A stretch of DNA of 64,000 nucleotides from Microbacterium salitolerans (GTDB taxonomy: Bacteria > Actinomycetota > Actinomycetes > Actinomycetales > Microbacteriaceae). This document shows, piece by piece, positions 1 to 64,000 of this stretch. Position numbers and translations under genes: made by a program. The stretch is taken from NCBI RefSeq assembly GCF_019720895.1, contig NZ_JAHKSH010000005.1:186001-250000 (forward strand). The letters are read 5' to 3'. The notes under the pieces were generated by a model that worked only from the letters and a program-made list of their open reading frames with translations, searched no databases and had not been told where the DNA came from. Numbering within the stretch: the first letter of the stretch is position 1; each line of letters begins with the position of its first letter.

Positions 1-1
1 G

Positions 2-1957
2 CTGTCGGTCTCGTATGAGACGGACGCGCCGCACGAGCTCAACTGGATTGGCGTCTACCCCGCGGGCGTCACACCCGGAGACACCGCGTCGACGCAATGG
101 GCCTACACGCCCGACCCCAGCGGAACGGTCGCATTCGACGGCCTCGCCGCGGGCGACTGGGACGTGTACCTTCTCGCCGAGGACGGCTACGGCGTTCTCG
201 CGGGCCCGGCGCGCGTCGCGGTCTCGCCGGACCCGGGCGCCGCGCAGCCCGGCGACCCGGATGGCGCCGTCGACATCGCGCCCGTCGCGATGACGCGCGA
301 CACGGACGAGGTCGTCGCGCGCGAGGCGTTTTCGGCGGACGGCGCCGAGGGCTGGTCCGCGTCGGGCTGGCAGTTCCTCACGCGCGACGAGTGGACGGCG
401 GGCGTCGACGAGATGCGCACGCGCTTCGGCCGCGCCGACGGCACGATCGCCGTCGCCGACCCGCAGCAGTTCGGCGGGTCGTTCGACGCGACCCTCGCGA
501 GCGCGCCCGTCGACGTGACGGGCCTCGGATCCGTGCGCCTGAGCTTCGACAGCCACTACCGCGGATCCGCGAACCAGTCCGGCGCCGTGTCGGTCAGCTT
601 CGACGGCGGCGAGACGAGCGAGGTCCTGCGCCTCGACAGCGAGAGCATCGCCGACGGCTACGACGCACGGCAGATGAACGGCACGCAGGACATCGTGATC
701 GAGGTGCCGTCCGGCGCTCGCGAGGCCGTGTTCTCGTGGACCCTCACGGGCGACGAGACGTCGCGGTACTGGGCAATCGACTCCGTCGCCGTGCACGAGG
801 TGCTCGCCGAGGCCGTGGGCGAGCCGACGCAGGCGTGGGTGATGAGCGACATCCAGGGCCACCCGCAGGACTGGCAGCACGCGCTCGGCGACTACGCCGA
901 GATCGCCCCCGAGGCCGACGCGATGGCGATCGTGGGGGACGTCGTGAACTCGGGCACGACGCGGGAGTGGGACGAGATCTCCGACGTCATGGGTGCGACG
1001 GCGCACCTCCGTCCGCGCCAGACGATCGCGGCGATCGGGAACCACGAGCGCTACGCGCCGGGCGGCTTCGAGGCGAATCGCGATCGCTTCCTCACGTTCG
1101 CCGAGCGCGACCGCGTCTGGGACGAGTACGTGATCGAGGGCCCCTCCGGCGACCTTCCCGTCATCATGCTCGGGCAGGAGTTCGCGGGCCCGCCCGACGT
1201 GCCGATGTCGGAGGAGCAGGTGCGCTTCCTCGAGGAGCGCCTCGCCCACTGGACCGCGCAGGGCTCCCAGGTGCTCGTGCTCACGCACTTCCCGCTCGGC
1301 GACACGGTCTCGGCGTCGTGGATCCCCCACTACGCGGATCACCACCAGATGAACGATCGGCTCACGAGCATCCTCGGCAACTATCCGAACGCGGTCGTGA
1401 TGTCCGGCCACACGCACTACCCCGCCGAGCTCGGCGACTGGGCGGTCCAGCGCCGCACGACGGACGGCCACGCGGACGGCTTCTGGGCCGTCAACACGAT
1501 TGCGATGCACGTCGAGTGGGACGCGCGCGGCGAGAGCACGTCGGACATCACCGAGGTCGTCACGCGCGACATCAACCAGGGTCTGACGGTCGACGCCTAC
1601 GGCGACCGTCTCGTCGTGACGGCCCACGACTTCGAGACCGACGAGCAGCTGCGGCAGGTGACGATCCCGAACCCCCTCATCGAGAGCGAGACCGACGAGC
1701 AGATCGTCGCCGGCACCCCCGAGATCGTCTCGGAGCACCACCGGGGCATCAAGCCGGGTGCCTGGCTCACGGTCGACGAGGGATCCTGGCCGGCAGGCAC
1801 CGAGTTCTCCTACCGCTGGCTCGCCGACGGGAGGCCGATCGCAGGCGAGACCTCGAACCGCTTCCACCTGACGGGCCGGTACAAGGGCGTCGACATCGCG
1901 GTCGAGGTCACGGGCGCCGGCGTCGCGGCGGAATCGGAACCGGTGCGCATCGACTGA
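2..1957 (+). CDS. Metallophosphoesterase, secreted type (5' end outside window)
   Basis: The reading frame is open from the first bases, so the N-terminus is missing; an internal Met at 164 is not the true start. The visible protein has an Ig-like beta domain, then a jelly-roll-like segment, then a calcineurin-type metallophosphoesterase core. Metal-binding motifs are visible: IVGDVV (about 930), GNHE (about 1040), a TH pair (about 1285) and SGHTH (about 1400). A further Ig-like domain follows at the C-terminus. This layout is typical of large exported phosphoesterases of Gram-positive bacteria, but the substrate cannot be told. A palindromic repeat begins 9 bases after the stop codon. Confidence 0.85.
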   Translation: MSVSYETDAPHELNWIGVYPAGVTPGDTASTQWAYTPDPSGTVAFDGLAAGDWDVYLLAEDGYGVLAGPARVAVSPDPGAAQPGDPDGAVDIAPVAMTRDTDEVVAREAFSADGAEGWSASGWQFLTRDEWTAGVDEMRTRFGRADGTIAVADPQQFGGSFDATLASAPVDVTGLGSVRLSFDSHYRGSANQSGAVSVSFDGGETSEVLRLDSESIADGYDARQMNGTQDIVIEVPSGAREAVFSWTLTGDETSRYWAIDSVAVHEVLAEAVGEPTQAWVMSDIQGHPQDWQHALGDYAEIAPEADAMAIVGDVVNSGTTREWDEISDVMGATAHLRPRQTIAAIGNHERYAPGGFEANRDRFLTFAERDRVWDEYVIEGPSGDLPVIMLGQEFAGPPDVPMSEEQVRFLEERLAHWTAQGSQVLVLTHFPLGDTVSASWIPHYADHHQMNDRLTSILGNYPNAVVMSGHTHYPAELGDWAVQRRTTDGHADGFWAVNTIAMHVEWDARGESTSDITEVVTRDINQGLTVDAYGDRLVVTAHDFETDEQLRQVTIPNPLIESETDEQIVAGTPEIVSEHHRGIKPGAWLTVDEGSWPAGTEFSYRWLADGRPIAGETSNRFHLTGRYKGVDIAVEVTGAGVAAESEPVRID

Positions 1958-1966
1958 CGATCTCAC

Positions 1967-2038
1967 GAGCGCACATGATCCCTGCGGGCGTACACGAGAT
2001 TTCATGTACCGCTGCAGGGATCATGTGCTTTCGCGCTC
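1967..2038. repeat. Palindromic repeat element, copy A
   Basis: About 72 bp, with 14-base arms CACATGATCCCTGC (1972-1985) and its exact complement (2014-2027), weaker pairing inwards and GAGCG/CGCTC at the outer ends. It is one of three related elements (others at 3035 and 31221). It lies between two convergent genes, and its right edge supplies the first two bases of the downstream minus-strand gene's stop triplet. It could act as a bidirectional terminator or be a REP-like mobile palindrome. Confidence 0.85.
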
Positions 2039-2978
2039 AGGGGCGGACCCCGTGGGACGAAAGGAACTCCCGGAAGGTGTCGCGCGTGCGGATCTCGCGC
2101 GTCGTCCACCGCAGCACACGTCTTCCGGTCGCGGCGCGGATCCGGTCCTCGCGGCGCTTCTCGTCGAACACGACCTGCTCGGACGAGCGGCCGCCTCGCA
2201 TCGCACGATTCAGGTACTTGGTCGCGCCGTCGTACTCACCGAGGATGCCCGCGAACGCGAAGTCGACGAAGTACCTCCGCCCCTCCGGCACCTGAATCTC
2301 GACCTGACGATCGAACGTGCGGAAGCCGATGTCGCGCAGGTAGAGACCGCTGATGCTCTCGCCGGGCGACTCCGCGCACGGATCCATCGCCTCGGCGACG
2401 AACCTCGCCCGTGCCACACCGCGCGCGCCGGTGAAGCGCGCGGCGAGGTCCCGGATCTCCTGACGAAACGCCGCGTCCGCCTCGGCCTCGAGACGACGCC
2501 CGTCGTCGCGCGCCGCGATCTGCCGGATCGCCGCGTCCGCACAGGCCATCGCCGTCTCACGCCGGGCCCTGCGCGCAACGTCGAACACGGTGCGGGCGAG
2601 CGTCGTCACGAGGAGGCCGCCGCAGTCGACCGCGTCGCCGTCCCAGCGGTCTCGATGGCGTTGCACGGACCCCGTCGATGTGCCGGATCCGCCCTCCCGA
2701 GCGAGAACGTGCGCGCGCTCGTCGACGTGCCGACTCAGGGGCAGGCGATGCAGGGCGGCCGCCGTCACGTGACAGAACACCGGAGGGGTGTGCGCCGCAT
2801 CCGCGGCGGCCCGCGCGAGGATCCGCTGCCGCTCCTCCACGTACGCGCCGTCCCAGCCGTCGCGCTCGGCGTAGTAGCCGTGGCGGATTCGCTCGATGCG
2901 ACCGCTCCGGACGCCTCCGCGGACCGCGTGCTCCGTGTAGCCGTCAGCGAGGAGCTCGGCGCGGGAACGGGGGTGCAT
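2037..2978 (-). CDS. AbiEi-antitoxin-like / DUF559-type nuclease-fold protein
   Basis: A 313-residue protein of a type common in Microbacteriaceae. The N-terminal third resembles the winged-helix domain of AbiEi-family (type IV) antitoxins. The C-terminal 110 residues resemble a DUF559/Vsr-like nuclease fold, with VDFAF, GEYDG and a following lysine as possible PD-(D/E)xK remnants. I chose ATG 2978 because upstream in-frame codons run into a palindromic repeat; the Shine-Dalgarno sequence is weak. No partner toxin gene is adjacent, so a toxin-antitoxin role is unsupported. The gene is bracketed by two same-orientation repeat copies, which hints at a mobile cassette. Function unknown. Confidence 0.75.
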   Translation of the reverse strand: MHPRSRAELLADGYTEHAVRGGVRSGRIERIRHGYYAERDGWDGAYVEERQRILARAAADAAHTPPVFCHVTAAALHRLPLSRHVDERAHVLAREGGSGTSTGSVQRHRDRWDGDAVDCGGLLVTTLARTVFDVARRARRETAMACADAAIRQIAARDDGRRLEAEADAAFRQEIRDLAARFTGARGVARARFVAEAMDPCAESPGESISGLYLRDIGFRTFDRQVEIQVPEGRRYFVDFAFAGILGEYDGATKYLNRAMRGGRSSEQVVFDEKRREDRIRAATGRRVLRWTTREIRTRDTFREFLSSHGVRP

Positions 2979-3034
2979 GGATCCACTCTTGTGCCGGAGC
3001 GACGTGTGGCGTTCATGCCTGTGGACAACGTCGC

Positions 3035-3105
3035 GAGCGCACATGATCCCTGCAGAGGTACATGACGCCTCATGTACCTCTGCAGGGATCATGTGCTTTC
3101 GGCTC
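3035..3105. repeat. Palindromic repeat element, copy B (perfect)
   Basis: The best copy: two perfectly complementary 26-base arms (3040-3065 and 3070-3095) around a 4-base spacer CGCC, with GAGCG to the left and CTTTCGGCTC to the right. The right end forms two bases of the stop triplet of the GNAT gene. It has the same orientation as copy A, so the two copies form a direct pair around the gene between them. Confidence 0.9.
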
Positions 3106-3712
3106 AGCGCCGCCGGAACAGCGGCTTTCGGCGGCGCTTCAGCTGCTTCTGCATGTAGACGACGCCGAGCCAGCGGCCGAACTTGAAGCCCACGCGGCCC
3201 ATGCGGCCGACCTCTTCGAAGCCGTACTTCTCGTGCAGGGCGATGGATCCGTCGGCGCCCTTGTCGCTGATGACCGCCACGATCTGCGTGAGGCCGAACT
3301 CCTCGCTCGCCCGGATCAGCGCCTCGAGGAGCGCGCCCCCGAGGCCCTTGCCGACGGCGCCGGGGCCGAGGTAGATCGAGTTCTCGGCCGTGTAGCGGTA
3401 CGACGACTTCCCCGACCACGGCGAGATGAGCGCGTAGCCGAGGATCTGCCCCGTGGGCGACTCGGCGACGAGGAACGGAAGCCCCAGCTTCGCGAGGTGC
3501 TCGAACTTCTCGAGCCACTGCCGGTAGGTCCACTTCTTCTCATCGAAGGTGACGACGGAGTTCGTCACGTAGTAGTTGTAGATCTCGCGGATATCGGGGA
3601 TGTCGCGCTTCTCCGCGCGACGGATCTCGTACGCGAAGGGGTGCTCAGGCGCCGGCTGCCTCCGCAGGTGCTTCGGCAGGCGCCGACGCTTCTGGTACTC
3701 CTCGGGAAGCAT
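3104..3712 (-). CDS. GNAT family N-acetyltransferase (phosphinothricin-acetyltransferase-like)
   Basis: A 202-residue protein. After a basic leader of about 28 residues comes a GNAT core: the opening strand IRRAEKRDIPDI, then IYNYYVTNSVVTFDE, typical of the phosphinothricin/methionine-sulfone acetyltransferase branch. The acetyl-CoA loop is GAVGKGLGGALL, followed by the usual ALHEKYGFEEVGRM strand-helix. It probably transfers acetyl from acetyl-CoA to a small amine; the substrate is unknown. The start lies 3 bases after the ung stop, so it is the last gene of the SDR-phosphoribosyltransferase-ung operon. The basic RRRKPLFRRR tail is unusual for the family. Confidence 0.85.
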   Translation of the reverse strand: MLPEEYQKRRRLPKHLRRQPAPEHPFAYEIRRAEKRDIPDIREIYNYYVTNSVVTFDEKKWTYRQWLEKFEHLAKLGLPFLVAESPTGQILGYALISPWSGKSSYRYTAENSIYLGPGAVGKGLGGALLEALIRASEEFGLTQIVAVISDKGADGSIALHEKYGFEEVGRMGRVGFKFGRWLGVVYMQKQLKRRRKPLFRRR

Positions 3713-3715
3713 CGC

Positions 3716-4417
3716 TCAGACCACCCGCCAGTCGACCGGATCCGCGCCCTGCTCGGAGAGAAGGGCGTTCGCACGGGAGAAGGGCCGTGACCCGAAGAAC
3801 CCGCGGCGCGCCGACAACGGCGAGGGGTGCGGGGACTCGATGCGGGGGGTGGATCCGAGAAGCGGCGCGAGGCCCCGCGCCTGCGCCCCCCAGAGGATCG
3901 CGACGAGCGGGCGCTCCCGGGCGACGAGCACGCGGATCGCATGCTCGGTGACCGATTCCCATCCCCATCCGCGATGAGAACCGGGCTCGCCCGGCGCGAC
4001 GGTGAGCACGCGGTTGAGCAGCAGGACGCCCTGATCGGCCCAGCTCGACAGATCGCCGTGTGGCGCGGGCTCGAGGCCCAGGTCGCTCTGCATCTCCCGG
4101 TAGATGTTGCCGAGGCTGCGCGGCAGCGGTCGCACGTCGCGGGACGTGGCGAAGGACAGACCGATCGCGTGACCGGGGGTCGGATACGGGTCCTGTCCGA
4201 CGATGAGCACCTTCACCTCGTCGAGAGGCCGCTGGAACGCGCGCAGGACGCGGTCGCCATCGGGGAGGTACGACCCGTTCTCGGCGCGGAGCCGCTCGCC
4301 GAGCGCCGCGATGTCGCCGGCCACGGGGGCAAGCGCGTCCGCCCACCCGCGGTCGATCAGACCCGAGTCCGCGAGCTCAGGAAGCGTCCTCCCCGCCGTG
4401 CTGCGCCGACCTGACAT
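3716..4417 (-). CDS. ung: Uracil-DNA glycosylase (family 1)
   Basis: Removes uracil from DNA by cleaving the N-glycosidic bond, the first step of base excision repair. The 233-residue length is normal for Ung. The active-site motif GQDPYP lies at residues 74-79 (the catalytic water-activating Asp is within it) and the DNA-intercalation loop motif HPSPLS at about 197-202. The uracil-recognition region LLLNRVLTV is also present. Three-base gaps to both the phosphoribosyltransferase gene upstream and the GNAT gene downstream indicate one transcript. Confidence 0.96.
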
Positions 4418-4420
4418 CGG

Positions 4421-4930
4421 TCAGGCGCTGGCGGGCAGGCCCGCGTCTTCCTCGATCACAGACCCGTGGACGGACCACGGGAAGTCGATCCACCTGTCGG
4501 TGTCCTTCCACGCGAAGTCGGGGTGGATGATCGTCGACGGCTTGGTGTAGATCGTGACGGAGCGCACGTCGGCCCCCTTGTCGTCGAGTAGCTCGACCGC
4601 CATCTTCAGCGTGCGTCCGGAGTCGGCGACATCGTCGACGAGCAGCACGCGCCGTCCCGCGAGGTAGTCCATATCGAGCTCGGGCGGCAGGACCTCGGGT
4701 GCGTCGAGCACCGTTCCGATGCCCGTGTAGAACTCCATGTTGATCGCGCCGCAGTTCTTCGCGCCGAGTCCGTAGGCGATGGCACCGGCGGGCAGCAGGC
4801 CGCCGCGTGCGATCGCGACGACCACCTCTGGCTCGAAGCCGCTCGCGACGATCGCGCGCGCGAGATCGCGGCAGGCGTCGCCGAAGCCGACCCAGGTGAG
4901 CGTCTCGCGCTCGATGAACTCGTCTGCCAC
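4421..4930 (-). CDS. Purine-type phosphoribosyltransferase
   Basis: A 169-residue type I phosphoribosyltransferase. The PRPP-binding loop VLLVDDVADSGRT is at residues 95-107, and the earlier VVAIARGGLLPAG holds the pyrophosphate-binding region. The C-terminal IIHPDFAWKDTDRWIDFPW resembles the hood of xanthine/guanine phosphoribosyltransferases (Gpt). It would convert a purine base and PRPP to a nucleotide for salvage in the cytoplasm; which purine is not clear. It sits directly upstream of ung, with only 42 bases to the SDR gene before it. Confidence 0.88.
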   Translation of the reverse strand: MADEFIERETLTWVGFGDACRDLARAIVASGFEPEVVVAIARGGLLPAGAIAYGLGAKNCGAINMEFYTGIGTVLDAPEVLPPELDMDYLAGRRVLLVDDVADSGRTLKMAVELLDDKGADVRSVTIYTKPSTIIHPDFAWKDTDRWIDFPWSVHGSVIEEDAGLPASA

Positions 4931-4972
4931 GGGAGGGGTCCTTGTCTCTGAGGAGCGGTGGGGGCGGATCCG

Positions 4973-5743
4973 TCAGTCGCGGGCCGCGAGCGAGCCGCGG
5001 TGCACGAGATGCTGGGCGGCCTGCGCGACGGGACGGACCGTCACGAGATCCAGATTGACATGTCCCGGTGCGTTCACGCTGTACGCGATCACGTCGGCGA
5101 TGTCGCCCGCCGTGAGCGGGTGGTCGACCCCCTCGTAGACGGCGTCGGCCGCAGCCCTGTCGCCGAGGCGGGTGAGGGAGAATTCCTCGGTCCGCACCAT
5201 GCCGGGTGCGATCTCGATCACGCGGATCGGCTCGCCGACGAGCTCCTGTCGCAGCGCGTGCACGAGCATCGCCTCGCCCGCCTTGGCGGCGTTGTAGCCG
5301 GCGCCGCCCGGGTAGGCGACCTGCGCCGCCGTCGACGTGACGAAGAGCGTGTCGGCGTGCGTCTTCTCTCGCGCCGACGTCGCCCGCAGCTGCGGAAGGA
5401 GCGCCCGCACGAGCCGCTGTGCGGAGACCGTGTTCATCTCGTACATGCGCAGCCAGCCGTCGGGGTCGCCGTCCTCGACGCGATCGGATCCGAGCGCGCC
5501 GCCCGCGACGTGCACGAGCGCGTGCAGCGGCGCCTCCGACGTGTACGCGGCGAGCGCGGCGACGTCCTCCTGTCGGGTGAGGTCGGCCGCGAACGCGTCG
5601 GCCCCCGTCTCCTGTGCGAGCTCCTCGAGCCGGTCGGCGCGGCGTGCGACGCCGATGACCTCCCACCCCGTCTCCCGCAGCGCGTGCACCGTGGCCCGCC
5701 CGATCCCGGAACTCGCTCCTGTCACCACTGCGCGCCTCGTCAT
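4973..5743 (-). CDS. SDR family NAD(P)-dependent oxidoreductase
   Basis: A 256-residue short-chain dehydrogenase. The dinucleotide-binding motif TGASSGIG is at residues 8-15, the NAG-equivalent is VAGG, the catalytic Ser lies in VTSTAAQ and the YxxxK pair in YNAAKAGE. The Arg in the second turn (ARRADR) suggests NADP preference. The substrate is unknown. The frame stays open far upstream, but MTRRAVVTGAS is the usual N-terminus and ATG 5743 fits it. It heads the minus-strand operon with the phosphoribosyltransferase, ung and GNAT genes. Confidence 0.88.
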   Translation of the reverse strand: MTRRAVVTGASSGIGRATVHALRETGWEVIGVARRADRLEELAQETGADAFAADLTRQEDVAALAAYTSEAPLHALVHVAGGALGSDRVEDGDPDGWLRMYEMNTVSAQRLVRALLPQLRATSAREKTHADTLFVTSTAAQVAYPGGAGYNAAKAGEAMLVHALRQELVGEPIRVIEIAPGMVRTEEFSLTRLGDRAAADAVYEGVDHPLTAGDIADVIAYSVNAPGHVNLDLVTVRPVAQAAQHLVHRGSLAARD

Positions 5744-5866
5744 GCACCCCAGAGTAGTGCGGGCGTGTGACGTCAGGTTTCCCGCCCCTTGGATCGCTCC
5801 CCTCCCCGGCATACCGTCGAGGCGTACCCAGCCGACCGACGCCAGCGAGCCACCCAGGGGGACCCC

Positions 5867-7168
5867 ATGACCGATGCGAACCAGTGGCGCTTCGAGACCC
5901 GTCAGATCCACTCCGGAGCGCAGCCGGATCCGACGACGGGGGCCCGCGCGACGCCGCTCTATCAGACGACGGCGTACGTGTTCCGCGACTCGGACCACGC
6001 GGCGAACCTCTTCGCGCTCGCCGAGCCCGGCAACATCTATACGCGCATCATGAACCCGACGCAGGACGTCGCCGAGCAGCGCATCGCCGCGCTCGAGGGG
6101 GGCACGGGCGCACTTCTCGTGGCGAGCGGCCAGGCGGCCGAGACGTTCGCGGTGCTCAACATCGCCGAGTCAGGCGACCACATCGTGTCGTCGAGCTCGA
6201 TCTACGGCGGCACGTACAACCTCTTCAAATACACGCTCGCGAAGCTCGGCATCGAGGTCACGTTCGTCGAGAACCAGGACGACCCCGACGAGTGGCGGCG
6301 TGCGGTGCGCGAGAACACGAAGCTGTTCTTCGCGGAGACGATCGGCAACCCGCAGGTCAACGTGCTCGACATCCGCCAGGTGGCCGACATCGCGCATGAG
6401 AACGGCCTCCCGCTCATCGTCGACAACACGATCGCGACGCCCTACCTGATCCGTCCGTTCGAGCACGGAGCCGACATCGTCGTCCACTCGGCGACGAAGT
6501 TCCTCGCGGGACACGGCACGATCGTCGCGGGTGTCATCGTCGATGGCGGCGCCTTCCCATGGTCCGAGCACGCGGAGCGATTCCCCGGTCTCTCGGAGCC
6601 CGACCCGTCGTACCACGGTGTCAGCTACTCCGGAGCGCTCGGCAACGAGGTCGCGTACATCACAAAGGCCCGCGTGCAGCTGCTGCGCGACCTCGGATCC
6701 GCGATCGCGCCGAACAACGCCTGGCAGCTGATCCAGGGCATCGAGACGCTGTCGCTGCGCATCGAGCGCCACGTCGAGAATGCGCAGCGCATCGCGGAAT
6801 GGCTCGAGCAGCACCCCGATGTCGCGACGGTGAACTACTCCGGCCTCCCCTCGTCGCCGTGGAACGCGGCCGCGACGGCGTACGCCCCGAAGGGCGTCGG
6901 AGCCGTTCTGTCGTTCGAGCTCAAGGGCGGCGTCGACGCGGGCCGCACATTCGTCAACTCGCTCGATCTGTTCAGCCACCTCGCGAACATCGGCGACGTG
7001 CGGTCGCTCGTCATCCACCCCGCCTCGACGACGCACTCGCAGCTCACCCCCGAGCAGCAGCTGACGGCGGGCGTGACCCCGGGCCTCGTCCGCCTCTCGA
7101 TCGGCATCGAGAACGTCGACGACCTCATCGCCGACCTCGACCAGGGCCTGACCGCAGCCCTCGGCTGA
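5867..7168 (+). CDS. metY: O-acetylhomoserine aminocarboxypropyltransferase / cysteine synthase family
   Basis: A PLP enzyme of the Cys/Met metabolism family, 433 residues. With metX just downstream its likely job is direct sulfhydrylation: O-acetylhomoserine plus sulfide gives homocysteine and acetate. The PLP lysine is Lys211 in [11 protein letters not shown]. The family signatures [17 protein letters not shown] and [12 protein letters not shown] are intact. I chose ATG 5867 because it follows a strong AGGGGGA Shine-Dalgarno and begins at the conserved N-terminus; the open frame extends further upstream. A strong hairpin follows the stop, so metX may be transcribed separately. Confidence 0.93.
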
Positions 7169-7174
7169 GCCCCG

Positions 7175-7218
7175 CGCGAACGTCCCCGCGTCTCCCGCGA
7201 GACACGGGGACGTTCGCG
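7175..7218 (+). terminator. Hairpin terminator after metY
   Basis: A 20-base stem (one mismatch) starting CGCGAACGTCCCCG and closing CGGGGACGTTCGCG around a 4-base CCGC loop, 7 bases after the metY stop. There is no clear T-tract, which is common for actinobacterial terminators. Confidence 0.65.
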
Positions 7219-7296
7219 TCTCCCCGTCGCAGCGGCTGGAGACGCGCGAAGCGACGCGCGAACTCCGCCCCTGTTCTGGCCGCCGCCGGGAGCGAA

Positions 7297-7386
7297 GCGA
7301 TCCGTCACCGCTCGGACGCTGGCTCGGGTCTGGCGGTCGCGCGAGGGACGAGTGCGCGGGATCGCGTCCGAGCGGTGACGGATCGC
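7297..7386. repeat. Perfect 23-bp inverted repeat in metY-metX spacer
   Basis: Two exactly complementary 23-base arms, 7297-7319 (starting GCGATCCGTCACCG) and 7364-7386, separated by 44 bases. It lies in the 292-base gap between metY and metX. No coding frame or known riboswitch was recognised there. It could be a regulatory RNA structure for metX or a genomic repeat; no second copy is in the window. Confidence 0.85.
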
Positions 7387-7460
7387 GCAGCGGAGCCCCG
7401 CGACGCCACGTCCGTCACACTGTCCAGAACGCACCCCGCCGCACGGCAGAATAGGGACCC

Positions 7461-8666
7461 ATGGACTGGCAGATCTCCGAGGACACGGTGCCGTCGGCTC
7501 CCGTCACGGAGGCCGACACCCGCTCGATGGCGGGGCGACCTCCCGCGTCCGGCGCATGGCAGGACGGCGATCCCACTGGCGACCGCCGATTCGCGTGGCT
7601 CGGGTCGTTCACGACGGAGCGCGGTGACACGCTCCCGCACCTGCGTGTCGCGTACGAGACCTGGGGCGAGCTGAACGGCGACCGTTCGAACGCCATCCTG
7701 ATCCTCCACGCGTTCACGGGCGACAGCCACGTCCGCGGCGCCGCAGGTCCCGGGCACGCGACGGCGGGCTGGTGGGAGGACATCGTCGGCCCCGGCCGCC
7801 CGATCGATACGGACACACACTTCGTCATCGCGCCGAACATGCTGGGCGGATGTCAGGGATCCACGGGTCCGGCGAGCTTCCATCCGGACGGCGACCACTG
7901 GGCGTCGCGGTTCCCCTACATCACGGTGCGCGACCAGGTCGCCGCACAGAGGGCCCTCGCGGATCATCTCGGCATCGACCGCTGGGCGGCGGTCGTGGGC
8001 GGATCCATGGGCGGCATGCACGCGATCGAGTGGGGCGCGACGCACCCCGAGCGCGTCGAGCGGCTGGCGGTCATCGCGGCGCCCCCAGCTAACACAGCCG
8101 ACCAGATCGCGCTGAACTCGACGCAGCTCGAGGCGATCTCGATCGACACGGGGTTCCAGGGCGGCGAGTACTACGAGTCGGCGGCCGGGGAGGGCCCGCA
8201 TCGCGGTCTCGCGCTGGCGCGCCGCATGGCGATGCTCAACTACCGCGGCATCGTCGAGCTCAACAAGCGCTTCCAGCGCTCATGGCAGTCGGATGTCAGC
8301 CCGCTCGGTCACGGCGGCCGCTTCGCCGTCGAGTCCTACCTCGACTTCCACGGCAACAAGTTCACGCGCCGCTTCGATGCGAATACGTACATCCGGCTCG
8401 TCGAGGCGATGGATTCGCACGACGTCGGGCGCGACCGGGGCGGCATCGAGGACGCGCTGACGCGCGTCACCGCGCGCACCCTCGTCGTGGGCATCGACAC
8501 CGACCGGCTGTTCCCGATCGAGGGCCAGCACCGGCTCGCGAAGGGGATCCCGACGACGATCCACGGCGACGACGCCGTCGTCATCACGAGCGACTTCGGC
8601 CACGACGGGTTCCTCATCGAGACCGACGTCCTCGGCCACCACCTACGCGCGCTGCTGGCGGAGTAG
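7461..8666 (+). CDS. metX: Homoserine O-acetyltransferase
   Basis: Transfers acetyl from acetyl-CoA to homoserine, activating it for MetY. The 401-residue alpha/beta-hydrolase has the family nucleophile elbow GGSMGGM with Ser182, Asp348 in GIDTDRLFP and His381 in FGHDGFL completing the catalytic triad. NMLGGCQGSTGP and the HAFTGDSH oxyanion region are typical of MetX. The N-terminal 45 residues are longer than in many homologues. An AGGGA Shine-Dalgarno precedes ATG 7461. The stop is 1 base from the convergent MFS gene. Confidence 0.95.
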   Translation: MDWQISEDTVPSAPVTEADTRSMAGRPPASGAWQDGDPTGDRRFAWLGSFTTERGDTLPHLRVAYETWGELNGDRSNAILILHAFTGDSHVRGAAGPGHATAGWWEDIVGPGRPIDTDTHFVIAPNMLGGCQGSTGPASFHPDGDHWASRFPYITVRDQVAAQRALADHLGIDRWAAVVGGSMGGMHAIEWGATHPERVERLAVIAAPPANTADQIALNSTQLEAISIDTGFQGGEYYESAAGEGPHRGLALARRMAMLNYRGIVELNKRFQRSWQSDVSPLGHGGRFAVESYLDFHGNKFTRRFDANTYIRLVEAMDSHDVGRDRGGIEDALTRVTARTLVVGIDTDRLFPIEGQHRLAKGIPTTIHGDDAVVITSDFGHDGFLIETDVLGHHLRALLAE

Positions 8667-8667
8667 G

Positions 8668-9891
8668 TCAGGCGACCGCGACGGCCTGTCGCCGCTTCTC
8701 GACCGAGAAGGCGGCCGCCGCGATGACGAGGCCCGCGCTCGCGAGCGCGGCGCCGAGCCACGCGGGGGCGACGTAGCCGAGGCCCGCGGCGATGACGGTG
8801 CCGCCGAGCGCGGCGCCGATGCTGTTGCCGATGTTGAGTGCCGAGTGGTTGAGCGCCGCGCCGATGGCCTGGTGCTCCGCGGCGACGTCGAGCAAGCGCA
8901 GCTGGATCGCGGGTGTCACAACCTGCCCCGCGATGCCGAAGACGAACAGGGCGGGGACGACCGCGACGGCCCACGTGGACAGCACCGCGACGACGACGGA
9001 GCACGCGGCGAGTGCTCCGAGGCTCGCGAGCAGCGTGCGCTTCACGCTGATGTCCGCGAGCTTCCCGCCGAGGACGTTGCCGACGACCATTCCGCCGCCG
9101 AGCGCCATGAGCGCGACGGGAACCGCCCACGCCGGGGCGCCCGCGGCCTCGGTCATGAGCGTCGCAACGTAGCTGTACACGGCGAAGAACGCGCCGAACC
9201 CGATGGCGCCGATGGCGATCGTCAGCCACACCTGGCGGATCCGGAACACGCCGAGCTCCTGGCGGAACGTCCGTCCGGGATCGCCCGGGGTCGCCGGGAT
9301 GAAGCGCCAGCACATGACGAGCGCGACGGCGAAGACGACGACCACCACAAGGTAGGCCGCGCGCCAGCCGAGGACCTGGCCGAGGAAGGTGCCGCCGGGG
9401 ACGCCGACGAGGTTCGCGATCGTGAGGCCGGTCATCACCATCGCGACGCCCCACCCGCGACGTCCCGGCCCCAGCAGCTCGCTCGCGACGACCGCAGCCA
9501 TACCGAAGAACGCGCCGTGCGGGAGCCCGGCGAGGAACCGGCTGACGGCGACGAGCTCGAACGTCGGCGCGATGACCGTGAGCACGTTGCCGATCAGGAG
9601 CGCCCCGGCGAGCGCGATCATCACACGGTGGCGCGGGAATCGCGAGACGACCGCCGCGATGGTCGGCGCTCCGACGACGACGCCGAGCGCGTACAGGCTG
9701 ATGAGGATCCCCGCCTGCGCGACGGCCTCCTCCGGGCTCGCCTCGTAGAGGGCGGGCCGCAGATCACCCGCGATGCCGGGCAGAAGCCCCATCGAGGTGA
9801 ACTCGGTCATGCCGATGCCGAATGCGCCGATGGCCATGGAGAGGAGCGCCATCTTCGCCGCACCCCTCGACTCAGGAGTCGAGGATGTCAC
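8668..9891 (-). CDS. MFS transporter, DHA1-type drug/metabolite exporter
   Basis: A 407-residue membrane protein with about 12 predicted transmembrane helices and a central cytoplasmic loop (around TPGDPGRTFRQE). The first helix GIGMTEFTSMGLLPGIA and the loop SRFPRHRVMI after helix 2 match the AraJ/YdhP-like DHA1 branch that exports drugs, arabinose or other small molecules. The substrate is unknown. No local regulator is adjacent, and a separate 99-base gap divides it from the thiamine-binding protein gene. Confidence 0.85.
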   Translation of the reverse strand: MTSSTPESRGAAKMALLSMAIGAFGIGMTEFTSMGLLPGIAGDLRPALYEASPEEAVAQAGILISLYALGVVVGAPTIAAVVSRFPRHRVMIALAGALLIGNVLTVIAPTFELVAVSRFLAGLPHGAFFGMAAVVASELLGPGRRGWGVAMVMTGLTIANLVGVPGGTFLGQVLGWRAAYLVVVVVFAVALVMCWRFIPATPGDPGRTFRQELGVFRIRQVWLTIAIGAIGFGAFFAVYSYVATLMTEAAGAPAWAVPVALMALGGGMVVGNVLGGKLADISVKRTLLASLGALAACSVVVAVLSTWAVAVVPALFVFGIAGQVVTPAIQLRLLDVAAEHQAIGAALNHSALNIGNSIGAALGGTVIAAGLGYVAPAWLGAALASAGLVIAAAAFSVEKRRQAVAVA

Positions 9892-9964
9892 CCCGAAAGT
9901 CTACGGGCGCCTCGCGGCAGGAGCGCGCAGGTCACGCAGGTCGGCGCGGGCATCAGCCGCGCGC

Positions 9965-10002
9965 TCCGGGATTGGTCGCGCGCCCCGGGATTAGTCGCGC
10001 GC
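9965..10002. repeat. Tandem 19-bp duplication at 3' end of DUF77 gene
   Basis: Two adjacent 19-base units containing CCGGGATT(G/A)GTCGCGCG, offset exactly 19 bases. The second unit overlaps the last codons and stop of the gene ending at 9991, so the first unit looks like a duplicated relic of the gene's end. Confidence 0.6.
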
Positions 10003-10302
10003 GTCGATCGCCTGCTCGAGGCGTTCGATCTTGCCGTCGAGCTCGCCCTCGTAGCCGGGTCGGATGTCGGCCTTGAGCACGAGCGAGACGCGGGAGCCGT
10101 AGGGCAGGACCGCCTCGGTCGCACGCTTGACGACGTCCATGACCGTGTCCCAGTCCGGGCCCTCGATCTCGGTGTTCATCGACGTCGTGCGGTGCGGCAG
10201 CCCCGAGTCGCGCACGACCTGGACGGCGGCGGCGACGGCATCGTGGACGGATCCGTCGGCGCGGCCGGTTCCGGAGGGGGCGACGGAGAAGGCGACGAGC
10301 AT
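9991..10302 (-). CDS. Thiamine-binding (MTH1187/YkoF-like, DUF77) protein
   Basis: A 103-residue single-domain protein of the DUF77 family. The opening VAFSVAPSGTG, the SGLPHRTTSMNTEIEG segment and DTVMDVVKRATEAV are characteristic. Family members have a ferredoxin-like fold, form tetramers and bind thiamine or related pyrimidines. The real cellular role is unproven. It lies 3 bases downstream of the GT87-like gene, so it may be the end of the nnrD-GT87 transcript. Confidence 0.82.
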   Translation of the reverse strand: MLVAFSVAPSGTGRADGSVHDAVAAAVQVVRDSGLPHRTTSMNTEIEGPDWDTVMDVVKRATEAVLPYGSRVSLVLKADIRPGYEGELDGKIERLEQAIDARD

Positions 10303-10305
10303 GGG

Positions 10306-11517
10306 TCACTCCTGGTGTGCGATGGGTGAGAGGCGGCGGGGGGAGCTCGTGGGGCGTGCGAGGCGCACGACGGCCCAGATCCCGAGGACGACGACGAGCG
10401 CGTTGCGCGCAGCGAGCACGCCGAGGCCCACCGTATCGCCGACGAGCACGAGATGATAGGCCAGCGGATACACGATGTGGGTGAGGCCAGCCGTGACGAG
10501 CCCGAGCGCCGCGAGGGGCCAGGCGCGGGCGCGATCCCAGACGACCCAGGCGACGAGCGGCGCGATGAGCCAGGTCTGGAACTGCGGGGATCCGACCTTG
10601 TTGGTGACGATGAGGCAGACGACGAGAGCGAGGGCGAGGGGCGGCAGGACGGCGAGGAACGGGGATCCTCTCCGCACGCGCCAGACGCCCAGTGCGCAGA
10701 TCGCGGCGACGGCGAGTGCCATCACGGGCGTGAGCACGGATGCGACGGCGTCGACGCCCGCGCCCTGCACCTGATACGTCAGGATCTCGGTGTCGTAGTA
10801 GATCGCGCCCCCGCCCGCCCCGAACAGGAACGGCGTCGCAGCGACCGCCTCGATCTGCAAGCCGCGCTCGCCCTGCGTCGTCACGAACCCGAGCAGGTGC
10901 TCCGATCCGCCGGCGAGCACGACGCCCGTGACGACCAGGATCGAGACCGCGACGCCGCCGCGCACGACGCGCCAGCGCTGACGCGAGGCGATGACGACCG
11001 ACACGGCGAGCGCGGCCGGCCAGACCTTGATCCAGGTCGCACACGCGATCAGCGCCCCCGCCGTGCGCGGGTGCGCACCGATCAGGAGCAGCGCGAGGAT
11101 CGCCAACGGCACCGTCACGGCGTCGAGCCGGAACAGCGCGACGGGACCGAGCACGAGCACGAACCCCGCCCACAGCCAGCCGCCCGCGAGGCGCCCGCGC
11201 GAGGAGCCGCGGCCCACGAGGATCCCGAACGCGACGATGTCGACCAGGCCGACGAGAACCGCCCAGCTCAGCGAGTAGGACGAGAACCAGACCAGGGCCT
11301 GCGCGACGACCATCGGCACGAGCGCGAGCGGCGGATACACCCACGACTCCGAGATGCCGACGATCCCCTGCCCGTCGATCGCCCGGTCGCTCCACGGCTC
11401 GTAGACGAGATATGTGTCGCCCATCGGCCCGTTCGGCCAGACCCACCCGAGCCAGGTGGAGATCGCGTGTGCGGCGAGGAAGCCGATCCAGACGGCGACG
11501 AGGGGGGCCTGTCTCAC
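10306..11517 (-). CDS. GT87-like polyprenol-phosphate-mannose mannosyltransferase (membrane)
   Basis: A 403-residue polytopic membrane protein with about ten hydrophobic segments, resembling the DUF2029/GT87 family that adds mannose from polyprenol-phosphate-mannose on the outer face of the membrane (PimE-like in mycobacteria). The first loop carries GDTYLVYEPW, holding the expected acidic residue after helix 1, and SESWVYPPLALV. The GTG start at 11517 overlaps the nnrD stop by four bases (GTGA); the longer open frame runs antisense through nnrD and is not used. The acceptor lipid or glycan is unknown. Confidence 0.78.
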   Translation of the reverse strand: MRQAPLVAVWIGFLAAHAISTWLGWVWPNGPMGDTYLVYEPWSDRAIDGQGIVGISESWVYPPLALVPMVVAQALVWFSSYSLSWAVLVGLVDIVAFGILVGRGSSRGRLAGGWLWAGFVLVLGPVALFRLDAVTVPLAILALLLIGAHPRTAGALIACATWIKVWPAALAVSVVIASRQRWRVVRGGVAVSILVVTGVVLAGGSEHLLGFVTTQGERGLQIEAVAATPFLFGAGGGAIYYDTEILTYQVQGAGVDAVASVLTPVMALAVAAICALGVWRVRRGSPFLAVLPPLALALVVCLIVTNKVGSPQFQTWLIAPLVAWVVWDRARAWPLAALGLVTAGLTHIVYPLAYHLVLVGDTVGLGVLAARNALVVVLGIWAVVRLARPTSSPRRLSPIAHQE

Positions 11518-12404
11518 GCGACGGCCTCGGCGAAGGCGTCGGGGAGGCGCTCCGCGACATCGAGGGCGGTGATGGGGCGACCGGGACCGACCGCGAGGCG
11601 CGCAGCCGCGCCGTGCAGCCAGGCGGCGGTCGCGGCGATGGGACCGAGCTCTTCGACATCGATCTCGTACGTGGGCCTCCCCGCGACAGTCGATGCGAGG
11701 ATCGCGCCCATCGCGCCCGCGAGCACATCGCCCGTGCCGGCCGTCGCGAGCCACGGCGTGCCCTCCCGGACGACGGTCCACCATCCGCCCGGCGTCGCGA
11801 CGATCGTGTCGGCGCCCTTCAGCAGCACCACGCCGCCGACCGCGACCGCCGTCTCTCGCACGACGAGCACGCGCTCCCGGAACCCGCTGTCGAGGCGCGT
11901 CTGCAGCGGATCCACGTCGATGTCGTCGACGCCGAGGCCCAGCGGGATCCGCACCTCGCGCAGCTCGCGGTCGTGCGGCGTGACGATGAACGGCCCCTGG
12001 GCGCGGGCGGCGAGGTCGAGGGCACCGGCGTCGATGACGATCGGCGCGGGCGACGCGAACATCGAGGTGATCATGCGCGTCGTCTCGTCGGTGCGCGTGC
12101 GCCCGTCGATGCCGCTGCCGACGACGGCCGCGTCGAGGCGGCCGCCCCCGCGCACCGTTTCGGGGCGACGCTGCATCACGAGAGGCGCGACCTCGTCGTC
12201 GCCGATCCAGCGCACCATGCCGATTCCCGCACGCCACGCGCCCTCGACCGACAGCACGGCCGCGCCGGGGTAGGCGGGACTGCCCGTGAGCAGGACGACG
12301 GATCCCCGGGAATACTTGTGATCATCACGCGTTGGCACACGGAGCACGGATGCCGCATCCTCGGCCATCCACTGGTCGTCGTGCCATCCGCTTCCCCCGG
12401 GCAT
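11514..12404 (-). CDS. nnrD: ADP-dependent NAD(P)H-hydrate dehydratase
   Basis: Repairs hydrated NAD(P)H by ADP-dependent dehydration. The 296-residue protein carries only the YjeF C-terminal (ribokinase-like) domain; the NnrE epimerase domain is absent. KYSRGSVVLLTGSPAYPGAA near residue 30 and the nucleotide-site motif AGTGDVLAG near residue 220 are clear. The usual TPHxGE segment reads TPHDRELRE here, a deviation worth noting. Start codon choice between Met1 and Met13 is uncertain. It is translationally coupled to the GT87-like gene. Confidence 0.85.
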   Translation of the reverse strand: MPGGSGWHDDQWMAEDAASVLRVPTRDDHKYSRGSVVLLTGSPAYPGAAVLSVEGAWRAGIGMVRWIGDDEVAPLVMQRRPETVRGGGRLDAAVVGSGIDGRTRTDETTRMITSMFASPAPIVIDAGALDLAARAQGPFIVTPHDRELREVRIPLGLGVDDIDVDPLQTRLDSGFRERVLVVRETAVAVGGVVLLKGADTIVATPGGWWTVVREGTPWLATAGTGDVLAGAMGAILASTVAGRPTYEIDVEELGPIAATAAWLHGAAARLAVGPGRPITALDVAERLPDAFAEAVA

Positions 12405-12457
12405 GCGGTCAGACTATCGTCGCCGCACGCCCTCTGCTGACACGACGAAAGGCCACC

Positions 12458-13549
12458 ATGAGCCAGCTGTTCACATCGCTCTCCGTCCGCGACATCACGT
12501 TCCGGAATCGCCTGTGGGTCGCCCCCATGTGCATGTACAGCGCGGAGAACGGCATCGTGAACGACTGGCATCACGTGCACCTGGCCCAGTTCGCATCGGG
12601 CGGCGCCGGACTCGTCGTCGCCGAGGCGACCGCGGTCGTCCCCGAGGGCCGCATCTCGCCGCAGGACGCCGGTATCTGGAACGACGAGCAGGTCGCCGCG
12701 TGGAAGCCGGTCGTGCAGTCGATCCGCGACCGCGGATCCGTCGCGGGCGTGCAGCTCGCCCACGCGGGCCGCAAGGCGTCGACGCACGCGCCGCAGGCCG
12801 AGAGCAGCGGAACCGTGCCGGCGAGCGAGGGCGGCTGGACGGCCGAGGCGCCCTCTGCGATCGCGTACGAGGGCTTCGCCGCGCCCGCCGCGATGACGCG
12901 CGAGCGCATCGCCGAGATCGTGGAGGCGTTCCGCGTCGCCGCCCGCCGGGCGCTCGAGGCCGGATTCCAGGTGCTCGAGGTGCATGCCGCGCACGGCTAC
13001 CTGCTGCACGAGTTCCTCTCGCCGCTCTCGAACGAGCGCACCGACGAGTACGGCGGATCCCTCGAGAACCGCGCGCGGCTGACGCTCGACGTCGTGCGCG
13101 CCGTCCGCGACGAGGTCGGCACCGGCGTCCCCGTCTTCGTGCGGTTCTCCGCGACCGACTCGGCACCCGGCGGTCTCGAGGTCGACGACGTCGCCCAGGC
13201 GGCGGCCTGGGCCGCCGGCGCCGGCGCCGACCTCTTCGACATCTCGTCGAGCGGTCTCGTCGCCCACCAGCAGATCGACGTGCACCCCGGCTACCAGGTG
13301 CCGTTCGCCGCCCGCGTCCGCGAGGTCACGGGATCCCTGACGGCCGCCGTCGGCATCATCACGACGGGCCGTCAGGCAGAGGACATCCTCGAGGACGGAT
13401 CCGCCGATGTCATCTTCGCGGCCCGCGAGTGGCTGCGGGACCCGCACTTCGGCCTCCGCGCCGCCGCCGAGCTCGGCGAGGACCCGCACACCACCTGGCC
13501 GAGCCAGTATGTGCGGGCCCACCGCGCGCCCGCGCTCGCCCGCGTCTGA
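12458..13549 (+). CDS. NADH:flavin oxidoreductase, old yellow enzyme (YqjM-like)
   Basis: A 363-residue FMN ene-reductase, the class that reduces activated C=C bonds with NAD(P)H. VAPMCMYSA near residue 22 contains the regulatory Cys of YqjM-type enzymes. QLAHAGRK carries one FMN contact, and HAAHGYLLHEFLSPLSN with DEYGGSLENR forms the substrate and flavin sites. ATG 12458 follows an AAAGG Shine-Dalgarno; upstream in-frame codons overlap the divergent nnrD gene. It is a single-gene unit closed by a strong hairpin shared with kgd. Confidence 0.93.
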   Translation: MSQLFTSLSVRDITFRNRLWVAPMCMYSAENGIVNDWHHVHLAQFASGGAGLVVAEATAVVPEGRISPQDAGIWNDEQVAAWKPVVQSIRDRGSVAGVQLAHAGRKASTHAPQAESSGTVPASEGGWTAEAPSAIAYEGFAAPAAMTRERIAEIVEAFRVAARRALEAGFQVLEVHAAHGYLLHEFLSPLSNERTDEYGGSLENRARLTLDVVRAVRDEVGTGVPVFVRFSATDSAPGGLEVDDVAQAAAWAAGAGADLFDISSSGLVAHQQIDVHPGYQVPFAARVREVTGSLTAAVGIITTGRQAEDILEDGSADVIFAAREWLRDPHFGLRAAAELGEDPHTTWPSQYVRAHRAPALARV

Positions 13550-13557
13550 CGCCGCAC

Positions 13558-13607
13558 ACAGGACAGGGCGGCCGGATCCCCGAGGGGTTCCGGCCGCCCT
13601 GTCCTGT
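13558..13607. terminator. Bidirectional hairpin terminator between OYE gene and kgd
   Basis: A 19-base stem beginning ACAGGACAGGGCGGCCGG, its complement ending at 13607, with a loop of about 11 bases. It sits between the stops of two convergent genes, so it can serve both. Confidence 0.85.
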
Positions 13608-13615
13608 ACGACGCG

Positions 13616-16600
13616 TCAGCGGCGCAGCGCGCGCTTCATGAGATCGGCGTGCTCGACGGCATGGACCTTCGAGGAGCCCGTCGACGGCGCGGCCGCGGCC
13701 GGGCGCGACACGACCGACATCTCGCGCCCCACGCTGCTCGTCACCCACTGCTGGATGAACGGCCACGCGCCCTGGTTCTCGGGCTCGTCCTGCACCCAGA
13801 CGACCTCGGCGTTCGGGTACTGGTCGAGAATCGCGGTGAGCGCCTCGTCGGGCGCCGGGTAGAACTGCTCGAGGCGCACGAGGGCGATCGTGTCGTCCGG
13901 GTGCTTCTGCAGCTCGCCTGCAAGATCCCAGTGGATCTTGCCCGCCTGCACGAGCACGCGGGTGACCGTGCTCTTGTCGAGTCCGCGGTCGTCGTCGAGC
14001 ACCGGCTCGAAGCCGCCCTCGACGAAGTCGGCCACCTCGCTCGTGGCGCCGCGCAGGCGCAGCATCGCCTTCGGCGTGAAGACCACGAGCGGACGACGCG
14101 GGCGCGAGTACGCGTGGCGACGCAGCAGGTGAAAGTACGACGCGGGCGTCGACGGGCGCGCGACCGTCATGTTGTCCTGCGCGCACAGCTGGAGGAAGCG
14201 CTCGATGCGCGCCGACGAGTGGTCGGGGCCCTGACCCTCGTAGCCGTGCGGCAGGAGGAGGACGACGGCCGACTCCTGGCCCCACTTCTGATCGGCCGCG
14301 GAGATGAACTCGTCGATGATCGACTGCGCGCCGTTGACGAAGTCGCCGAACTGCGCCTCCCACAGCACGAGCGCGTCGGCCATCTCGACCGAGTAGCCGT
14401 ACTCGAAGCCGAGGGCCGCGTACTCGCTCAGCAGCGAGTCGAACACCTGGAAGCGCGCCTGCGTCTCGGAGAGGTTCGCGAGCGGCAGCCACTCCTGGCC
14501 GTTGACCCGGTCGTGGAAGACGGCGTGACGCTGCACGAACGTGCCGCGTCGCGAGTCCTGTCCGACGAGGCGCACGCGCGTGCCCTCGATCACCAGGGAT
14601 CCGAAGGCGAGCAGCTCGCCGAAGGCCCAGTCGATCTTGCCCTCGCGGCTCATCTGCACGCGCTTGTCGAGCAGCTGCTGGAGCTTGGCGTGCACGGTGA
14701 AGCCCTCGGGCTTATTGTCGTGCGCGTCGCCGATCTGGTGGACCATCTCGGCGCCGATGCCCGTCGCGTCGGGCTCGCCCTCGACCTCGGGGCGGAGCTG
14801 CTCGGGCGTGAGCACCGGGATCGAGCCGGTCTCGGCCGCGTGCGTCTCGGCGAACGCGACCTCGAGGCGATTCTGGAAGTCGGCCTTCGCCGCTTCGTAC
14901 TCCTCTTCCGTGATGTCGCCGCGGCCGACGAGCGACTCGGTGTAGAGACGTCGCACGGAGCGCTTCGCTTCGATCAGGCCGTACATCAGCGGCTGCGTCA
15001 TCGCCGGGTCGTCGCCCTCGTTGTGGCCGCGTCGGCGGTAGCACACGAGGTCGATGACGATGTCGCGGTGGAATTTCTGGCGGTACTCGAACGCGAGCTC
15101 CGCCGCACGGACGACGGCCTCGGGGTCGTCTCCGTTGACGTGCAGGATCGGCGAGCCGATCGTCTTCGCGACGTCGGTCGCGTAGGTGGACGAGCGAGCG
15201 TCCTGCGGGAGCGTGGTGAAGCCCACCTGGTTGTTCACGACGACGTGCACCGTGCCGCCCGTGCGGTAGGCACGGAGCTGCGACATCTGCAGCGTCTCGA
15301 CGACGACGCCCTGGCCGGCGAAGGCCGCGTCGCCGTGGACGAGGATCGGCAGCCAGGAGAAGGAGCCCTTCTCGAAGCGATCCTGCTTCGCGCGCACGAT
15401 GCCCTCGAGCACGCTGTCGACCGTCTCGAGGTGCGACGGGTTCGCCGCGAGGTAGACGTCGATGTCGCCGTCGCGACCCGTGAAGGTGCCCTCGGTGCCG
15501 ATGTGGTACTTCACGTCGCCCGAGCCGCGCTTGTTCCCCGGCATGGCGCCCTCGAACTCGCTGAACACCTCGCCGTAGGTCTTGCCGGCGATGTTCGTCA
15601 GCGCGTTGAGGCGACCGCGGTGCGCCATCGCGATGGCCGCGCCCTTCAGGCCGGCGGATGCCGCCTCGTCGACGACGCGGTCGAGCAGCGGGATGAGCGA
15701 CTCCCCGCCCTCGAGCGAGAAGCGCTTCTGGCCGACGTACTTCGTCTGCAGGAACGTCTCGAACGCCTCGGCCTGGTTGAGCTTGCCGAGGATCCGCAGC
15801 TGCTCGTCGTGGTCGGGCTTCTCGTAGGGGCGCTCGAGCTTCTGCTGGAACCACTCGCGCTGCTCGTGGTCGGCGATGTGCATGTACTCGATGCCGGTCG
15901 TGCGGCAGTAGGTGTCGCGCAGGACGCCGAGGATGTCGCGCAGCTTGGCCTGGCGCTTGCCGCCGAAGCCGCCCGTGACGAACTCGCGCTCGAGGTCCCA
16001 GAAGGTGAGGCCGTGCGACTCGATCTCGAGGTCGTGGTGCTCGCGCTGCTCGTAGGCGAGCGGATCGATGTCCGCCATGAGGTGGCCGCGCACGCGGTAG
16101 ACGTTGATGAGCTCCTGCACGCGCGCCGTCTTGTCGACGCGCTCGGCCACGTCGACAGAGACGTCGGCGTTCCAGCGGATCGGCGCGTACGGGATGCGGA
16201 GGGCCGCGAAGATGTCCTCGTAGAAGCGCTCGCCGCCGATCAGGAGCTGGTGCACGACCTTGAGGAACTCACCGGATCCGGCGCCCTGGATGACGCGGTG
16301 GTCGTACGTGCTCGTGAGGGTGATCGTCTTGCCGATCGCCAGCTCGTTGAGCGTCTTCAGGCTCGCGCCGGAGAACTCGGCCGGGTAGTCGAGGGCGCCG
16401 GCGCCGATGATGCAGCCCTGGCCCTTCATGAGGCGCGGAACCGAGTGGACGGTGCCGATGCCGCCGGGGTTCGTGAGCGAGACCGTGGTGTTCGCGAAGT
16501 CGGTCGCCGTGAGCTTGTTCGCGCGAGCGCGGCCCACGAGGTCCTCGTATGCCGCGAGGTACTCGCGGAACGACAGCTGCTCGGCGTTCTTGATGCTCGG

Positions 16601-17317
16601 CACCATGAGCGCACGCGTGCCGTCGGGCTTCGGCAGGTCGATCGCGATGCCGAGGTTGATGTGCGCGGGGGCGACGACGCTCGGCTTCCCGTCGATCTCG
16701 GCGTAGTAGACGTTCTGGCTCGGGAACGCCTTGAGCGCCTGGATGAGCGCCCAGCCGATGATGTGCGTGAACGAGACCTTGCCGCCGCGCGTGCGGGACA
16801 TGTGGTTGTTGATGACGATGCGGTTGTCGATCATCAGCTTCGCCGGGATCGTGCGCACGCTCGTCGCGGTCGGGACCGTGATCGACTGGTCCATGTTCTT
16901 GGCCAGCGTCTTCGGCATCCCCTTGAGGACCGTGACCTTGTCCTCCGCCGGCTCGGACTCGGGCTTGTCCGCCTTCTTCGTCTCGGGCTCGGCGGGGATC
17001 GGTGCGGCCGAGGCCGGCTTCGCCGTCGTCTTGGCGACGGGAGGCGTGCTGGAGGACGGCGCCGGCGCGGCCTGCTTCGCCGCCGGCTCCTGCTTCGCCG
17101 CCGGCTCCTGCTTCGACGCGGACTCCTGCTTCGGCGCGGATTCCTGCGTCTGCGCAGAATCCTGCTTCTGGGCGTACTGCTCCATCACCGGCCACCATTC
17201 TTTGTCGACCGCGTTCCTGTCGACCTTGTACTGCTGGTAGAGCTCGTCGACGAGCCACTGATTGGCTCCGAACTCCCCCTCGTTCGACGTACCGACACCC
17301 GTCACCTGACTCGACAC
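13616..17317 (-). CDS. kgd: Multifunctional 2-oxoglutarate decarboxylase/dehydrogenase E1 with succinyltransferase-like domain
   Basis: Actinobacterial fusion enzyme of the TCA cycle. Reading from GTG 17317 it has 1233 residues, close to mycobacterial Kgd. Order: short helical N-terminus (GANQWLVDELYQQY), Lys/Gln/Pro/Ala-rich linker, E2-like acyltransferase domain with the catalytic TYDHRV near residue 340, then the ThDP-dependent E1 domain containing MAHRGRLN, HIGTEG and VDLVCYRRRGHNEGD. There is no lipoyl domain, as usual for this fusion. An open frame continues to 17497 and ATG 17338 is also possible; GTG 17317 matches family N-termini best. Neighbours give no extra E2 or E3 genes. Confidence 0.93.
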   Translation of the reverse strand: MSSQVTGVGTSNEGEFGANQWLVDELYQQYKVDRNAVDKEWWPVMEQYAQKQDSAQTQESAPKQESASKQEPAAKQEPAAKQAAPAPSSSTPPVAKTTAKPASAAPIPAEPETKKADKPESEPAEDKVTVLKGMPKTLAKNMDQSITVPTATSVRTIPAKLMIDNRIVINNHMSRTRGGKVSFTHIIGWALIQALKAFPSQNVYYAEIDGKPSVVAPAHINLGIAIDLPKPDGTRALMVPSIKNAEQLSFREYLAAYEDLVGRARANKLTATDFANTTVSLTNPGGIGTVHSVPRLMKGQGCIIGAGALDYPAEFSGASLKTLNELAIGKTITLTSTYDHRVIQGAGSGEFLKVVHQLLIGGERFYEDIFAALRIPYAPIRWNADVSVDVAERVDKTARVQELINVYRVRGHLMADIDPLAYEQREHHDLEIESHGLTFWDLEREFVTGGFGGKRQAKLRDILGVLRDTYCRTTGIEYMHIADHEQREWFQQKLERPYEKPDHDEQLRILGKLNQAEAFETFLQTKYVGQKRFSLEGGESLIPLLDRVVDEAASAGLKGAAIAMAHRGRLNALTNIAGKTYGEVFSEFEGAMPGNKRGSGDVKYHIGTEGTFTGRDGDIDVYLAANPSHLETVDSVLEGIVRAKQDRFEKGSFSWLPILVHGDAAFAGQGVVVETLQMSQLRAYRTGGTVHVVVNNQVGFTTLPQDARSSTYATDVAKTIGSPILHVNGDDPEAVVRAAELAFEYRQKFHRDIVIDLVCYRRRGHNEGDDPAMTQPLMYGLIEAKRSVRRLYTESLVGRGDITEEEYEAAKADFQNRLEVAFAETHAAETGSIPVLTPEQLRPEVEGEPDATGIGAEMVHQIGDAHDNKPEGFTVHAKLQQLLDKRVQMSREGKIDWAFGELLAFGSLVIEGTRVRLVGQDSRRGTFVQRHAVFHDRVNGQEWLPLANLSETQARFQVFDSLLSEYAALGFEYGYSVEMADALVLWEAQFGDFVNGAQSIIDEFISAADQKWGQESAVVLLLPHGYEGQGPDHSSARIERFLQLCAQDNMTVARPSTPASYFHLLRRHAYSRPRRPLVVFTPKAMLRLRGATSEVADFVEGGFEPVLDDDRGLDKSTVTRVLVQAGKIHWDLAGELQKHPDDTIALVRLEQFYPAPDEALTAILDQYPNAEVVWVQDEPENQGAWPFIQQWVTSSVGREMSVVSRPAAAAPSTGSSKVHAVEHADLMKRALRR
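17071..17178 (-). repeat. Six 18-bp tandem units in the kgd linker
   Basis: Six consecutive 18-base units, each beginning CCTGC on the plus strand; the first two are identical and the rest diverge. They encode six-residue repeats of the KQEPAA type at about residues 47-82 of Kgd, the linker before the acyltransferase domain. The unit keeps the frame, so copy number could vary between strains. Confidence 0.85.
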
Positions 17318-17510
17318 GGTCAGATCGCCCACTTTCATCGAAGAATGATGTTCGTCGCGCACGGCGAAGCGCACGCGCATACCGTCCCCAGCGTATCCCA
17401 GTTCGAGGGTTCTGACGCCGTGCGCGGCGCCGCGATCCATCCGGTATCCACTCGTCCCCGCGGCGGTCTCCACGGGTCCTCGCGGCCTGTTCCCCACCGG
17501 ATTCCCCTAG

Positions 17511-17522
17511 GATGACGTCATC
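17511..17522. promoter_or_regulatory. 12-bp perfect palindrome and possible -10 before the leader ORF
   Basis: GATGACGTCATC is a perfect palindrome. A TAGGAT hexamer (17508-17513) overlaps it and lies 9 bases before ATG 17523, which would suit a leaderless or near-leaderless transcript. No good -35 was found at 16-18 bases. Operator or promoter role is a suggestion only. Confidence 0.4.
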
Positions 17523-17612
17523 ATGGACGACCCTCCCAGTAGCCTTCCCACGCCCTCGATCCCGCATCCGCTCGTCTGCCCCTGCCGAAAGGCCGGTGGA
17601 GAGCGGAAGTGA
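17523..17612 (+). CDS. Proline-rich leader peptide ORF upstream of CNNM genes
   Basis: A 29-codon ORF whose TGA stop (17610-17612) overlaps the start of the first CNNM gene (TGATG). The peptide begins M-D-D-P-P and has six prolines in its first 16 residues, then CPC and a basic tail. Acidic/proline-rich N-termini destabilise translating ribosomes at low magnesium and are the basis of Mg2+-sensing leaders such as enterobacterial MgtL. The downstream genes are CNNM/CorC types linked to Mg2+ handling. That function is inferred; the ORF itself and the overlap are read directly. Confidence 0.5.
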   Translation: MDDPPSSLPTPSIPHPLVCPCRKAGGERK

Positions 17613-18952
17613 TGGACTGGATCATGTTGGGCGTGGGGCTCGCGCTCATCCTCGGAACCGGCGTCTTCGTCGCGAGCGAGTTCTCGCTCGTCAACCTCGA
17701 TCGCGCCGATCTCGAAGCTCGACAGGCCCGCGGGGAGACCCGCCTGGCACTCACCATCTCGGCTCTGCGCCACACATCGACGCATCTGTCGTCGGCGCAG
17801 CTCGGCATCACCCTCACGACACTGCTCACGGGCTACACGATGGAGCCCGCGATGTCCCGGCTCCTCGACCCCGTCCTCACGGCCTGGGGCGTCCCCGACG
17901 CGGCTGCGGCGGCGGTCTCGACCGTCCTCGGCATGACGATCGCGACGATCCTGTCGATGATCCTCGGCGAGCTCATCCCGAAGAACTTCGCGCTCGCGCT
18001 CCCACTGGCGACGGCCAAACTCGTGGCGCCGCTCCAGATCGCGTTCACGACCGTCTTCCGCCCCGCGATCTCGGGCCTCAACGGCAGCGCGAACGCGATC
18101 CTGCGCGCCATGGGCGTGGAGCCGAAGGAGGAGCTGTCCGGTGCGCGCACCGCAGAAGAGCTCTCGAGCCTCGTGCGCCGCTCGGCCATGGCCGGCGTGC
18201 TCGAGGCCGACACGGCGACGCTCCTCGACCGCTCTCTTCGCTTCGCGCGCCTCACAGCGGGCGACGTCATGACGCCTCGTCCGCGCATGCACGCGATCGC
18301 GATCGGCGAATCGGCCGACGAGGTCATGCGGCTCGCGCGCGAGACCGGCCACAGCCGATTCCCGGTCTACGACGACGACCTCGACGACATCGTCGGCGTC
18401 GTGCATCTCAAGGCCGCCGTCAGCGTGCCGCGAGACAAACGGCGGGAGGTCCCGGTCGGCGCTCTGCGCACCGAGCCGCTGCGCGTGCCCGAGACCGTGC
18501 ACCTCGACCAGATGCTGTCCGAGCTGCGCAGCCGGGGCTATCAGATGGCGGTCGTCGTCGACGAATACGGCGGAACCGCGGGCGTCGTGACGCTCGAGGA
18601 CCTCGTCGAGGAGATCGTCGGCGAGGTGGCGGACGAGCACGATCGCCGCCGCGTCGACGTCGTGCGCCACCTCGACTCGGTCACCTTCCCCGGCCAGCTG
18701 CGCCCCGACGAGCTGCGCGAGCGCGCCGCCGTCGAGGTTCCCGAGTCGGACGACTACGACACGGTCGGCGGATACATCATGTCCACGCTCGAGCGGATCC
18801 CCGTCGCGGGAGACACCGTGCGCCTCGACGACGGATCGCTGTTCGTCGTGCGCATGGACGGACGCCGCGTCGACCGCGTGCGGTTCGTGCCGGATCCGCT
18901 GCCGGAGGCGTCTGAGACGACCTCCGCCGACTCGAACGGAAGTGCGCGATGA
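17612..18952 (+). CDS. CNNM/CorC-type membrane protein with CBS domains (hemolysin family), first copy
   Basis: A 446-residue protein: an N-terminal CNNM transmembrane domain of three to four helices (GVFVASEFSLVNL, LGITLTTLLTGYT, LGELIPKNFAL), then a pair of CBS domains (about 205-325, with TAGDVMTPRPRM and HLKAAV), then the CorC/HlyC C-terminal domain. Relatives bind nucleotide and affect Mg2+ and other divalent cation export. ATG 17612 or GTG 17609 may be used; both overlap the leader ORF stop. It overlaps the second copy by ATGA, so the pair is one transcript and may form a heterodimer. Confidence 0.9.
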   Translation: MDWIMLGVGLALILGTGVFVASEFSLVNLDRADLEARQARGETRLALTISALRHTSTHLSSAQLGITLTTLLTGYTMEPAMSRLLDPVLTAWGVPDAAAAAVSTVLGMTIATILSMILGELIPKNFALALPLATAKLVAPLQIAFTTVFRPAISGLNGSANAILRAMGVEPKEELSGARTAEELSSLVRRSAMAGVLEADTATLLDRSLRFARLTAGDVMTPRPRMHAIAIGESADEVMRLARETGHSRFPVYDDDLDDIVGVVHLKAAVSVPRDKRREVPVGALRTEPLRVPETVHLDQMLSELRSRGYQMAVVVDEYGGTAGVVTLEDLVEEIVGEVADEHDRRRVDVVRHLDSVTFPGQLRPDELRERAAVEVPESDDYDTVGGYIMSTLERIPVAGDTVRLDDGSLFVVRMDGRRVDRVRFVPDPLPEASETTSADSNGSAR

Positions 18953-20007
18953 GCGACTGGGCTGGACTCGCATGGCTGGTCGTGCTCCTCGTGGCCAACG
19001 CCTTCTTCGTCGGCGCGGAGTTCGCCGTCATCTCCGCACGCCGATCGCAGATCGAGCCGCGCGCTGAGAAGGGCTCCCGGGCCGCGAAGACGGCGCTCTA
19101 CGCGATGGAGCACGCGACGGCGATGCTGGCGACGAGCCAGCTCGGCATCACGATCTGCTCGCTGCTGATCCTGAACGTGTCCGAGCCCGCGCTGCACCAC
19201 CTGCTGGTCGCGCCGCTCGGGCTCACGGGGCTCACGGAGGGCGCGATCGACACGATCGCGTTCGTCATCGCCCTCATCTTCGTGTCCTACCTGCACGTGG
19301 TGTTCGGCGAGATGGTCGCGAAGAACCTCGCGTTCAGCATCCCCGACCGGGCCGTGCTGCTGCTCGCTCCGCCGCTCGTGTGGGTCTCGCGCGTCTTCTC
19401 CCCCGTGATCTGGGTGCTCAACGGCATCGCCAACGCGGCGCTGCGGCTGTTCGGCGTCGAACCGAAGAACGAGGCCGCCTCGACCTTCACACTCGACGAG
19501 GTCGCGACCATCGTCAGCCAGTCGCGCCGCGAGGGCGTGCTCGACGACGCCGCGGGAACGATCGCCGCGGCCGTCGAGTTCACCGACAAGGACGCCGGCC
19601 ACGTCGCCGTGCCGCTCGAGAAGATCGTCACGCTGCCGGAGAACGCCACGCCGACTGAGATCGAGCGCGCAGTCGCGACCCACGGCTACTCGCGCTACAT
19701 CATCGTCGACGAGGCGGGCGATCCCCTCGGCTACGTGCACCTCAAGGACGTGCTGCGCGCGTCCAGCGGCACGTCCGAGGACCGGATGGCCGAGCCGATC
19801 CCGGCGAAGCGGATCCACCACATGGTTCCCGTTCACGAGACGACCGACCTCGAGGACGCCCTCGCGCTCATGCGCGAGCAAGGGCGCCACCTCGCCCGCG
19901 TCCGCGACGACGAGGGGCGCACCGTGTCGGTGCTGTTCCTCGAGGACATCATCGAGGAGCTCATCGGCGAAGTCCACGACGCGACCGAGCGCTCACGCCG
20001 ACGCTGA
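18949..20007 (+). CDS. CNNM/CorC-type membrane protein with CBS domains, second copy
   Basis: A 352-residue paralogue of the preceding protein. The CNNM domain has AEFAVISARRSQIEPRA, ATSQLGITICSLLI and VFGEMVAKNLA, followed by a CBS pair (DKDAGHVAVPLEKI, YIIVDEAGDPLGYVHLKD). It ends soon after the second CBS domain with FLEDIIEELIGEV and lacks most of the CorC C-terminal domain present in the first copy. Start and stop overlap (ATGA) with the first copy indicates translational coupling. A terminator follows. It is probably a membrane divalent-cation transporter subunit. Confidence 0.9.
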   Translation: MSDWAGLAWLVVLLVANAFFVGAEFAVISARRSQIEPRAEKGSRAAKTALYAMEHATAMLATSQLGITICSLLILNVSEPALHHLLVAPLGLTGLTEGAIDTIAFVIALIFVSYLHVVFGEMVAKNLAFSIPDRAVLLLAPPLVWVSRVFSPVIWVLNGIANAALRLFGVEPKNEAASTFTLDEVATIVSQSRREGVLDDAAGTIAAAVEFTDKDAGHVAVPLEKIVTLPENATPTEIERAVATHGYSRYIIVDEAGDPLGYVHLKDVLRASSGTSEDRMAEPIPAKRIHHMVPVHETTDLEDALALMREQGRHLARVRDDEGRTVSVLFLEDIIEELIGEVHDATERSRRR

Positions 20008-20032
20008 CGCGCGGGGGCGCTGACCTCGCGCA

Positions 20033-20073
20033 CGCAGAGGGCCCGGATCCGCGAAGGGTCCGGGCCCTCTGCG
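20033..20073. terminator. Bidirectional hairpin terminator after CNNM pair
   Basis: A stem of about 15 bases, CGCAGAGGGCCCGGA with its complement ending at 20073, loop of about 11 bases. It lies between the CNNM stop and the stop of the convergent MOSC gene. Confidence 0.82.
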
Positions 20074-20634
20074 TCAGGCGAAGAGGAGCGAGCGGGTCGT
20101 GGGGGCGTCGTCCGGCACGTGCACGACGTCGATCTCGTCGCCGGCCTGGAGGCGCCCCGTCTCGAGCACGCGGAAGTACGTGCCGAGGCGCCCCTCATCG
20201 GCGAAGCGCTTGACCCACCCGTCCTTCTCGAGCCCCACGCGGCGCGCGAAGGTCGCGCAGGGATTGCGGGGCGCGGTCGCCTCAAGGAGCACGCCGCCGA
20301 TGCGCCAGCGCTCCCCCACCCGCGCGTTCGACACGTCGATCCCCGACGTGCGCAGGTTCTCGCCGAACAGCGTGCCGGACGGGATGTCCCGGCCGAGCTG
20401 TTCGGCCCACCATTCGGCGTCCTCCTGCGCGTAGGCGTAGACGGCCTGCACATCGCCGCCGTGATGCGCGCGGTCGGCCTGCACATCGCCGTAGACGCCG
20501 AGCCGGCCGATCTTCACGGCCCCTTCGAGGGGGCGCTTGTCGATCGCGGTCGTGCCGACCGATCCTGGGTCGGGGGTCAGCTGGTGAACGGCGCACACGG
20601 CGAGAAGGCGGGGCACGCTCTGGTCCTCGTCCAC
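20074..20634 (-). CDS. MOSC domain protein (YiiM-like)
   Basis: A 186-residue MOSC (molybdenum cofactor sulfurase C-terminal) protein. YGDVQADRAHHGG, AYAQEDAEWW, GTLFGENLRTSG and PRNPCATFARRVG with the conserved Cys are family hallmarks. Such proteins bind Mo-cofactor or handle sulfur transfer and N-hydroxylated base analogue resistance; the exact substrate here is unknown. The gene is 8 bases downstream of the Eis-like gene and probably cotranscribed with it. Confidence 0.87.
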   Translation of the reverse strand: MDEDQSVPRLLAVCAVHQLTPDPGSVGTTAIDKRPLEGAVKIGRLGVYGDVQADRAHHGGDVQAVYAYAQEDAEWWAEQLGRDIPSGTLFGENLRTSGIDVSNARVGERWRIGGVLLEATAPRNPCATFARRVGLEKDGWVKRFADEGRLGTYFRVLETGRLQAGDEIDVVHVPDDAPTTRSLLFA

Positions 20635-20642
20635 GGTGACGC

Positions 20643-21938
20643 TCAGTACCAGAGGGACAGCTGGGGCGGCCGGTGCGCGCGGAGCGCCCCGGAGAGCGCG
20701 GCGATCTTCTCCGCGTCGCCCGTCACACGGCCGGCGGCGGCGAGTGTCTCGAGCGAGACGCCGCCGAGGAACGCCGCGGACAGTGCGCCGACGTCGAGCG
20801 TGACCTCGACGCGTTCCGAGTCCTCGAGCGGAGCGATCTGCACGCCCTGTCCGCCGATCTGCATGACCGACCAGGATCCGTCCGCCAGCCCGAGCGGATC
20901 CGTCACCCGGAGCCGGACGCCGAACGCGCCCGTGAGCGATCGCGCCGCGAGCGCGGCGGGGACGTCGAGGATGCGCAGCCAGCCGTGGTCATGGGGACGC
21001 AGCGCGACGCCGCGGCGATCGGCGACGAGCCACGGCAGGGCGTCGTCGGTCGGCTGCAGATCGGCGCGCACCGTGGCCACGAGGTCGTAGGTGATGGCGA
21101 AGCGCCACAGCGCCGCGTGCGCGTCGGGCGTGGCCGCGATGAGGTGGCCGATCTCGAGGAGATGGGAGTCGTACGTCTTGCCCTCTTTGAGGCGGAACAC
21201 CATGGCGCCGACGAGCGCGCCCTCCTCGTCCACGGCGCGCACGCCGCGGATCTCCCGCGGCTTCTCGGTGCCCTCCGTGAGCCCCGCCTTCTGGCGCCAG
21301 CGCCGCTCCCAGCCCGCGACATCGCCAGGACGCGACAGGCGCGTGCGCTCGTGCAGGTCATGCAGATCGGCGGCCAGCTGCTCGCGCTCGACGAACAGCA
21401 CCCGCGCGCGCGGATCGGCGGCGCCCCACCCGGCACGGCGCGCGTCGACGGAGACCTCGGCGGCGGGCGCCGCAGGCGCGAACCCATAGCGGCCGTAGAT
21501 CGTCGCCTCGGTGGCCGTCAGGCCCGCCACGGCGAGGCCCGCATCGGCGGCCGCACGCAGCTCGCCCTCCAGCATCGCGCGCGCGATGCCGCGACGGCGA
21601 TGGGTCGCGGCGACGGTCACGTCGCTGATCGCCCACATGGGCATCTCACCGCCGGGGACCGTGAGGGACGACACCCATGATGCCTCCGTCGCGACAGGCA
21701 ACGGCTGCAGCGCGGTGTCGTCGAAGACGGCGATGGCACGTCGCTGCGCGTCGAAGAGAGCGCGCTCCTCGGCGATCTCGGCGTCTGTCGGCTCTCCGTC
21801 GAGAAAGCCGCGCCACGAGGCGCGCAGGAACTCGTCGATCTCCTCGCCCGCGATGACGCGGTAGTCGAGCCCGCCGTCCGCGAGGCGGAGGCGGGAGGTC
21901 TCGTCGGCGGGCACGTCACGGGCGTCGATATGGCTCAC
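20643..21938 (-). CDS. Eis-family GNAT N-acetyltransferase
   Basis: A 431-residue protein of the enhanced-intracellular-survival (Eis) family. The first GNAT domain has the acetyl-CoA motif VTVAATHRRRGIARAML, then the typical GLTATEATIYGRYGFAPA segment. A second GNAT-like domain and a C-terminal sterol-carrier-like domain follow. Mycobacterial Eis acetylates aminoglycosides at several amines and also proteins; whether this soil-type relative does so is unknown. It lies 24 bases after the anti-sigma gene stop on the same strand's upstream side, so it may be read through from the sigR operon. Confidence 0.86.
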   Translation of the reverse strand: MSHIDARDVPADETSRLRLADGGLDYRVIAGEEIDEFLRASWRGFLDGEPTDAEIAEERALFDAQRRAIAVFDDTALQPLPVATEASWVSSLTVPGGEMPMWAISDVTVAATHRRRGIARAMLEGELRAAADAGLAVAGLTATEATIYGRYGFAPAAPAAEVSVDARRAGWGAADPRARVLFVEREQLAADLHDLHERTRLSRPGDVAGWERRWRQKAGLTEGTEKPREIRGVRAVDEEGALVGAMVFRLKEGKTYDSHLLEIGHLIAATPDAHAALWRFAITYDLVATVRADLQPTDDALPWLVADRRGVALRPHDHGWLRILDVPAALAARSLTGAFGVRLRVTDPLGLADGSWSVMQIGGQGVQIAPLEDSERVEVTLDVGALSAAFLGGVSLETLAAAGRVTGDAEKIAALSGALRAHRPPQLSLWY

Positions 21939-21962
21939 GCGCCCCAGCCTACGGAATCGGGG

Positions 21963-22217
21963 TCAGTGCGGCTCGGCCTGCACGTCCCGGAGCTTTGCGA
22001 TCACCTGCGCACGCAGGTCCACCGGCGCCGACTCGTCGCTGCACGCGCGCTGCACCGCCACCGTCAGCGTGCGCGCCACCGTCGCCTCGTCCTGACAGCC
22101 AGGACAGCTCTCGATGTGCTCGCGGATCTCGCCGTGCGCCGTCTGGCAGCACGCGATCTCGCCGCGCACGAACTCCTCGAGGTCGGCGCGCGCCTTCTCA
22201 CACCCGCAGTCGCTCAC
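21963..22217 (-). CDS. rsrA: Zinc-binding anti-sigma factor, RsrA/RshA-like
   Basis: An 84-residue protein with the ZAS signature HxxxCxxC (His34, Cys38, Cys41, in HIESCPGCQ). Extra cysteines lie at residues 4, 6, 23 and 24. Members bind their sigma factor under reducing conditions and release it when the cysteines form a disulfide and zinc is lost. The GTG start (22217) overlaps the sigma factor stop as GTGA, so the pair is made at matched levels. The position and motif make it the partner of the adjacent SigR-like sigma factor. Confidence 0.86.
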
Positions 22218-22894
22218 TTGTCCACTCCCGTCTTCGCGGCGGCGATCCCTCGCTCGGCCGCATATCCCCTCAGCTTGTCGCGCAGCAGTCGCCGGCCACG
22301 GTGCAGGCGGCTCATCACGGTGCCGATCGGGGTCTTCATGATGTCGGCGATCTCCTGGTAGGCGAAGCCCTCGACGTCGGCGAGGTACACCGCCATCCGG
22401 AAGTCGTCCGGGATCTCCTGCAGCGCGTCCTTCACGGCCGAGGCCGGCATGTGATCGATCGCCTCCGCCTCGGCCGACCGGCGCGTCATCGCCGTCGTCG
22501 ACTCGGCGCCGCCGAGCTGCCAGTCCTCCAGGTCGTCGATGGCACCCTGGTAGGGCTCGCGCTGTCGCTTGCGATACCCATTGATGTAGGTGTTGGTGAG
22601 GATCCGGTACAGCCACGCCTTGAGGTTCGTCCCCTGTGTGAACGAGCTCCACGACGCGTAGGCCTTCACGAACGTGTCCTGCACGAGATCCGCCGCGTCC
22701 GGAGGGTTGCGCGTCATGCGCATCGCCGCCCCGTACAGCTGATCCATGAAGGGCAGCGCCTGCTCTTCGAACTGGGCGCGCGCGTCAGCGGGCCCCGCGG
22801 TCTCGTCGGCGTGTTCGTCCATCACGAGCCAGCCTACGTGCGCAGCAGGCTCGATCACCTGCGGATCCGCCGTCATACACGCCGTCTGTGTCAT
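22214..22894 (-). CDS. sigR: ECF sigma factor, SigR/SigH type (thiol-oxidative stress)
   Basis: A 226-residue ECF sigma factor. Region 2 reads [19 protein letters not shown] and [15 protein letters not shown]; region 4 reads [18 protein letters not shown] and [11 protein letters not shown], typical of the SigR/SigH group that directs thioredoxin, mycothiol and protease genes. ATG 22894 has a good GAGG Shine-Dalgarno. ATG 22822, matching the usual homologue N-terminus, has none, so a long form with about 24 extra residues may be made, as in Streptomyces SigR'. A SigR-type promoter lies upstream, implying autoregulation. Confidence 0.9.
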
Positions 22895-22927
22895 CCGTCA
22901 CCTCGTGTCGTCGATTCACTAGGGTGG

Positions 22928-22955
22928 AACGCGATGACAACGCGAGGGTATTCCC
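22928..22955 (-). promoter_or_regulatory. Candidate SigR-dependent promoter of sigR
   Basis: On the minus strand GGGAAT (22955-22950) is followed after 18 bases by CGTT (22931-22928), matching the SigR/SigH consensus. The start point would fall near 22921, giving a leader of about 27 bases to ATG 22894. The element overlaps the first codons of the divergent aroA. Confidence 0.6.
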
Positions 22956-24274
22956 CCACGTCCACCGTCCCGGCCGACGCGCCCCGGGGATCGTATGACG
23001 CGCCCGCGGCGACTGCGCCGCTCAGCGCGACGGTCACCGTGCCCGGTTCGAAGTCCCTCACCAATCGCGAGCTGATCCTCGCGGCTCTGGCCGATGGGCC
23101 GAGCCGCATACAGGCGCCGCTCCATTCGGCCGACTCGCATCGCATGGGCGATGCCCTGCGCGCGCTCGGCGTGACGGTCGCGCGGGTGCCGGGCGACAGC
23201 CCCTTCGGCGACGATGTCGAGATCACACCGCCCAAGCACCTGACGGGCGGATGCGAGATCGACAGCGGCCAGGCCGGCACGGTGATGCGATTCGTCGCTC
23301 CGCTGCTGGGCCTCGCCGACGGCGACGTCCATATGACGGCCGACGAGAACGCGCTGCACCGTCCGATGGGCGCGATGATCAAGGCGATGCGCGATCTGGG
23401 CGTCGACATCGACGACGGCGGGCACTGGAGCCTGCCGTTCACGGTGCACGGCCGCGGCCACATCCGGGGCGGCGAGCTCGAGATCGACGCGTCCGAGTCG
23501 AGCCAGTTCGTCTCGGGGCTGCTGCTCGCGGCGCCGCGCTTCGACGTCGGGCTGCACCTCAAGCACACGGGGAAGACGCTCCCGAGCATTCCCCACATCG
23601 AGATGACCGTCGAATCCCTCGCGCACCGGGGCGTGCACGTCGAGCGGCCGTCGGCGCATGAGTGGGTCGTCCCGGCCACGACGCCGCGCGCGAAGACGAT
23701 CGCGATCGAACCCGACCTGTCGAACGCCGCACCGTTCCTCGCCGCGGCGATGGTGGCGGGCGGATCCGTCACGATACCCGGCTGGCCCGCGCACTCGACG
23801 CAGCCCGGCGGGCACCTGACCGACATCCTGTCGCTCGTCGGCGGCCGCGTCACGCGTCGCGGCGGCGCCGTCACCGTCACGGCGGGCAAGCGGATCCACG
23901 GCGTCGACCTCGATCTGGCGGCCGTCAGCGAGCTCACCCCGACGCTCGTCGGGCTCGCGGCCTTCGCCGATTCGCCCTCGTCGTTCACGGGGATCGGCCA
24001 CATCCGCCGCCACGAGACCGACCGCATCGCGGCGCTCGTGAGCAACCTGCGCGCGCTCGGCTGCGGGGCAGAGGAGCTTCCCGACGGGATCCGCGTCATC
24101 CCCGCCCCGCTGCACGGCGGAGAGTGGAAGGCGCATCACGACCACCGCATCGCGACCACGGGCGCCCTCATGGGACTCGCCGTCGACGGCGTCGTGATCG
24201 ACGACATCGGCACGACGGCGAAGACCATGCCGCAGTTCGCCGCGCTCTGGCAGCGCATGCTCGCCGCCGAATGA
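22934..24274 (+). CDS. aroA: 3-phosphoshikimate 1-carboxyvinyltransferase (EPSP synthase)
   Basis: Joins shikimate-3-phosphate and phosphoenolpyruvate in the shikimate pathway. The 446-residue protein has the S3P-binding PGSKSLTNR at residues 37-45, the PEP-site DSGQAGTVMRF, and later SSQFVSGLLL and HHDHRIATTGALMGL. ATG 22934 follows AGGGTGG; a much longer upstream open frame runs antisense through sigR and is not used. The adjacency aroA/sigma factor/rsgA is known in actinobacteria such as mycobacteria. rsgA follows after 13 bases. Confidence 0.95.
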   Translation: MTTRGYSPTSTVPADAPRGSYDAPAATAPLSATVTVPGSKSLTNRELILAALADGPSRIQAPLHSADSHRMGDALRALGVTVARVPGDSPFGDDVEITPPKHLTGGCEIDSGQAGTVMRFVAPLLGLADGDVHMTADENALHRPMGAMIKAMRDLGVDIDDGGHWSLPFTVHGRGHIRGGELEIDASESSQFVSGLLLAAPRFDVGLHLKHTGKTLPSIPHIEMTVESLAHRGVHVERPSAHEWVVPATTPRAKTIAIEPDLSNAAPFLAAAMVAGGSVTIPGWPAHSTQPGGHLTDILSLVGGRVTRRGGAVTVTAGKRIHGVDLDLAAVSELTPTLVGLAAFADSPSSFTGIGHIRRHETDRIAALVSNLRALGCGAEELPDGIRVIPAPLHGGEWKAHHDHRIATTGALMGLAVDGVVIDDIGTTAKTMPQFAALWQRMLAAE

Positions 24275-24287
24275 CGAGGATGCGGTC

Positions 24288-25331
24288 GTGAGCTGGTGGA
24301 ACGACGACGATGACGACGACGACGTCTTCGACGAGGCCGACGTCCGCGTGCGCCCGAATCCCAAGGCGAATCGTCCGCGCACCAAGCGCCGCCCCGCCCA
24401 CGACGACGCCGTCATCGGCCGCGTGCTCGGCACCTCCCGCGGCCGCTACCGCGTGCTGATCGACGAGGGCGGATCCGACGAGCACGAGATCACGGCGACG
24501 CGGGCACGGGAGCTGCGTCGCATGCCGATCGTGACGGGCGACCGCGCGCGGGTCGTCGGAGACACGTCGGGAGACGAAGGCACGCTCGGCCGCATGGTCG
24601 GCATCGAGGATCGCACGAGCCTGCTGCGCCGCTCAGCCGACGACACCGACCAGGTCGAGCGCGTCATCGTCGCGAACGCCGACCAGATGCTCGTCGTCGT
24701 CGCGGCCGCCGACCCTCCGCCCCGCCCGCGCCTGGTCGACCGCTACCTCGTGGCCGCGATCGATTCGGGGATCCGCCCGCTGCTCGTCGTCACGAAGACC
24801 GACCTCGCGGATCCGTCCGAGTTCCTCTCGCACTTCGAAGAGCTCGACAACCTGCGCGTGTTCCTGTCAGCGCGCGACGATCCGCCGCTCGATGAGATCG
24901 GCGCCGCGCTCGTCGGGCACTCGACCGTCTTCGTCGGCCACTCCGGCGTCGGGAAGTCCACGCTGGTCAACGCGCTCGTGCCGGACGCGGACCGCGCGAC
25001 CGGCCACGTCAACGAGGTCACGGGCCGCGGGCGGCACACCTCGTCGTCGACGATCTCGCTGCGCTATCGCGGCCAGGACGGCGACGGCTGGGTGATCGAC
25101 ACCCCGGGCGTGCGATCGTTCGGCCTCGGGCATATCGACCACGACAGCATCCTGCGCGCCTACCCCGATCTCGACGAGGTCGCAGCCGACTGCCCGCGCG
25201 GATGCACCCATCTTCCCGGCGCCCCCGACTGCGCACTCAACGACGCCCGCGACGCGGGGCGGGTGGCCCCCGCGCGCGTGGCGTCGTTGCAGGGCCTGCT
25301 CGAGACGTTCTCCCACCGCGACGAGTACTGA
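24288..25331 (+). CDS. rsgA: Ribosome small subunit-dependent GTPase A
   Basis: A circularly permuted GTPase that assists late 30S maturation. The 347-residue protein has an acidic start (seven consecutive Asp), an OB-fold (about 40-110), then the permuted G domain: G4 TKTD, G1 GHSGVGKST, G3 DTPG. The C-terminal zinc knuckle shows the expected Cys/His set in DCPRGCTH and GAPDC. GTG 24288 has AGGA seven to eight bases upstream. It is very likely cotranscribed with aroA. Confidence 0.94.
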   Translation: MSWWNDDDDDDDVFDEADVRVRPNPKANRPRTKRRPAHDDAVIGRVLGTSRGRYRVLIDEGGSDEHEITATRARELRRMPIVTGDRARVVGDTSGDEGTLGRMVGIEDRTSLLRRSADDTDQVERVIVANADQMLVVVAAADPPPRPRLVDRYLVAAIDSGIRPLLVVTKTDLADPSEFLSHFEELDNLRVFLSARDDPPLDEIGAALVGHSTVFVGHSGVGKSTLVNALVPDADRATGHVNEVTGRGRHTSSSTISLRYRGQDGDGWVIDTPGVRSFGLGHIDHDSILRAYPDLDEVAADCPRGCTHLPGAPDCALNDARDAGRVAPARVASLQGLLETFSHRDEY

Positions 25332-25344
25332 GCCGCGGCGAGCG

Positions 25345-26136
25345 CTACTCGGCCGCGAGGAAGGCCGTGCCCGCGCTCCGGAAGTCGCGAGATCCCGGTG
25401 CGTTGAAGTGGTGGCGGCCGGGGATCTCGACGAATTCTCCGTGCGGCACCGCCTCGGAGAGACGGCGGGACTCCTCGATGATGGCGTCCTCCGTGCCCGT
25501 CGCGAACAGGACGGGCTGCTGCGGCGGATCCCCGAGGTCGGGTTCCGCGTCGCCGAACCGCATGCCCGCGGCGAGCGCCACGACGGCGCGCAGGTCGTTG
25601 CCCTCCACGCGCTCGGCGAGCGTCACGTAGTTGCGCGTCACCGGATCCGTCACCTCCGCGCCGGTCTCGACGAAGGCGCGCGCCTGCGCGAGGTCGAGCC
25701 GTCCGAGCGGCCGCCCGTCGGGGATCCCGCCCAGGACGACGCGGGTGACGCGGTGCGGCAGGTCGACGGCGGTGTGCCAGCCGACCCGGGCGCCGAGCGA
25801 GTAGCCGAGGTAGCGCACCTCGTCGATCGTGTATGTGTCGAGGACGCTCTCGATGTCGGACACGAAGTGTTCCATCGCGTAGGCCGTGTCCTCGTAGGGC
25901 TTCTCGCTCTCGCCGTGGCCGCGCTGGTCGATCCCCAGCACGCGGAAGCCGGCGCGCAGCAGCTCGCGCACCCACCCGGTCTGCACCCAGTTGTCGCGAC
26001 AGCTCGACGCGAAGCCGTGCACGCAGAGGACGACGGGCGCGCTCTCGTCGCCCCACGTGTAGGTGGCGATGCGGAAGCCGTCCTGGGACATCACGTATTT
26101 CGGATCGGGCATCTCAGTCAGCAGCGGGATAGCCAT
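25345..26136 (-). CDS. Alpha/beta hydrolase
   Basis: A 263-residue alpha/beta-hydrolase fold protein. HGFASSCRDNW holds the oxyanion strand and loop, GIDQRGHGESEKP is the usual strand-4 motif, the nucleophile Ser lies in GYSLGARVG, the acid is probably Asp in GTEDAI, and His in GRHHFN. It could be an esterase, lipase or haloperoxidase-like enzyme; no specific substrate can be read. ATG 26136 begins a normal N-terminus. It is convergent with rsgA (13-base gap) and divergent from bcp. Confidence 0.83.
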   Translation of the reverse strand: MAIPLLTEMPDPKYVMSQDGFRIATYTWGDESAPVVLCVHGFASSCRDNWVQTGWVRELLRAGFRVLGIDQRGHGESEKPYEDTAYAMEHFVSDIESVLDTYTIDEVRYLGYSLGARVGWHTAVDLPHRVTRVVLGGIPDGRPLGRLDLAQARAFVETGAEVTDPVTRNYVTLAERVEGNDLRAVVALAAGMRFGDAEPDLGDPPQQPVLFATGTEDAIIEESRRLSEAVPHGEFVEIPGRHHFNAPGSRDFRSAGTAFLAAE

Positions 26137-26197
26137 GAGGCCATCATGGTGCCTCCCGGCGGCGCGTGGGCGGTGGCCGCGCGGATACCCTGGAGAG

Positions 26198-26671
26198 ATG
26201 ACCGACACTCGTCTCGAAGCGGGCGCCGAGGCCCCCGATCTCACCCTTCTCGACCAGGACGGAAAGCGCGTCTCCCTCGCGGACTTCCGCGGGAGGAAGG
26301 TCGTCCTCTACTTCTATCCGGCCGCCATGACGCCGGGCTGCACGACCCAGGCGTGCGACTTCCGCGACTCACTCGCCTCGCTCCAGGGCGCCGGCTACGA
26401 GGTCATCGGCGTCTCGCGTGACGAGCCCGAGAAGCTGAAGCGATTCGCCGAGCGCGACGGCCTGACGTTCCCGCTGCTCAGCGACCCCGACGCCGCCGTG
26501 CATCGTGCCTACGCCGCATGGGGCGAGAAGATGAACTACGGCAAGGTCATCGAGGGCGTCATCCGCTCGACGTTCGTCATCGACGAGCAGGGCCGCGTCG
26601 TCCTCGCCAAGTACAACGTGAAGGCCACCGGCCACGTCGCCCGCATCCGCAAGGAACTCGGCATCGACTGA
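26198..26671 (+). CDS. bcp: Thioredoxin-dependent peroxiredoxin, BCP type
   Basis: Reduces hydrogen and organic peroxides using thioredoxin. The 157-residue protein has peroxidatic Cys48 in TPGCTTQ and the resolving Cys53 five residues later, the classic atypical two-cysteine BCP arrangement. FYPAAMTPGC, LTFPLLSDP and GVIRSTFVIDEQG are typical. ATG 26198 follows a GGAGAG Shine-Dalgarno. A hairpin terminator follows. Confidence 0.94.
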   Translation: MTDTRLEAGAEAPDLTLLDQDGKRVSLADFRGRKVVLYFYPAAMTPGCTTQACDFRDSLASLQGAGYEVIGVSRDEPEKLKRFAERDGLTFPLLSDPDAAVHRAYAAWGEKMNYGKVIEGVIRSTFVIDEQGRVVLAKYNVKATGHVARIRKELGID

Positions 26672-26686
26672 GGCCGCCCGGCTGCC

Positions 26687-26727
26687 GATGCGCCCCGCTC
26701 GCTGAGTCGAGCGGGGCGCATCGTTCT
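26687..26727 (+). terminator. Rho-independent terminator after bcp
   Basis: A perfect 15-base stem, GATGCGCCCCGCTCG and its complement, with a 6-base loop, followed by GTTCTTG. It begins 15 bases after the bcp stop. Confidence 0.85.
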
Positions 26728-26748
26728 TGCGCGGCACCGGTCGCCGTA

Positions 26749-26766
26749 GTGTGAGTGCCATCACAC
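26749..26766. promoter_or_regulatory. CRP/GlxR-like operator upstream of the ornithine cyclodeaminase genes
   Basis: GTGTGAGTGCCATCACAC fits the CRP/GlxR consensus TGTGA-N6-TCACA exactly, with an extra paired base on each side. It overlaps a possible -10 (TAGTGT, 26747-26752) and lies 20 bases before the leader micro-ORF, so binding there would probably repress. Confidence 0.65.
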
Positions 26767-26785
26767 GATGACGAGAGGCTGCCGG

Positions 26786-26851
26786 ATGACCGAGACCGAT
26801 ACGAGCGTCGACGACCGCGATCCGCTGGTGCCGGGGTTCGTGCTCCGATGA
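26786..26851 (+). CDS. 21-residue micro-ORF coupled to ornithine cyclodeaminase gene
   Basis: ATG 26786 has a good Shine-Dalgarno (GAGAGG, 7 bases away) and its TGA overlaps the next ATG (ATGA). The peptide is acidic in its first half and ends DPLVPGFVLR. It has no recognised family. It may be a leader peptide that couples translation to the enzyme gene, or simply a short spacer ORF. Real translation is unproven. Confidence 0.45.
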   Translation: MTETDTSVDDRDPLVPGFVLR

Positions 26852-27804
26852 CCACGTCGCTCCCCTTCCTCGACGCCGCGACCGTGCGCCGGCTCGTCCC
26901 GCCACGCGCCGCCGTCCGCGCGCTCCAGGACGCACTTCGGAGCGGGCTCCGTCCCGAGCAGGATGCGCCCCGCGTCGCGGCGCCGCTCGCGCACGGCGAG
27001 TTCCTCCTCATGCCGTCCGAGGCGGCGGCAGATGCCGGGGTCAAGGTGCTCACCGTCGCGCCCGGCAATCCCGTCCGCGGTCTGCCGCGGATCCAGGGGC
27101 TGTACATCCTGTTCGACGCGGAGACCCTGACTCCCCGCGTCCTCATCGACGGGCCGGCCCTCACCGACCTGCGCACGCCGGCCGTGTCCATCGCCGCCGT
27201 CGAGCCGCTCCTCCGTCGCCGACAGGTGCCCCTCCGCGTCGTGCTCTACGGCGCCGGCCACCAGGGCAGGGGCCACCTCGCCACGCTGCGGGACACGCTC
27301 GGCGACGAGCGGATCGCCCACGTCACGACGGTGACGCGGGACCCGTCGCGGGTGGCGACCGGCGACGGCATCGACCACGCGGCGGCCAGCGGATCACCGA
27401 CGGCCGAGGAGGAGACGCGCGCCGCGGATCTCATCATCTGCTCGACGACCGCCCGCACGCCGCTCTTCCGCGGCGATCTCGTGCGAGACGATGCGGTCGT
27501 CATCGCGGTCGGGTCCCATGAGCCGACGGCGCGCGAGCTCGATGCCCCGCTGCTCGGGCGGTCCACCGTCGTCGTCGAGGACCGCGCGACCGCGCTGCGC
27601 GAGTGCGGCGACGTCGTCCTCGCGATCGACGAGGGCGCCCTCGACACCGACGACCTGCTCACGATGAGCGACGTCCTGGATCCGGAGACCCGGCTCGCGG
27701 CGGATGCCCCCGTCGTGTTCAAGAGCTCGGGGATGTCATGGGAGGACCTCGTCGTCGCCTCGGCCGTGTGGCGCGCCGCACGCGACGAGGACGACGGCCG
27801 ATGA
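26848..27804 (+). CDS. Ornithine cyclodeaminase/mu-crystallin family protein
   Basis: A 318-residue NAD(P)-dependent enzyme of the family that includes ornithine cyclodeaminase, alanine dehydrogenase (archaeal) and ketimine reductases. LIDGPALTDLRTPAVSIAAV carries the conserved RT(A)A region, VLYGAGHQGRGHLATL is the nucleotide-binding glycine-rich turn, and VIAVGSHEPTARELD is a family hallmark. The substrate cannot be fixed from sequence; it could act on an amino acid or imine. Start ATG 26848 overlaps the upstream micro-ORF, and the stop overlaps another micro-ORF. Confidence 0.86.
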   Translation: MTTSLPFLDAATVRRLVPPRAAVRALQDALRSGLRPEQDAPRVAAPLAHGEFLLMPSEAAADAGVKVLTVAPGNPVRGLPRIQGLYILFDAETLTPRVLIDGPALTDLRTPAVSIAAVEPLLRRRQVPLRVVLYGAGHQGRGHLATLRDTLGDERIAHVTTVTRDPSRVATGDGIDHAAASGSPTAEEETRAADLIICSTTARTPLFRGDLVRDDAVVIAVGSHEPTARELDAPLLGRSTVVVEDRATALRECGDVVLAIDEGALDTDDLLTMSDVLDPETRLAADAPVVFKSSGMSWEDLVVASAVWRAARDEDDGR

Positions 27805-27863
27805 GCCGCGACCCGGTCTGCCCGCACGTCGATCATGTCCGGCGGGAGTGGGCGAGCGCCTGA
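27801..27863 (+). CDS. 20-residue micro-ORF overlapping the ornithine cyclodeaminase stop
   Basis: ATG 27801 overlaps the upstream TGA (ATGA). The short peptide contains a Cys-Pro-His-x-x-His cluster that could bind metal. No Shine-Dalgarno of its own was seen, so translation would depend on coupling. It may be the stub of a lost gene. Listed because the overlap pattern mirrors the micro-ORF on the other side. Confidence 0.35.
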   Translation: MSRDPVCPHVDHVRREWASA

Positions 27864-27887
27864 GCCACCGCCGGCGCCGGCGCCATC

Positions 27888-27916
27888 TTGCCCCGGCGTG
27901 AACACGCGTTTACACT
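27888..27916 (+). promoter_or_regulatory. Promoter of the TetR-ABC exporter operon (leaderless)
   Basis: TTGCCC (27888-27893), a 17-base spacer and TACACT (27911-27916). The predicted start point coincides with ATG 27923, so the tetR mRNA would be leaderless. Operator box 1 covers the spacer and -10. Confidence 0.7.
27898..27913. promoter_or_regulatory. TetR operator box 1
   Basis: GTGAACACGCGTTTAC, an imperfect inverted repeat (six of eight paired positions), overlaps the spacer and -10 of the promoter, so binding would block RNA polymerase. Confidence 0.6.
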
Positions 27917-27922
27917 GACGGC

Positions 27923-28594
27923 ATGACTGTGAACGAGCGTTCACCCGACGCCGCCCGCACCGAGCCCGACGGCGACCCGATCGTGCGCGTCGCCGCACGG
28001 CGCTTCTCCGCCGACGGGTTCGACGCCCCCCTGCGCGCCATCGCCGCCGAGGCGGGGGTGAGCGCCGCTCTCCTCATGAAGCGCTTCGGCTCGAAGGACG
28101 GCCTGCGCGCCGCCTGCGACGCGCACGTGCTCGAGTGGATCCGACGGGCGAAGCACGACAACATCGACGCGGTCGAGAACGGCCGGTTCCTCACGACGCT
28201 GGCATCGAGCCACGAATACGAACCCCTGCTCGTCTACGTCCTGCGTTCCGTGATGGACGGCGGCTCCCTCGGCCGTGACTTCGTCGAGCACATGATCGCC
28301 GACGCCGAGGGGTACATGGCCGACGCGGTCGCGCGCGGCATCGCGCGGCCGAGTCGCGATGAGCGGGCCCGCACCCGCTACCTCGTCATGAGCTCGCTCG
28401 GCGCCTTCCTGCTGTCCCTCCTCCTCCGCTCCCCCGAAGCCGGATCCTCCGACATCCCGGCCCTCACGGACGAACTCATGACGGAGTCGATGCTCCCCTT
28501 GCTGGAGATCTACACGGAGGGCGTCTTCACGACGTCCACGATGCTCGACGACTATCTGCGCGTCACGGGTCGCGACGCCGCGGATCCGTCCTGA
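27923..28594 (+). CDS. TetR/AcrR family transcriptional regulator
   Basis: A 223-residue regulator. The HTH is at about residues 22-65 ([25 protein letters not shown] followed by [13 protein letters not shown]), with the usual F-x-K-G/D-L end. The ligand-binding C-terminal domain is large and hydrophobic. It is upstream of and cotranscribed with an ABC exporter, so it probably represses that operon until a toxic ligand binds. Two palindromic boxes at its start support autoregulation. ATG 27923 fits the leaderless promoter. Confidence 0.9.
27929..27944. promoter_or_regulatory. TetR operator box 2
   Basis: GTGAACGAGCGTTCAC, a near-perfect palindrome inside the first codons of tetR. Its centre is 31 bases from that of box 1, about three helical turns, so two dimers would bind the same DNA face. 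Confidence 0.65.
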
Positions 28595-28634
28595 CCTCTG
28601 CCGCGCCTCGCCCCTCCCCACGAAGGAGTACGAC

Positions 28635-29558
28635 ATGAACCCGATCGACATCCAGGGAATCGTCAAGCGATTCGGACGATTCACCGCGCTCGACCACCTC
28701 GATCTGACAGTTGCCCCGGGCGAGGTCCGCGGATTCCTCGGACCGAACGGGGCCGGCAAGTCGACGACGATCCGCGTGCTGCTCGGGCTGCTGCGCGCCG
28801 ATGAGGGTCAGGTGCGGCTGTTCGGCGCGGATCCGTGGAAGGACGCGGTCTCGCTCCATCGGCGGCTCGCGTACGTGCCAGGCGATGTGTCGCTCTGGCC
28901 GAATCTCTCCGGCGGCGAAGCGATCGACTACCTGTCGCGCCTGCGCGGCGGCGTCGATCCGGCACGGAAGGCGGAGCTGCTCGAGCGTTTCGAACTGGAC
29001 CCGAAGAAGGAGGCGCGCACGTACTCGAAGGGCAATCGCCAGAAGGTCGCGCTCGTCGCGGCGCTCGCCAGCGACGCCGAGCTGCTGATCCTCGACGAGC
29101 CGACGAGCGGCCTGGATCCGCTCATGGAGGCCGTCTTCACCGACGAGGTGCGCACGCTGACCGCGCGGGGCCGCTCGATCCTGCTGTCGAGCCACATCCT
29201 CAGCGAGGTCGAGAAGGTGTGCGACACCGTGACGATCATCCGCGGCGGCACGGCCGTCGAGTCGGGCACGCTCGAGAGCCTGCGCCACCTCACGCGCACC
29301 CGCGTGACGGCGGTCGTCCGCGATGATCCGTCGCCCCTCTTCGGGTACGCAGGCGTGCACGACGCCGCCAGCGCGCGCGTGGAGGCCGGGACGCGCCTGA
29401 CGTGCGACGTCGACGATGCCGCCATGGGCGAGGTGCTCGGGGTGCTCACGCCACTGGGCATCGTGTCGCTCGCGGCGACTCCCCCGTCGCTCGAGGATCT
29501 GTTCATGCGGCACTACGGCGACGACATCGCGGCTCCCGAGGCGGTGACGACGCCATGA
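28635..29558 (+). CDS. ABC exporter ATP-binding protein
   Basis: A 307-residue ABC-2 type ATPase. Walker [10 protein letters not shown] is at about 36-44, the signature is the variant YSKGNRQK, Walker [14 protein letters not shown] at about 155, and the switch His in [11 protein letters not shown]. The C-terminal 80 residues form the DUF4162-like tail common in drug and antibiotic exporters. A strong AAGGAG precedes ATG 28635. It overlaps the permease gene by ATGA. Confidence 0.93.
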
Positions 29559-31216
29559 CGCTCGTCGCCAATCGCCTGACCCGCACGGGCCCCGTGCGCC
29601 GCGAGAGCGCGCTCGTGGGCGTCGGGCTGCTCTCCCGCCACATCCTGCGCCGTGATCGCGTGCGGATGTCCGTCTGGGTCCTGTCGATCGCCGCTTTCAC
29701 GGCGTACTTCACGGTGGCGCTCCGCACCGTCTTCGACGAGGCCGCTCTCGCCGCCCGCGCCGCCGTCATGAGCACGCCCACGGGGATCATCATGGGCGGT
29801 CCCGGCTACGGCCTCGACGACTACACGCCCTCCGTCGCGATGGCGAACGAGGGCGTCACGTGGATCATCCTCGCGCTCGCGATCATGAGCATCGTGCACG
29901 TCGTCCGGCATACGCGCGCGGAGGAGGAGAGCTCGCGGTCGGAGCTCGTGCGCGCGAGCGCGGTCGGACGCCACGCGCCGGCCGTCGCCGCACTCGCCAC
30001 GCTCGTCCTGCACCTCCTCGTGATCGCCGGCGCCGGCGCCGCGCTCATGCTGCTCGCGGGCGAGGAGATCGCCCCCGCAGACGCGCTCGGGATGATGCTC
30101 GGGTGCGCGGGGTCCGCGCTCGTGTTCGGCGCCGTCGCACTCCTCACGAGCCAGATCACGGCGCACGCCCGCACCGCGACCGGACTCGCCCTCGCCGTCT
30201 TCGCCGCATCCTTCGTCGTGCGCGCCGCGGGCGATGTCCAGGAGGTCGGCGGATCCGCCCTGTCGTGGTTCTCTCCGATCGGCTGGGCGCAGCAGATGCG
30301 GGCGTTCGTCGACCTGCGCTGGTGGCCACTCGCGCTCTCGCTCGCCGCGACGCTCGTCCTCCTCGTCGTCGCCGCGCTGCTCGCGAACCGGCGCGACTTC
30401 GGCGCCGGCCTTCTCGCGGCGCGCCCCGGTCGCGCCGACGCGCGCTGGATGCTCCGTACGCCCCTCGCCCTCGCCTGGATCCAGCAGCGCGGCGGCCTGT
30501 TCTGGACGTCGCTCGGCACGGGCCTGATGTTCTTCGGCACGGGCACGATGATGTCGTCGCTGAACGACATGGTGTCCGATCTCGTCGAGACGAATCCCGT
30601 CCTCGGGCAGCTCTTCGGCACGGACCCGTCGGCGTTCGCCGCGAGCTTCCTCGGCGTCATGGCGCTCTTCATCGGCGTCACCGCCGGTGCCTACGCGGTC
30701 GTGATGGGACAGCGCCCGAAGGGCGAGGAGGGCTCCGGCCGACTGGAGCTGCAGCTCGCCGGCCCCGTCAGCCGCTGGCGCTGGCTGGGGGCGCAGGTCG
30801 TCATCGCGGGCAGCGGGACGATCATCGTCATCGCCGTATCCACGTACGCCATGTGGGCCGGCACGCGGACCGTCGGGCTCGAGGATCCGGGCCTCGCGGA
30901 CTTCTCGCTGGTCGTCGCGTCGTACGTACCCGCCTGCCTGGTCTTCCTCGGACTGACGACGGCGCTCTACGGCTGGGCGCCACGCCTCACCGGCGCGGGC
31001 TGGCTGCCGCTCGCCGTCGGCTTCTTCCTCGCGTTCTTCGGAAGCCTCTTCGAGCTCCCCGAGTGGGTGCAGGGGATCTCGCCGTTCCACTGGATCCCCG
31101 ACGCGTTCGGCGACGAGTACGACGCCGCGGGCCCCGTGACGCTGGCCGCGATCGCGCTGGCGCTCCTGCTGATCGGCATTCTGGGTCTCCGCCGTCGCGA
31201 CCTGCAGACCGCGTGA
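29555..31216 (+). CDS. ABC exporter permease (tetronasin-resistance-like, two-part)
   Basis: A 553-residue membrane protein with about 12 transmembrane segments in two similar halves, as in permeases of the tetronasin/polyketide exporter group. [15 protein letters not shown] in the first external region and [26 protein letters not shown] between halves echo [20 protein letters not shown] in the first half, showing internal duplication. It works with the preceding ATPase to expel a hydrophobic compound of unknown identity under TetR control. A palindromic repeat element lies 4 bases after the stop. Confidence 0.88.
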
Positions 31217-31220
31217 CACC

Positions 31221-31290
31221 GAGCGCACATGATCCCTGCGCAGGTACATGAGATTTCGTGTACACCGGCAGAGATCATGTGCGTTCGCGC
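31221..31290. repeat. Palindromic repeat element, copy C (degenerate)
   Basis: The left arm GAGCGCACATGATCCCTGC matches copies A and B. The right arm GCAGAGATCATGTG (31268-31281) has one change, and the inner part is less symmetric. It lies between the ABC permease stop and the SDR start, both on the plus strand, so it is not restricted to convergent gaps. Confidence 0.8.
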
Positions 31291-31312
31291 GAGGTGAGGT
31301 AGGCATGAGGGC

Positions 31313-32071
31313 ATGGATCTCCACGGCACCTCCGCACTCGTCACCGGCGGCGCGTCTGGGCTCGGGCTCGCCTCCGCGAAGCGACTGGCGGACGGCGGCG
31401 CACACGTCGTCGTCGTCGATCTCCCGACATCGGACGGGGCCGCGCGTGCCGCCGAGATCGGCGGGACGTTCGCCGCGGCCGACGTGACGGATCCGCGCGC
31501 CGTGGCCGCGGCCGCGGATGCCGCCGAACGCGCCGCGCCGCTGCGCGCCCTCGTGCACTGCGCGGGCCGGGCGGATCCGCTGCGCCTCGTCGGCCGCGAC
31601 GGCGATCCCGGATCCCTCGACCTGTTCGAGGAGGTCGTGCGCGTGAACCTCGTCGGCACGTTCAACGTGCTGCGGATCGCCGCTGCCCGGATGGCGCGGA
31701 ACGAGGAGGTGGACGGCGAACGCGGCGTCTGCGTGCTCACGGCGTCGGTCGCGGCCTGGGAGGGGCAGATCGGCCAGATCGCCTATTCCTCGACGAAGTC
31801 GGGCGTCGTCGGGATGACGCTGGTCGCCGCGCGGGACCTCGCTTCGAAGCTCATCCGCGTCGCGACGATCGCCCCCGGCACGTTCGACACCCCGCTCCTC
31901 GCGAAGATGTCCGAGCCCGTGCGGGAGTCGCTCGCGCAGAGCGTGCCCCACCCCTCGCGCCTCGGCCGACCCGAGGAGTTCGCCTCGCTCGCCGCGCACA
32001 TCATCGACAACGCCATGATCAACGGCGAGACGATCCGCCTCGACGGCGCGATCCGCATGCCGCCGCGGTGA
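31313..32071 (+). CDS. SDR oxidoreductase, 3-hydroxyacyl-CoA dehydrogenase type II-like
   Basis: A 252-residue short-chain dehydrogenase. TGGASGLG at the N-terminus, VVVDLP (acidic end of strand 2, favouring NAD), CAGRAD, the catalytic Ser in TASVAAWEG, and YSSTKSG for Tyr/Lys. The long ARMARNEEVDGERGVCVLT segment resembles human HSD10-like 3-hydroxyacyl-CoA dehydrogenases. With the convergent thiolase 3 bases away it may act in beta-oxidation of a short or branched acyl-CoA; this is inferred. Confidence 0.85.
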   Translation: MDLHGTSALVTGGASGLGLASAKRLADGGAHVVVVDLPTSDGAARAAEIGGTFAAADVTDPRAVAAAADAAERAAPLRALVHCAGRADPLRLVGRDGDPGSLDLFEEVVRVNLVGTFNVLRIAAARMARNEEVDGERGVCVLTASVAAWEGQIGQIAYSSTKSGVVGMTLVAARDLASKLIRVATIAPGTFDTPLLAKMSEPVRESLAQSVPHPSRLGRPEEFASLAAHIIDNAMINGETIRLDGAIRMPPR

Positions 32072-32074
32072 CCC

Positions 32075-33256
32075 TCACGCCTCCCAGCGCCGGATGAGCG
32101 CGGCGAGCGCCTGGCCGCCGCCGATGCACATCGTCACGACGGCGTACTCGAGGTCGCGCCGGGTGAGATCGAGCGCCGCGCGCACGGTGAGGATCGTGCC
32201 CGTCGCTCCGACCGGGTGGCCGAGCGCGATGGCGCCTCCGTAGGGGTTCGTCGTCGCGGCGTCGAGTCCCGCGTCGCGGATGACGGCGAGCGCCTGCGAC
32301 GCGAACGCCTCGTTCAGCTCGACGACGTCGACGTCCGCGGCGGTCATGCCCGTCTGCGCGAACAGGCGCTCGAGGGCGATCTTCGGCGCGTACCCCATGA
32401 TCTCGGGAGCGATTCCCGCCGTCACGACGGCCTCGATCGTGGCGAGCCCGCCGAGCCCCTGCGCGCGCACGTCGGATTCGCGCATGAGCACGGTCGCCGC
32501 GGCGCCGTCGTTGACGCCCGACGCGTTGCCGGCCGTGACCGTGCCGTCCGTCTGGAACGCGGCGCGCAGTCCCGCGAGCGACTCGACGGTCGTCCCGGGC
32601 CTCGGATGCTCGTCGGTCGCCACCCGCGCCGGGTGCCGCCCGCCCGTCGTCACGGGGACGATCTCCTCGGCGAACACGGCCTGGGCCTCGGGCGTGGCAG
32701 CACGCCGCTGGCTCTCGGCCGCGTACGCGTCCTGGTCCTCACGTGAGACGCCGTACCGCTCCGCCACGTTCTCCGCCGTGACGCCCATGTGCCGGCCGCT
32801 GAACGGATCCGTCAGGTACGCGAGCGTGCCGTCCCGCAGGGTCCTGTCGGAGAGTCGCGTGTTGCCGCGCGCCTCGTAGTCGAGGAACGGCGTGCGCGAC
32901 ATGCTCTCGTCGCCGCCCGCGACGACCACGTCGACGCCGCCCCACAGCAGCTCCTGGGCGCCCGACCAGATCGACTGCAGCCCGGATCCGCACAGCCGGT
33001 TGACCGTCAGCGCCGGAGTCGCCGGCGAGAGCCCGGCGGCGAGCGCCACCCGGCGGGCGTTGTACGCGTCAGGACCGTACTGGCCGACGCAGCCCATGAT
33101 GACCTCCCCGACCGCCGATCCCTCGACGCCGGAGCGTGCGAGCGCCTCCCTCACGGCGGCCGCGCCGAGCTCGTGGGCCTCAGTGCCCGCGAGCGCGCCG
33201 CCGAAGGTGCCGACGGGTGTGCGCGCACCGGAGACGATGACGACCCGCTCGGTCAT
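32075..33256 (-). CDS. Thiolase (acetyl-CoA acetyltransferase family)
   Basis: A 393-residue thiolase. The acyl-accepting Cys89 is in NRLCGSGLQ, His in GGAIALGHPVGATG, and the second Cys in CIGGGQALA. Substrate range is not readable; either acetoacetyl-CoA or longer 3-ketoacyl-CoA is possible. Its ATG (33256) overlaps the prpC stop by one base, so it is the fourth gene of the prpDBC operon. The open frame continues upstream antisense of normal boundaries and is not used. Confidence 0.9.
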   Translation of the reverse strand: MTERVVIVSGARTPVGTFGGALAGTEAHELGAAAVREALARSGVEGSAVGEVIMGCVGQYGPDAYNARRVALAAGLSPATPALTVNRLCGSGLQSIWSGAQELLWGGVDVVVAGGDESMSRTPFLDYEARGNTRLSDRTLRDGTLAYLTDPFSGRHMGVTAENVAERYGVSREDQDAYAAESQRRAATPEAQAVFAEEIVPVTTGGRHPARVATDEHPRPGTTVESLAGLRAAFQTDGTVTAGNASGVNDGAAATVLMRESDVRAQGLGGLATIEAVVTAGIAPEIMGYAPKIALERLFAQTGMTAADVDVVELNEAFASQALAVIRDAGLDAATTNPYGGAIALGHPVGATGTILTVRAALDLTRRDLEYAVVTMCIGGGQALAALIRRWEA

Positions 33257-34440
33257 CAGGACGCCTCTTCTGGCCGTTCGGCGGCCTCTGCGTGCGCCTC
33301 GTCGGGCACGTACTCCTTGACGTGGCGCTCGTCCGGGCCGTCGTATGCCGCGAGAGGTCGGATGAGCGCGTTCGACGCCTGCTGCTCGAGGATGTGGGCC
33401 GTCCACCCCGTCACGCGGGCCGCGACGAACAGCGGGGTGAAGGTCACCGTGTCGAAGCCCATCAGGTTGTATGCCGGGCCGGACGGATAGTCGAGGTTCG
33501 GGTAGATGCCCTTCCGCGCGACGAACTCGCTCTCGAGGGCGTCGTAGAGCGCCGCCACCTCGGGACGATCGACGTGCGCGACGAGCGTGTCGAGAGCGGC
33601 CTTCATCGTCGGCACGCGCGAGTCGCCGCGCTTGTAGACGCGGTGACCGAAGCCCATGATCTTCCGCTTCGCGGCGATCGCGTCGTCCAGCCAGGCTGCC
33701 GCGTTCTCGGCCTCGCCGATCTCGTCGAAGACGTGCAGCACGGCCTCGTTCGCCCCGCCGTGTAGGGGCCCCTTGAGCGCACCGATCGCCGCCGTCACCG
33801 CCGAATACAGGTCGCTCAGCGTCGACGCGACCACGCGGCCGGTGAACGTCGACGCGTTGAACGAGTGCTCCGCGTACAGGATCATCGATCGGTTGAAGGC
33901 GTCCACGACGACCGGATCCTGCTCCTCGCCGAACGTCATCCACAGGAAGTTCGCGGCGTAGTCGAGATCGTCCCGCGGCGCAACGATCTCCTCGCCGCGG
34001 CGGCGGCGCTGGCCGTAGGCGACGATCGCGGGCAGCTGCGCGAACAGGCGGGTCGAGCGGGCGAGGTTCTCGTCCGCCGTCCCCGTCGCGTCCATCACAG
34101 ACCCGGATCCCGCCAAGTCGTTCGCGCCGATCACGCTGACGGCTGTGCGCACCTCGTCCATCGGGTGCGCGGAGGTCGGAAGCAGGTCGATCGCAGCCCG
34201 GACGTTGTCGGCGAGCGCACGACTGCTCCGCTCCTCGGCACGGAACTCGGCCAGTTCGCCCGGGGTGGGCAGCTCCCCGTGCCAGAGCAGGTATGCCACG
34301 GCCTCGAATGGCTGCGTCGCCGCGAGCTCGTGCACGGGATACCCGCGGTACAGGAGGCTGTTCGTCTCGGGATTGACCTTCGACACCGCCGTGTAGTCGA
34401 CGACGACGCCCGCCAGGCCCTTCTTGATGTCTTCGGTCAT
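33256..34440 (-). CDS. prpC: 2-methylcitrate synthase / citrate synthase
   Basis: A 394-residue citrate synthase-fold enzyme. LLYRGYPVHELA near residue 30, the first catalytic His in LKGPLHGGANE, the second in MGFGHRVYKRGDSR, and FTPLFVAARVTGWTAHILEQ with the active-site Asp region nearby. Position directly after prpD and prpB makes propionyl-CoA plus oxaloacetate to 2-methylcitrate the likely reaction. AGAGGAG precedes ATG 34440; prpB ends 40 bases before. Confidence 0.93.
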   Translation of the reverse strand: MTEDIKKGLAGVVVDYTAVSKVNPETNSLLYRGYPVHELAATQPFEAVAYLLWHGELPTPGELAEFRAEERSSRALADNVRAAIDLLPTSAHPMDEVRTAVSVIGANDLAGSGSVMDATGTADENLARSTRLFAQLPAIVAYGQRRRRGEEIVAPRDDLDYAANFLWMTFGEEQDPVVVDAFNRSMILYAEHSFNASTFTGRVVASTLSDLYSAVTAAIGALKGPLHGGANEAVLHVFDEIGEAENAAAWLDDAIAAKRKIMGFGHRVYKRGDSRVPTMKAALDTLVAHVDRPEVAALYDALESEFVARKGIYPNLDYPSGPAYNLMGFDTVTFTPLFVAARVTGWTAHILEQQASNALIRPLAAYDGPDERHVKEYVPDEAHAEAAERPEEAS

Positions 34441-34480
34441 CTTCTGCTCCTCTGCAGCTGCGGCCGGGTGCGCGGTGACG

Positions 34481-35380
34481 TCACCGGCCGATCTGGAAGT
34501 CGAACACTCCGGAATCGAAGTGGCTGTACCCCTCGTAGTCCACCAGGTCGTAGAGGTCGGCGCGATGCTGCATCTCGTCGAGCCGGCCCGTCAGGTGCTG
34601 CTCGGCCGCGAGCGTGTCGAGGCCGCGTTCGGCCGCGCCCATCGCGAGCCGCAGCAGCGACACCGGCCAGATCACCAGCCGGACCCCGGCGTCCCGCAGC
34701 TGATCCACCGTGAACAGGTCGCTCTTGCCGAACTCCGTCATGTTCGCCAGGATCGGCACGTCGACGGCGTCGGCGACCTGCGCGAACTCGTCGAGGCTGC
34801 GCATCGCCTCGGGGAAGATCGCGTCCGCCCCGGCCTCCGCGAGCGCCCGGGCCCGCTCGATCGCCGCGTCGAGACCCGCCACGGCGCGGACGTCGGTGCG
34901 CGCCATGATGAGGAAGTTCTCGTCGCGGCGTGCATCGACGGCCGCCCGGATCCGCGCGAGAGCCGTCGGCTCGTCGACGACCTCCTTGCCGTCGAGGTGG
35001 CCGCACCGCTTGGGGTTGACCTGGTCTTCGATGTGCGTGCCTGCGAGGCCGGCGTTCTCGAGCGTCTGGATCGTGCGGGCCACGTTCATCGGCTCGCCGA
35101 ACCCGGTGTCGGCGTCGACGATCGCCGGGAGCTCGGTCATGCGCGCGATCTGCTCCGCGCGCCCCGCGACCTCCGGCAGCGTCGTGAGCCCGATGTCGGG
35201 CAGTCCGAGATCTGCCGACAGCACGGCGCCCGAGATGTAGACGCCCTCGAAGCCCTTCCGCTCGATCAGCCGCGCCGACAGCGGGTTGAAGGCGCCGGGG
35301 AAGCGCAGCAGCTCGCCCGACGCGAGCCGCTCGCGGAACAGGCGCCGCTTCTCGTGCGCGGGAGTCTGGGAGTACAGCAT
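34481..35380 (-). CDS. prpB: Methylisocitrate lyase
   Basis: Splits 2-methylisocitrate to pyruvate and succinate. The 299-residue protein has the catalytic KRCGH at residues 124-128 (Cys126) and metal/substrate residues in IVDADTGFGEP. FPGAFNPLSARLIERKGFEGVYISG is the usual N-terminal region. Its ATG overlaps the prpD TGA (TGATG), so the two are translationally coupled. Confidence 0.95.
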   Translation of the reverse strand: MLYSQTPAHEKRRLFRERLASGELLRFPGAFNPLSARLIERKGFEGVYISGAVLSADLGLPDIGLTTLPEVAGRAEQIARMTELPAIVDADTGFGEPMNVARTIQTLENAGLAGTHIEDQVNPKRCGHLDGKEVVDEPTALARIRAAVDARRDENFLIMARTDVRAVAGLDAAIERARALAEAGADAIFPEAMRSLDEFAQVADAVDVPILANMTEFGKSDLFTVDQLRDAGVRLVIWPVSLLRLAMGAAERGLDTLAAEQHLTGRLDEMQHRADLYDLVDYEGYSHFDSGVFDFQIGR

Positions 35381-36906
35381 CAGAACAGCCCCCTCGGCGA
35401 CGGCGCCCCATCGAGCACGCCCGGATTCGCGACGATCGAGAGCTCGGAGACCTCGTCCGGGGTGAGCTCCGGCAGGCGCTGCGCGAGGTCGAGGAACCGC
35501 TCGATCTCCGCAGAACCCAGCACGGGCTCCGCGAGCAGGCGGAACTTGGCGACGTAGTTCTCACGGGCGAACGGACGCGCACCCAGCGGGTGCGCGTCCG
35601 CGACCGCGATCTCGGACGTGACGGTGGATCCGTCCGTCATGCGGATCTCGACGCGGCCGCCGAACGCCTTGTCGTCCGGATCCTCCGAGTGGTAGCGGCG
35701 CGTCCACTCGGCGTCGAGGGCGGTCGTGACCTTGCGCCACAGCTCGACGGTGTCGGGGCGCGCGGCGCGCTCGGGCGCGTACGAGTCGACGTGGTGCCAG
35801 CCGCCGTCCTGCAGCGCGACCGTGAAGATGTACGGGATCGAGTGATCGAGTGTCTCGCGTGATGCCGTCGGGTCGTACTTCTGCGGGTCGTTCGCCCCGG
35901 ACCCGATCACGACGTGCGTGTGGTGACTCGTGTGCAGCACGACCGACTCGATGTTCTTCGGATCCCTCAGGCTGGGGTTCTCGTTGCCGAGACGGCGGGC
36001 GAGGTCGATCCAGGCCTGCGCCTGGTACTCGGCCGAGTGCTCCTTCGTGTAGGAGTCGAGGATCGCGCGCTTCGCTTCGCCGGGGGCCGGAAGCGGCACC
36101 TCGTAGCGCCCCTGCGGGCCGTCGAGCAGCCAGGCGATGACGCCGTCCTCGCCCTCGTAGATCGGCGACGGCGATGTCTGTCCTCGGAGGGCGCGATCGA
36201 CCGCTTCGACGGCCATCTTGCCCGCGAACGCCGGCGCGTGCGCCTTCCATGTCGAGATCTCGCCCTTGCGCGACTGGCGCGTCGCGGTCGTCGTGTGCAC
36301 GCCCTGCGACACGGCTTGGAAGATCACCTCGGCGTCGAGGCCGAGCATCGTGCCGATGCCCGCGGCGGCCGACGGCCCGAGGTGCGCCACGTGATCGATC
36401 TTGTGGCGGTGCAGGCTGATCCCGCGCACGAGGTCCATCTGGATCTCGTAGCCGGTCGCGATCCCGCGCAGCAGCGCCCGGCCGTCGGATCCCGCATGCT
36501 GGGCGACGGCGAGGATCGGCGGGATGTTGTCACCCGGGTGCGAGTACTCGGCCGCAAGGAACGTGTCGTGATAGTCGAGCTCGCGCACCGCGACGCCGTT
36601 CGCCCACGCCGCCCACTCGGGGCTCGTTCTCGTGCCCAGGATGCAGCCGAACACCGTCGCCCCCGCTCCGCCGCGCGACACGGGGTGATCCAGCGCCTGC
36701 GCACGGGCCGCCGACACGGGGTCCCTCGTGAGAGAGGCGGCCGCGACCGCCGCGTTGTCGATCACGCGGTTGATGATCATGTCGGCCACGTCGTCGTCGA
36801 CGCCGACAGGATCCACCGCGACCTGAGCGATCTTCCACGCCAGCTGATCCTCGCGCGCGAGGTTCTCTGCGCTGCGGTACGTGCGAACGGGATGTGAGAC
36901 GGTCAT
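35380..36906 (-). CDS. prpD: 2-methylcitrate dehydratase
   Basis: A 508-residue MmgE/PrpD family enzyme that dehydrates 2-methylcitrate to 2-methylaconitate. [28 protein letters not shown] carries the conserved HPGD region; [17 protein letters not shown] and HKIDHV are typical. Length is normal for true PrpD. ATG 36906 has AAAGGAAG just upstream. It lies 71 bases after mesD on the same strand and may be part of that transcript or have its own promoter in the gap, where none was recognised. Confidence 0.93.
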
Positions 36907-36977
36907 CGTCTTCCTTTCGTGGGGCGAGGCGAGCCGTCACCCAGTCCACCACGACCGCGCCCGAAACGGCAGGAGGC

Positions 36978-38045
36978 TCAGAGCACGGCGCCCGTCCCGT
37001 CCCCGCGAAGAGGGCTCGTTCCCGAGAGCTCTTCTCGGACGATCCCTGCCCCCGCCGCGAGCGCAACCATCTTGTCTCGCGCGACGTGCCGGGCCAGCGG
37101 CGCCATGCCGCAGTTCGTGCTCGGGAGCAGCTTGTCCGCGTCGACGAACGGGAGCACACCGCGGAGCGTGGCGGCCACCTCATCCGGGGTCTCGATCGCG
37201 TCGCTGGCGACGTCGACGGCTCCGACCATCACCTTCTTGCCCCGGAGGAGACCGATGAGCTCGACCGGGACGCGAGAGCCGTGGCGCTCCAGCGAGACGA
37301 TGTCGATCGCCGACCGCTGCAGCAGCGGGAACGACTCCTCGTACTGGCGCCACTCCGACCCGAGGGTCGCCTTCCAGTCGGTGTTGGCTTTGATGCCGTA
37401 GCCGTAGCAGATGTGCACCGCCGTCTCGCAGCGCAGTCCCTCGACTGCGCGCTCGAGCGCCGCCACGCCCCACTCCCTCACGTCGTCGAAGAAGACGTTG
37501 AAGGCGGGCTCGTCGAACTGGATGATGTCGACGCCCGCCGCCTCCAGCTCTCGGGCCTCCTGGTTGAGGAGCGTCGCGAACTCCCACGCGAGCTTCTCGC
37601 GACTGCCGTAGTGCTGGTCGGACAGCGTGTCGATCATCGTCATGGGGCCGGGCAGCGCCCATTTGATGGGCTGGTCGGTCTGCGCCCGGAGGACCTTCGC
37701 GTCGTCGACGAACACCGATCGCTCACGGGTCACCGCGCCGACCACGGTCGGGACGCTCGCGTCGTAGCGATCGCGGATCCGCACCGTCTCGCGCCGCTCG
37801 AAATCGACGCCGCCGAGGTGCTCGATGAACGTCGTGACGAAGTGCTGACGGGTCTGCTCGCCGTCGCTGACGATGTCGATGCCCGCGCGGCGCTGGTCGT
37901 CGGCCGCCAATCGCAGCGCATCGCGCGTGCCCTCGGTCAGCTCCGTGCCCTGCAGCTTCCACGGCGACCAGAGCTTCTCGGGCTCCGCGAGCCAGGCGGG
38001 CTTGGGCAGGCTGCCGACGATGGAGGTGGGGAGGAGCGCGCTCAT
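36978..38045 (-). CDS. mesD: Core-MetE methionine synthase, MesD type
   Basis: A 355-residue protein equal to only the C-terminal catalytic half of MetE. Zinc ligands align as His211, Cys213 (HICYGYG), Glu253 (VSLERHG) and Cys312 (TNCGMAP). Core-MetE proteins of this class next to DUF1852 have been described as MesD, a folate-independent methionine synthase of aerobic bacteria whose methyl donor was reported as unknown. It would methylate homocysteine made by MetX/MetY. ATG 38045 overlaps the mesX stop (ATGA), so the two proteins are made together. Confidence 0.87.
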   Translation of the reverse strand: MSALLPTSIVGSLPKPAWLAEPEKLWSPWKLQGTELTEGTRDALRLAADDQRRAGIDIVSDGEQTRQHFVTTFIEHLGGVDFERRETVRIRDRYDASVPTVVGAVTRERSVFVDDAKVLRAQTDQPIKWALPGPMTMIDTLSDQHYGSREKLAWEFATLLNQEARELEAAGVDIIQFDEPAFNVFFDDVREWGVAALERAVEGLRCETAVHICYGYGIKANTDWKATLGSEWRQYEESFPLLQRSAIDIVSLERHGSRVPVELIGLLRGKKVMVGAVDVASDAIETPDEVAATLRGVLPFVDADKLLPSTNCGMAPLARHVARDKMVALAAGAGIVREELSGTSPLRGDGTGAVL

Positions 38046-39058
38046 CGGGGATCCCCCGAGTCCGGTCCGGCCAGAACGAGCGTGCGGGCGGCGGCCCACT
38101 CGTTCAGCACGTCCCCGTACGGCTTCATGAAGTGCTCCTCGGTGAACGCGCCCTGGATCGCGCCCAGCTGGCTGCGCTCCTCGCGATCGTAGGCGATGCC
38201 GGTCGCGGCGTAGTCGGGATTGTTCAGGCTCGGCCGGTACACCTCACCGGCCTCCGACGTCGCGTTATAGATCTCCGGGCGATAGATCTTCTGGAACGTC
38301 TCCATCGTGGCGATGGTGCCGGCGAGCGCCAGGTCGGAGTAGTCGGCCAGCAGGTCGCCCCGGTGGTAGAACGCCAACGGGGCGACGGAACCCGGGGGCA
38401 TGAAGTACCGGACCTGCAGCCCCATCTTGCCGAAGTACTCGTCGGTGAGAGAGAAGGCGTCCTGCTGGTACTCCGTCCCGAGCACCGGATGCCAGTTGTC
38501 GAGCTGGCGATACGTCCTGCTGGTCGAGACGCTGATGCAGATCACGGGAGGCAGGGCGGATCGCTCGCGATAGGCGTCGGATTCCAGGAACGCTTCGAAG
38601 AGCTTCCCGTGCAGCTCGCCGAAGTCCCTCGGCGTGCCGAACTCGGTCGCGTTCGCGTTGTGCTCCCGCAGTCGGATGGCGAAGTCGTAGTCCCGCACGT
38701 ACGACGAGAAGTTGTTCCCCGCGATCCCCTCGATGCGCGCACCGGTCACTTGGTCGACGATGTGCACGTCGAGGATCTCGATCAGCGGGAAACCGGGGCC
38801 GTCGTCGCCCGCCGTCAGGTGCAGGTCGACGGAGACGATGTCGAGCTCCGCAGAGTAGCGATCGCCGTTCGGATTGTCGTCGCCCGCGAGCTCGTTGAGG
38901 CGGCCATCGATCATCGCGAGCGCGCGGCGCAGATTCTGGCGACGGCTCTCCCCGCGGGCCAGATTCGCGAAGTTCGTCGTGATCCGAGAGCCGGATGACG
39001 GGGCGTAGTCCTCATCGAAGCGGGTGGTGCGGGTGCTGAAGGTGAGTTCGGTCGACAT
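38042..39058 (-). CDS. mesX: DUF1852 protein, MesX (required partner of MesD)
   Basis: A 338-residue DUF1852 protein. Conserved stretches include TTNFANLARGE, RALAMIDGRLN, FHRG/YHRGDLLADY, and the C-terminal EEHFMKPYGDVLNEW. DUF1852 is found almost only beside MesD and is reported to be needed for its activity with oxygen; its chemistry is unknown. No signal peptide or membrane segment, so it is cytoplasmic. The gene follows a 126-base gap that holds candidate regulatory repeats, downstream of a LysR gene on the same strand. Confidence 0.88.
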   Translation of the reverse strand: MSTELTFSTRTTRFDEDYAPSSGSRITTNFANLARGESRRQNLRRALAMIDGRLNELAGDDNPNGDRYSAELDIVSVDLHLTAGDDGPGFPLIEILDVHIVDQVTGARIEGIAGNNFSSYVRDYDFAIRLREHNANATEFGTPRDFGELHGKLFEAFLESDAYRERSALPPVICISVSTSRTYRQLDNWHPVLGTEYQQDAFSLTDEYFGKMGLQVRYFMPPGSVAPLAFYHRGDLLADYSDLALAGTIATMETFQKIYRPEIYNATSEAGEVYRPSLNNPDYAATGIAYDREERSQLGAIQGAFTEEHFMKPYGDVLNEWAAARTLVLAGPDSGDPR

Positions 39059-39184
39059 GGTGGTCCGGATCCTCTGTCTCTCACGATGAATCGTGGGGGG
39101 ATCCCCACGTCGAGGAGGCCAGCGTAAGCAGGACCGACGGATATAGCCCCATCAGTACGACCATGGTGGAGGGATAGCCAGAAC
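39059..39184 (-). promoter_or_regulatory. Regulatory region upstream of mesX
   Basis: Contains two direct ATAGCC repeats (39143 and 39174) exactly 31 bases apart, a CCATGG centre between them, and a 14-base palindrome CACGATGAATCGTG (39082-39095) nearer the start codon, partly overlapping a CGTGGGG/CCCCACG dyad. Spacing of about three helical turns would suit a LysR-type tetramer. No confident -35/-10 pair was found. Confidence 0.45.
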
Positions 39185-40144
39185 CTATGTCAACAGTTCG
39201 ACGCCGAAGTCCGTGACGACCTCGCGCATCTCGGCGACGAAGCGCTCCGCCTGCCCCGTGAGCGGCATGGATCCGTGTCCGATCCAGCCGATCTCGATGC
39301 GTTCGTCGACGTCGAGCGGGATGGCGACGATCGACGGGTCGAGATCGTCGGAGACGATGCCCGTGGAGATCGTGTAGCCGTCGAGTCCGATCATCAGGTT
39401 GAAGATGGTGGCCCGGTCGCTCACCCGGATGTCCTGCTTCGCCGAGCGGGTGGACAGGATCTCCTCGGAGAAGTAGAACGAGTTGTTCGCCCCTTGGTCG
39501 AACGCGAGACGCGGCAGATCCTCGAGGTCGTCGAGGGTGACGTGCGTGCGTGCGGCCAGCGGGTTCGACCGTGCGATGAAGATGTGCGGCGTGGCGCGGA
39601 ACAGCGGGGTGAAGGCGAGCCCCGAGTCGCGGAGCAGCTTGTCCATGACCTTCCGGTTGAAGTCGTTCCGGTAGAGCACCCCGAGCTCGCTGCGGAGCGT
39701 GCGGACGTCTTCGATGATGTCCCAGGTGCGGGTCTCACGGAGGGCGAACGCGTACTCCGCCGCGTCCGACGCCTTCACCATCCGAACGAACGCATCGACG
39801 ACGAACGAGTAGTGCTGCGCCGACACCGCGAGGAGGCGGCGCGACGGCGGGCGCCCGAGGTAGCGCTGCTCGAGGAGCTCCGACTGCTCGACGACCTGGC
39901 GGGCGTAGCCGAGGAACTCGGTGCCGTCCTCCGTGAGCGTCACGCCACGGACGGAGCGGGTGAAGAGCGCGCGCCCGACGCGGCTCTCGAGGTCCTTCAT
40001 CGCAGCGGACATCGTGGGCTGGGAGACGTAGAGCAGATCCGCGGCCGCACTGATGGACCCCTCGGCGGCGACCTCGACGAAGTACCGCAGCTGCTGCAGG
40101 GTGATGCCGTTCGCCGTCCCGATGCCACCCCGTGCCATCGTCAC
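39185..40144 (-). CDS. LysR family transcriptional regulator
   Basis: A 319-residue regulator. The HTH is at about residues 15-75 (LQQLRYFVEVAAEGSISAAADLL followed by VSQPTMSAAMKDLESRVG), then the periplasmic-binding-like effector domain. The gene starts 12 bases after the stop of the aldehyde dehydrogenase gene and lies just before mesX, all on one strand. It could therefore control the ectoine-type genes, the mesXD genes or both. A methionine-related role is attractive given LysR control of methionine genes elsewhere, but unproven. Confidence 0.88.
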   Translation of the reverse strand: MTMARGGIGTANGITLQQLRYFVEVAAEGSISAAADLLYVSQPTMSAAMKDLESRVGRALFTRSVRGVTLTEDGTEFLGYARQVVEQSELLEQRYLGRPPSRRLLAVSAQHYSFVVDAFVRMVKASDAAEYAFALRETRTWDIIEDVRTLRSELGVLYRNDFNRKVMDKLLRDSGLAFTPLFRATPHIFIARSNPLAARTHVTLDDLEDLPRLAFDQGANNSFYFSEEILSTRSAKQDIRVSDRATIFNLMIGLDGYTISTGIVSDDLDPSIVAIPLDVDERIEIGWIGHGSMPLTGQAERFVAEMREVVTDFGVELLT

Positions 40145-40156
40145 AAGCTATCCCAC

Positions 40157-41551
40157 TCACCCCGTCGCGGGTCCCACCCACACCTGCTGGCGGTTGACGA
40201 ACGCGCGGATGCCGTCGGGACCGAGCTCGCGCCCGTACCCCGAGCGCTTCACGCCCCCGCTGGGGAGCCGCGGATCCGTCTTCACGATCCCGTTCACCGC
40301 AACCTGGCCCGCGACGATCTCCCGTGCGATCGCCTCGCCGCGCTCGGCAGATCCGGTCCACACGCTCGCGGCCAGTCCGTACGGCGTGTCATTGGCCAGC
40401 GCCACCGCCGCGTCGGCGTTCGCCGCGGAGAGGACCACGGCAACGGGCCCGAAGGTCTCCTCGGTGCACGCCGTCATGCCGGGCAGGACCTCGGTCAGCA
40501 GCGTGACGGGATAGAAGAAGCCGTCGCCGGCAGGGATCTCTCCCCCGAACCGCAGCGTCGCGCCCTGCGCGACCGTGTCGGCCACCTGCCGGTGCAGGTT
40601 CGCACGGAGATCGGCGCGCGCGATCGGCCCGACCTGCGTGTCCGCCGCGCGGGGATCGCCCATCCTCAGCGCCTGGAGCTGCTCGGCGTACCGTGCGACG
40701 AAGTCGTCGTGCACCGCCTCCTCGACGATGACGCGCTTGGCCGCGATGCATGACTGCCCGGCGTTGATCATCCGCATCGTCGTGATGACGCGCGCCGCGA
40801 GGTCGAGGTCGGCGTCGGCCAGCACGATCGCAGGATCGGAGCCGCCGAGCTCCAGGACAGCCGGTTTGATCTCGCGGGCCGCGGTCTGGGCCACGGCGGC
40901 CCCGGCGCGATCGGATCCCGTGAGCGAGACCGCGCGGATCCGCCGATCCTGCAGGGCCGCCTCGACGAGGTGGTGGTCGAGCGGTGCGTTCTGCAGGATG
41001 CTGGGCGGCGCCCCGTGCTCCTCGGCGACGCGGGCGACGACGTCCGCGATCGCCGCGGCGCACCCCGGCACGTGCCGATCGTGCTTGATCACACAGACGT
41101 TGCCCGCCATGAGCGCGGGCGCACAGAAGCGGAATGCGAGCCAGAACGGTGCGTTCCACGGCAGCACACCGAGCACGGGCCCCATCGGCAGGTGCTGGAC
41201 GTAGGAGCGCGTCGCGTCGCTCAGCAGCGCGTCCGGGGCGAGGTACGCCTCGGCGTGCTCCGCGTAGTGCTCCGCGGCCCACGCCGCCTTCGCCACCTCG
41301 CCGCGCGCCTCCGTGATCGGCTTGCCCATCTCCTCCGTCATGAGCATCGCGAGGCGCTCGGCGTCGTCCCGCATCGCGCTCGCGACGCCACGCAGCACGT
41401 CGGCCCGCGCGGCGATCGGACGGCGCCGCCATGCGTCGTAGGCATCCTCGGCGCGCTCGAGCACGTCATCGAGCTCGGCCGCGTCGAGCGTCGGCACCTG
41501 TCGCACGACCGCGCCCGTCGTCGGGTCCGTCGCTGTGAACATCTCGGTCAT
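40157..41551 (-). CDS. doeC: Aldehyde dehydrogenase (DoeC/SSADH-like)
   Basis: A 464-residue NAD(P)-dependent aldehyde dehydrogenase. Catalytic Cys268 in AGQSCIA, general base Glu234 in LELGGSDP, Lys156 in VIKHDR for cofactor, and the final FNRQQ-type VNRQQVWVG. Closest to short succinate-semialdehyde dehydrogenases. In ectoine breakdown DoeC oxidises aspartate semialdehyde to aspartate, and the flanking genes match that pathway, so this is the most likely role. ATG 41551; 17 bases after the DoeA-like gene. Confidence 0.82.
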   Translation of the reverse strand: MTEMFTATDPTTGAVVRQVPTLDAAELDDVLERAEDAYDAWRRRPIAARADVLRGVASAMRDDAERLAMLMTEEMGKPITEARGEVAKAAWAAEHYAEHAEAYLAPDALLSDATRSYVQHLPMGPVLGVLPWNAPFWLAFRFCAPALMAGNVCVIKHDRHVPGCAAAIADVVARVAEEHGAPPSILQNAPLDHHLVEAALQDRRIRAVSLTGSDRAGAAVAQTAAREIKPAVLELGGSDPAIVLADADLDLAARVITTMRMINAGQSCIAAKRVIVEEAVHDDFVARYAEQLQALRMGDPRAADTQVGPIARADLRANLHRQVADTVAQGATLRFGGEIPAGDGFFYPVTLLTEVLPGMTACTEETFGPVAVVLSAANADAAVALANDTPYGLAASVWTGSAERGEAIAREIVAGQVAVNGIVKTDPRLPSGGVKRSGYGRELGPDGIRAFVNRQQVWVGPATG

Positions 41552-41568
41552 GGTCTTCCCCTGTCTGC

Positions 41569-42771
41569 TCAGACGGCCCTCGGGCCGAGGGCGTCGCCGG
41601 CCTCGCCCGCGCCGACGACGGTGAAGTCCTCGTCGAGTTCGAAGAACGACTCGCACCCCGAGTCGGTGATCCGGATCGTGTCGGAGATGCCGACCGTGCG
41701 CGTGCCTTCGACGCCCCACATCCACGGAATCACGTGGAAGGTCATGCCCTCCTCCAGCACCGTGTATCCGCCCGGCATGAGACTGAGGATGTACCCCTCG
41801 TCCCAGCTCGGCGGGAACGCGATGCCGATCGAGTAGCCGGCGCGCGTCACGAGCTCGGCGCCCACGGAGTTGTCGGAGATGATCGTGCGGACGATCGAGT
41901 CGGCGTCGGACACGGTGAGCCCCGGGCGCAGCGCCGCTCTGAGCTCGCGCAGGGCGGTCTTCATCCGCTCCTGCGCGTGCGCCATCGCCGGCGTCATGTC
42001 GTACAGCAGCGCCGTGCGCATCATGGCCGTGTGATAGCGCCGATAGCAGCCCCCGACCTCGAGGAAGACGGCATCGCCGGACTGCAGCTCGCGCCCCTCC
42101 CAGGTCGCGTGCCCGATCATGGTGCGCGGACCGCTCGTGACGTAGGGCATCACCGCGGGGTACTCGCCGCCCGCCGTGAACATGCCGCGCGCGATCTCCG
42201 CGGCGACGTCGTTCTCTGTCGCCCCGGGCGCGATCGCGGCGAGCCCGGCCCGCATGCCCGCCTCGGTGGCGCGCGCGGCGCGGCGCATGACGTCGATCTC
42301 GTACGCCGACTTGCGCACGCGCCCCTGCTCGACGATGCCGAAGCAGTCCACGAGGTGCCCTGAGCGGAAGGACGTGTGGATCCGGTCCTGCTGGTATGCG
42401 GGGAAGAAGTAGCTGTTCCGCTCGTACCCGACGCTCTTGGTGTCGAGCCGGAACTCCTTGAGCGTGGTGACCAGCTGCTGGATCGCGTCGCCGGTGTCGG
42501 GATAGGGCCGGGTGATCTCGACCCACGTCCGCTCGATGACGTTCGACTCCTCCATCTGGCGGGTGATCATGAACGGCTCGGACTCGAGCGGCACGACGAG
42601 CGCCTGGAAGAACGAGTACCCCGTCGTCTGATAGTCGGTGAGGTACATCAGGTTCTCGGGATCCGTGATCACGACGGCGTCGAGCAGGCGCTGCTGCATC
42701 CGCTGTCGCAGCTCGTCGATCCGCCGCTCGTATTCCTCGGGCGGGAACGTCATGTCGTCGCGCCTGCGCAT
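41569..42771 (-). CDS. doeA: M24-fold hydrolase, ectoine hydrolase (DoeA/EutD)-like
   Basis: A 400-residue creatinase/prolidase-fold protein that in this family opens the ectoine ring to N-acetyl-diaminobutyrate. N-terminal creatinase-like domain (about 1-150), then the M24 domain (EIDVMRRAARATEAGM, GGCYRRYHTAMMRT, GYSIGIAFPPSWDEGYILSL). The usual first metal Asp of M24 peptidases is Glu in VFLEVGGC, and the second metal motif is lost, as in DoeA and creatinase. GAGGAG lies 7 bases before ATG 42771, which is 1 base after the transaminase stop. Confidence 0.78.
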   Translation of the reverse strand: MRRRDDMTFPPEEYERRIDELRQRMQQRLLDAVVITDPENLMYLTDYQTTGYSFFQALVVPLESEPFMITRQMEESNVIERTWVEITRPYPDTGDAIQQLVTTLKEFRLDTKSVGYERNSYFFPAYQQDRIHTSFRSGHLVDCFGIVEQGRVRKSAYEIDVMRRAARATEAGMRAGLAAIAPGATENDVAAEIARGMFTAGGEYPAVMPYVTSGPRTMIGHATWEGRELQSGDAVFLEVGGCYRRYHTAMMRTALLYDMTPAMAHAQERMKTALRELRAALRPGLTVSDADSIVRTIISDNSVGAELVTRAGYSIGIAFPPSWDEGYILSLMPGGYTVLEEGMTFHVIPWMWGVEGTRTVGISDTIRITDSGCESFFELDEDFTVVGAGEAGDALGPRAV

Positions 42772-42772
42772 G

Positions 42773-44038
42773 TCAGGCTCCTCGCTCGACGACGCGAGCG
42801 ACGGCCCGCTCGAGAATCTCCAGCCCCTCGTCGAGGTCGCCGTCCGGGATCGTCAGCGGCGGAATCAGCTTCACGACACGGCCGTCGGTGCCGCACGGGC
42901 CGATCAGCAGGCCGTTCGCGAATGACTCGGCCTGCACGCGCTTCGCGACGCCGCCGTCCGCGACGTCGAGAGCCTGCATCATGCCGACGCCGCGCACCTC
43001 CCATCCCTGATCCGGGTGCGCGGCGGCGATCGCCCCCAGCCGCTCGGCCATCCGCGTGCCCTTGGCGAGCACGTCGTTCATCAGCCCCTCGTCGGCGAAG
43101 TAGTCGAGCGCGACGGCGCCGGCCACGAACGACATGCCCTGACCCCGGAAGGTGCCGGTGTGCGCGCCGGGGCTCCAGTGCGCGTCGACCTCGGGCTTGT
43201 TGAGGTTCATCGCGATCGGCGTGCCGAAGCCGCCCAGCCCCTTGGCGAGCGTGATGATGTCGGGGTCCACGCCCATCCCGTCGAAGCTGAAATAGGATCC
43301 GGTTCGCCCGCAGCCCGCCTGGATGTCGTCGACGATGAACAGCGCGCCGACGTCTCGCGCGAGCTGCTGGAGGGCGCGCAGCCACTCCGCGCTGTGCACC
43401 CAGACGCCGCCCTCGGCCTGCACGGCCTCGACGAGGAACGCGGCCGGGGGCCGGAGACCCGAGGACGCATCGGCGAGCGCGGCGCGGTAGGCGTCCAGGC
43501 TGGCGATGCCGCCGCCCGGCGCGAACTCGTTGGGGAGGCGCACCACGTGATCCAGGGGCACGCCGGCCCATTTTCGGAACGCGTCGTTGGAGGTCGCGGC
43601 GAGCGCCCCGAGCGTCATGCCGTGAAAGCCGTGGGAGAACGCGACGACGTCCTGGCGTCCCGTCGCGAGCCGAGCGAGCTTCAGCGCCGCCTCGACCGCG
43701 TTCGTTCCCGTGGGACCCATGAACTGCATCCGGTGGTCCATCCCGCGCGGGGCGAGGATCACGTCGTGGAACCTGGTGACGAAGTCGCGCTTGGTCGTCG
43801 TGTACGTGTCGAGGCTGTGGGCGACGCCGTCGGCCTCGAGGAACGCGATCAGGGCCCGCTTCATGCGCGGGTTGTTGTGCCCGAAGTTGAGCACCCCTGC
43901 TCCCGCGAAGAAGTCGATGTAGCTGGTGCCGTCCTCGGCCACCTGACGGGCGTTGGATGCATGAGAGAAGACCGTCGGATAGGCGCGGCAATAGCCGCGG
44001 ATCTCTGATTCCCACTGCTCGAACGGACGAACGTCCAT
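42773..44038 (-). CDS. doeD: Class III aminotransferase, diaminobutyrate-2-oxoglutarate transaminase type (DoeD/EctB-like)
   Basis: A 421-residue PLP enzyme. Lys266 in TLAKGLGG binds PLP, Asp237 in IVDDIQAGCGRTG contacts the ring nitrogen, and GPTGTNAVEAALKLAR with SHGFHGMTLGAL are EctB-type features. In ectoine catabolism it converts diaminobutyrate to aspartate semialdehyde. No ectA or ectC is near, which argues for breakdown rather than synthesis. ATG 44038 has a strong GAGAGGAG 8 bases upstream. First enzyme gene of the doe-like operon. Confidence 0.86.
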   Translation of the reverse strand: MDVRPFEQWESEIRGYCRAYPTVFSHASNARQVAEDGTSYIDFFAGAGVLNFGHNNPRMKRALIAFLEADGVAHSLDTYTTTKRDFVTRFHDVILAPRGMDHRMQFMGPTGTNAVEAALKLARLATGRQDVVAFSHGFHGMTLGALAATSNDAFRKWAGVPLDHVVRLPNEFAPGGGIASLDAYRAALADASSGLRPPAAFLVEAVQAEGGVWVHSAEWLRALQQLARDVGALFIVDDIQAGCGRTGSYFSFDGMGVDPDIITLAKGLGGFGTPIAMNLNKPEVDAHWSPGAHTGTFRGQGMSFVAGAVALDYFADEGLMNDVLAKGTRMAERLGAIAAAHPDQGWEVRGVGMMQALDVADGGVAKRVQAESFANGLLIGPCGTDGRVVKLIPPLTIPDGDLDEGLEILERAVARVVERGA

Positions 44039-44063
44039 GCTCGGCTCCTCTCTCGGTTCCCGG

Positions 44064-44333
44064 CTAGGTGTCACTCACCTCGTGCGCGTCCTTCTCGGCG
44101 GCGCCGGTGACTCCCGCGTCGGCGCGGGGTGTCACGCGCGCACGCCACGACGCCCCGACGGCGTCGAGCTCGTTGCCGAGGCGCCCGGACATCAGGCGCT
44201 CGGACATCGCGAATGCGGGCACGCGATGGAGGTCGTGCCGCAGCGAGGACGCAGAGTCGAAGATGCTCCGCAGAGCGCCGATTCCGGCGCTGAGGACCCG
44301 CACTGCCGCCAACTCGCCTCCGATCCCGTGCAT
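44064..44333 (-). CDS. Small unknown protein heading the ectoine-type operon
   Basis: An 89-residue ORF with strongly G/C third positions, starting 9 bases after the -10 of a good promoter, so probably leaderless. The sequence is helical and mixed-charge (ALRSIFDSASSLRHDLHRV, then NELDAVGASWRARV) with no membrane segment or recognised family. It ends 25 bases before the transaminase start. It may be a small regulator or accessory protein of the operon, or may not be translated; a competing plus-strand ORF has no promoter or Shine-Dalgarno. Confidence 0.55.
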   Translation of the reverse strand: MHGIGGELAAVRVLSAGIGALRSIFDSASSLRHDLHRVPAFAMSERLMSGRLGNELDAVGASWRARVTPRADAGVTGAAEKDAHEVSDT

Positions 44334-44342
44334 CGTGCGAGG

Positions 44343-44371
44343 AGCCTAACCCCGGAGTGCGCGTTTGTCAG
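44343..44371 (-). promoter_or_regulatory. Promoter of the ectoine-type operon
   Basis: On the minus strand CTGACA (44371-44366), a 17-base spacer and TAGGCT (44348-44343), ending 9 bases before ATG 44333. It differs by one base from the -35 consensus and fits TANNNT. Confidence 0.65.
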
Positions 44372-44441
44372 CCGCTCTCCTCCGCTGTTCGCCGCGGGTC
44401 CGGCTTCCCGTCACACGGCACCGTGTGCCCCCGAAACCACA

Positions 44442-44474
44442 GAAGGCTCGGAACCGAAGCGGTTCCGAGCCTTC
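44442..44474 (-). terminator. Hairpin terminator downstream of tRNA-Ala
   Basis: A perfect 14-base stem GAAGGCTCGGAACC and complement around a 5-base loop, 56 bases beyond the tRNA 3' end on the minus strand and followed by TGTGGTTTCG. Confidence 0.8.
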
Positions 44475-44529
44475 CTGCCTGTCTCAACTCAGGAATGAGA
44501 AAATCCCCGGCGAGCGAGGATTTCTTCAG

Positions 44530-44602
44530 TGGAGCTAAGGGGATTCGAACCCCTGACCTTCTCATTGCGAACGAGACGCGCTACCAACTGCGCCATAGCC
44601 CC
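44530..44602 (-). tRNA. tRNA-Ala (anticodon CGC)
   Basis: A 73-base cloverleaf read on the minus strand: acceptor GGGGCTA pairing with TAGCTCC, D arm GCGC-AGTTGGTA-GCGC, anticodon loop TTCGCAA giving CGC for codon GCG, T loop TTCGAAT on an AGGGG/CCCCT stem, discriminator A. CCA is not encoded. The GCG codon is heavily used in this DNA. Confidence 0.97.
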
Positions 44603-44655
44603 TTACAACCCGAGCAACTTTACCAGAGGTCGGGGCGTGCTCCGAACCGAGGCGG

Positions 44656-45597
44656 TCACCCGACCGCGCGGCGCGCGAGCAGATCGCGCACGTGCTGCTC
44701 GATCTCGGCGTCGTCGACGACGCCCATCTGCGAGTACTCCTCGCTCGGCTTCTGCGGCGCGCGGGCCTCCGCGAGCGACACCGGCGCCTGCTCCTGGGCG
44801 AGCCGCATGCGCGCGTCCTCCTCGCGGGCCGCCTGACGCAGCTGCTCGCGTGCGCTGGCGGCACCCACCTGATCCGCCGCGCGCGATCCCGCGGTCGCCG
44901 TGAGCGGGGCGGGGAGCCGACGCGGCGTCCACCCGCGGTCGGCGGCGTTGATGAGCTGCTGCTCGACACGCGGCGCCCGCGCCACCTCGGCCACGGGATC
45001 CGCGACCCGCGCGGCGCGCGCATGCGAGGCGACGGTCACCATGCGACGTAGGAGGCTCAGTCCGGCGACGAGAGCGATCGCTCCCCCGGCGAGCCACGCC
45101 CACTGCGAGGTCGCGATCAGCTGCCACGCGCCGGCGGCGATGCCGACGAGCCCGAGGAACGCGAGCGTCGTGGCCGAAAGTCGCATGCGGCGGCGCGCCC
45201 GAGCCTGTCGGGCGAGCGGATCCGCACGAAGGGCCGCGACATGACGGCGCTCCTCCTCGACGGCGATCGCGCGCTGGAGGCGTTCGGCCTCGACCTCGCG
45301 CTTCTTCTGCGCGAGAACGGCCCGGTCGCTCTCCTCGCGGAGGCGGTCGTCCTCGGCCTCGAGCTTCCTCACGAGTCGATGCTGCCGGGCCGCCTCGCGA
45401 CGCGACAGCTCGACGCGCACCTCCTCGGGCGTCTCGCTCGTCTCGGCGAGCACGCGAAGCGCCTGATTGAGGCGCACAGCGTTGCGCTCGGCGGCGTTGT
45501 AGCGCATCTTGGCCTGCCAGGAGGGCACGAGGTAGACCAGCCAGAGCACGGCCACGACCACAGCGATCGCGCCGCCTCCGAGAATCTGCCCGCCCAT
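44656..45597 (-). CDS. Membrane protein with coiled coil, unknown function
   Basis: A 313-residue protein: one N-terminal transmembrane helix (AIAVVVAVLWLVYLVP), a long charged coiled-coil region (about 50-130, rich in Glu/Arg/Leu), two close transmembrane helices (about 142-185), then a hydrophilic, Ala/Arg/Gln-rich tail. No enzymatic motif. Similar proteins occur across Microbacteriaceae without known function. The coding start ATG 45597 is clear from the membrane anchor. It stands alone between the tRNA and the seven-gene operon. Confidence 0.75.
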   Translation of the reverse strand: MGGQILGGGAIAVVVAVLWLVYLVPSWQAKMRYNAAERNAVRLNQALRVLAETSETPEEVRVELSRREAARQHRLVRKLEAEDDRLREESDRAVLAQKKREVEAERLQRAIAVEEERRHVAALRADPLARQARARRRMRLSATTLAFLGLVGIAAGAWQLIATSQWAWLAGGAIALVAGLSLLRRMVTVASHARAARVADPVAEVARAPRVEQQLINAADRGWTPRRLPAPLTATAGSRAADQVGAASAREQLRQAAREEDARMRLAQEQAPVSLAEARAPQKPSEEYSQMGVVDDAEIEQHVRDLLARRAVG

Positions 45598-45684
45598 GCG
45601 CTCAACGGTATGGCAACGATTGCCCGAGGCCGGGGAGCCGTCGGCGTGTCGCTCTGCGATGACCCACCGGCACGTGGCGCGCCG

Positions 45685-46317
45685 TCAGCCCGCGAGGAAC
45701 GCGATGTCCCAGGAGGCGCCGCGACGCGTGTATCGCGCCCGGCGGCTCGGGCCGCGGTCCGACCCCTCCCAGAAGGTGATCTCGACCGGATGGAGCGCGA
45801 AACCCGCCCACGAGGCCGGCTGCGGTGGATCCGGAGTGTGCTGATCGAACCGCGCGTACGCGGCTTCGCGCTCGACTCGCGGACGCGTCGCCAGCTCGTC
45901 CGTGTTCACGGACGCGAGCAGCTGGAGGTATCGGCTGCGACGGGCGAATGCCACGCGGGCCTCCGACGACGTCGACGCGCGCATGTCGCCGCGCAGCACG
46001 AGCTGACGTGCCAGGTCCGGCCAGCGCACGACGATCGCGGCGGGCGGCCGCTCGCGCAGCTGCTGCGCTTTCCGTGTCTGCCCTTCGGTGTGGATCGTCA
46101 CGCTGTCGTCCTGCACGGCGGAGAGCAGCACCGTCCTCGCGTCTGGCGCCCCGACCGCGTCGACGGTCGCCAGCGTGCAGAGCGGGCGATCGGGATCATC
46201 GTTGCGCGGCAGCCATGCGCGGACGAGCGAGAACGGATCCGCGGGCACGCGGCCGTCCTGGACGGGGCGGTCCAGGCCGTCGGGCGCGATGTTCCCCGGC
46301 GCGCCGAGCGTCGTCAT
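45685..46317 (-). CDS. PNPOx-like FMN-binding oxidase (atypical PdxH relative)
   Basis: A 210-residue protein of the pyridoxamine-phosphate-oxidase fold: ARTVLLSAVQDDSVTIHTEGQTRKAQQL carries the FMN-binding strand-turn, and HPVEITFWEGS is the C-terminal signature. True PdxH enzymes then show an R-L-H substrate-binding motif; here it is SRRARY, so vitamin B6 synthesis is doubtful. It is the last gene of a seven-gene operon, overlapping the creatininase gene by ATGA, so it probably acts on an intermediate of that pathway. Confidence 0.75.
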   Translation of the reverse strand: MTTLGAPGNIAPDGLDRPVQDGRVPADPFSLVRAWLPRNDDPDRPLCTLATVDAVGAPDARTVLLSAVQDDSVTIHTEGQTRKAQQLRERPPAAIVVRWPDLARQLVLRGDMRASTSSEARVAFARRSRYLQLLASVNTDELATRPRVEREAAYARFDQHTPDPPQPASWAGFALHPVEITFWEGSDRGPSRRARYTRRGASWDIAFLAG

Positions 46318-47093
46318 GAGGTGAATGAGAATCGGCGGATCTCATCGAGTGCGCGGGCGACGAACTCCGCCCCCTCGTCCACGAGCTGCGCACCGTACTC
46401 GGCCGTCGCTCCCGTCGCGTCGCCGATCACGCCGCTCGGACCGAAGTCGTCCGACGTCCATCCGAAGCTCACGGGGAAGCCGTTGAATCCGATGGTCTCG
46501 AGTGCCGTGAGGTGCGCGGGCACATTGCGCACCGCCTGCGACATGTCGACGAGGTCGGGTCGCAGGGCGAGCATGACGCTCGTCTCGGAGTGGCCGGCGT
46601 GGATCCCCATGCCGTGTTCGTCGGGACCGCCGTCCGCGCCCCCGCCGGCACGCTGGGTTCCCGTCCCCATCGAGAACGTGCGCAGGCCGAAGCGGCGCCG
46701 GATCTCGCGGCCCACGACCTGGAGGAGCGCTGAGTTGCCGCCGTGCCCGTTGAGGAACACGAGAGTCCGCGCCGACGTCGCCGCGACGGAGCGGCCGATG
46801 TCGACAAGCGTGTTCCACGTGGTCGACGCTTCCATCCAGATCGTGCCGGGCGCCCAGTGGTGCTCGTCGCTCTTGCTCGACGTCATCGGCGGAAGGAGCC
46901 ACGCATCGATGCCCGATGCGACGGCGCGATCGACGGCGAGCGCCCCGATCGCCTCCGGGATCACCAGGTCCGTGCTCAGCGGCAGGTGCGGGCCGTGCTG
47001 CTCGAGAGCGCCGATGGGCTGCACGATGATCGACGAGGAGCTCAGCACCTCCGCGGCCACGGGCTGCGGCAGATCGGTGAGCAGGCGGCTCAT
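46314..47093 (-). CDS. Creatininase family amidohydrolase
   Basis: A 259-residue member of the creatininase/FAPy-hydrolase family of metal-dependent amidohydrolases. The metal motif IGALEQHGPHLPLSTD (about 27-42) has the conserved Glu and His, FLNGHGGNSALL gives another His region, and HAGHSETSVML the last ligands. Relatives open creatinine, riboflavin-precursor amides or formamidopyrimidines. ATG 47093 overlaps the FAD oxidase stop. In this operon a cyclic amide or amidine substrate is likely, but its identity is open. Confidence 0.84.
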   Translation of the reverse strand: MSRLLTDLPQPVAAEVLSSSSIIVQPIGALEQHGPHLPLSTDLVIPEAIGALAVDRAVASGIDAWLLPPMTSSKSDEHHWAPGTIWMEASTTWNTLVDIGRSVAATSARTLVFLNGHGGNSALLQVVGREIRRRFGLRTFSMGTGTQRAGGGADGGPDEHGMGIHAGHSETSVMLALRPDLVDMSQAVRNVPAHLTALETIGFNGFPVSFGWTSDDFGPSGVIGDATGATAEYGAQLVDEGAEFVARALDEIRRFSFTS

Positions 47094-48424
47094 CGGATGG
47101 ATCCCTTCTGCGGGCCGGCGTAGTCGGGGTCGAGCTTGCCGGGGTTCAGCAGGCCCAGGGGATCCGTCGTCTTGGCGAGCTCGACCGTGCGCGCCACTTC
47201 GAAGTCGACGTTCCACTGATGACAGTTGTGCACGCGCACGCCGATCGCCGTGAGGCGCTCGATCGCGGCCTCCACACCGTCCGGACCCGTGTACTCGGCG
47301 GCCAGCATGCCGATCGGAACGGAATGACCTGCCTCGATGTGCAGGAGCCCGCCGCCGATCGTCGACTGCACCAGATCGATGTCGTCAGCGAGGATGTCGC
47401 CGCCCACCTCGAGGTGGAAGTAGAAGCCGGGACGTGACCTCTGCAGCCATTCGATGGGGTGGTTGTAGCTGAGCATCGACAGCTTCGCCGTCTCGCGCGC
47501 CCCCTCGCGCACGTCCTCGATGCGCCCGCCCGCGCCCTCGATCAGATCGACGGCTTCATCGAGCGAATCGGGATGCATGATCGTGCGCAGACTGGATCGG
47601 CCCGGCACGATCGCGGCATCCTCAGGCAGAGCGCGCGTCACCTCCACCGTGTCCGCTGAGACGAGCCGCGGCGCCGGATCCAGCCGTCCGAGCTCGCGGA
47701 TCACCGACAGCGGTCCCGAGAAATCGGGGAACGACGCGTACACGGCGCGCCACGCGACGATCGGATCCAGCCGCACGGTCGCCCGCGCGATGATGCCGGC
47801 TGTTCCGTAGTTGTGGACGTACCGCTGTGCGTCTTCGCCCTCCACATGCACCAGGCCCGGGGAATCGGCGTGGACGACATCGAGCGCGGCGACGAATCCC
47901 TCGTGATTCGCGCCGTGGACGATCGTGCCCGTCCCACCGGATCCGCCCGCGAGGAACCCGCCGATCGAGGAGTTCATGGTCGAGGGGTACATCCACAGCT
48001 CCTGACCGTGCTCGCGCGCCGCCTGCTCGAGCTGCCCCAGGGTCGCGCCGGCTTCTGCCGTGATCACGCCCTCGCCAACGTCCACGATGGCTCGCGCCCG
48101 CGAGACGTCGAGCACCAGCCCGCCGGCGGAGGGGATGGCCTGCCCGTAGTTCCCGGTCCCCTTCCCACGCGGGGTGACGGGGATCCCGCGCGCGACCGCG
48201 AGCTCGACGACCTGAGCGATCTGCTCCGCCGTCGACGGGAACGCGACCAGCTCGGCCACGCCCAGGGGAAGCAGCTCGCTGATGACCGGCGACATGCGCG
48301 CCCCGTCGACCGACGCGCGCTCGAGCATGCGCGCATCGGCGGAGACGCCGCGCGCCCCGAGGAGATCGACGAGATCGTTGTGGAGTTCCTGCACCGCGGT
48401 CCGCTGCGTCGTCACGGGGCTCAT
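47090..48424 (-). CDS. FAD-binding oxidoreductase (GlcD/PCMH type)
   Basis: A 444-residue flavoprotein. The PCMH-type FAD domain covers about 50-225 (VAFPSTAEQIAQVVELA, TPRGKGTGNYGQAIP, MYPSTMNSSIGGFLAGG), followed by a D-lactate/glycolate-oxidase-like C-terminal domain ending in LGLLNPGKLDPD. Family members oxidise 2-hydroxy acids or similar. It is translationally coupled on both sides (ATGA overlaps with the binding-protein gene and the creatininase gene), so it belongs to this catabolic operon. Confidence 0.86.
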   Translation of the reverse strand: MSPVTTQRTAVQELHNDLVDLLGARGVSADARMLERASVDGARMSPVISELLPLGVAELVAFPSTAEQIAQVVELAVARGIPVTPRGKGTGNYGQAIPSAGGLVLDVSRARAIVDVGEGVITAEAGATLGQLEQAAREHGQELWMYPSTMNSSIGGFLAGGSGGTGTIVHGANHEGFVAALDVVHADSPGLVHVEGEDAQRYVHNYGTAGIIARATVRLDPIVAWRAVYASFPDFSGPLSVIRELGRLDPAPRLVSADTVEVTRALPEDAAIVPGRSSLRTIMHPDSLDEAVDLIEGAGGRIEDVREGARETAKLSMLSYNHPIEWLQRSRPGFYFHLEVGGDILADDIDLVQSTIGGGLLHIEAGHSVPIGMLAAEYTGPDGVEAAIERLTAIGVRVHNCHQWNVDFEVARTVELAKTTDPLGLLNPGKLDPDYAGPQKGSIR

Positions 48425-49596
48425 TCGGGCAGGCCGATCGTCTCGTCGAGGAACTCATTGGTGTAGATGTCCGCCGGTTCGAGCTCGGCATCGACATCTG
48501 CGGCGATCTCCTGGAACAGGTCCATCCCCGTGTCGAAGAACTCCTCGACGCGCGCCGGGTCGAAGTCGCCGATGTACCCGTTGTCCCCGTTCGACACGAT
48601 CTCCTCGGCGATCAGGGTGCCCACGGCGTACTCCGCGACGCCCTGCGAGTACGTCCATCCGTTGTTGTACGCGTCGACGAGCTCGAGGATCAGCTCGATG
48701 GTGTCGTCCGGGTCGGCGTAGAAGTCGACCTCGGTCTGCTGCAGGATCGGCACGAGCTCCTCGAGGCAGGGCGACAGCTCGTCGAGCTCGTCCGCACGCA
48801 CCGAGAGCGCCGATCCGTAGATGTCCCAGCCCGCGTCCGCGATGAGCGCGTAGTCGACCGGCGCGCCCCAGGCGTCGACCTCGTTCTCGTAGATGTACGG
48901 CTCGGCGGACGCGAACCCCTGCTGTGCCGCGACGCCGCCATCGGAGACGAACGACGCCGGGGTGCCGTCGTAGCCTCCGTCGGTGATCGACTCCGGCACG
49001 ATTCCGGACGCGATGAGGTACTCCATGTACGCCGCCCCGCCGAAGTAGCGCCACGCGCCGCCCGATTCCTCCAGGGCTGCGGCGAGGTCGTCGATCGTCT
49101 CGACGTCCGGATACGTCTCGGGGTCCCACATCACCATCTGCGGGTTGACGTCCATCTGCGTCATCACGCCGATGACCGGGGTGATCGCCGAGCTGGAGAT
49201 CGCGGCGTCCGAGTGCACGTAGCCGAGAGTGATCGTCTCATCCTGATACATGAGCGACTGCACGGCGCTGTAGCCGACCGCCGGACCGCCGGCCCGCACC
49301 TCGATGTCGACGCCGGTGTAGGCATCGTCGACGAGGAGCGGCGACGACACCGACTTGCTGTCGGCGTCGATCGTGGGGTCGTCGCCGATGAGGTTCAGGA
49401 CGTGGCCGTGCTCGGCCTGCGGATTCCAATCCGTCTGAATGACGATCGTCTCCGGGCAGACGCCGGAGAGGTCGAGCGCGCCGACCTCCAGGTCGGAATC
49501 GGCGTCGGCGGTCGTCGCGCTCGAGCAGGCGGCCAGCGCCAGGGCGATGACGCTCATCGCGGATGCGGTGGCGAGTGTGCGGCGTGTCGGTGTCAT
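48421..49596 (-). CDS. ABC transporter substrate-binding lipoprotein (NMT1/TauA-like)
   Basis: A 391-residue exported lipoprotein: signal MTPTRRTLATASAMSVIALAL followed by the lipobox LAAC, then a periplasmic-binding-type fold resembling SsuA/TauA/NMT1 proteins (TDWNPQAEHG, GYVHSDAAI, IVPESITDGGYDG). Such proteins feed pyrimidines, sulfonates, nitrate or riboflavin-like compounds to NitT/TauT importers. Acidic overall. ATG 49596 has an AGAAGAG Shine-Dalgarno. It lies 25 bases after the permease gene. Confidence 0.86.
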   Translation of the reverse strand: MTPTRRTLATASAMSVIALALAACSSATTADADSDLEVGALDLSGVCPETIVIQTDWNPQAEHGHVLNLIGDDPTIDADSKSVSSPLLVDDAYTGVDIEVRAGGPAVGYSAVQSLMYQDETITLGYVHSDAAISSSAITPVIGVMTQMDVNPQMVMWDPETYPDVETIDDLAAALEESGGAWRYFGGAAYMEYLIASGIVPESITDGGYDGTPASFVSDGGVAAQQGFASAEPYIYENEVDAWGAPVDYALIADAGWDIYGSALSVRADELDELSPCLEELVPILQQTEVDFYADPDDTIELILELVDAYNNGWTYSQGVAEYAVGTLIAEEIVSNGDNGYIGDFDPARVEEFFDTGMDLFQEIAADVDAELEPADIYTNEFLDETIGLPE

Positions 49597-49621
49597 GTGC
49601 AATCTCTTCTCAGGAGGGCGG

Positions 49622-50467
49622 TCAGGCTTTCGTCGCGTCGTACCAGCGGCCGACGGCGACCTTGGACAGCAGGCCGAAGCCCACGAAGATGGCGACGCCG
49701 AGCAGCGCGGCGACGACGACGGAGGCGTAGAGCTCTGCGGCGAGCAGGCGCGAGGTGTATGCGCTCATCAGCGACCCGAGGCCGGGAGTTCCGCGCCGGA
49801 AGAAGTAGTCGCCGACGATGGCGCCGACGATCGACAGGCCCGCGGACGTGCGCAGCCCGACGAAGATCGACGGGAGCGCCGCCGGCAGCTGGAGCTTGCG
49901 CAGCGTGGTCCAGCGGCCCGCGTGCTGCAGTCGGAAGAGCTCCTGCTGGGACTTCTCGACCGACTGCAGACCGAACAGGGTGTTCGACACCATCGGGAAC
50001 AGCGCGATGAGGACGCAGACGATCACGCGCGCCGGCACGCCGTAGCCGAACCAGAACCCGATGAGCGGCACGAGCGCGAGCATGGGGATGCACTGGAGGA
50101 TGACCGCGTAGGGGTAGAGCGAGCGCTCCGCCCACTTGGCTTGGAGCATCACGATCGCCCAGCCCACGCCGAGGACGACGGCGATCGCGAGGCCGATGAA
50201 GGCGACGAGCGAGGTCTGACCGAGCGCCGCGAGGATCTCCGGGAACACGGCCGGGTCGAACAGGCCCTCCGTGAAGACGCGGTGCGGTGCGGGAAGCAGG
50301 AAGCTGCGGTCGCCGAGCAGCGAGCTCGCTGCGGTCCACACCGCCAGAAGAACTGCGAGCACGATGAGCGGCGGCCACACGGTCGCGATCCAGGTGCGCT
50401 GCCGACGGACCGGCGGCTCGGGCGCGGCGGCCGGCGTCGCCGCGGCGGCTTCGACGATCTGAGTCAT
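49622..50467 (-). CDS. ABC transporter permease (NitT/TauT family)
   Basis: A 281-residue permease with about six transmembrane helices. The ATPase-contact loop is QELFRLQHAGRWTTLRKLQLPAALPSIFVGLR, with the EAA-like features of this family, and SIVGAIVGDYFFRRGTPGLGSLM is a NitT/TauT hallmark. ATG 50467 overlaps the ATPase stop (ATGA). It forms the membrane pore of the importer encoded with its neighbours. Confidence 0.91.
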   Translation of the reverse strand: MTQIVEAAAATPAAAPEPPVRRQRTWIATVWPPLIVLAVLLAVWTAASSLLGDRSFLLPAPHRVFTEGLFDPAVFPEILAALGQTSLVAFIGLAIAVVLGVGWAIVMLQAKWAERSLYPYAVILQCIPMLALVPLIGFWFGYGVPARVIVCVLIALFPMVSNTLFGLQSVEKSQQELFRLQHAGRWTTLRKLQLPAALPSIFVGLRTSAGLSIVGAIVGDYFFRRGTPGLGSLMSAYTSRLLAAELYASVVVAALLGVAIFVGFGLLSKVAVGRWYDATKA

Positions 50468-51234
50468 GCGTGGGCCCCCTTGAGAGCGTGTGAGACGCGT
50501 CCGACGAGCTCGCCGAACTCGGCGGAGAAGCGGATCTCCGGGTCGCGCGGCATGTCGAACGGCACGTCCACGACGTCGACGATCTGGCCGGGGCGCCCCG
50601 ACATGACGACGACCCGGGTCGAGAGGTAGACCGCCTCGTGCACCGAGTGCGTGATGAACAGACCGCCGAACCCACGCCGGACGAACAGACGCAGGAGCTC
50701 GTCGTTCAGCCGCTGACGCGTGATCTCGTCGAGCGCACCGAACGGCTCGTCGAACAGGAAGAGATCCGGATCGAGGGTGAGGGACCGGGCGAGCGACGCG
50801 CGCATCTTCATGCCTCCCGACAGCTGGCGCGGCATCGACGCCTCGAACCCGGTGAGACCGACGAGGTCGATCGCACCCTGCGCCGCCGCGGCGCGCTCGG
50901 CAGACGTCTGTCCGTTCAGTTCGGCGAGAAGCTCGACGTTCTTCTTCACGGTGCGCCACGGCAGGAGCGTCGCGTCCTGGAAGACGAATCCGACGCGATC
51001 GGTGCGCGTGTCGCACGCCCCCTCCGTGTGGGATTCGAGCCCGGCCGCGATGCGCAGGAGCGTCGATTTTCCGCACCCGGAGGGGCCGACGACCGTCACG
51101 AGCTCCCCTCGGCGCACGGTGATGTTGACGTTCTCGAGCGCGACGGTTCCGTCGTCGTAGGTCATGCCGACGTCGCGGAACTCGACAAGCGGATCGCTCG
51201 CCGTCTCCCGGTCGTCGAGGATCGCAGTGCTCAT
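50464..51234 (-). CDS. ABC transporter ATP-binding protein (NitT/TauT family)
   Basis: A 256-residue ABC ATPase. Walker A GPSGCGKST, Q-loop VFQDATLLPW, signature LSGGMKMR, Walker B LFLFDEPFGALDE, and switch His in ITHSVHEAV. LLPW and the MKMR after the signature are typical of TauB/SsuB-type subunits. ATG 51234 overlaps the amidohydrolase stop and the stop overlaps the permease start, so it is tightly coupled within the operon. Confidence 0.93.
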   Translation of the reverse strand: MSTAILDDRETASDPLVEFRDVGMTYDDGTVALENVNITVRRGELVTVVGPSGCGKSTLLRIAAGLESHTEGACDTRTDRVGFVFQDATLLPWRTVKKNVELLAELNGQTSAERAAAAQGAIDLVGLTGFEASMPRQLSGGMKMRASLARSLTLDPDLFLFDEPFGALDEITRQRLNDELLRLFVRRGFGGLFITHSVHEAVYLSTRVVVMSGRPGQIVDVVDVPFDMPRDPEIRFSAEFGELVGRVSHALKGAHA

Positions 51235-52457
51235 CGCAGTTCCTCCGTGATCGAGCGCGGGGTCATCCAGCGCGTGGTCTCCGTCCGTGCGACGACGCGG
51301 CCGCGCGAGATCACGACGCGATCCGCGGGCGCCGTCGCCACCGCCTCGGCGAGCGAAGCGGCGCGCACGGCGAGCAGGTCGGCGCGCTTCCCCACGTCGA
51401 CGCCGGCGGCGGGACGCCCCATGACGGCGCGCGCCCCGGACGAGACGGCCTCCCATGCCTCGTCGACCGGCACATGCGCGGCGGTCACGAGCAGCATCGC
51501 CGTCTCGAACGCGTCGGCGCGCCCCATCGGGTTGAACGGGTCGCGGATGTTGTCCCCGCCGGCAGCCGTGAGGATCCCCGCCCGGCGCATGCGGTTCACG
51601 GGCGCGATGCCGCGAGGCGTCGCGACGGGGTCGTCCCATCCCTGCAGATACAGGTTCGTGATCGGGTTCGCGATGACGCCGATCCCGGCCTCGGCCACTG
51701 TGCGGAGAAGCGGCTCCAGTTCGTCGTCGGGAAGCATCGACTGTCGCACGCAGTGGCCGGCGGTCCTGGTCGCCTGCCACGTTCGCGTGCGAGCGGCGAG
51801 GATCTCGAGGGTGCCGCCGTGATGGAGCGCCTCATCCGCGTGGATGTCGATGCCGACGCCACGGCGCTCGGCGGCGTCCAGCAGGCGGTCGAGGTCGGCG
51901 GCCTCGTCGTCTGCGAGGTGCGGCGCGCCTCCGACGAGGTCGGCTCCCGCGTCGAGCGCGGCGTCGAGACGTCCGGGGTCGAGGTCGCGCGCGGCCAGCG
52001 CCACGATCTCGACGTCGACGGCTCCCGCGAACTCGTCTCGCGCGCGGACGATCGCCTCGACTCCCCGGGTCGGATCCCCCTCGGCGGGCACGTCGACGTG
52101 CGTGCGGATCGCGGTCGTGCCGTTGCGCAGGTACTGCTCGATCGCGCGCGTCGCCCGACCGTGGATTTCGTCGACGTCGATTGTGGCGTCGTAGTCGCGC
52201 CACGAGGCGATCGCGGTCGGGAGATCGCCCGACGCGGGGCGGATCGCGTCCCAGGACAGCGCCTTGTCGAGATGCGCGTGCGGTTCAGCGGGGGCAGTGA
52301 GCAGGAGCATCCCCGAGAGGTCGAGGTCGCCGGGCAGCAGGTCGCCGTCGAATGCGGGCGCGACATCGGCGACACGACCGCCCTCGAGGATCGCGTCGAC
52401 GACGCGTCCGTCGGACAGCGTGGCTCCGCGCAGTCGCCGAGGGTTCGGATTTTCCAT
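51231..52457 (-). CDS. Cytosine-deaminase-like amidohydrolase
   Basis: A 408-residue metal-dependent amidohydrolase of the CodA/AtzC branch. Metal His60 and His62 in EPHAHLDKAL, then RTHVDVP, GIDIHADEALHHGG, TAGHCVRQ and AAGGDNIRDPF supply the other ligands and the catalytic Asp. It deaminates or hydrolyses a heterocycle or an N-substituted amine. First gene of the seven-gene operon and next to a 19-base palindromic operator. ATG 52457 chosen; GTG 52466 is possible. Confidence 0.86.
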   Translation of the reverse strand: MENPNPRRLRGATLSDGRVVDAILEGGRVADVAPAFDGDLLPGDLDLSGMLLLTAPAEPHAHLDKALSWDAIRPASGDLPTAIASWRDYDATIDVDEIHGRATRAIEQYLRNGTTAIRTHVDVPAEGDPTRGVEAIVRARDEFAGAVDVEIVALAARDLDPGRLDAALDAGADLVGGAPHLADDEAADLDRLLDAAERRGVGIDIHADEALHHGGTLEILAARTRTWQATRTAGHCVRQSMLPDDELEPLLRTVAEAGIGVIANPITNLYLQGWDDPVATPRGIAPVNRMRRAGILTAAGGDNIRDPFNPMGRADAFETAMLLVTAAHVPVDEAWEAVSSGARAVMGRPAAGVDVGKRADLLAVRAASLAEAVATAPADRVVISRGRVVARTETTRWMTPRSITEELR

Positions 52458-52481
52458 GTGGTACACCTGAAGATCGAAGGA

Positions 52482-52500
52482 ATGTTGATGTGGTCAACAT
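52482..52500. promoter_or_regulatory. Palindromic operator between the heterocycle operon and the XRE regulator
   Basis: ATGTTGA-N5-TCAACAT, a perfect 7-base dyad in the 115-base divergent gap. A TTGACC hexamer inside it on the minus strand and TTGATG on the plus strand could be -35 elements, but matching -10 sequences are weak. The XRE-cupin protein is the obvious candidate binder. Confidence 0.65.
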
Positions 52501-52572
52501 CCGCGAACCTAGGCGCACGATGTTTCCTCATCGTTTCGATCGGGAGAGCCGCGTGCAACGAAGAGAGGTGCC

Positions 52573-53142
52573 ATGACAGATCTCGACCCGCCGCAGCTCG
52601 GCGACGCCATTCGCGCCCGCAGGAAGGCCCTGGGCATGACCATCGTGCAGCTCGCCGAACGAGCCGCTCTGTCTCACCCGTTCGTGAGCCAGCTCGAGCG
52701 GGGCCGGGCGAATCCGAGCTTCGACTCGCTCGGCCGCCTCGCACACGCCCTGGGCACGAGCCAGATCGAACTGCTCAGCGGAACGGCCCTCGACTCCGCG
52801 AGCGCCGGTCTCGGAGCGTTCGGCGCCGGGTCGGCGCGCATGCTCACGCACGGAGACACGCGCTTCAGCGTCATCGAATCCGCGGGCGCGAACACCGACC
52901 TCGGCGACTTCTATGAGCACCCCGAAGACGAGTTCATCACCGTCATCGCCGGATCCGTCGTCCTCGAGCTCGGCGCCGATCGGCTCCTCATCGACGAGGG
53001 TGATTCGCGCTACTTCGCTGGGGGGACGCCCCACCGCTGGGGCAGTCCCGACGGATCCCCGTATCGCCTCCTCGTCGTCAAGGAGCGCCGGCGCGAAGCC
53101 GACGCGCCTGCGGGATCGGACGAAGAGGGTGCCGCAGGATGA
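52573..53142 (+). CDS. XRE family regulator with cupin domain
   Basis: A 189-residue regulator: HTH_XRE domain at about 8-65 (IRARRKALGMTIVQLAERAALS then FVSQLERGRANPSF), then a cupin sensor domain at about 105-175 (EHPEDEFITVIAGSVVLELG, GDSRYFAGGTPHRWG). This class (PuuR/SutR-like) senses small metabolites. It is divergent from the seven-gene operon and shares its operator region. A strong AGAGAGG precedes ATG 52573. It overlaps the reductase gene by ATGA. Confidence 0.9.
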   Translation: MTDLDPPQLGDAIRARRKALGMTIVQLAERAALSHPFVSQLERGRANPSFDSLGRLAHALGTSQIELLSGTALDSASAGLGAFGAGSARMLTHGDTRFSVIESAGANTDLGDFYEHPEDEFITVIAGSVVLELGADRLLIDEGDSRYFAGGTPHRWGSPDGSPYRLLVVKERRREADAPAGSDEEGAAG

Positions 53143-54092
53143 GCTTCTTCAGCGACATCGAGCGCGAACTCGTCGTCACCGCGCGCACGCCGGTCGCAGA
53201 GTCTGTCGTCGCGCTGGAGCTCCGCGCGCCGAACGGACGCCCGCTTCCCGCGTGGATACCGGGCGCGCATATCGATCTCGTTCTCGCCGATGGGCTCGTG
53301 CGTCAGTACTCGCTCTGCTCCTCCCCTGACGATCGCGACGCATGGCGTGTGGCGGTTCTACGCGACGACGACGGCCGCGGCGGGTCCGTCGCCGCGCACG
53401 ACCTGCGCGCAGGCGACCGCGTCCGGGCACGCGGTCCCCGCAGCGGCTTCGGGTTCGAGACGCCGCGCGCGAGAGAGCGCGTCTGCTTCATCGCCGGTGG
53501 AATCGGGATCACGCCCATCCTCCCGATGGTGCGGGCCGCGGAGGCCGCGGGCGCCGACTGGACCCTCGACTACTCCGTGCGCACGCGCGCCGCGCTGCCG
53601 TTCGCCGACGAGCTCGCCGCGCGCGGCGATCGCGTGCGCATCCATGTCTCCGGCGAGGGCGGACGCGCGGATCTCAGCCAGATCGTCGTCGACGCCGGCG
53701 ATGCCCCGGTCTGGGCGTGCGGTCCCGAGCGCATGCTCGGCGCGCTGCGGGAGGCCACGGGCCCCGACGCGCGGCTCCACGTGGAGCCGTTCACGACGGG
53801 TAACCTGCCGAGCGCCGTGCGCCGCGAGCCGTTCGACGTCGAGGTGATGTCGTCCGGGCAGGTCCTGACCGTGCCCGCCGACCGATCGGTCCTCGACGTA
53901 CTCGAGGACAACGACGTGTTCGTCCTCTCGTCGTGCCGCGAGGGGACATGCGGAACCTGCGAGACCGTGGTCGTCGACGGCGAGGTCGACCACCGCGATC
54001 GCGTGCTCAGCGAGGCCGAGCGCGCATCGAGCCCAGTGATGATGGTGTGCGTCTCCCGTGCCGCGTGCCCGCGGATCGTGCTCGACCTCTGA
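53139..54092 (+). CDS. PDR/VanB-type oxygenase reductase (FMN, NAD, 2Fe-2S)
   Basis: A 317-residue phthalate-dioxygenase-reductase-type protein. Flavin site RQYSLCSSP, NAD-binding AGGIGITPILPM, WACGPERML, then a plant-type ferredoxin domain with the cluster SSCREGTCGTC and a distant fourth Cys. It passes electrons from NAD(P)H to an oxygenase, such as a Rieske oxygenase or P450. No oxygenase gene lies in the window, so its partner is missing or distant. Coupling to the XRE gene (ATGA) links it to the divergent operon. Confidence 0.9.
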   Translation: MSFFSDIERELVVTARTPVAESVVALELRAPNGRPLPAWIPGAHIDLVLADGLVRQYSLCSSPDDRDAWRVAVLRDDDGRGGSVAAHDLRAGDRVRARGPRSGFGFETPRARERVCFIAGGIGITPILPMVRAAEAAGADWTLDYSVRTRAALPFADELAARGDRVRIHVSGEGGRADLSQIVVDAGDAPVWACGPERMLGALREATGPDARLHVEPFTTGNLPSAVRREPFDVEVMSSGQVLTVPADRSVLDVLEDNDVFVLSSCREGTCGTCETVVVDGEVDHRDRVLSEAERASSPVMMVCVSRAACPRIVLDL

Positions 54093-54096
54093 GCCG

Positions 54097-55398
54097 TCAG
54101 CGCCCGACGCGCGCCCGCAGCGCCGCCGTGATCTCCGCCTCCTCAGCGGAGACGAGCCTGTAGTCGCGGACGACGAACCGTCCCGCGACGATCACGTGCC
54201 GCGGCCGCCGCCCGGGCGACATCCACAGCAGCCCGGCGACCGGATCCGCACTGCCCGCGTCGGAGACTCCGGACACGTCCCACACGCAGATGTCCGCCGA
54301 CATTCCGGGAGCCAGCCCGCCGAGGTCGTCGCGGCCGAGCCCCGCAGCGGATCCGGACGTCGCCGCGGTCAGCAGGTCCCGCGCGTCGAGCTGGGTCCCG
54401 ACGAGACCCGAGACCTGCATCGCGAGCCGAGCATCGGCGAGGAGATGGCCGGCATCATTGCTGCCGCCGCCCGAGGTTCCGAGGCCGACTCCGATGCCGG
54501 CGTCGAGCAGCGCCCGCACGGGCGAGATCCCCCACCCCATCGGCACGTCGCATCCGGGCGCGTGCGTGGCGGTCACTCTCCGATCGGCGAGCAGAGCGAT
54601 CTCGTCAGACGTCACGTCGCACAGGTGGGCGATCGTGACGTCGTCCTCGAGCCAGCCCCACTCGTCCAGCAGATCGATCGGACGCCGTCCATAGCGCGCG
54701 AGCGCGATCTCGGTATCGACCTGTTCATTCGCTTGCGTGCGACGACGGAGCCCTCGCCGGCGCGCGACGTCCGCCAGCGCGTCGAACGTCTCGCGCCGAT
54801 CGCTGTGGACGCCGGCGGGGCCGACCGCGACCTGCACCATGCCGTCGATCGACAGCCCGCCCCTCGCCGGGGCGAGCTCCTCGGCGATCGCATCGGCGCT
54901 CGCCGCGGCGACGCGCGCGTCGTCGCCCGCCGTGCCCCGCACGAACACGAGTCGTGCCCCGACTTCCCGGGCGGCGCGCGCGACGCCGTCGGCGACCTCG
55001 ATGCCGCGGTCTCGTCCGACGTCGCCCCCATCCGGCCAGTTCAGCTGATGATCCGCGACAGTCGTGACCCCGCTGAGCAGACCCTCGGCGATCGCCGCTC
55101 TGGCTGCGGCGTACGTGAGCGACCCGTCGATCGTCGCCTCGCGATAGGCCGCGGCCATCACCGGCAGCCAGTCGCGCATCGCGACCCGCCTAGTCCCGGG
55201 CAGTGTGCGGAATGCGCTCTGCATCAGGTGGTGATGCGCGTTCACGAGCCCCGGTGTGACGACGCATCCGGACACGTCGATGCGCTCGGCATCGGGAACC
55301 GCCGCCTCCACGATGTCGACCCCGGCGACATGCAGATCTCGGACGCTCTCGCCCTCCGCAGACCAGACGGACAGCGGATCGTGCAGCGTGATGCTCAT
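54097..55398 (-). CDS. Amidohydrolase, 8-oxoguanine deaminase / AtzB-like
   Basis: A 433-residue subtype-III amidohydrolase. Metal His residues are in GLVNAHHHLMQ, then VHSDRRETF, ATHAPGCDVP and GTSGGGSND (catalytic Asp). The HHHLMQ form and following FRTLPG match 8-oxoguanine deaminase and hydroxydechloroatrazine ethylaminohydrolase. It would remove an amino group from a purine- or triazine-like ring. Convergent with the reductase gene (4-base gap); with the cytosine-deaminase-like gene nearby it supports a heterocycle-degrading island. Confidence 0.84.
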   Translation of the reverse strand: MSITLHDPLSVWSAEGESVRDLHVAGVDIVEAAVPDAERIDVSGCVVTPGLVNAHHHLMQSAFRTLPGTRRVAMRDWLPVMAAAYREATIDGSLTYAAARAAIAEGLLSGVTTVADHQLNWPDGGDVGRDRGIEVADGVARAAREVGARLVFVRGTAGDDARVAAASADAIAEELAPARGGLSIDGMVQVAVGPAGVHSDRRETFDALADVARRRGLRRRTQANEQVDTEIALARYGRRPIDLLDEWGWLEDDVTIAHLCDVTSDEIALLADRRVTATHAPGCDVPMGWGISPVRALLDAGIGVGLGTSGGGSNDAGHLLADARLAMQVSGLVGTQLDARDLLTAATSGSAAGLGRDDLGGLAPGMSADICVWDVSGVSDAGSADPVAGLLWMSPGRRPRHVIVAGRFVVRDYRLVSAEEAEITAALRARVGR

Positions 55399-55433
55399 GT
55401 CGACAGAGCTATCAGACGCGCGTTGCGGTCAGA

Positions 55434-56063
55434 TCACGCCATCGACGACTGGTCGCCGTTCGTGACCCGCGACGCATCCTGCGGCGTCTGGCCCGTCACC
55501 CAGCGATGGAGCAGGCCGCGCGGCACGTCCTCGCGAGTGAGGGCGAAGGCGTGGTGGTCGCGCCAGTCGCCGTTGATGTGGATGTAGCGACGGCGGAATC
55601 CCTCGTAGCGGAACCCGAGCTTCTCGACGACGCGGATGCTCGCGGCGTTCTCGGGGCGGATGCAGATCTCCATGCGGTGCAGGTGGAGCTTCTCGAAGCA
55701 GAGGTCCGTCGCGAGCGCCACGGCCGTCGGCGTGATCCCGCGGCCCGCGAAGCGCTCGGACACCCAGTAGCCGATCGTCGCCGAAGAGAGCGAACCGCGC
55801 GCGATCCCCCACACGTTGAGCTGGCCGGCGATCTCGCCGTCGTACTCCATGACGAACGGCACACCCATGCCGTCGCGGTACTGCTGCAGGAGGCGGCGGA
55901 TGCCACTGCGCATATCCATCGACACCGCACCCTCGGGGTTCGTCGCCTCCCACGGCACGAGCCACGACCGGTTGGTCAGCAGCTCATGCTGCAGCGTGCG
56001 GGCGTCGCGGGAGCGGACGAGCCGGATGGACACCGCCCCATACGAGCTCTCGAGCGTGTCCAT
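55434..56063 (-). CDS. RimJ/RimL-type GNAT N-acetyltransferase
   Basis: A 209-residue acetyltransferase. The acetyl-CoA region is IGYWVSERFAGRGITPTAVAL, then LHLHRMEICIRPENAASIRVVEKLGF, typical of RimJ/RimL and ribosomal-protein alanine acetyltransferases. YIHINGDWRDHHAFAL near the end is also a family feature. The substrate could be a ribosomal protein N-terminus or a small molecule. ATG 56063 selected; the frame stays open further upstream into galU but without the domain. Confidence 0.86.
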   Translation of the reverse strand: MDTLESSYGAVSIRLVRSRDARTLQHELLTNRSWLVPWEATNPEGAVSMDMRSGIRRLLQQYRDGMGVPFVMEYDGEIAGQLNVWGIARGSLSSATIGYWVSERFAGRGITPTAVALATDLCFEKLHLHRMEICIRPENAASIRVVEKLGFRYEGFRRRYIHINGDWRDHHAFALTREDVPRGLLHRWVTGQTPQDASRVTNGDQSSMA

Positions 56064-56109
56064 CCGGCTCTCCTTGCGACGGCGGGCGCACGTCAAGCGC
56101 CCTCGATGC

Positions 56110-56997
56110 CTAGAGCGTAGCGGCGAACTCTTTGATCCAGGGACGCAGCTCGGGGCCGAGATCCTCGCGGTCGCTCGCGAGCTGCATGATCGCCTTGATG
56201 TAGTCGAGCTTGTCGCCGGTGTCGTAGCGGCGTCCCCGGAAGATGACGCCGTAGACGTCGACGTCGCCGTCGTCGGTCGCGACCTCCTTGAGCGCGTCGG
56301 TGAGCTGGATCTCGTTGCCCTTGCCCGGCTCCGTGTGCTCGAGAACGGGGAAGATCTCGGGCGTGAGGAGGTAGCGGCCGATGATCGCGAGGTTCGAGGG
56401 CGCGTCCTCCTTCGCGGGCTTCTCGACGAGGTCGAGCACCTTGACGACATCGGGGTCGTCGGTCTTCTCGACGGAGGCGCAGCCGTACATGCTGATGGTG
56501 TCGGGGTCGACCTCCATCAGCGCCACGACCATCGCCTTCTTCTTCTCATACGTCTCGATCATCTTCGGGAGCAGCGGGTCGCGCTCGTCGATGAGATCGT
56601 CGCCGAGCATGACGGCGAACGGCGCGTCGCCCACGTGCTGCTTCGCACGATAGACGGCGTGACCGAGGCCCTTCGGCTCGCCCTGACGCAGCAGGTGCAC
56701 GTCGGCGAGGTCGCTCGACTTGCGCACGTTGCCGAGCTTCGTGTCGTCGCCCTTCGCCGTGAGCTTCTCTTCGAGCTCGGGAACCGAGTCGAAGTGATTG
56801 GCGATCGCGTTCTTGTTGCGGCCGATGATCATCAGCACGTCGCGGATCCCGGCCGCGACGGCTTCCTCGACGACGTACTGGATCGCCGGCTTGTCCACGA
56901 CCGGAAGCATCTCCTTGGGAGTCGCCTTGGTCGCGGGGAGGAAGCGGGTGCCGAGACCCGCAACCGGCATGACGGCCTTGATCTTCGCAGGTTCCAT
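56110..56997 (-). CDS. galU: UTP-glucose-1-phosphate uridylyltransferase
   Basis: Makes UDP-glucose for cell-wall and trehalose metabolism. The 295-residue protein has the nucleotide motif GLGTRFLPATKATPKEM at about 14-30, KPAIQYVVEEA, VMLGDDLI with the metal Asp, and VEKPAKEDAPSNLAIIGRY. All are standard GalU features. It is the first gene before the GNAT gene on the minus strand (46-base gap) and divergent from the cyclo-ligase gene. Confidence 0.96.
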   Translation of the reverse strand: MEPAKIKAVMPVAGLGTRFLPATKATPKEMLPVVDKPAIQYVVEEAVAAGIRDVLMIIGRNKNAIANHFDSVPELEEKLTAKGDDTKLGNVRKSSDLADVHLLRQGEPKGLGHAVYRAKQHVGDAPFAVMLGDDLIDERDPLLPKMIETYEKKKAMVVALMEVDPDTISMYGCASVEKTDDPDVVKVLDLVEKPAKEDAPSNLAIIGRYLLTPEIFPVLEHTEPGKGNEIQLTDALKEVATDDGDVDVYGVIFRGRRYDTGDKLDYIKAIMQLASDREDLGPELRPWIKEFAATL

Positions 56998-57071
56998 GAC
57001 GGTAACGATACGTGACGTCCGTCGCGATTCCCGTCTCTCGCTCCCCCGCCCGTCGCACTTAGTCTCGAGTC

Positions 57072-57653
57072 ATGACGGAATCGATCGGCGAGGCGAAGCG
57101 CGCGCTCCGGGCGCGGATCCGCTCATCACGAGACGTGCGGCCCGCGGCGAAGCGGATCGAGGCCGAGGACGGAATCCGCACGCAGGGCTCCGCTCTCGTC
57201 GCGCGCACACGCGCGCGCACGGTCGCGTGCTTCCTTTCCGCCCCCGCCGAACCCCCGACGCGCGCCCTTCTCGCCGACATGGCGGACCAGGGGATCCGCG
57301 TGCTGCTGCCGATCAGCGGGGCGAACGGACGCCTCGACTGGGCGCTCGACACGGGCGAGGAGCGCGCATCGCACCTGGGCGTCCCCGAACCGGCCGGCGA
57401 GCCGCTCGGCGCCCCCGCACTCGAGGAGGCCGACCTGATCCTCGCCCCTGCCGCCGCCGTCGACACGTCGGGTCAGCGCCTCGGGTGGGGGCGCGGCTAC
57501 TACGACCGCGCGCTCTCGGCCCTCCGCACACGGCCGCCCGTCTACGCCGTGATCTATGATCTGGAGGTGGTCGACCGCGTTCCCCACGAGGCACACGACG
57601 TGCCGATGACGGGGGCCGTCACGCCGACCCGCACGCTGTCGTTCGATCGCTGA
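57072..57653 (+). CDS. 5-formyltetrahydrofolate cyclo-ligase
   Basis: ATP-dependent conversion of 5-formyl-THF to 5,10-methenyl-THF. The 193-residue protein has the basic N-terminal KRALRARIRSSRD, the ATP-binding LGWGRGYYDRAL near residue 140, and VPHEAHDVPM at the end, as usual for the family. A possible -10 TAGTCT lies 6 bases before ATG 57072, which could make the mRNA leaderless. It likely leads a transcript with the FmdB-type and mscL genes. Confidence 0.93.
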   Translation: MTESIGEAKRALRARIRSSRDVRPAAKRIEAEDGIRTQGSALVARTRARTVACFLSAPAEPPTRALLADMADQGIRVLLPISGANGRLDWALDTGEERASHLGVPEPAGEPLGAPALEEADLILAPAAAVDTSGQRLGWGRGYYDRALSALRTRPPVYAVIYDLEVVDRVPHEAHDVPMTGAVTPTRTLSFDR

Positions 57654-57703
57654 ACGGCGCGCCTTCGGGCGGGCACGGAGCGATCCCGCCGAGAGAGGCA
57701 TCC

Positions 57704-57982
57704 ATGCCCACATACGCCTATGCCTGCAAGGACTGCGCGCACGCCTTCGATGCCGTCCAGTCGTTCAGCGAAGAATCGCTCACCGCATGCCCCCAGTGCG
57801 ACGGGACGCTGCGCAAGCAGTACGGATCCATCGGCGTCACGTTCAACGGAGCCGGCTTCTATCGCACCGACTCGCGCGCCACGACGCCGTCGTCCGGCGC
57901 GGACGCTGGCTCATCCGCCTCGAGCAGTGCATCATCTTCTTCGGCGGCGCCTGCGGCGACCGCCGCTTCGACGGGCGAGTGA
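57704..57982 (+). CDS. FmdB family zinc ribbon protein
   Basis: A 92-residue protein. The first 50 residues form the zinc ribbon with two CxxC pairs (YACKDCAHAF and TACPQCDGTL) and the motif GVTFNGAGFYRTD. The tail is low-complexity Ser/Ala. Family members are common regulators or RNA/protein interaction factors of unknown exact role. It lies 50 bases after the cyclo-ligase gene, and in actinobacteria the FmdB-mscL neighbourhood is frequent. Confidence 0.88.
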   Translation: MPTYAYACKDCAHAFDAVQSFSEESLTACPQCDGTLRKQYGSIGVTFNGAGFYRTDSRATTPSSGADAGSSASSSASSSSAAPAATAASTGE

Positions 57983-57985
57983 TCG

Positions 57986-58015
57986 TTCGCCCGTCCTGAC
58001 CGAGAGACGGGCGAA
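57986..58015 (+). terminator. Short hairpin between fmdB-type gene and mscL
   Basis: A 10-base stem TTCGCCCGTC/GACGGGCGAA with a 10-base loop, 3 bases after the stop. No T-tract; it may be an attenuating or mRNA-stability structure rather than a full terminator. Confidence 0.4.
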
Positions 58016-58036
58016 GAGCCCAGAGGAGATACCTGC

Positions 58037-58441
58037 ATGTTCCAGGGTTTCAAAGAGTTCATCATGCGCGGGAACGTCGTCGAGCTGGCGGTCGCGGTCG
58101 TCATCGGCACGGCGTTCACCGCGATCGTCACGGCCATCGTCGAGTCGATCGTCAACCCCCTCATCGCGCTGTTCTTCTCGGCGGACAGCCTCGCCGAGGC
58201 GCTCCAGGTCGAGGTCCCGGCGTTCTTCGGCGACGGCGTGTCCACCTTCGCGTTCGGCGCGGTGATCGCGGCTCTCGTGAACTTCCTGGCGGTCGCCGTC
58301 GTCGTCTATGTCGCCCTCGTGCTGCCGATGAACAAGCTGGCTGAACGGCGCGCCGCCGGCGCACCCGAAGAGGAGGTCCCGCTCACGCAGGAGGAGCTCC
58401 TCACCGAGATCCGCGACCTTCTCGCCCAGCAGAAGGCATAG
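58037..58441 (+). CDS. mscL: Large-conductance mechanosensitive channel
   Basis: Opens under membrane tension to release solutes on osmotic downshock. The 134-residue protein has the conserved N-terminus FKEFIMRGNVVELAVAVVIGTAF forming helix S1 and TM1, a periplasmic loop, TM2 (GAVIAALVNFLAVAVVVY) and a charged C-terminal helix. A GAGGAGA Shine-Dalgarno precedes ATG 58037. A strong terminator follows. Confidence 0.96.
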   Translation: MFQGFKEFIMRGNVVELAVAVVIGTAFTAIVTAIVESIVNPLIALFFSADSLAEALQVEVPAFFGDGVSTFAFGAVIAALVNFLAVAVVVYVALVLPMNKLAERRAAGAPEEEVPLTQEELLTEIRDLLAQQKA

Positions 58442-58449
58442 CCCTCGTC

Positions 58450-58492
58450 ACGCAGATGGCGCCGTCCCGAATCGGGACGGCGCCATCTGCGT
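58450..58492. terminator. Bidirectional hairpin terminator after mscL
   Basis: A perfect 20-base stem starting CGCAGATGGCGCCGTCCCG with a 3-base loop, between the convergent mscL and the 67-residue small gene. Confidence 0.88.
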
Positions 58493-58494
58493 GC

Positions 58495-58698
58495 TCAGGA
58501 GTAGTGCGGCGGGACATCCTGGCGCAGGCGGGCGTCGTTCGGCCCCCGGAAGCCCGACGGATCCACCGGATCCGGCTTGTCGCCACGCAGCGTCGCCTCG
58601 GCCTCCGAGTCGGCGAGCGTGCCCTCGACGCGCGTGAGCCGGGCACGACGGGATCCGCGCACCCGCTCGACGCGCTGTCGGGGCTCGTCGTCAGACAC
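58495..58698 (-). CDS. Small unknown protein coupled to the helicase-like gene
   Basis: A 67-residue hydrophilic, highly charged protein (rich in Arg, Asp, Glu). Its GTG start (58698) overlaps the end of the large helicase-like gene by 8 bases (GTGTCTGA), so it would be translated by coupling. The C-terminus DPSGFRGPNDARLRQDVPPHY looks structured enough to be conserved. No family recognised. The strong terminator just after its stop supports it as the true end of this transcript. Confidence 0.6.
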   Translation of the reverse strand: MSDDEPRQRVERVRGSRRARLTRVEGTLADSEAEATLRGDKPDPVDPSGFRGPNDARLRQDVPPHYS

Positions 58699-61600
58699 GC
58701 TCGGGGAGCGGCTCGGTCTCGCCGTCGGCGCGCGGGACGTCGGGCGCGATGCCGAGCACTGCGGCGACGCGCTCGGCCACCGCACGGGGATCGCTGTACA
58801 GGTCGAAGGCGTGCACGCGCACGTAGTGCCAGCCCAGCCGGCGCAGCACCTGCGGGCGCAGGCGCAGCGACTCGCGCAGCGACTCGGCGCGCGACTCGGG
58901 GTCGGATTCCACGACGACGGCCTTGCCGTTCGCCTGCGCGACGAGCGGCAGCAGCCCGCGGTAGTCGACCTCGACGGCCGCGCCCATGCGACGCAGCTCG
59001 CGGGCGAGGGCGCGCGTGAGCGGATCCGCGTCATCCTCCCGGCGCAGCTCCTTCGCGCGCTCCTCGTACGAGCGCAGGATGTCCATGAGGAGGGCCGCGC
59101 CGTTCGAGAAGCGTCCGTCGTCGATATCCGGCGGCTGCACGCACGAGACGACGACCATCGAGCGGCGCGCGCGCGTCATGCCGACCGTGAGCAGGCGCTC
59201 CCCATCGGCTCCCGACAGGTCGCCCAGCTCGCTGAGCACGCGACCGTGGCGCGTCTTGCCGTACCCGAGCGAGAAGATCACGCGGTCACGGCTCTCGGCG
59301 ACCGACTCCTCGAGCGTGAGCACCGCCAGCGGCTCGGCCGTCTCGCGCGCGACGAAGTCGGCGACGTCGCCGCGCCCCGCGAAGGAGGCCGTGACCGCCG
59401 CGCGCACGCGATCGGCGTGACGACGGCTCGCCGTCACGACCATGAGCGATTCCTTGGGGCGATTCACCGCGTGCTCGACGACGAGCGTCACGACGCGCGC
59501 GACCTCGGCGTCGGGACTCTCGACCGCGCCCGTCTCCGGGTCCGGTGCGCCGTTGCCGCCCTCGATGTAGTCGACCGACAGGCTTCCGCGCCCCAGGTAC
59601 GAGCCGGCCCAGGGCAGCGACACGAGCTCGCCGCCGTAGAACGCGTCGTTGACGAGACGCGCGAGGTCCTCTCCTCCGGCGCGGTAGCTGCGAGTAAGGG
59701 TCTCGACCGGGAGGATCTCGGCGATCCGCTCGAACGCGCTGCGCTCCTCCGAGGGTGCGTCCTCTGTCGGGACGCGCGACGCGGCCGTCGAGATGTCGAA
59801 GGCGGTCGGCCGCTGCGTCACGGGGTCGCCGAAGGCGACGACCTGTCGCGCGCGGCGGATCGCCGGTGCCGCCTCGGCCAGATCGGTCGCCGCCGAGTCG
59901 ACGAGCATCACGACGTCGAATCGGTCATCATCGGCCAGGAGCGGCACATCGTAGGGCGACGCCAGCCACACGGGCGCGAGCGTGCGCATGAGCACGGGCG
60001 CTTCGGCCTGCAGCTGCCGGGGCGTGACCGATCCGCGCATGAGCGCGCGGCGCAGACGATCGGACTCCTCGGGCTCGTCGACGATGCCGATCCTCCACTG
60101 GGCCGCGAGCTGCCACGCGAGCATGGGGCCCGATGCGGCGGCGTGCGCCTCATCGACGAGGCGGAAGTCCTTCTCGAGACGGTCGACGACGCTCGTCGAC
60201 GCGCCGAGCAGCGACTTCTCGGTCCGCAGCACGTGCTCGAGAGCCGACTGCCACCACGCGAACTCGAGCTCCTCGCCCACCCGCGCCTCGTCGACGTGGC
60301 GCACGGAGAGCTCCGTGAGGAGCGGCGCGAGACCCAGCTCGTCGAGACCGGCGCGCAGCTCGGCGCGCTCGACGATGTTCTCGAAGACGTCCGATTCGGC
60401 CGCGAGCCCGGCGAGGGTGCGGATGAGCCGCTCGACGGGCAGCGCGGCGAGCCGCGTGCCGCGGCCGAGTGCCTGGTCGAGCGTCGTCAGGTCGGCCTCG
60501 ATCGCCTGCCACTCGACCTTCACGTCGGCGAGGCCGAGCGGGATCTCGGGAGCGCTCACGCCCTCGACGAGGTGCTGCCACTGCGCCCGCTGATGCTGAA
60601 TCCGCACGAGCGCCTCATGCATGTCGGTCACGTGCACGCCGGGGCGCACGAGCTCGCGCGACAGCCGCTTGAGGCGGCGGCGCTGGCTGCCGGACATTCC
60701 GGCGAAGTCGCGGCGCGATCCGTTCGCCTTGATCATGTCGGACAGGGGCCGCTCGAACGCCAGCGGCTGGAACCGGTCGAGCGAATCGCGGATCCCGTGC
60801 AGCAGGCGCAGGAACTCTCCCAGCTCGTCCAGAGTGGTGAAGGGGCGCATCCGCGTCTGGGAGATGAGCTCGTAGCCGCGCCCGAGCAGGTCCGGGACCC
60901 CCTCGCGGTGCAGCCGTCCGGCGAGGGCGTGCGCCTCTCGCGCGGCCTCCGTCGTCTCGAACGTGACGCCGTACCAGGGCGAGTCGTCGGGGCCGAGGCG
61001 GAATTCGCCGAGGCGCGCGGCGTGCGCAAGAGTGTGCGCCGCCGTCGTGCGGTCGCCCGCGAGCTTCTCGAGCGCCCGGATGTCGAGGCGCGCCGACGAC
61101 GACGGCGGCGTGGGCAGCGACGCGAGACGCGTGAGCTCGCGGGTCATCTCGATGACCGAGACGCCGAGCGCCTCATGCGGGCGGGTCAGGGCGTCGCGGT
61201 AGTCGCGCAGCACGGTTCGAAGGCGCACGAGCGCGTCGTCGATCTCGGAGACGTTCGGCTGCTCGGCCTTCTCATTGCGGCCGATCGCGCGGATGAGATC
61301 GCTGCGCAGACTCGTCGGTGAGACGGCCAGGGAGTCGAGGTGGATCCCCCGCAGCCGGTGAGCGACGCCCTCGAGCGTCGAACGTCGAGCGCTCACGACG
61401 AGAACGCGCTTGCCGGCGCGCACCAGCTGCCCGACGGCGTTGATCACCGTCTGGGTGCCCCCGGTACCGGGGAGCGTGTGCACGGCGAGCGACTCGCCGG
61501 CCATGATCCGGGCGAGCACCGCCTCCTGCTCGGCGTCGGCGTCGAGGAGGAGGGTGTCGGAAGCCGGCGCACGGTCATCGGGGCTCGTCGCCGCGGCGAG

Positions 61601-62413
61601 CGCGCGCGGCTCCTGGATCTGGCGCAGCTCCTCTTCGTGCCCGCCGAGGGCGTTGAGGAGCGGGTGATCGATGCGGACGAGGTCGCGGACCATGGGGCCC
61701 GAGACGTCCGCGAACGTCGAGATGAACAGGCGCGCCTTGACCGAGAACGTGTCGACGTGAGCCGTGAGCCCACGCAGACGGTCGATGACGGGCTGCGGCT
61801 GGAAGAGGCCGTCGTCGTACGCCAGCGCGGCGAGCGCATCGCCGTCGATGTCGACACCGAAGTGATCGCGGGCCGCGCGCAGCAGCTCGGGGTTGACGAC
61901 GAATCCGCCGCGCAGCTTCAGCTCGAAGTCGGCGTGGTGGCGACGCAGCGCGAGCGGGCGCAGGAGAACCGGCGCCGTGAAGCGCTCGGAGCCGACGCGC
62001 CATGACGCGAGACCGACCGCCAGTCGCACGGCGTCGATGCCGCGCGCCGTGCGCAGCTCGACGTTCTTGGCGGCGATGCGCTCGGCGGCGAGGCGGGCGC
62101 CGCGGAGGGCCACTTCGTCGCGGAAGAGATTGGACAGGAGCGTCGAGCGCCCCGTGATGAACTGCGGAAGGCTTCCGGGGTGCGCCGTCGTGATCTCGAT
62201 GAACGACTCGGGAGCCTCTCGATAGCGGAGAAGGGTCGAGTCCCCGCCGAGACCCGCCGCGAGCTGTCGGAGCCGTTCGCGCTCCGCATCGGCGACGTGC
62301 GCGATCGGCACGCCGGGTTCGGCCACCTGCAGATCGCTCGGAGTCACGCCGTCCGCCGATCCGGACAGCGCCGCTGAGCCCTTGATACGCCACACACGCG
62401 CAAGGGTACGCAC
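58691..62413 (-). CDS. Degenerate superfamily-1 helicase fused to a Vsr-like nuclease-fold domain
   Basis: A 1240-residue protein with the layout of DUF4011-type SF1 helicases that end in the REase_MTES_1575 (Vsr-like) domain. The expected Walker A GTGKSQT reads GTGGTQT (lysine replaced by Gly319) and Walker B DEAS reads DSAA (Asp839, Ser840). Motif III is GDPVTQRP (862-869) and motif V lacks its QGxE core, yet TRSYRAG (907) and MTRAR (1079) persist. The nuclease-like end (about 1140-1225) keeps VVESD and GWHYVRVHAFDLYSDP. ATP hydrolysis seems unlikely, so it may be a structural or DNA-binding descendant. ATG 62413 is the best start. Confidence 0.82.
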   Translation of the reverse strand: MRTLARVWRIKGSAALSGSADGVTPSDLQVAEPGVPIAHVADAERERLRQLAAGLGGDSTLLRYREAPESFIEITTAHPGSLPQFITGRSTLLSNLFRDEVALRGARLAAERIAAKNVELRTARGIDAVRLAVGLASWRVGSERFTAPVLLRPLALRRHHADFELKLRGGFVVNPELLRAARDHFGVDIDGDALAALAYDDGLFQPQPVIDRLRGLTAHVDTFSVKARLFISTFADVSGPMVRDLVRIDHPLLNALGGHEEELRQIQEPRALAAATSPDDRAPASDTLLLDADAEQEAVLARIMAGESLAVHTLPGTGGTQTVINAVGQLVRAGKRVLVVSARRSTLEGVAHRLRGIHLDSLAVSPTSLRSDLIRAIGRNEKAEQPNVSEIDDALVRLRTVLRDYRDALTRPHEALGVSVIEMTRELTRLASLPTPPSSSARLDIRALEKLAGDRTTAAHTLAHAARLGEFRLGPDDSPWYGVTFETTEAAREAHALAGRLHREGVPDLLGRGYELISQTRMRPFTTLDELGEFLRLLHGIRDSLDRFQPLAFERPLSDMIKANGSRRDFAGMSGSQRRRLKRLSRELVRPGVHVTDMHEALVRIQHQRAQWQHLVEGVSAPEIPLGLADVKVEWQAIEADLTTLDQALGRGTRLAALPVERLIRTLAGLAAESDVFENIVERAELRAGLDELGLAPLLTELSVRHVDEARVGEELEFAWWQSALEHVLRTEKSLLGASTSVVDRLEKDFRLVDEAHAAASGPMLAWQLAAQWRIGIVDEPEESDRLRRALMRGSVTPRQLQAEAPVLMRTLAPVWLASPYDVPLLADDDRFDVVMLVDSAATDLAEAAPAIRRARQVVAFGDPVTQRPTAFDISTAASRVPTEDAPSEERSAFERIAEILPVETLTRSYRAGGEDLARLVNDAFYGGELVSLPWAGSYLGRGSLSVDYIEGGNGAPDPETGAVESPDAEVARVVTLVVEHAVNRPKESLMVVTASRRHADRVRAAVTASFAGRGDVADFVARETAEPLAVLTLEESVAESRDRVIFSLGYGKTRHGRVLSELGDLSGADGERLLTVGMTRARRSMVVVSCVQPPDIDDGRFSNGAALLMDILRSYEERAKELRREDDADPLTRALARELRRMGAAVEVDYRGLLPLVAQANGKAVVVESDPESRAESLRESLRLRPQVLRRLGWHYVRVHAFDLYSDPRAVAERVAAVLGIAPDVPRADGETEPLPERV

Positions 62414-62596
62414 GCGATGTGGGAATCACGTGTCGGATCGCCGCGGTGCGTGCAATCTCTCTCGAGTTTCCGACGGATCCTGTGCGCAGCGTGTCGCGCC
62501 GGGGCAGCGTGTCCACATTCTCGGATCTCGACGATCTGTCCACAGCGGGCCTCTGGTGCGCGAGCGGGGACGGCCGCGGCAGACCAGGATGGGCAC

Positions 62597-63205
62597 ATGA
62601 GCGACACAGCAGAGACCCCCGGCGTCGTCACGGGTGCCGACGGCCTGGCCCGACCGGCGTGGGCCGAGCAGAGCGACCTCCTCCGCGACTACTACGACAC
62701 CGAGTGGGGCATGCCGGTGCGAGACGAGCAGGGAGTGTTCGAGCGGCTGAGCCTCGAGGCATTCCAGTCGGGGCTGTCGTGGGCGACCGTGCTGCGCAAG
62801 CGTCCGGCCTTCCGCGACGCATTCGCGGGGTTCGACCCCGACCGCGTGGCGCGCTTCGACGACGACGATGTCGAGCGGCTGATGGACGACGCGGCCATCA
62901 TCCGCAACAGAGCGAAGATCCTCGCGACGATCGACAACGCGCGGGCGACCCTCTCGCTTCGCGACGACGGCACCGACCTCGCCGAGTTCGTCTGGAGCTT
63001 CCGGCCCGACGAGACGCCGGCTCCGGTCGCGCCAGGCGACGTCCCGTCGACGAGCGCAGAGTCCCTCGCCCTCTCGAAGGAGCTCAAGCGCCGTGGCTTC
63101 CGCTGGGTCGGCCCGACGACGATGTTCGCCCTCATGGAGGCGATCGGAATCGTCGACACGCACCTGGTCGCCAGCCACCGCCGCGGCACGAGCGGCGTCT
63201 GGTAG
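62597..63205 (+). CDS. tag: DNA-3-methyladenine glycosylase I (variant without zinc-snap cysteines)
   Basis: Excises 3-methyladenine from DNA. The 202-residue protein has the catalytic region FERLSLEAFQSGLSWATVLRKR with the conserved Glu and Trp, then DAAIIRNRAKILATIDNA and FRWVGPTTMFALMEAIGIVDTH. In E. coli Tag a zinc is held by Cys4, His17, His175 and Cys179; here the first two positions read RPAW and DYYDTEWG and the C-terminus has no Cys, so the zinc snap is probably absent. ATG 62597 precedes the normal N-terminus. Confidence 0.9.
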   Translation: MSDTAETPGVVTGADGLARPAWAEQSDLLRDYYDTEWGMPVRDEQGVFERLSLEAFQSGLSWATVLRKRPAFRDAFAGFDPDRVARFDDDDVERLMDDAAIIRNRAKILATIDNARATLSLRDDGTDLAEFVWSFRPDETPAPVAPGDVPSTSAESLALSKELKRRGFRWVGPTTMFALMEAIGIVDTHLVASHRRGTSGVW

Positions 63206-63242
63206 ACCTCCGCCGCAGACGTCCCCTCCCCCGTCGCGGCGG

Positions 63243-63290
63243 ACACGACGGACCCTCGAGAGCGGCGTGCTCTCGAGGGTCCGTTCGTGT
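63243..63290. terminator. Bidirectional hairpin terminator between tag and the symporter
   Basis: A stem of about 20 bases containing GGACCCTCGAGAGC and its complement, loop GGCGT, with one bulged T in the second arm. It lies between two convergent genes. Confidence 0.8.
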
Positions 63291-63327
63291 TCACCGCGGA
63301 GACGACGCTCGCCTCCGGCGGCTCGAT

Positions 63328-64000
63328 TCAGTGCTCGACGGCCTTCTCCGCGCCGTGCCCCGTCAGCGACCGCACGTCCATCTCGGCCGCGAGCGTCGGC
63401 GACTCCGCCCCCCGCCCGATGAACGAGCCGAGGAAGCCGAGCAGGAAGCCCACGGGAATCGAGATGATGCCCGGGTTCGACAGCGGGAAGACCACGATGT
63501 CGATCGCCGGGAACACGCTCGTCTCCGTTCCGGAGAACACGGGACTCAGCACGATCAGGATGATCGCGGCGCCGAGACCGCCGTACATGCTCATGACGGC
63601 GCCCGCCGTCGTGAACTTGCGCCAGAACAGCGAGTAGAGAATGGTCGGCAGGTTCGCCGACGCCGCGACGGCGAAGGCGAGCGCCACGAGGAACGCGACG
63701 TTCTGGCCCTGCACGCCGATGCCGCCGATGATCGCGAAGGCGCCGACGACGAGCGTCGTGATGCGGGCGACCCTGACCTCGCCGTTTCCGGTGACCTTGC
63801 CCTTCTTGATCACACTGGCGTAGATGTCGTGCGCGAACGACGCGGACGCCGTGATCGTGAGGCCCGCGACGACGGCGAGGATGGTCGCGAACGCCACGGC
63901 CGAGATGAAGCCCATGAGCAGGGGCCCTCCCAGAGCGTTCGCGAGCAGCGGCGCCGCCGAGTTCACCCCGCCCGGAGCCGCGGCGATCTGCTCCGGTCCG
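63328..64000 (-). CDS. actP: Cation/acetate symporter, SSS family (5' part outside window)
   Basis: The C-terminal part (about 224 residues) of a sodium:solute symporter; the frame is open to the window edge. Transmembrane segments include GFISAVAFATILAVVAGLTITAS, TTLVVGAFAIIGGIG and FLVALAFAVAASANLP. SFAHDIYASVIKKGK and NLPTILYSLFWRKFTTAGA are hallmark sequences of ActP-type acetate/pyruvate symporters. The hydrophilic tail ends AEKAVEH. Uptake of short organic acids would feed the TCA cycle. Confidence 0.9.
   Translation of the reverse strand, partial: GPEQIAAAPGGVNSAAPLLANALGGPLLMGFISAVAFATILAVVAGLTITASASFAHDIYASVIKKGKVTGNGEVRVARITTLVVGAFAIIGGIGVQGQNVAFLVALAFAVAASANLPTILYSLFWRKFTTAGAVMSMYGGLGAAIILIVLSPVFSGTETSVFPAIDIVVFPLSNPGIISIPVGFLLGFLGSFIGRGAESPTLAAEMDVRSLTGHGAEKAVEH

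Follow-up and report, generated by a model that had tools for sequence, protein, structure and literature searches.

Why would a bacterium keep, full length and in place, a helicase-nuclease gene whose catalytic motifs are disabled? The question is raised by a gene at 58691..62413 (minus strand) of the window, a 64,000-nucleotide stretch of Microbacterium salitolerans DNA. As originally predicted, its frame encodes 1240 aa without internal stops, and orthologues were found. The true start probably lies at codon 7, a GTG at position 62395 (MWRIKG, 1234 aa), since the 8-mer GTGTGGCG, counted irrespective of its place within each stretch, repeats in 52 of 55 upstream stretches. A LexA-like box was absent from 54 of the 55 upstream stretches scanned and present in one, a scan for sigma-70 promoters and terminators found none, and no conserved operon partner was seen at the gene.

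Disabled catalytic motifs and domain layout

The P-loop of the window protein reads GTGGTQT (61448..61468, minus strand; aa 316-322), and residue 319, which aligns with the P-loop lysine of intact orthologues, is a glycine, as the original prediction had stated. Motif II reads MLVDSAA (59888..59908, minus strand; aa 836-842, with VDSAA at 838-842). Here the DE dyad is broken as predicted, but the proposed change of Walker B glutamate to serine assumes a one-residue shift; in the gapless alignment, FDVVVFDEAS of intact orthologues faces FDVVMLVDSA, so that D838 is replaced by V and E839 by D. The core of motif V, predicted to be missing, is gone in its GDE part (GDERD in intact orthologues versus AESRD), whereas RD at 1042-1043 remains, and motif VI (GMTRARR) is found at 1078-1084. 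The site of the predicted nuclease-fold tail is likewise disabled, reading P-E-D at 1156, 1169, and 1171 compared to D, E, and D in the intact homologue L166; this loss at P1156 is additional to those predicted. The protein thus carries neither the intact GKS/GKT P-loop and motif II DE of SF1B Upf1-like helicases nor the acidic triad of an active Vsr-type nuclease, and its loss of catalysis is well supported.

The N-terminal DUF4011-like domain (61589..62281, minus strand; aa 45-275) is conserved in the degenerate families. Its weak match to Pfam DUF4011 (PF13195) at 112-178 scores 14.0 bits, below the gathering score of 22.2, whereas the intact orthologue L101 reaches 28.8 bits; the domain was therefore assigned by orthology. 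A long helical insert (60134..61216, minus strand; aa 400-760) with conserved RRRL...RPG...H...W residues splits RecA1 into two halves. The RecA2-like domain (59129..59746, minus strand; aa 890-1095), in which the motif V core is lost and motif VI kept, matches Pfam AAA_12 at aa 890-1091 with 23.2 bits versus a cut-off of 27, and dN/dS is lowest in this domain. In the Vsr-like nuclease fold (58754..59056, minus strand; aa 1120-1220), P1156 replaces the first acidic residue, while E1169 and D1171 are kept. The match of this fold to REase_MTES_1575 (PF18741) at aa 1162-1219 scores 25.5 bits, below the gathering score of 38.2, which is passed by the orthologues L101 (75.2), L103 (63.6), L112 (45.2), and L132 (41.0) and failed by L082 (30.8).

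The predicted structure has a mean pLDDT of 63.9, with low quality everywhere except in RecA1 and the helical insert; a model of the C-terminal 336 residues alone (pLDDT 48.2) was left unused. Comparisons with Foldseek and VIA, covering the protein up to its poorly modelled C-terminal part, revealed a RecA-type fold akin to Upf1/Ighmbp2/Dna2, and the profile match of the window protein to Ighmbp2 has an E-value of 8.7e-12. Taken with its genomic position, described below, the analysis shows the window protein to be the orthologue, placed at the mscL-fmdB locus, of a Upf1-like (SF1B) helicase that is passed on vertically and joins a DUF4011-like N-terminus to a nuclease fold of the Vsr type.

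Repeated inactivation at a conserved locus

A match to the protein was present in 292 of the 297 genomes of the window's order. The gene mostly adjoins a convergent neighbor at 58037..58441 (plus strand), which we take to be mscL, as originally named (93 of the 104 gene-bearing loci), and a conserved FmdB-like zinc-ribbon gene, presumably fmdB, at 57704..57982 (plus strand; 96 of 104). Beyond these lie a presumed 5-formyltetrahydrofolate cyclo-ligase-like gene (57072..57653, plus strand; 85 of 104) and a presumed galU-like gene (56110..56997, minus strand; 70 of 104). The divergent neighbor at 62597..63205 (plus strand), taken to be a tag-like gene (3-methyladenine DNA glycosylase) after the name originally given, occurs at just 17 of the 104 loci; of the synteny with tag and mscL that had been put forward, the mscL half was therefore borne out, with fmdB rather than tag as the other conserved partner. 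Synteny of the locus rules out recent horizontal gain. The earlier view that the gene is vertically kept is supported; it stands at a fixed locus and is under purifying selection, with a dN/dS far below 1. A second full-length family member is absent from the window's own genome; the sole hit, L002, is a partial 27% match and belongs to a different helicase with an intact GPPGTGKSHT, which rules out an active full-length member elsewhere in that genome.

Scoring orthologues at residue 319 and motif II, as had been suggested, revealed that the disabled state is not confined to one strain. None of the 55 readable named loci has the P-loop lysine (2 of 57 were unreadable), which rules out a sequence error or decay in a single strain. 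Two other families do carry, at this very locus, orthologues whose GPPGTGKSQT and DEAS are intact; the original prediction would have read such orthologues as a sign of a decaying or misread copy, but they point to repeated, old inactivation. Among 158 genomes of the order, selected to represent many families, with deliberate sampling of f18 and f5, rather than drawn at random from the 297, the lysine was kept in 14 and absent from 144; the f26 entry (L184), with its P-loop outside the locus, is not a loss. Of the 9 readable homologues away from the locus, 8 kept the lysine, the exception being L169 (f25), away from mscL (L229), with GTGRSQT. The motif II pattern scan recognizes intact-like motifs only, and no count is based on it.

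A tree with all disabled copies as one clade was rejected (AU p = 2.6e-5); 5 changes were needed on the best, 43-row tree and 3 on a 110-row quick tree without L253. Because intact orthologues share the locus and the disabled copies do not form one clade, the ATP site was lost more than once, and the tests firmly exclude a single loss. The 117 aligned rows included L253, L246, L130, L131, L142, L180, and L184, which were left out of the 110-row tree; nuclease totals exclude the same rows except L180, as well as the outgroup rows. A single clade of disabled f18 rows was not rejected (p 0.088), the putative f5 loss depends on a single partial row (L253), whose genome is 73% complete, and a clade of the whole order apart from f38 had support of only 89/94. 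The distance to the outgroup is greater for disabled rows (median 2.38, n = 31) than for intact ones (1.67, n = 10), which shows that constraint on the former is relaxed. As judged from sequence, an inherited Upf1-like helicase-Vsr nuclease is switched off repeatedly in separate lineages, the ATPase apparently before the nuclease; the gene itself is almost never lost, though the ATP site is lost repeatedly and, in the window's family, the nuclease site too.

A proposed structural role and its alternatives

The retention pattern suggests that structure, not catalysis, is needed by the cell, and we infer that selection maintains the protein for a non-catalytic task. By analogy, it is most likely a large ATP-independent nucleic-acid-binding scaffold, RecC/AddB-like in logic, a reading to which we assign a probability of about one half. 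The inert RecA pair and inert nuclease fold would hold or guide a nucleic-acid strand, while the long helical arm would dock a partner machine that performs the chemistry, as with RecC and AddB. Contacts with nucleic acid may not survive in all members, since motifs IV-VI are eroded as well in families f3, f4, f9, f10, f14, and f20. We counted the relaxed constraint, these eroded motifs, the split copies, and the lack of an operon partner and of a LexA-like box against the scaffold reading. A broader proposal is offered only tentatively: that at one conserved locus the whole order and a second family of the class converted a helicase-nuclease of defence type into a structural protein they cannot do without, selection repeatedly favoring or never opposing the switch-off of the ATPase and then the nuclease, whereas almost every readable relative encoded at another locus remains intact.

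The dead protein could instead serve phage defence as a guard, decoy, or regulator, sensing a phage or phage inhibitor or restraining another defence nuclease, with its shape conserved and catalysis not. Its relatives are named anti-phage proteins (ProA and Hhe, both matched below cut-off, and PADLOC PDC-S37), but the fixed locus, housekeeping neighbors, and near-universal presence are unlike most defence genes, and the window's own genome offers only the partial match and no second full-length family member; we consider this role unlikely. A slightly smaller chance is given to ATP-independent action on RNA or transcription complexes: Ighmbp2, Upf1, Sen1, Senataxin, and Aquarius are among the closest folds listed, but so are the DNA helicases Dna2, UvrD, and RecD2, the tail is related to a Vsr-type nuclease, and the substrate cannot be read from the fold.

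Continued use of ATP through a non-canonical site, built from residues that remain in the Q-motif and in motifs III and VI, is improbable. Q296, G862-D863, and R1083 persist in 85% or more of disabled rows (weighted by family), and the TRAR of motif VI is nearly invariant in Microbacterium; however, different lineages carry G, Q, A, R, L, S, V, M, I, N, or T in place of the P-loop lysine, with no substitute shared by all, and motif II is altered as well. Least credible is a former defence gene, decaying and kept by chance. Disabled rows have longer branches and split copies occur occasionally (L056, G245), but 54 of the 57 named loci have a full open frame (of the rest, one is split and two are cut by contig ends), purifying selection is evident from dN/dS, and the gene is retained in reduced genomes.

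Pseudoenzymes are usually regarded as one-off events after duplication. Here, a nearly always retained orthologue has lost its catalytic centers more than once while intact orthologues persist at the same locus; the repeated losses are replicates provided by nature, in which one can ask what role a helicase-nuclease has when it works without ATP, and they point to an unstudied core protein of more than 1200 residues. The literature searched on DUF4011 and related subjects yielded no study of the protein, and that searched on essentiality yielded no paper.

Comparison with known systems

The best match of the window protein is the anti-phage protein ProA (NCBIfam NF058533; E-value 1.4e-88, best stretch 596-1221), although its 297.9 bits, and even the 807.2 bits of the intact orthologue L101, lie under the cut-off of 1500; the model has 1903 positions compared to 1240 aa, and the window protein has lost the ATPase motifs. 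Hhe (NF042953; PADLOC Hhe) is a DUF4011-helicase relative matched at 139.2 bits versus a cut-off of 2000, from which the window protein differs by its lack of catalytic motifs and its conserved chromosomal locus. PADLOC PDC-S37 is matched at 296.8 bits. The predicted origin as a disabled derivative of a DUF4011-helicase-Vsr protein is supported, though the protein scores beneath the cut-offs of ProA, Hhe, and Pfam. The end domain was said to be named after a Microbacterium protein; the namesake, MTES_1575, is a different protein, described as a giant HEPN/transglutaminase/helicase protein of >2100 aa (PMC3710099). In Pseudomonas aeruginosa, a DUF4011 gene flanks the defence hotspot cDHS1 and is found in every isolate (PMC10250203); by description, it resembles the window gene in its DUF4011 and consistent presence. 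With the Upf1-like SF1B helicases (Ighmbp2, Dna2, Upf1, Senataxin, and Aquarius), the window protein has the RecA1 fold and profile similarity in common, but not the P-loop lysine and DE dyad.

PDDEXK_1 proteins, presumably AdnAB/RecB-type, occur in 20 of 20 genomes, and their co-occurrence is non-discriminating. RecC and AddB are UvrD-like subunits of known complexes, whereas in the window protein's lineage inactivation took place repeatedly. The logic proposed for the window protein is nevertheless theirs: RecC and AddB retain inactivated nuclease-like or helicase-like domains for DNA guiding or recognition (PMC1185551, PMC4824097).

The disabled frame and its conservation in Microbacterium

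The pseudo-helicase-nuclease gene lies at 58691..62413 on the minus strand, where its 1240 codons are open throughout, as originally predicted. The true start is probably the GTG at 62395, because the 8-mer GTGTGGCG, counted at any position, recurs in 52 of 55 upstream stretches. Alignment to intact orthologues, which carry the P-loop lysine, placed G319 of the GTGGTQT motif (residues 316-322) at the lysine position and AESRD at the GDERD of motif V, confirming both the predicted lysine-to-glycine replacement in Walker A and the missing motif V core. The predicted loss of Walker B holds in that the DE dyad is broken, but the residues aligned with the intact D838-E839 are V838-D839 of VDSAA (838-842), rather than a serine in place of the glutamate. 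GMTRARR occupies residues 1078-1084, and the terminal nuclease fold has P1156, E1169, and D1171 in place of the D, E, and D of the intact site. Judged from these residues, there is strong support for the window protein having lost both its ATPase and its nuclease chemistry.

The original prediction had considered a merely decaying copy or sequence errors as the alternative. A contig scan yielded 57 named loci, nearly all from Microbacterium (best segment 66-87% identical), and the P-loop lysine is absent in all 55 that are readable there (52 GTGGTQT, two GTGSMQT, and one GTGGMQT; two unreadable). The frame is full in 54 of the 57; of the others, L056 is divided between two frames, and contig ends truncate L046 and L052. 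Split copies, represented by L056 and by L258/L262 from genome G245, are rare among the loci seen. The median dN/dS was 0.263 (55 sequences; 1475 pairs with dS of 0.1-1.3), a ratio biased upwards because dS saturates in GC-rich genes; the closest pair gave 0.019. Regional values, subject to the same bias, were 0.138 for RecA2, 0.153 for the nuclease fold, and 0.194 for RecA1, and higher for the insert (0.274), the N-terminus (0.32), and residues 761-890 (0.391). Decay confined to the window's strain is thus rejected.

Genomic locus and distribution

Synteny was assessed in 104 gene-bearing loci, comprising the 57 named loci (flanks up to 5 kb) and 47 from other sampled genomes, in stretches of up to 20 kb. 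The neighbors are fmdB (96 loci), mscL (93), a cyclo-ligase gene (85), galU (70), and tag (17), so that the proposed synteny stands for mscL but not for tag. Outside the named loci, 42 of the 47 stretches carry mscL or fmdB; both are absent from L203 and L211 (family f12), L228 (G339), L229 (G301), and L234, a second homolog in G050. The same locus occurs in f38, a family of the same class outside the order (L207, L217, L232, and L233).

A match (E 1e-10) was found in 292 of 297 sampled genomes of the order, and in 279 of the 281 that are at least 90% complete. Going by the named loci, the window's family includes Microbacterium. A profile search of the five missed genomes gave three weak matches and none in G070 and G129, the good-quality ones among them. 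Genomes of 0.8-1.1 Mb (G053, G180, and G204) retain the gene, and the strongly reduced genomes (0.8-0.9 Mb) with L140 and L148 retain a catalytically eroded copy of ~1200 residues. Class-wide, 32 of 148 genomes matched, ten of them in f38, and a search within f38 matched 22 of 22.

Intact orthologues and repeated loss of catalysis

At the same locus, families f5 and f18 contain copies in which GPPGTGKSQT or GTGKTQT occurs together with DEAS and, in most cases, the nuclease D-E-D; all nine intact-copy neighborhoods (L218-L225 and L230) carry both mscL and fmdB. The original prediction had taken such orthologues as a sign of decay or error; they do exist, but the named loci, disabled wherever readable, do not bear out that reading. 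Of the order's 158 genomes in which the P-loop can be read, 14 keep the lysine (12 of 21 in f18 and two of three in f5) and 144 lack it; these genomes were chosen for spread, with f18 and f5 deliberately sampled. Intact and disabled copies coexist within f18 (L103/L247 in g85, L104/L243 in g72, and L249/L250 in g44), a mixture that provides natural replicates caught at various stages of inactivation.

The lysine state requires at least five changes on the IQ-TREE tree (43 rows, trait columns excluded) and three on a quick tree of 110 rows. A single clade was rejected for all disabled rows (p = 2.0e-5) and for those of the order (p = 2.55e-5), and was not rejected for the disabled f18 rows alone (p = 0.088). 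The ATP site was thus lost more than once, with five losses in the best tree; they fall in f38/f25, in the main clade with the window, inside f18, and in one f5 genus (based on the partial row L253). The changes are read as losses rather than gains, since the outgroups are intact and regain of several motifs together is implausible. Among nine homologs away from the locus whose P-loop is readable, eight have the lysine (L166, L181, L183, L234, L291-L293, and L296), the exception being L169. Both L166 (G339), fully intact, and L169 (G301), with GTGRSQT and no DE dyad, come from outside the order and lie away from mscL.

The nuclease D-E-D is retained in 12 of 13 lysine-bearing rows versus 11 of 95 without lysine (the latter from f6, f7, f15, and f16), so that ATPase loss apparently preceded nuclease loss. 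Three f7 rows (L097, L098, and L100) and six f6 rows are ATPase-dead with the triad in place, and their nuclease could still be active.

Constraint, function, and comparison with known systems

Across the 95 disabled rows, conservation reaches at least 85% (family-weighted) at 93 positions, including A77, H78, P79, G81, P148, and N174 in the N-terminal domain; R578, R590, P591, H599, and W612 in the helical insert; E970, L990, H999, R1042, D1043, and G1064 in RecA2; and D1171, G1194, and W1195 in the nuclease fold. A further 44 positions that intact copies conserve have been lost from the disabled ones, among them E839, Q866, W908, H909, S912, E1041, and K319, the last by construction, as the groups were defined by that lysine. 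The median distance to the outgroup is 2.38 for disabled rows (n = 31) versus 1.67 for intact ones (n = 10), which shows that constraint is relaxed and counts against a fully constrained protein. The repeated loss of catalysis while the gene was retained argues that the selected function is non-catalytic.

The window protein scored below the Pfam cut-offs for MTES_1575 (25.5 bits versus 38.2), AAA_12 (23.2 versus 27), and DUF4011 (14.0 versus 22.2). The intact orthologue L101 exceeds those for DUF4011, AAA_11, AAA_12, and MTES_1575, and the domain layout is therefore fixed by orthology. A second large helicase frame in the window's own genome (L002, C5:416199-416699; ~1600 residues, intact GPPGTGKSHT) is only partially similar. 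Proteins matching PDDEXK_1, often in paired long frames that we take to resemble AdnAB, occur in 20 of 20 genomes tested, which speaks neither for nor against partnership with the window protein. Utp25 is reportedly a pseudohelicase.

MTES_1575 is described as a giant protein that combines HEPN, transglutaminase, and Vsr domains with an SF1 helicase (PMC3710099), and a DUF4011 gene present in every P. aeruginosa isolate flanks a defense hotspot (PMC10250203); the DUF4011 literature, so far as consulted, gave no treatment of the window gene. The window protein falls below the NCBIfam cut-offs of the anti-phage families ProA (297.9 bits versus 1500) and Hhe (139.2 versus 2000), and PADLOC scored it at 296.8 for PDC-S37 and 106.8 for Hhe. 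By analogy with RecC and AddB, described as scaffolds with inactivated domains, the window protein may serve as a nucleic-acid scaffold acting with a partner.
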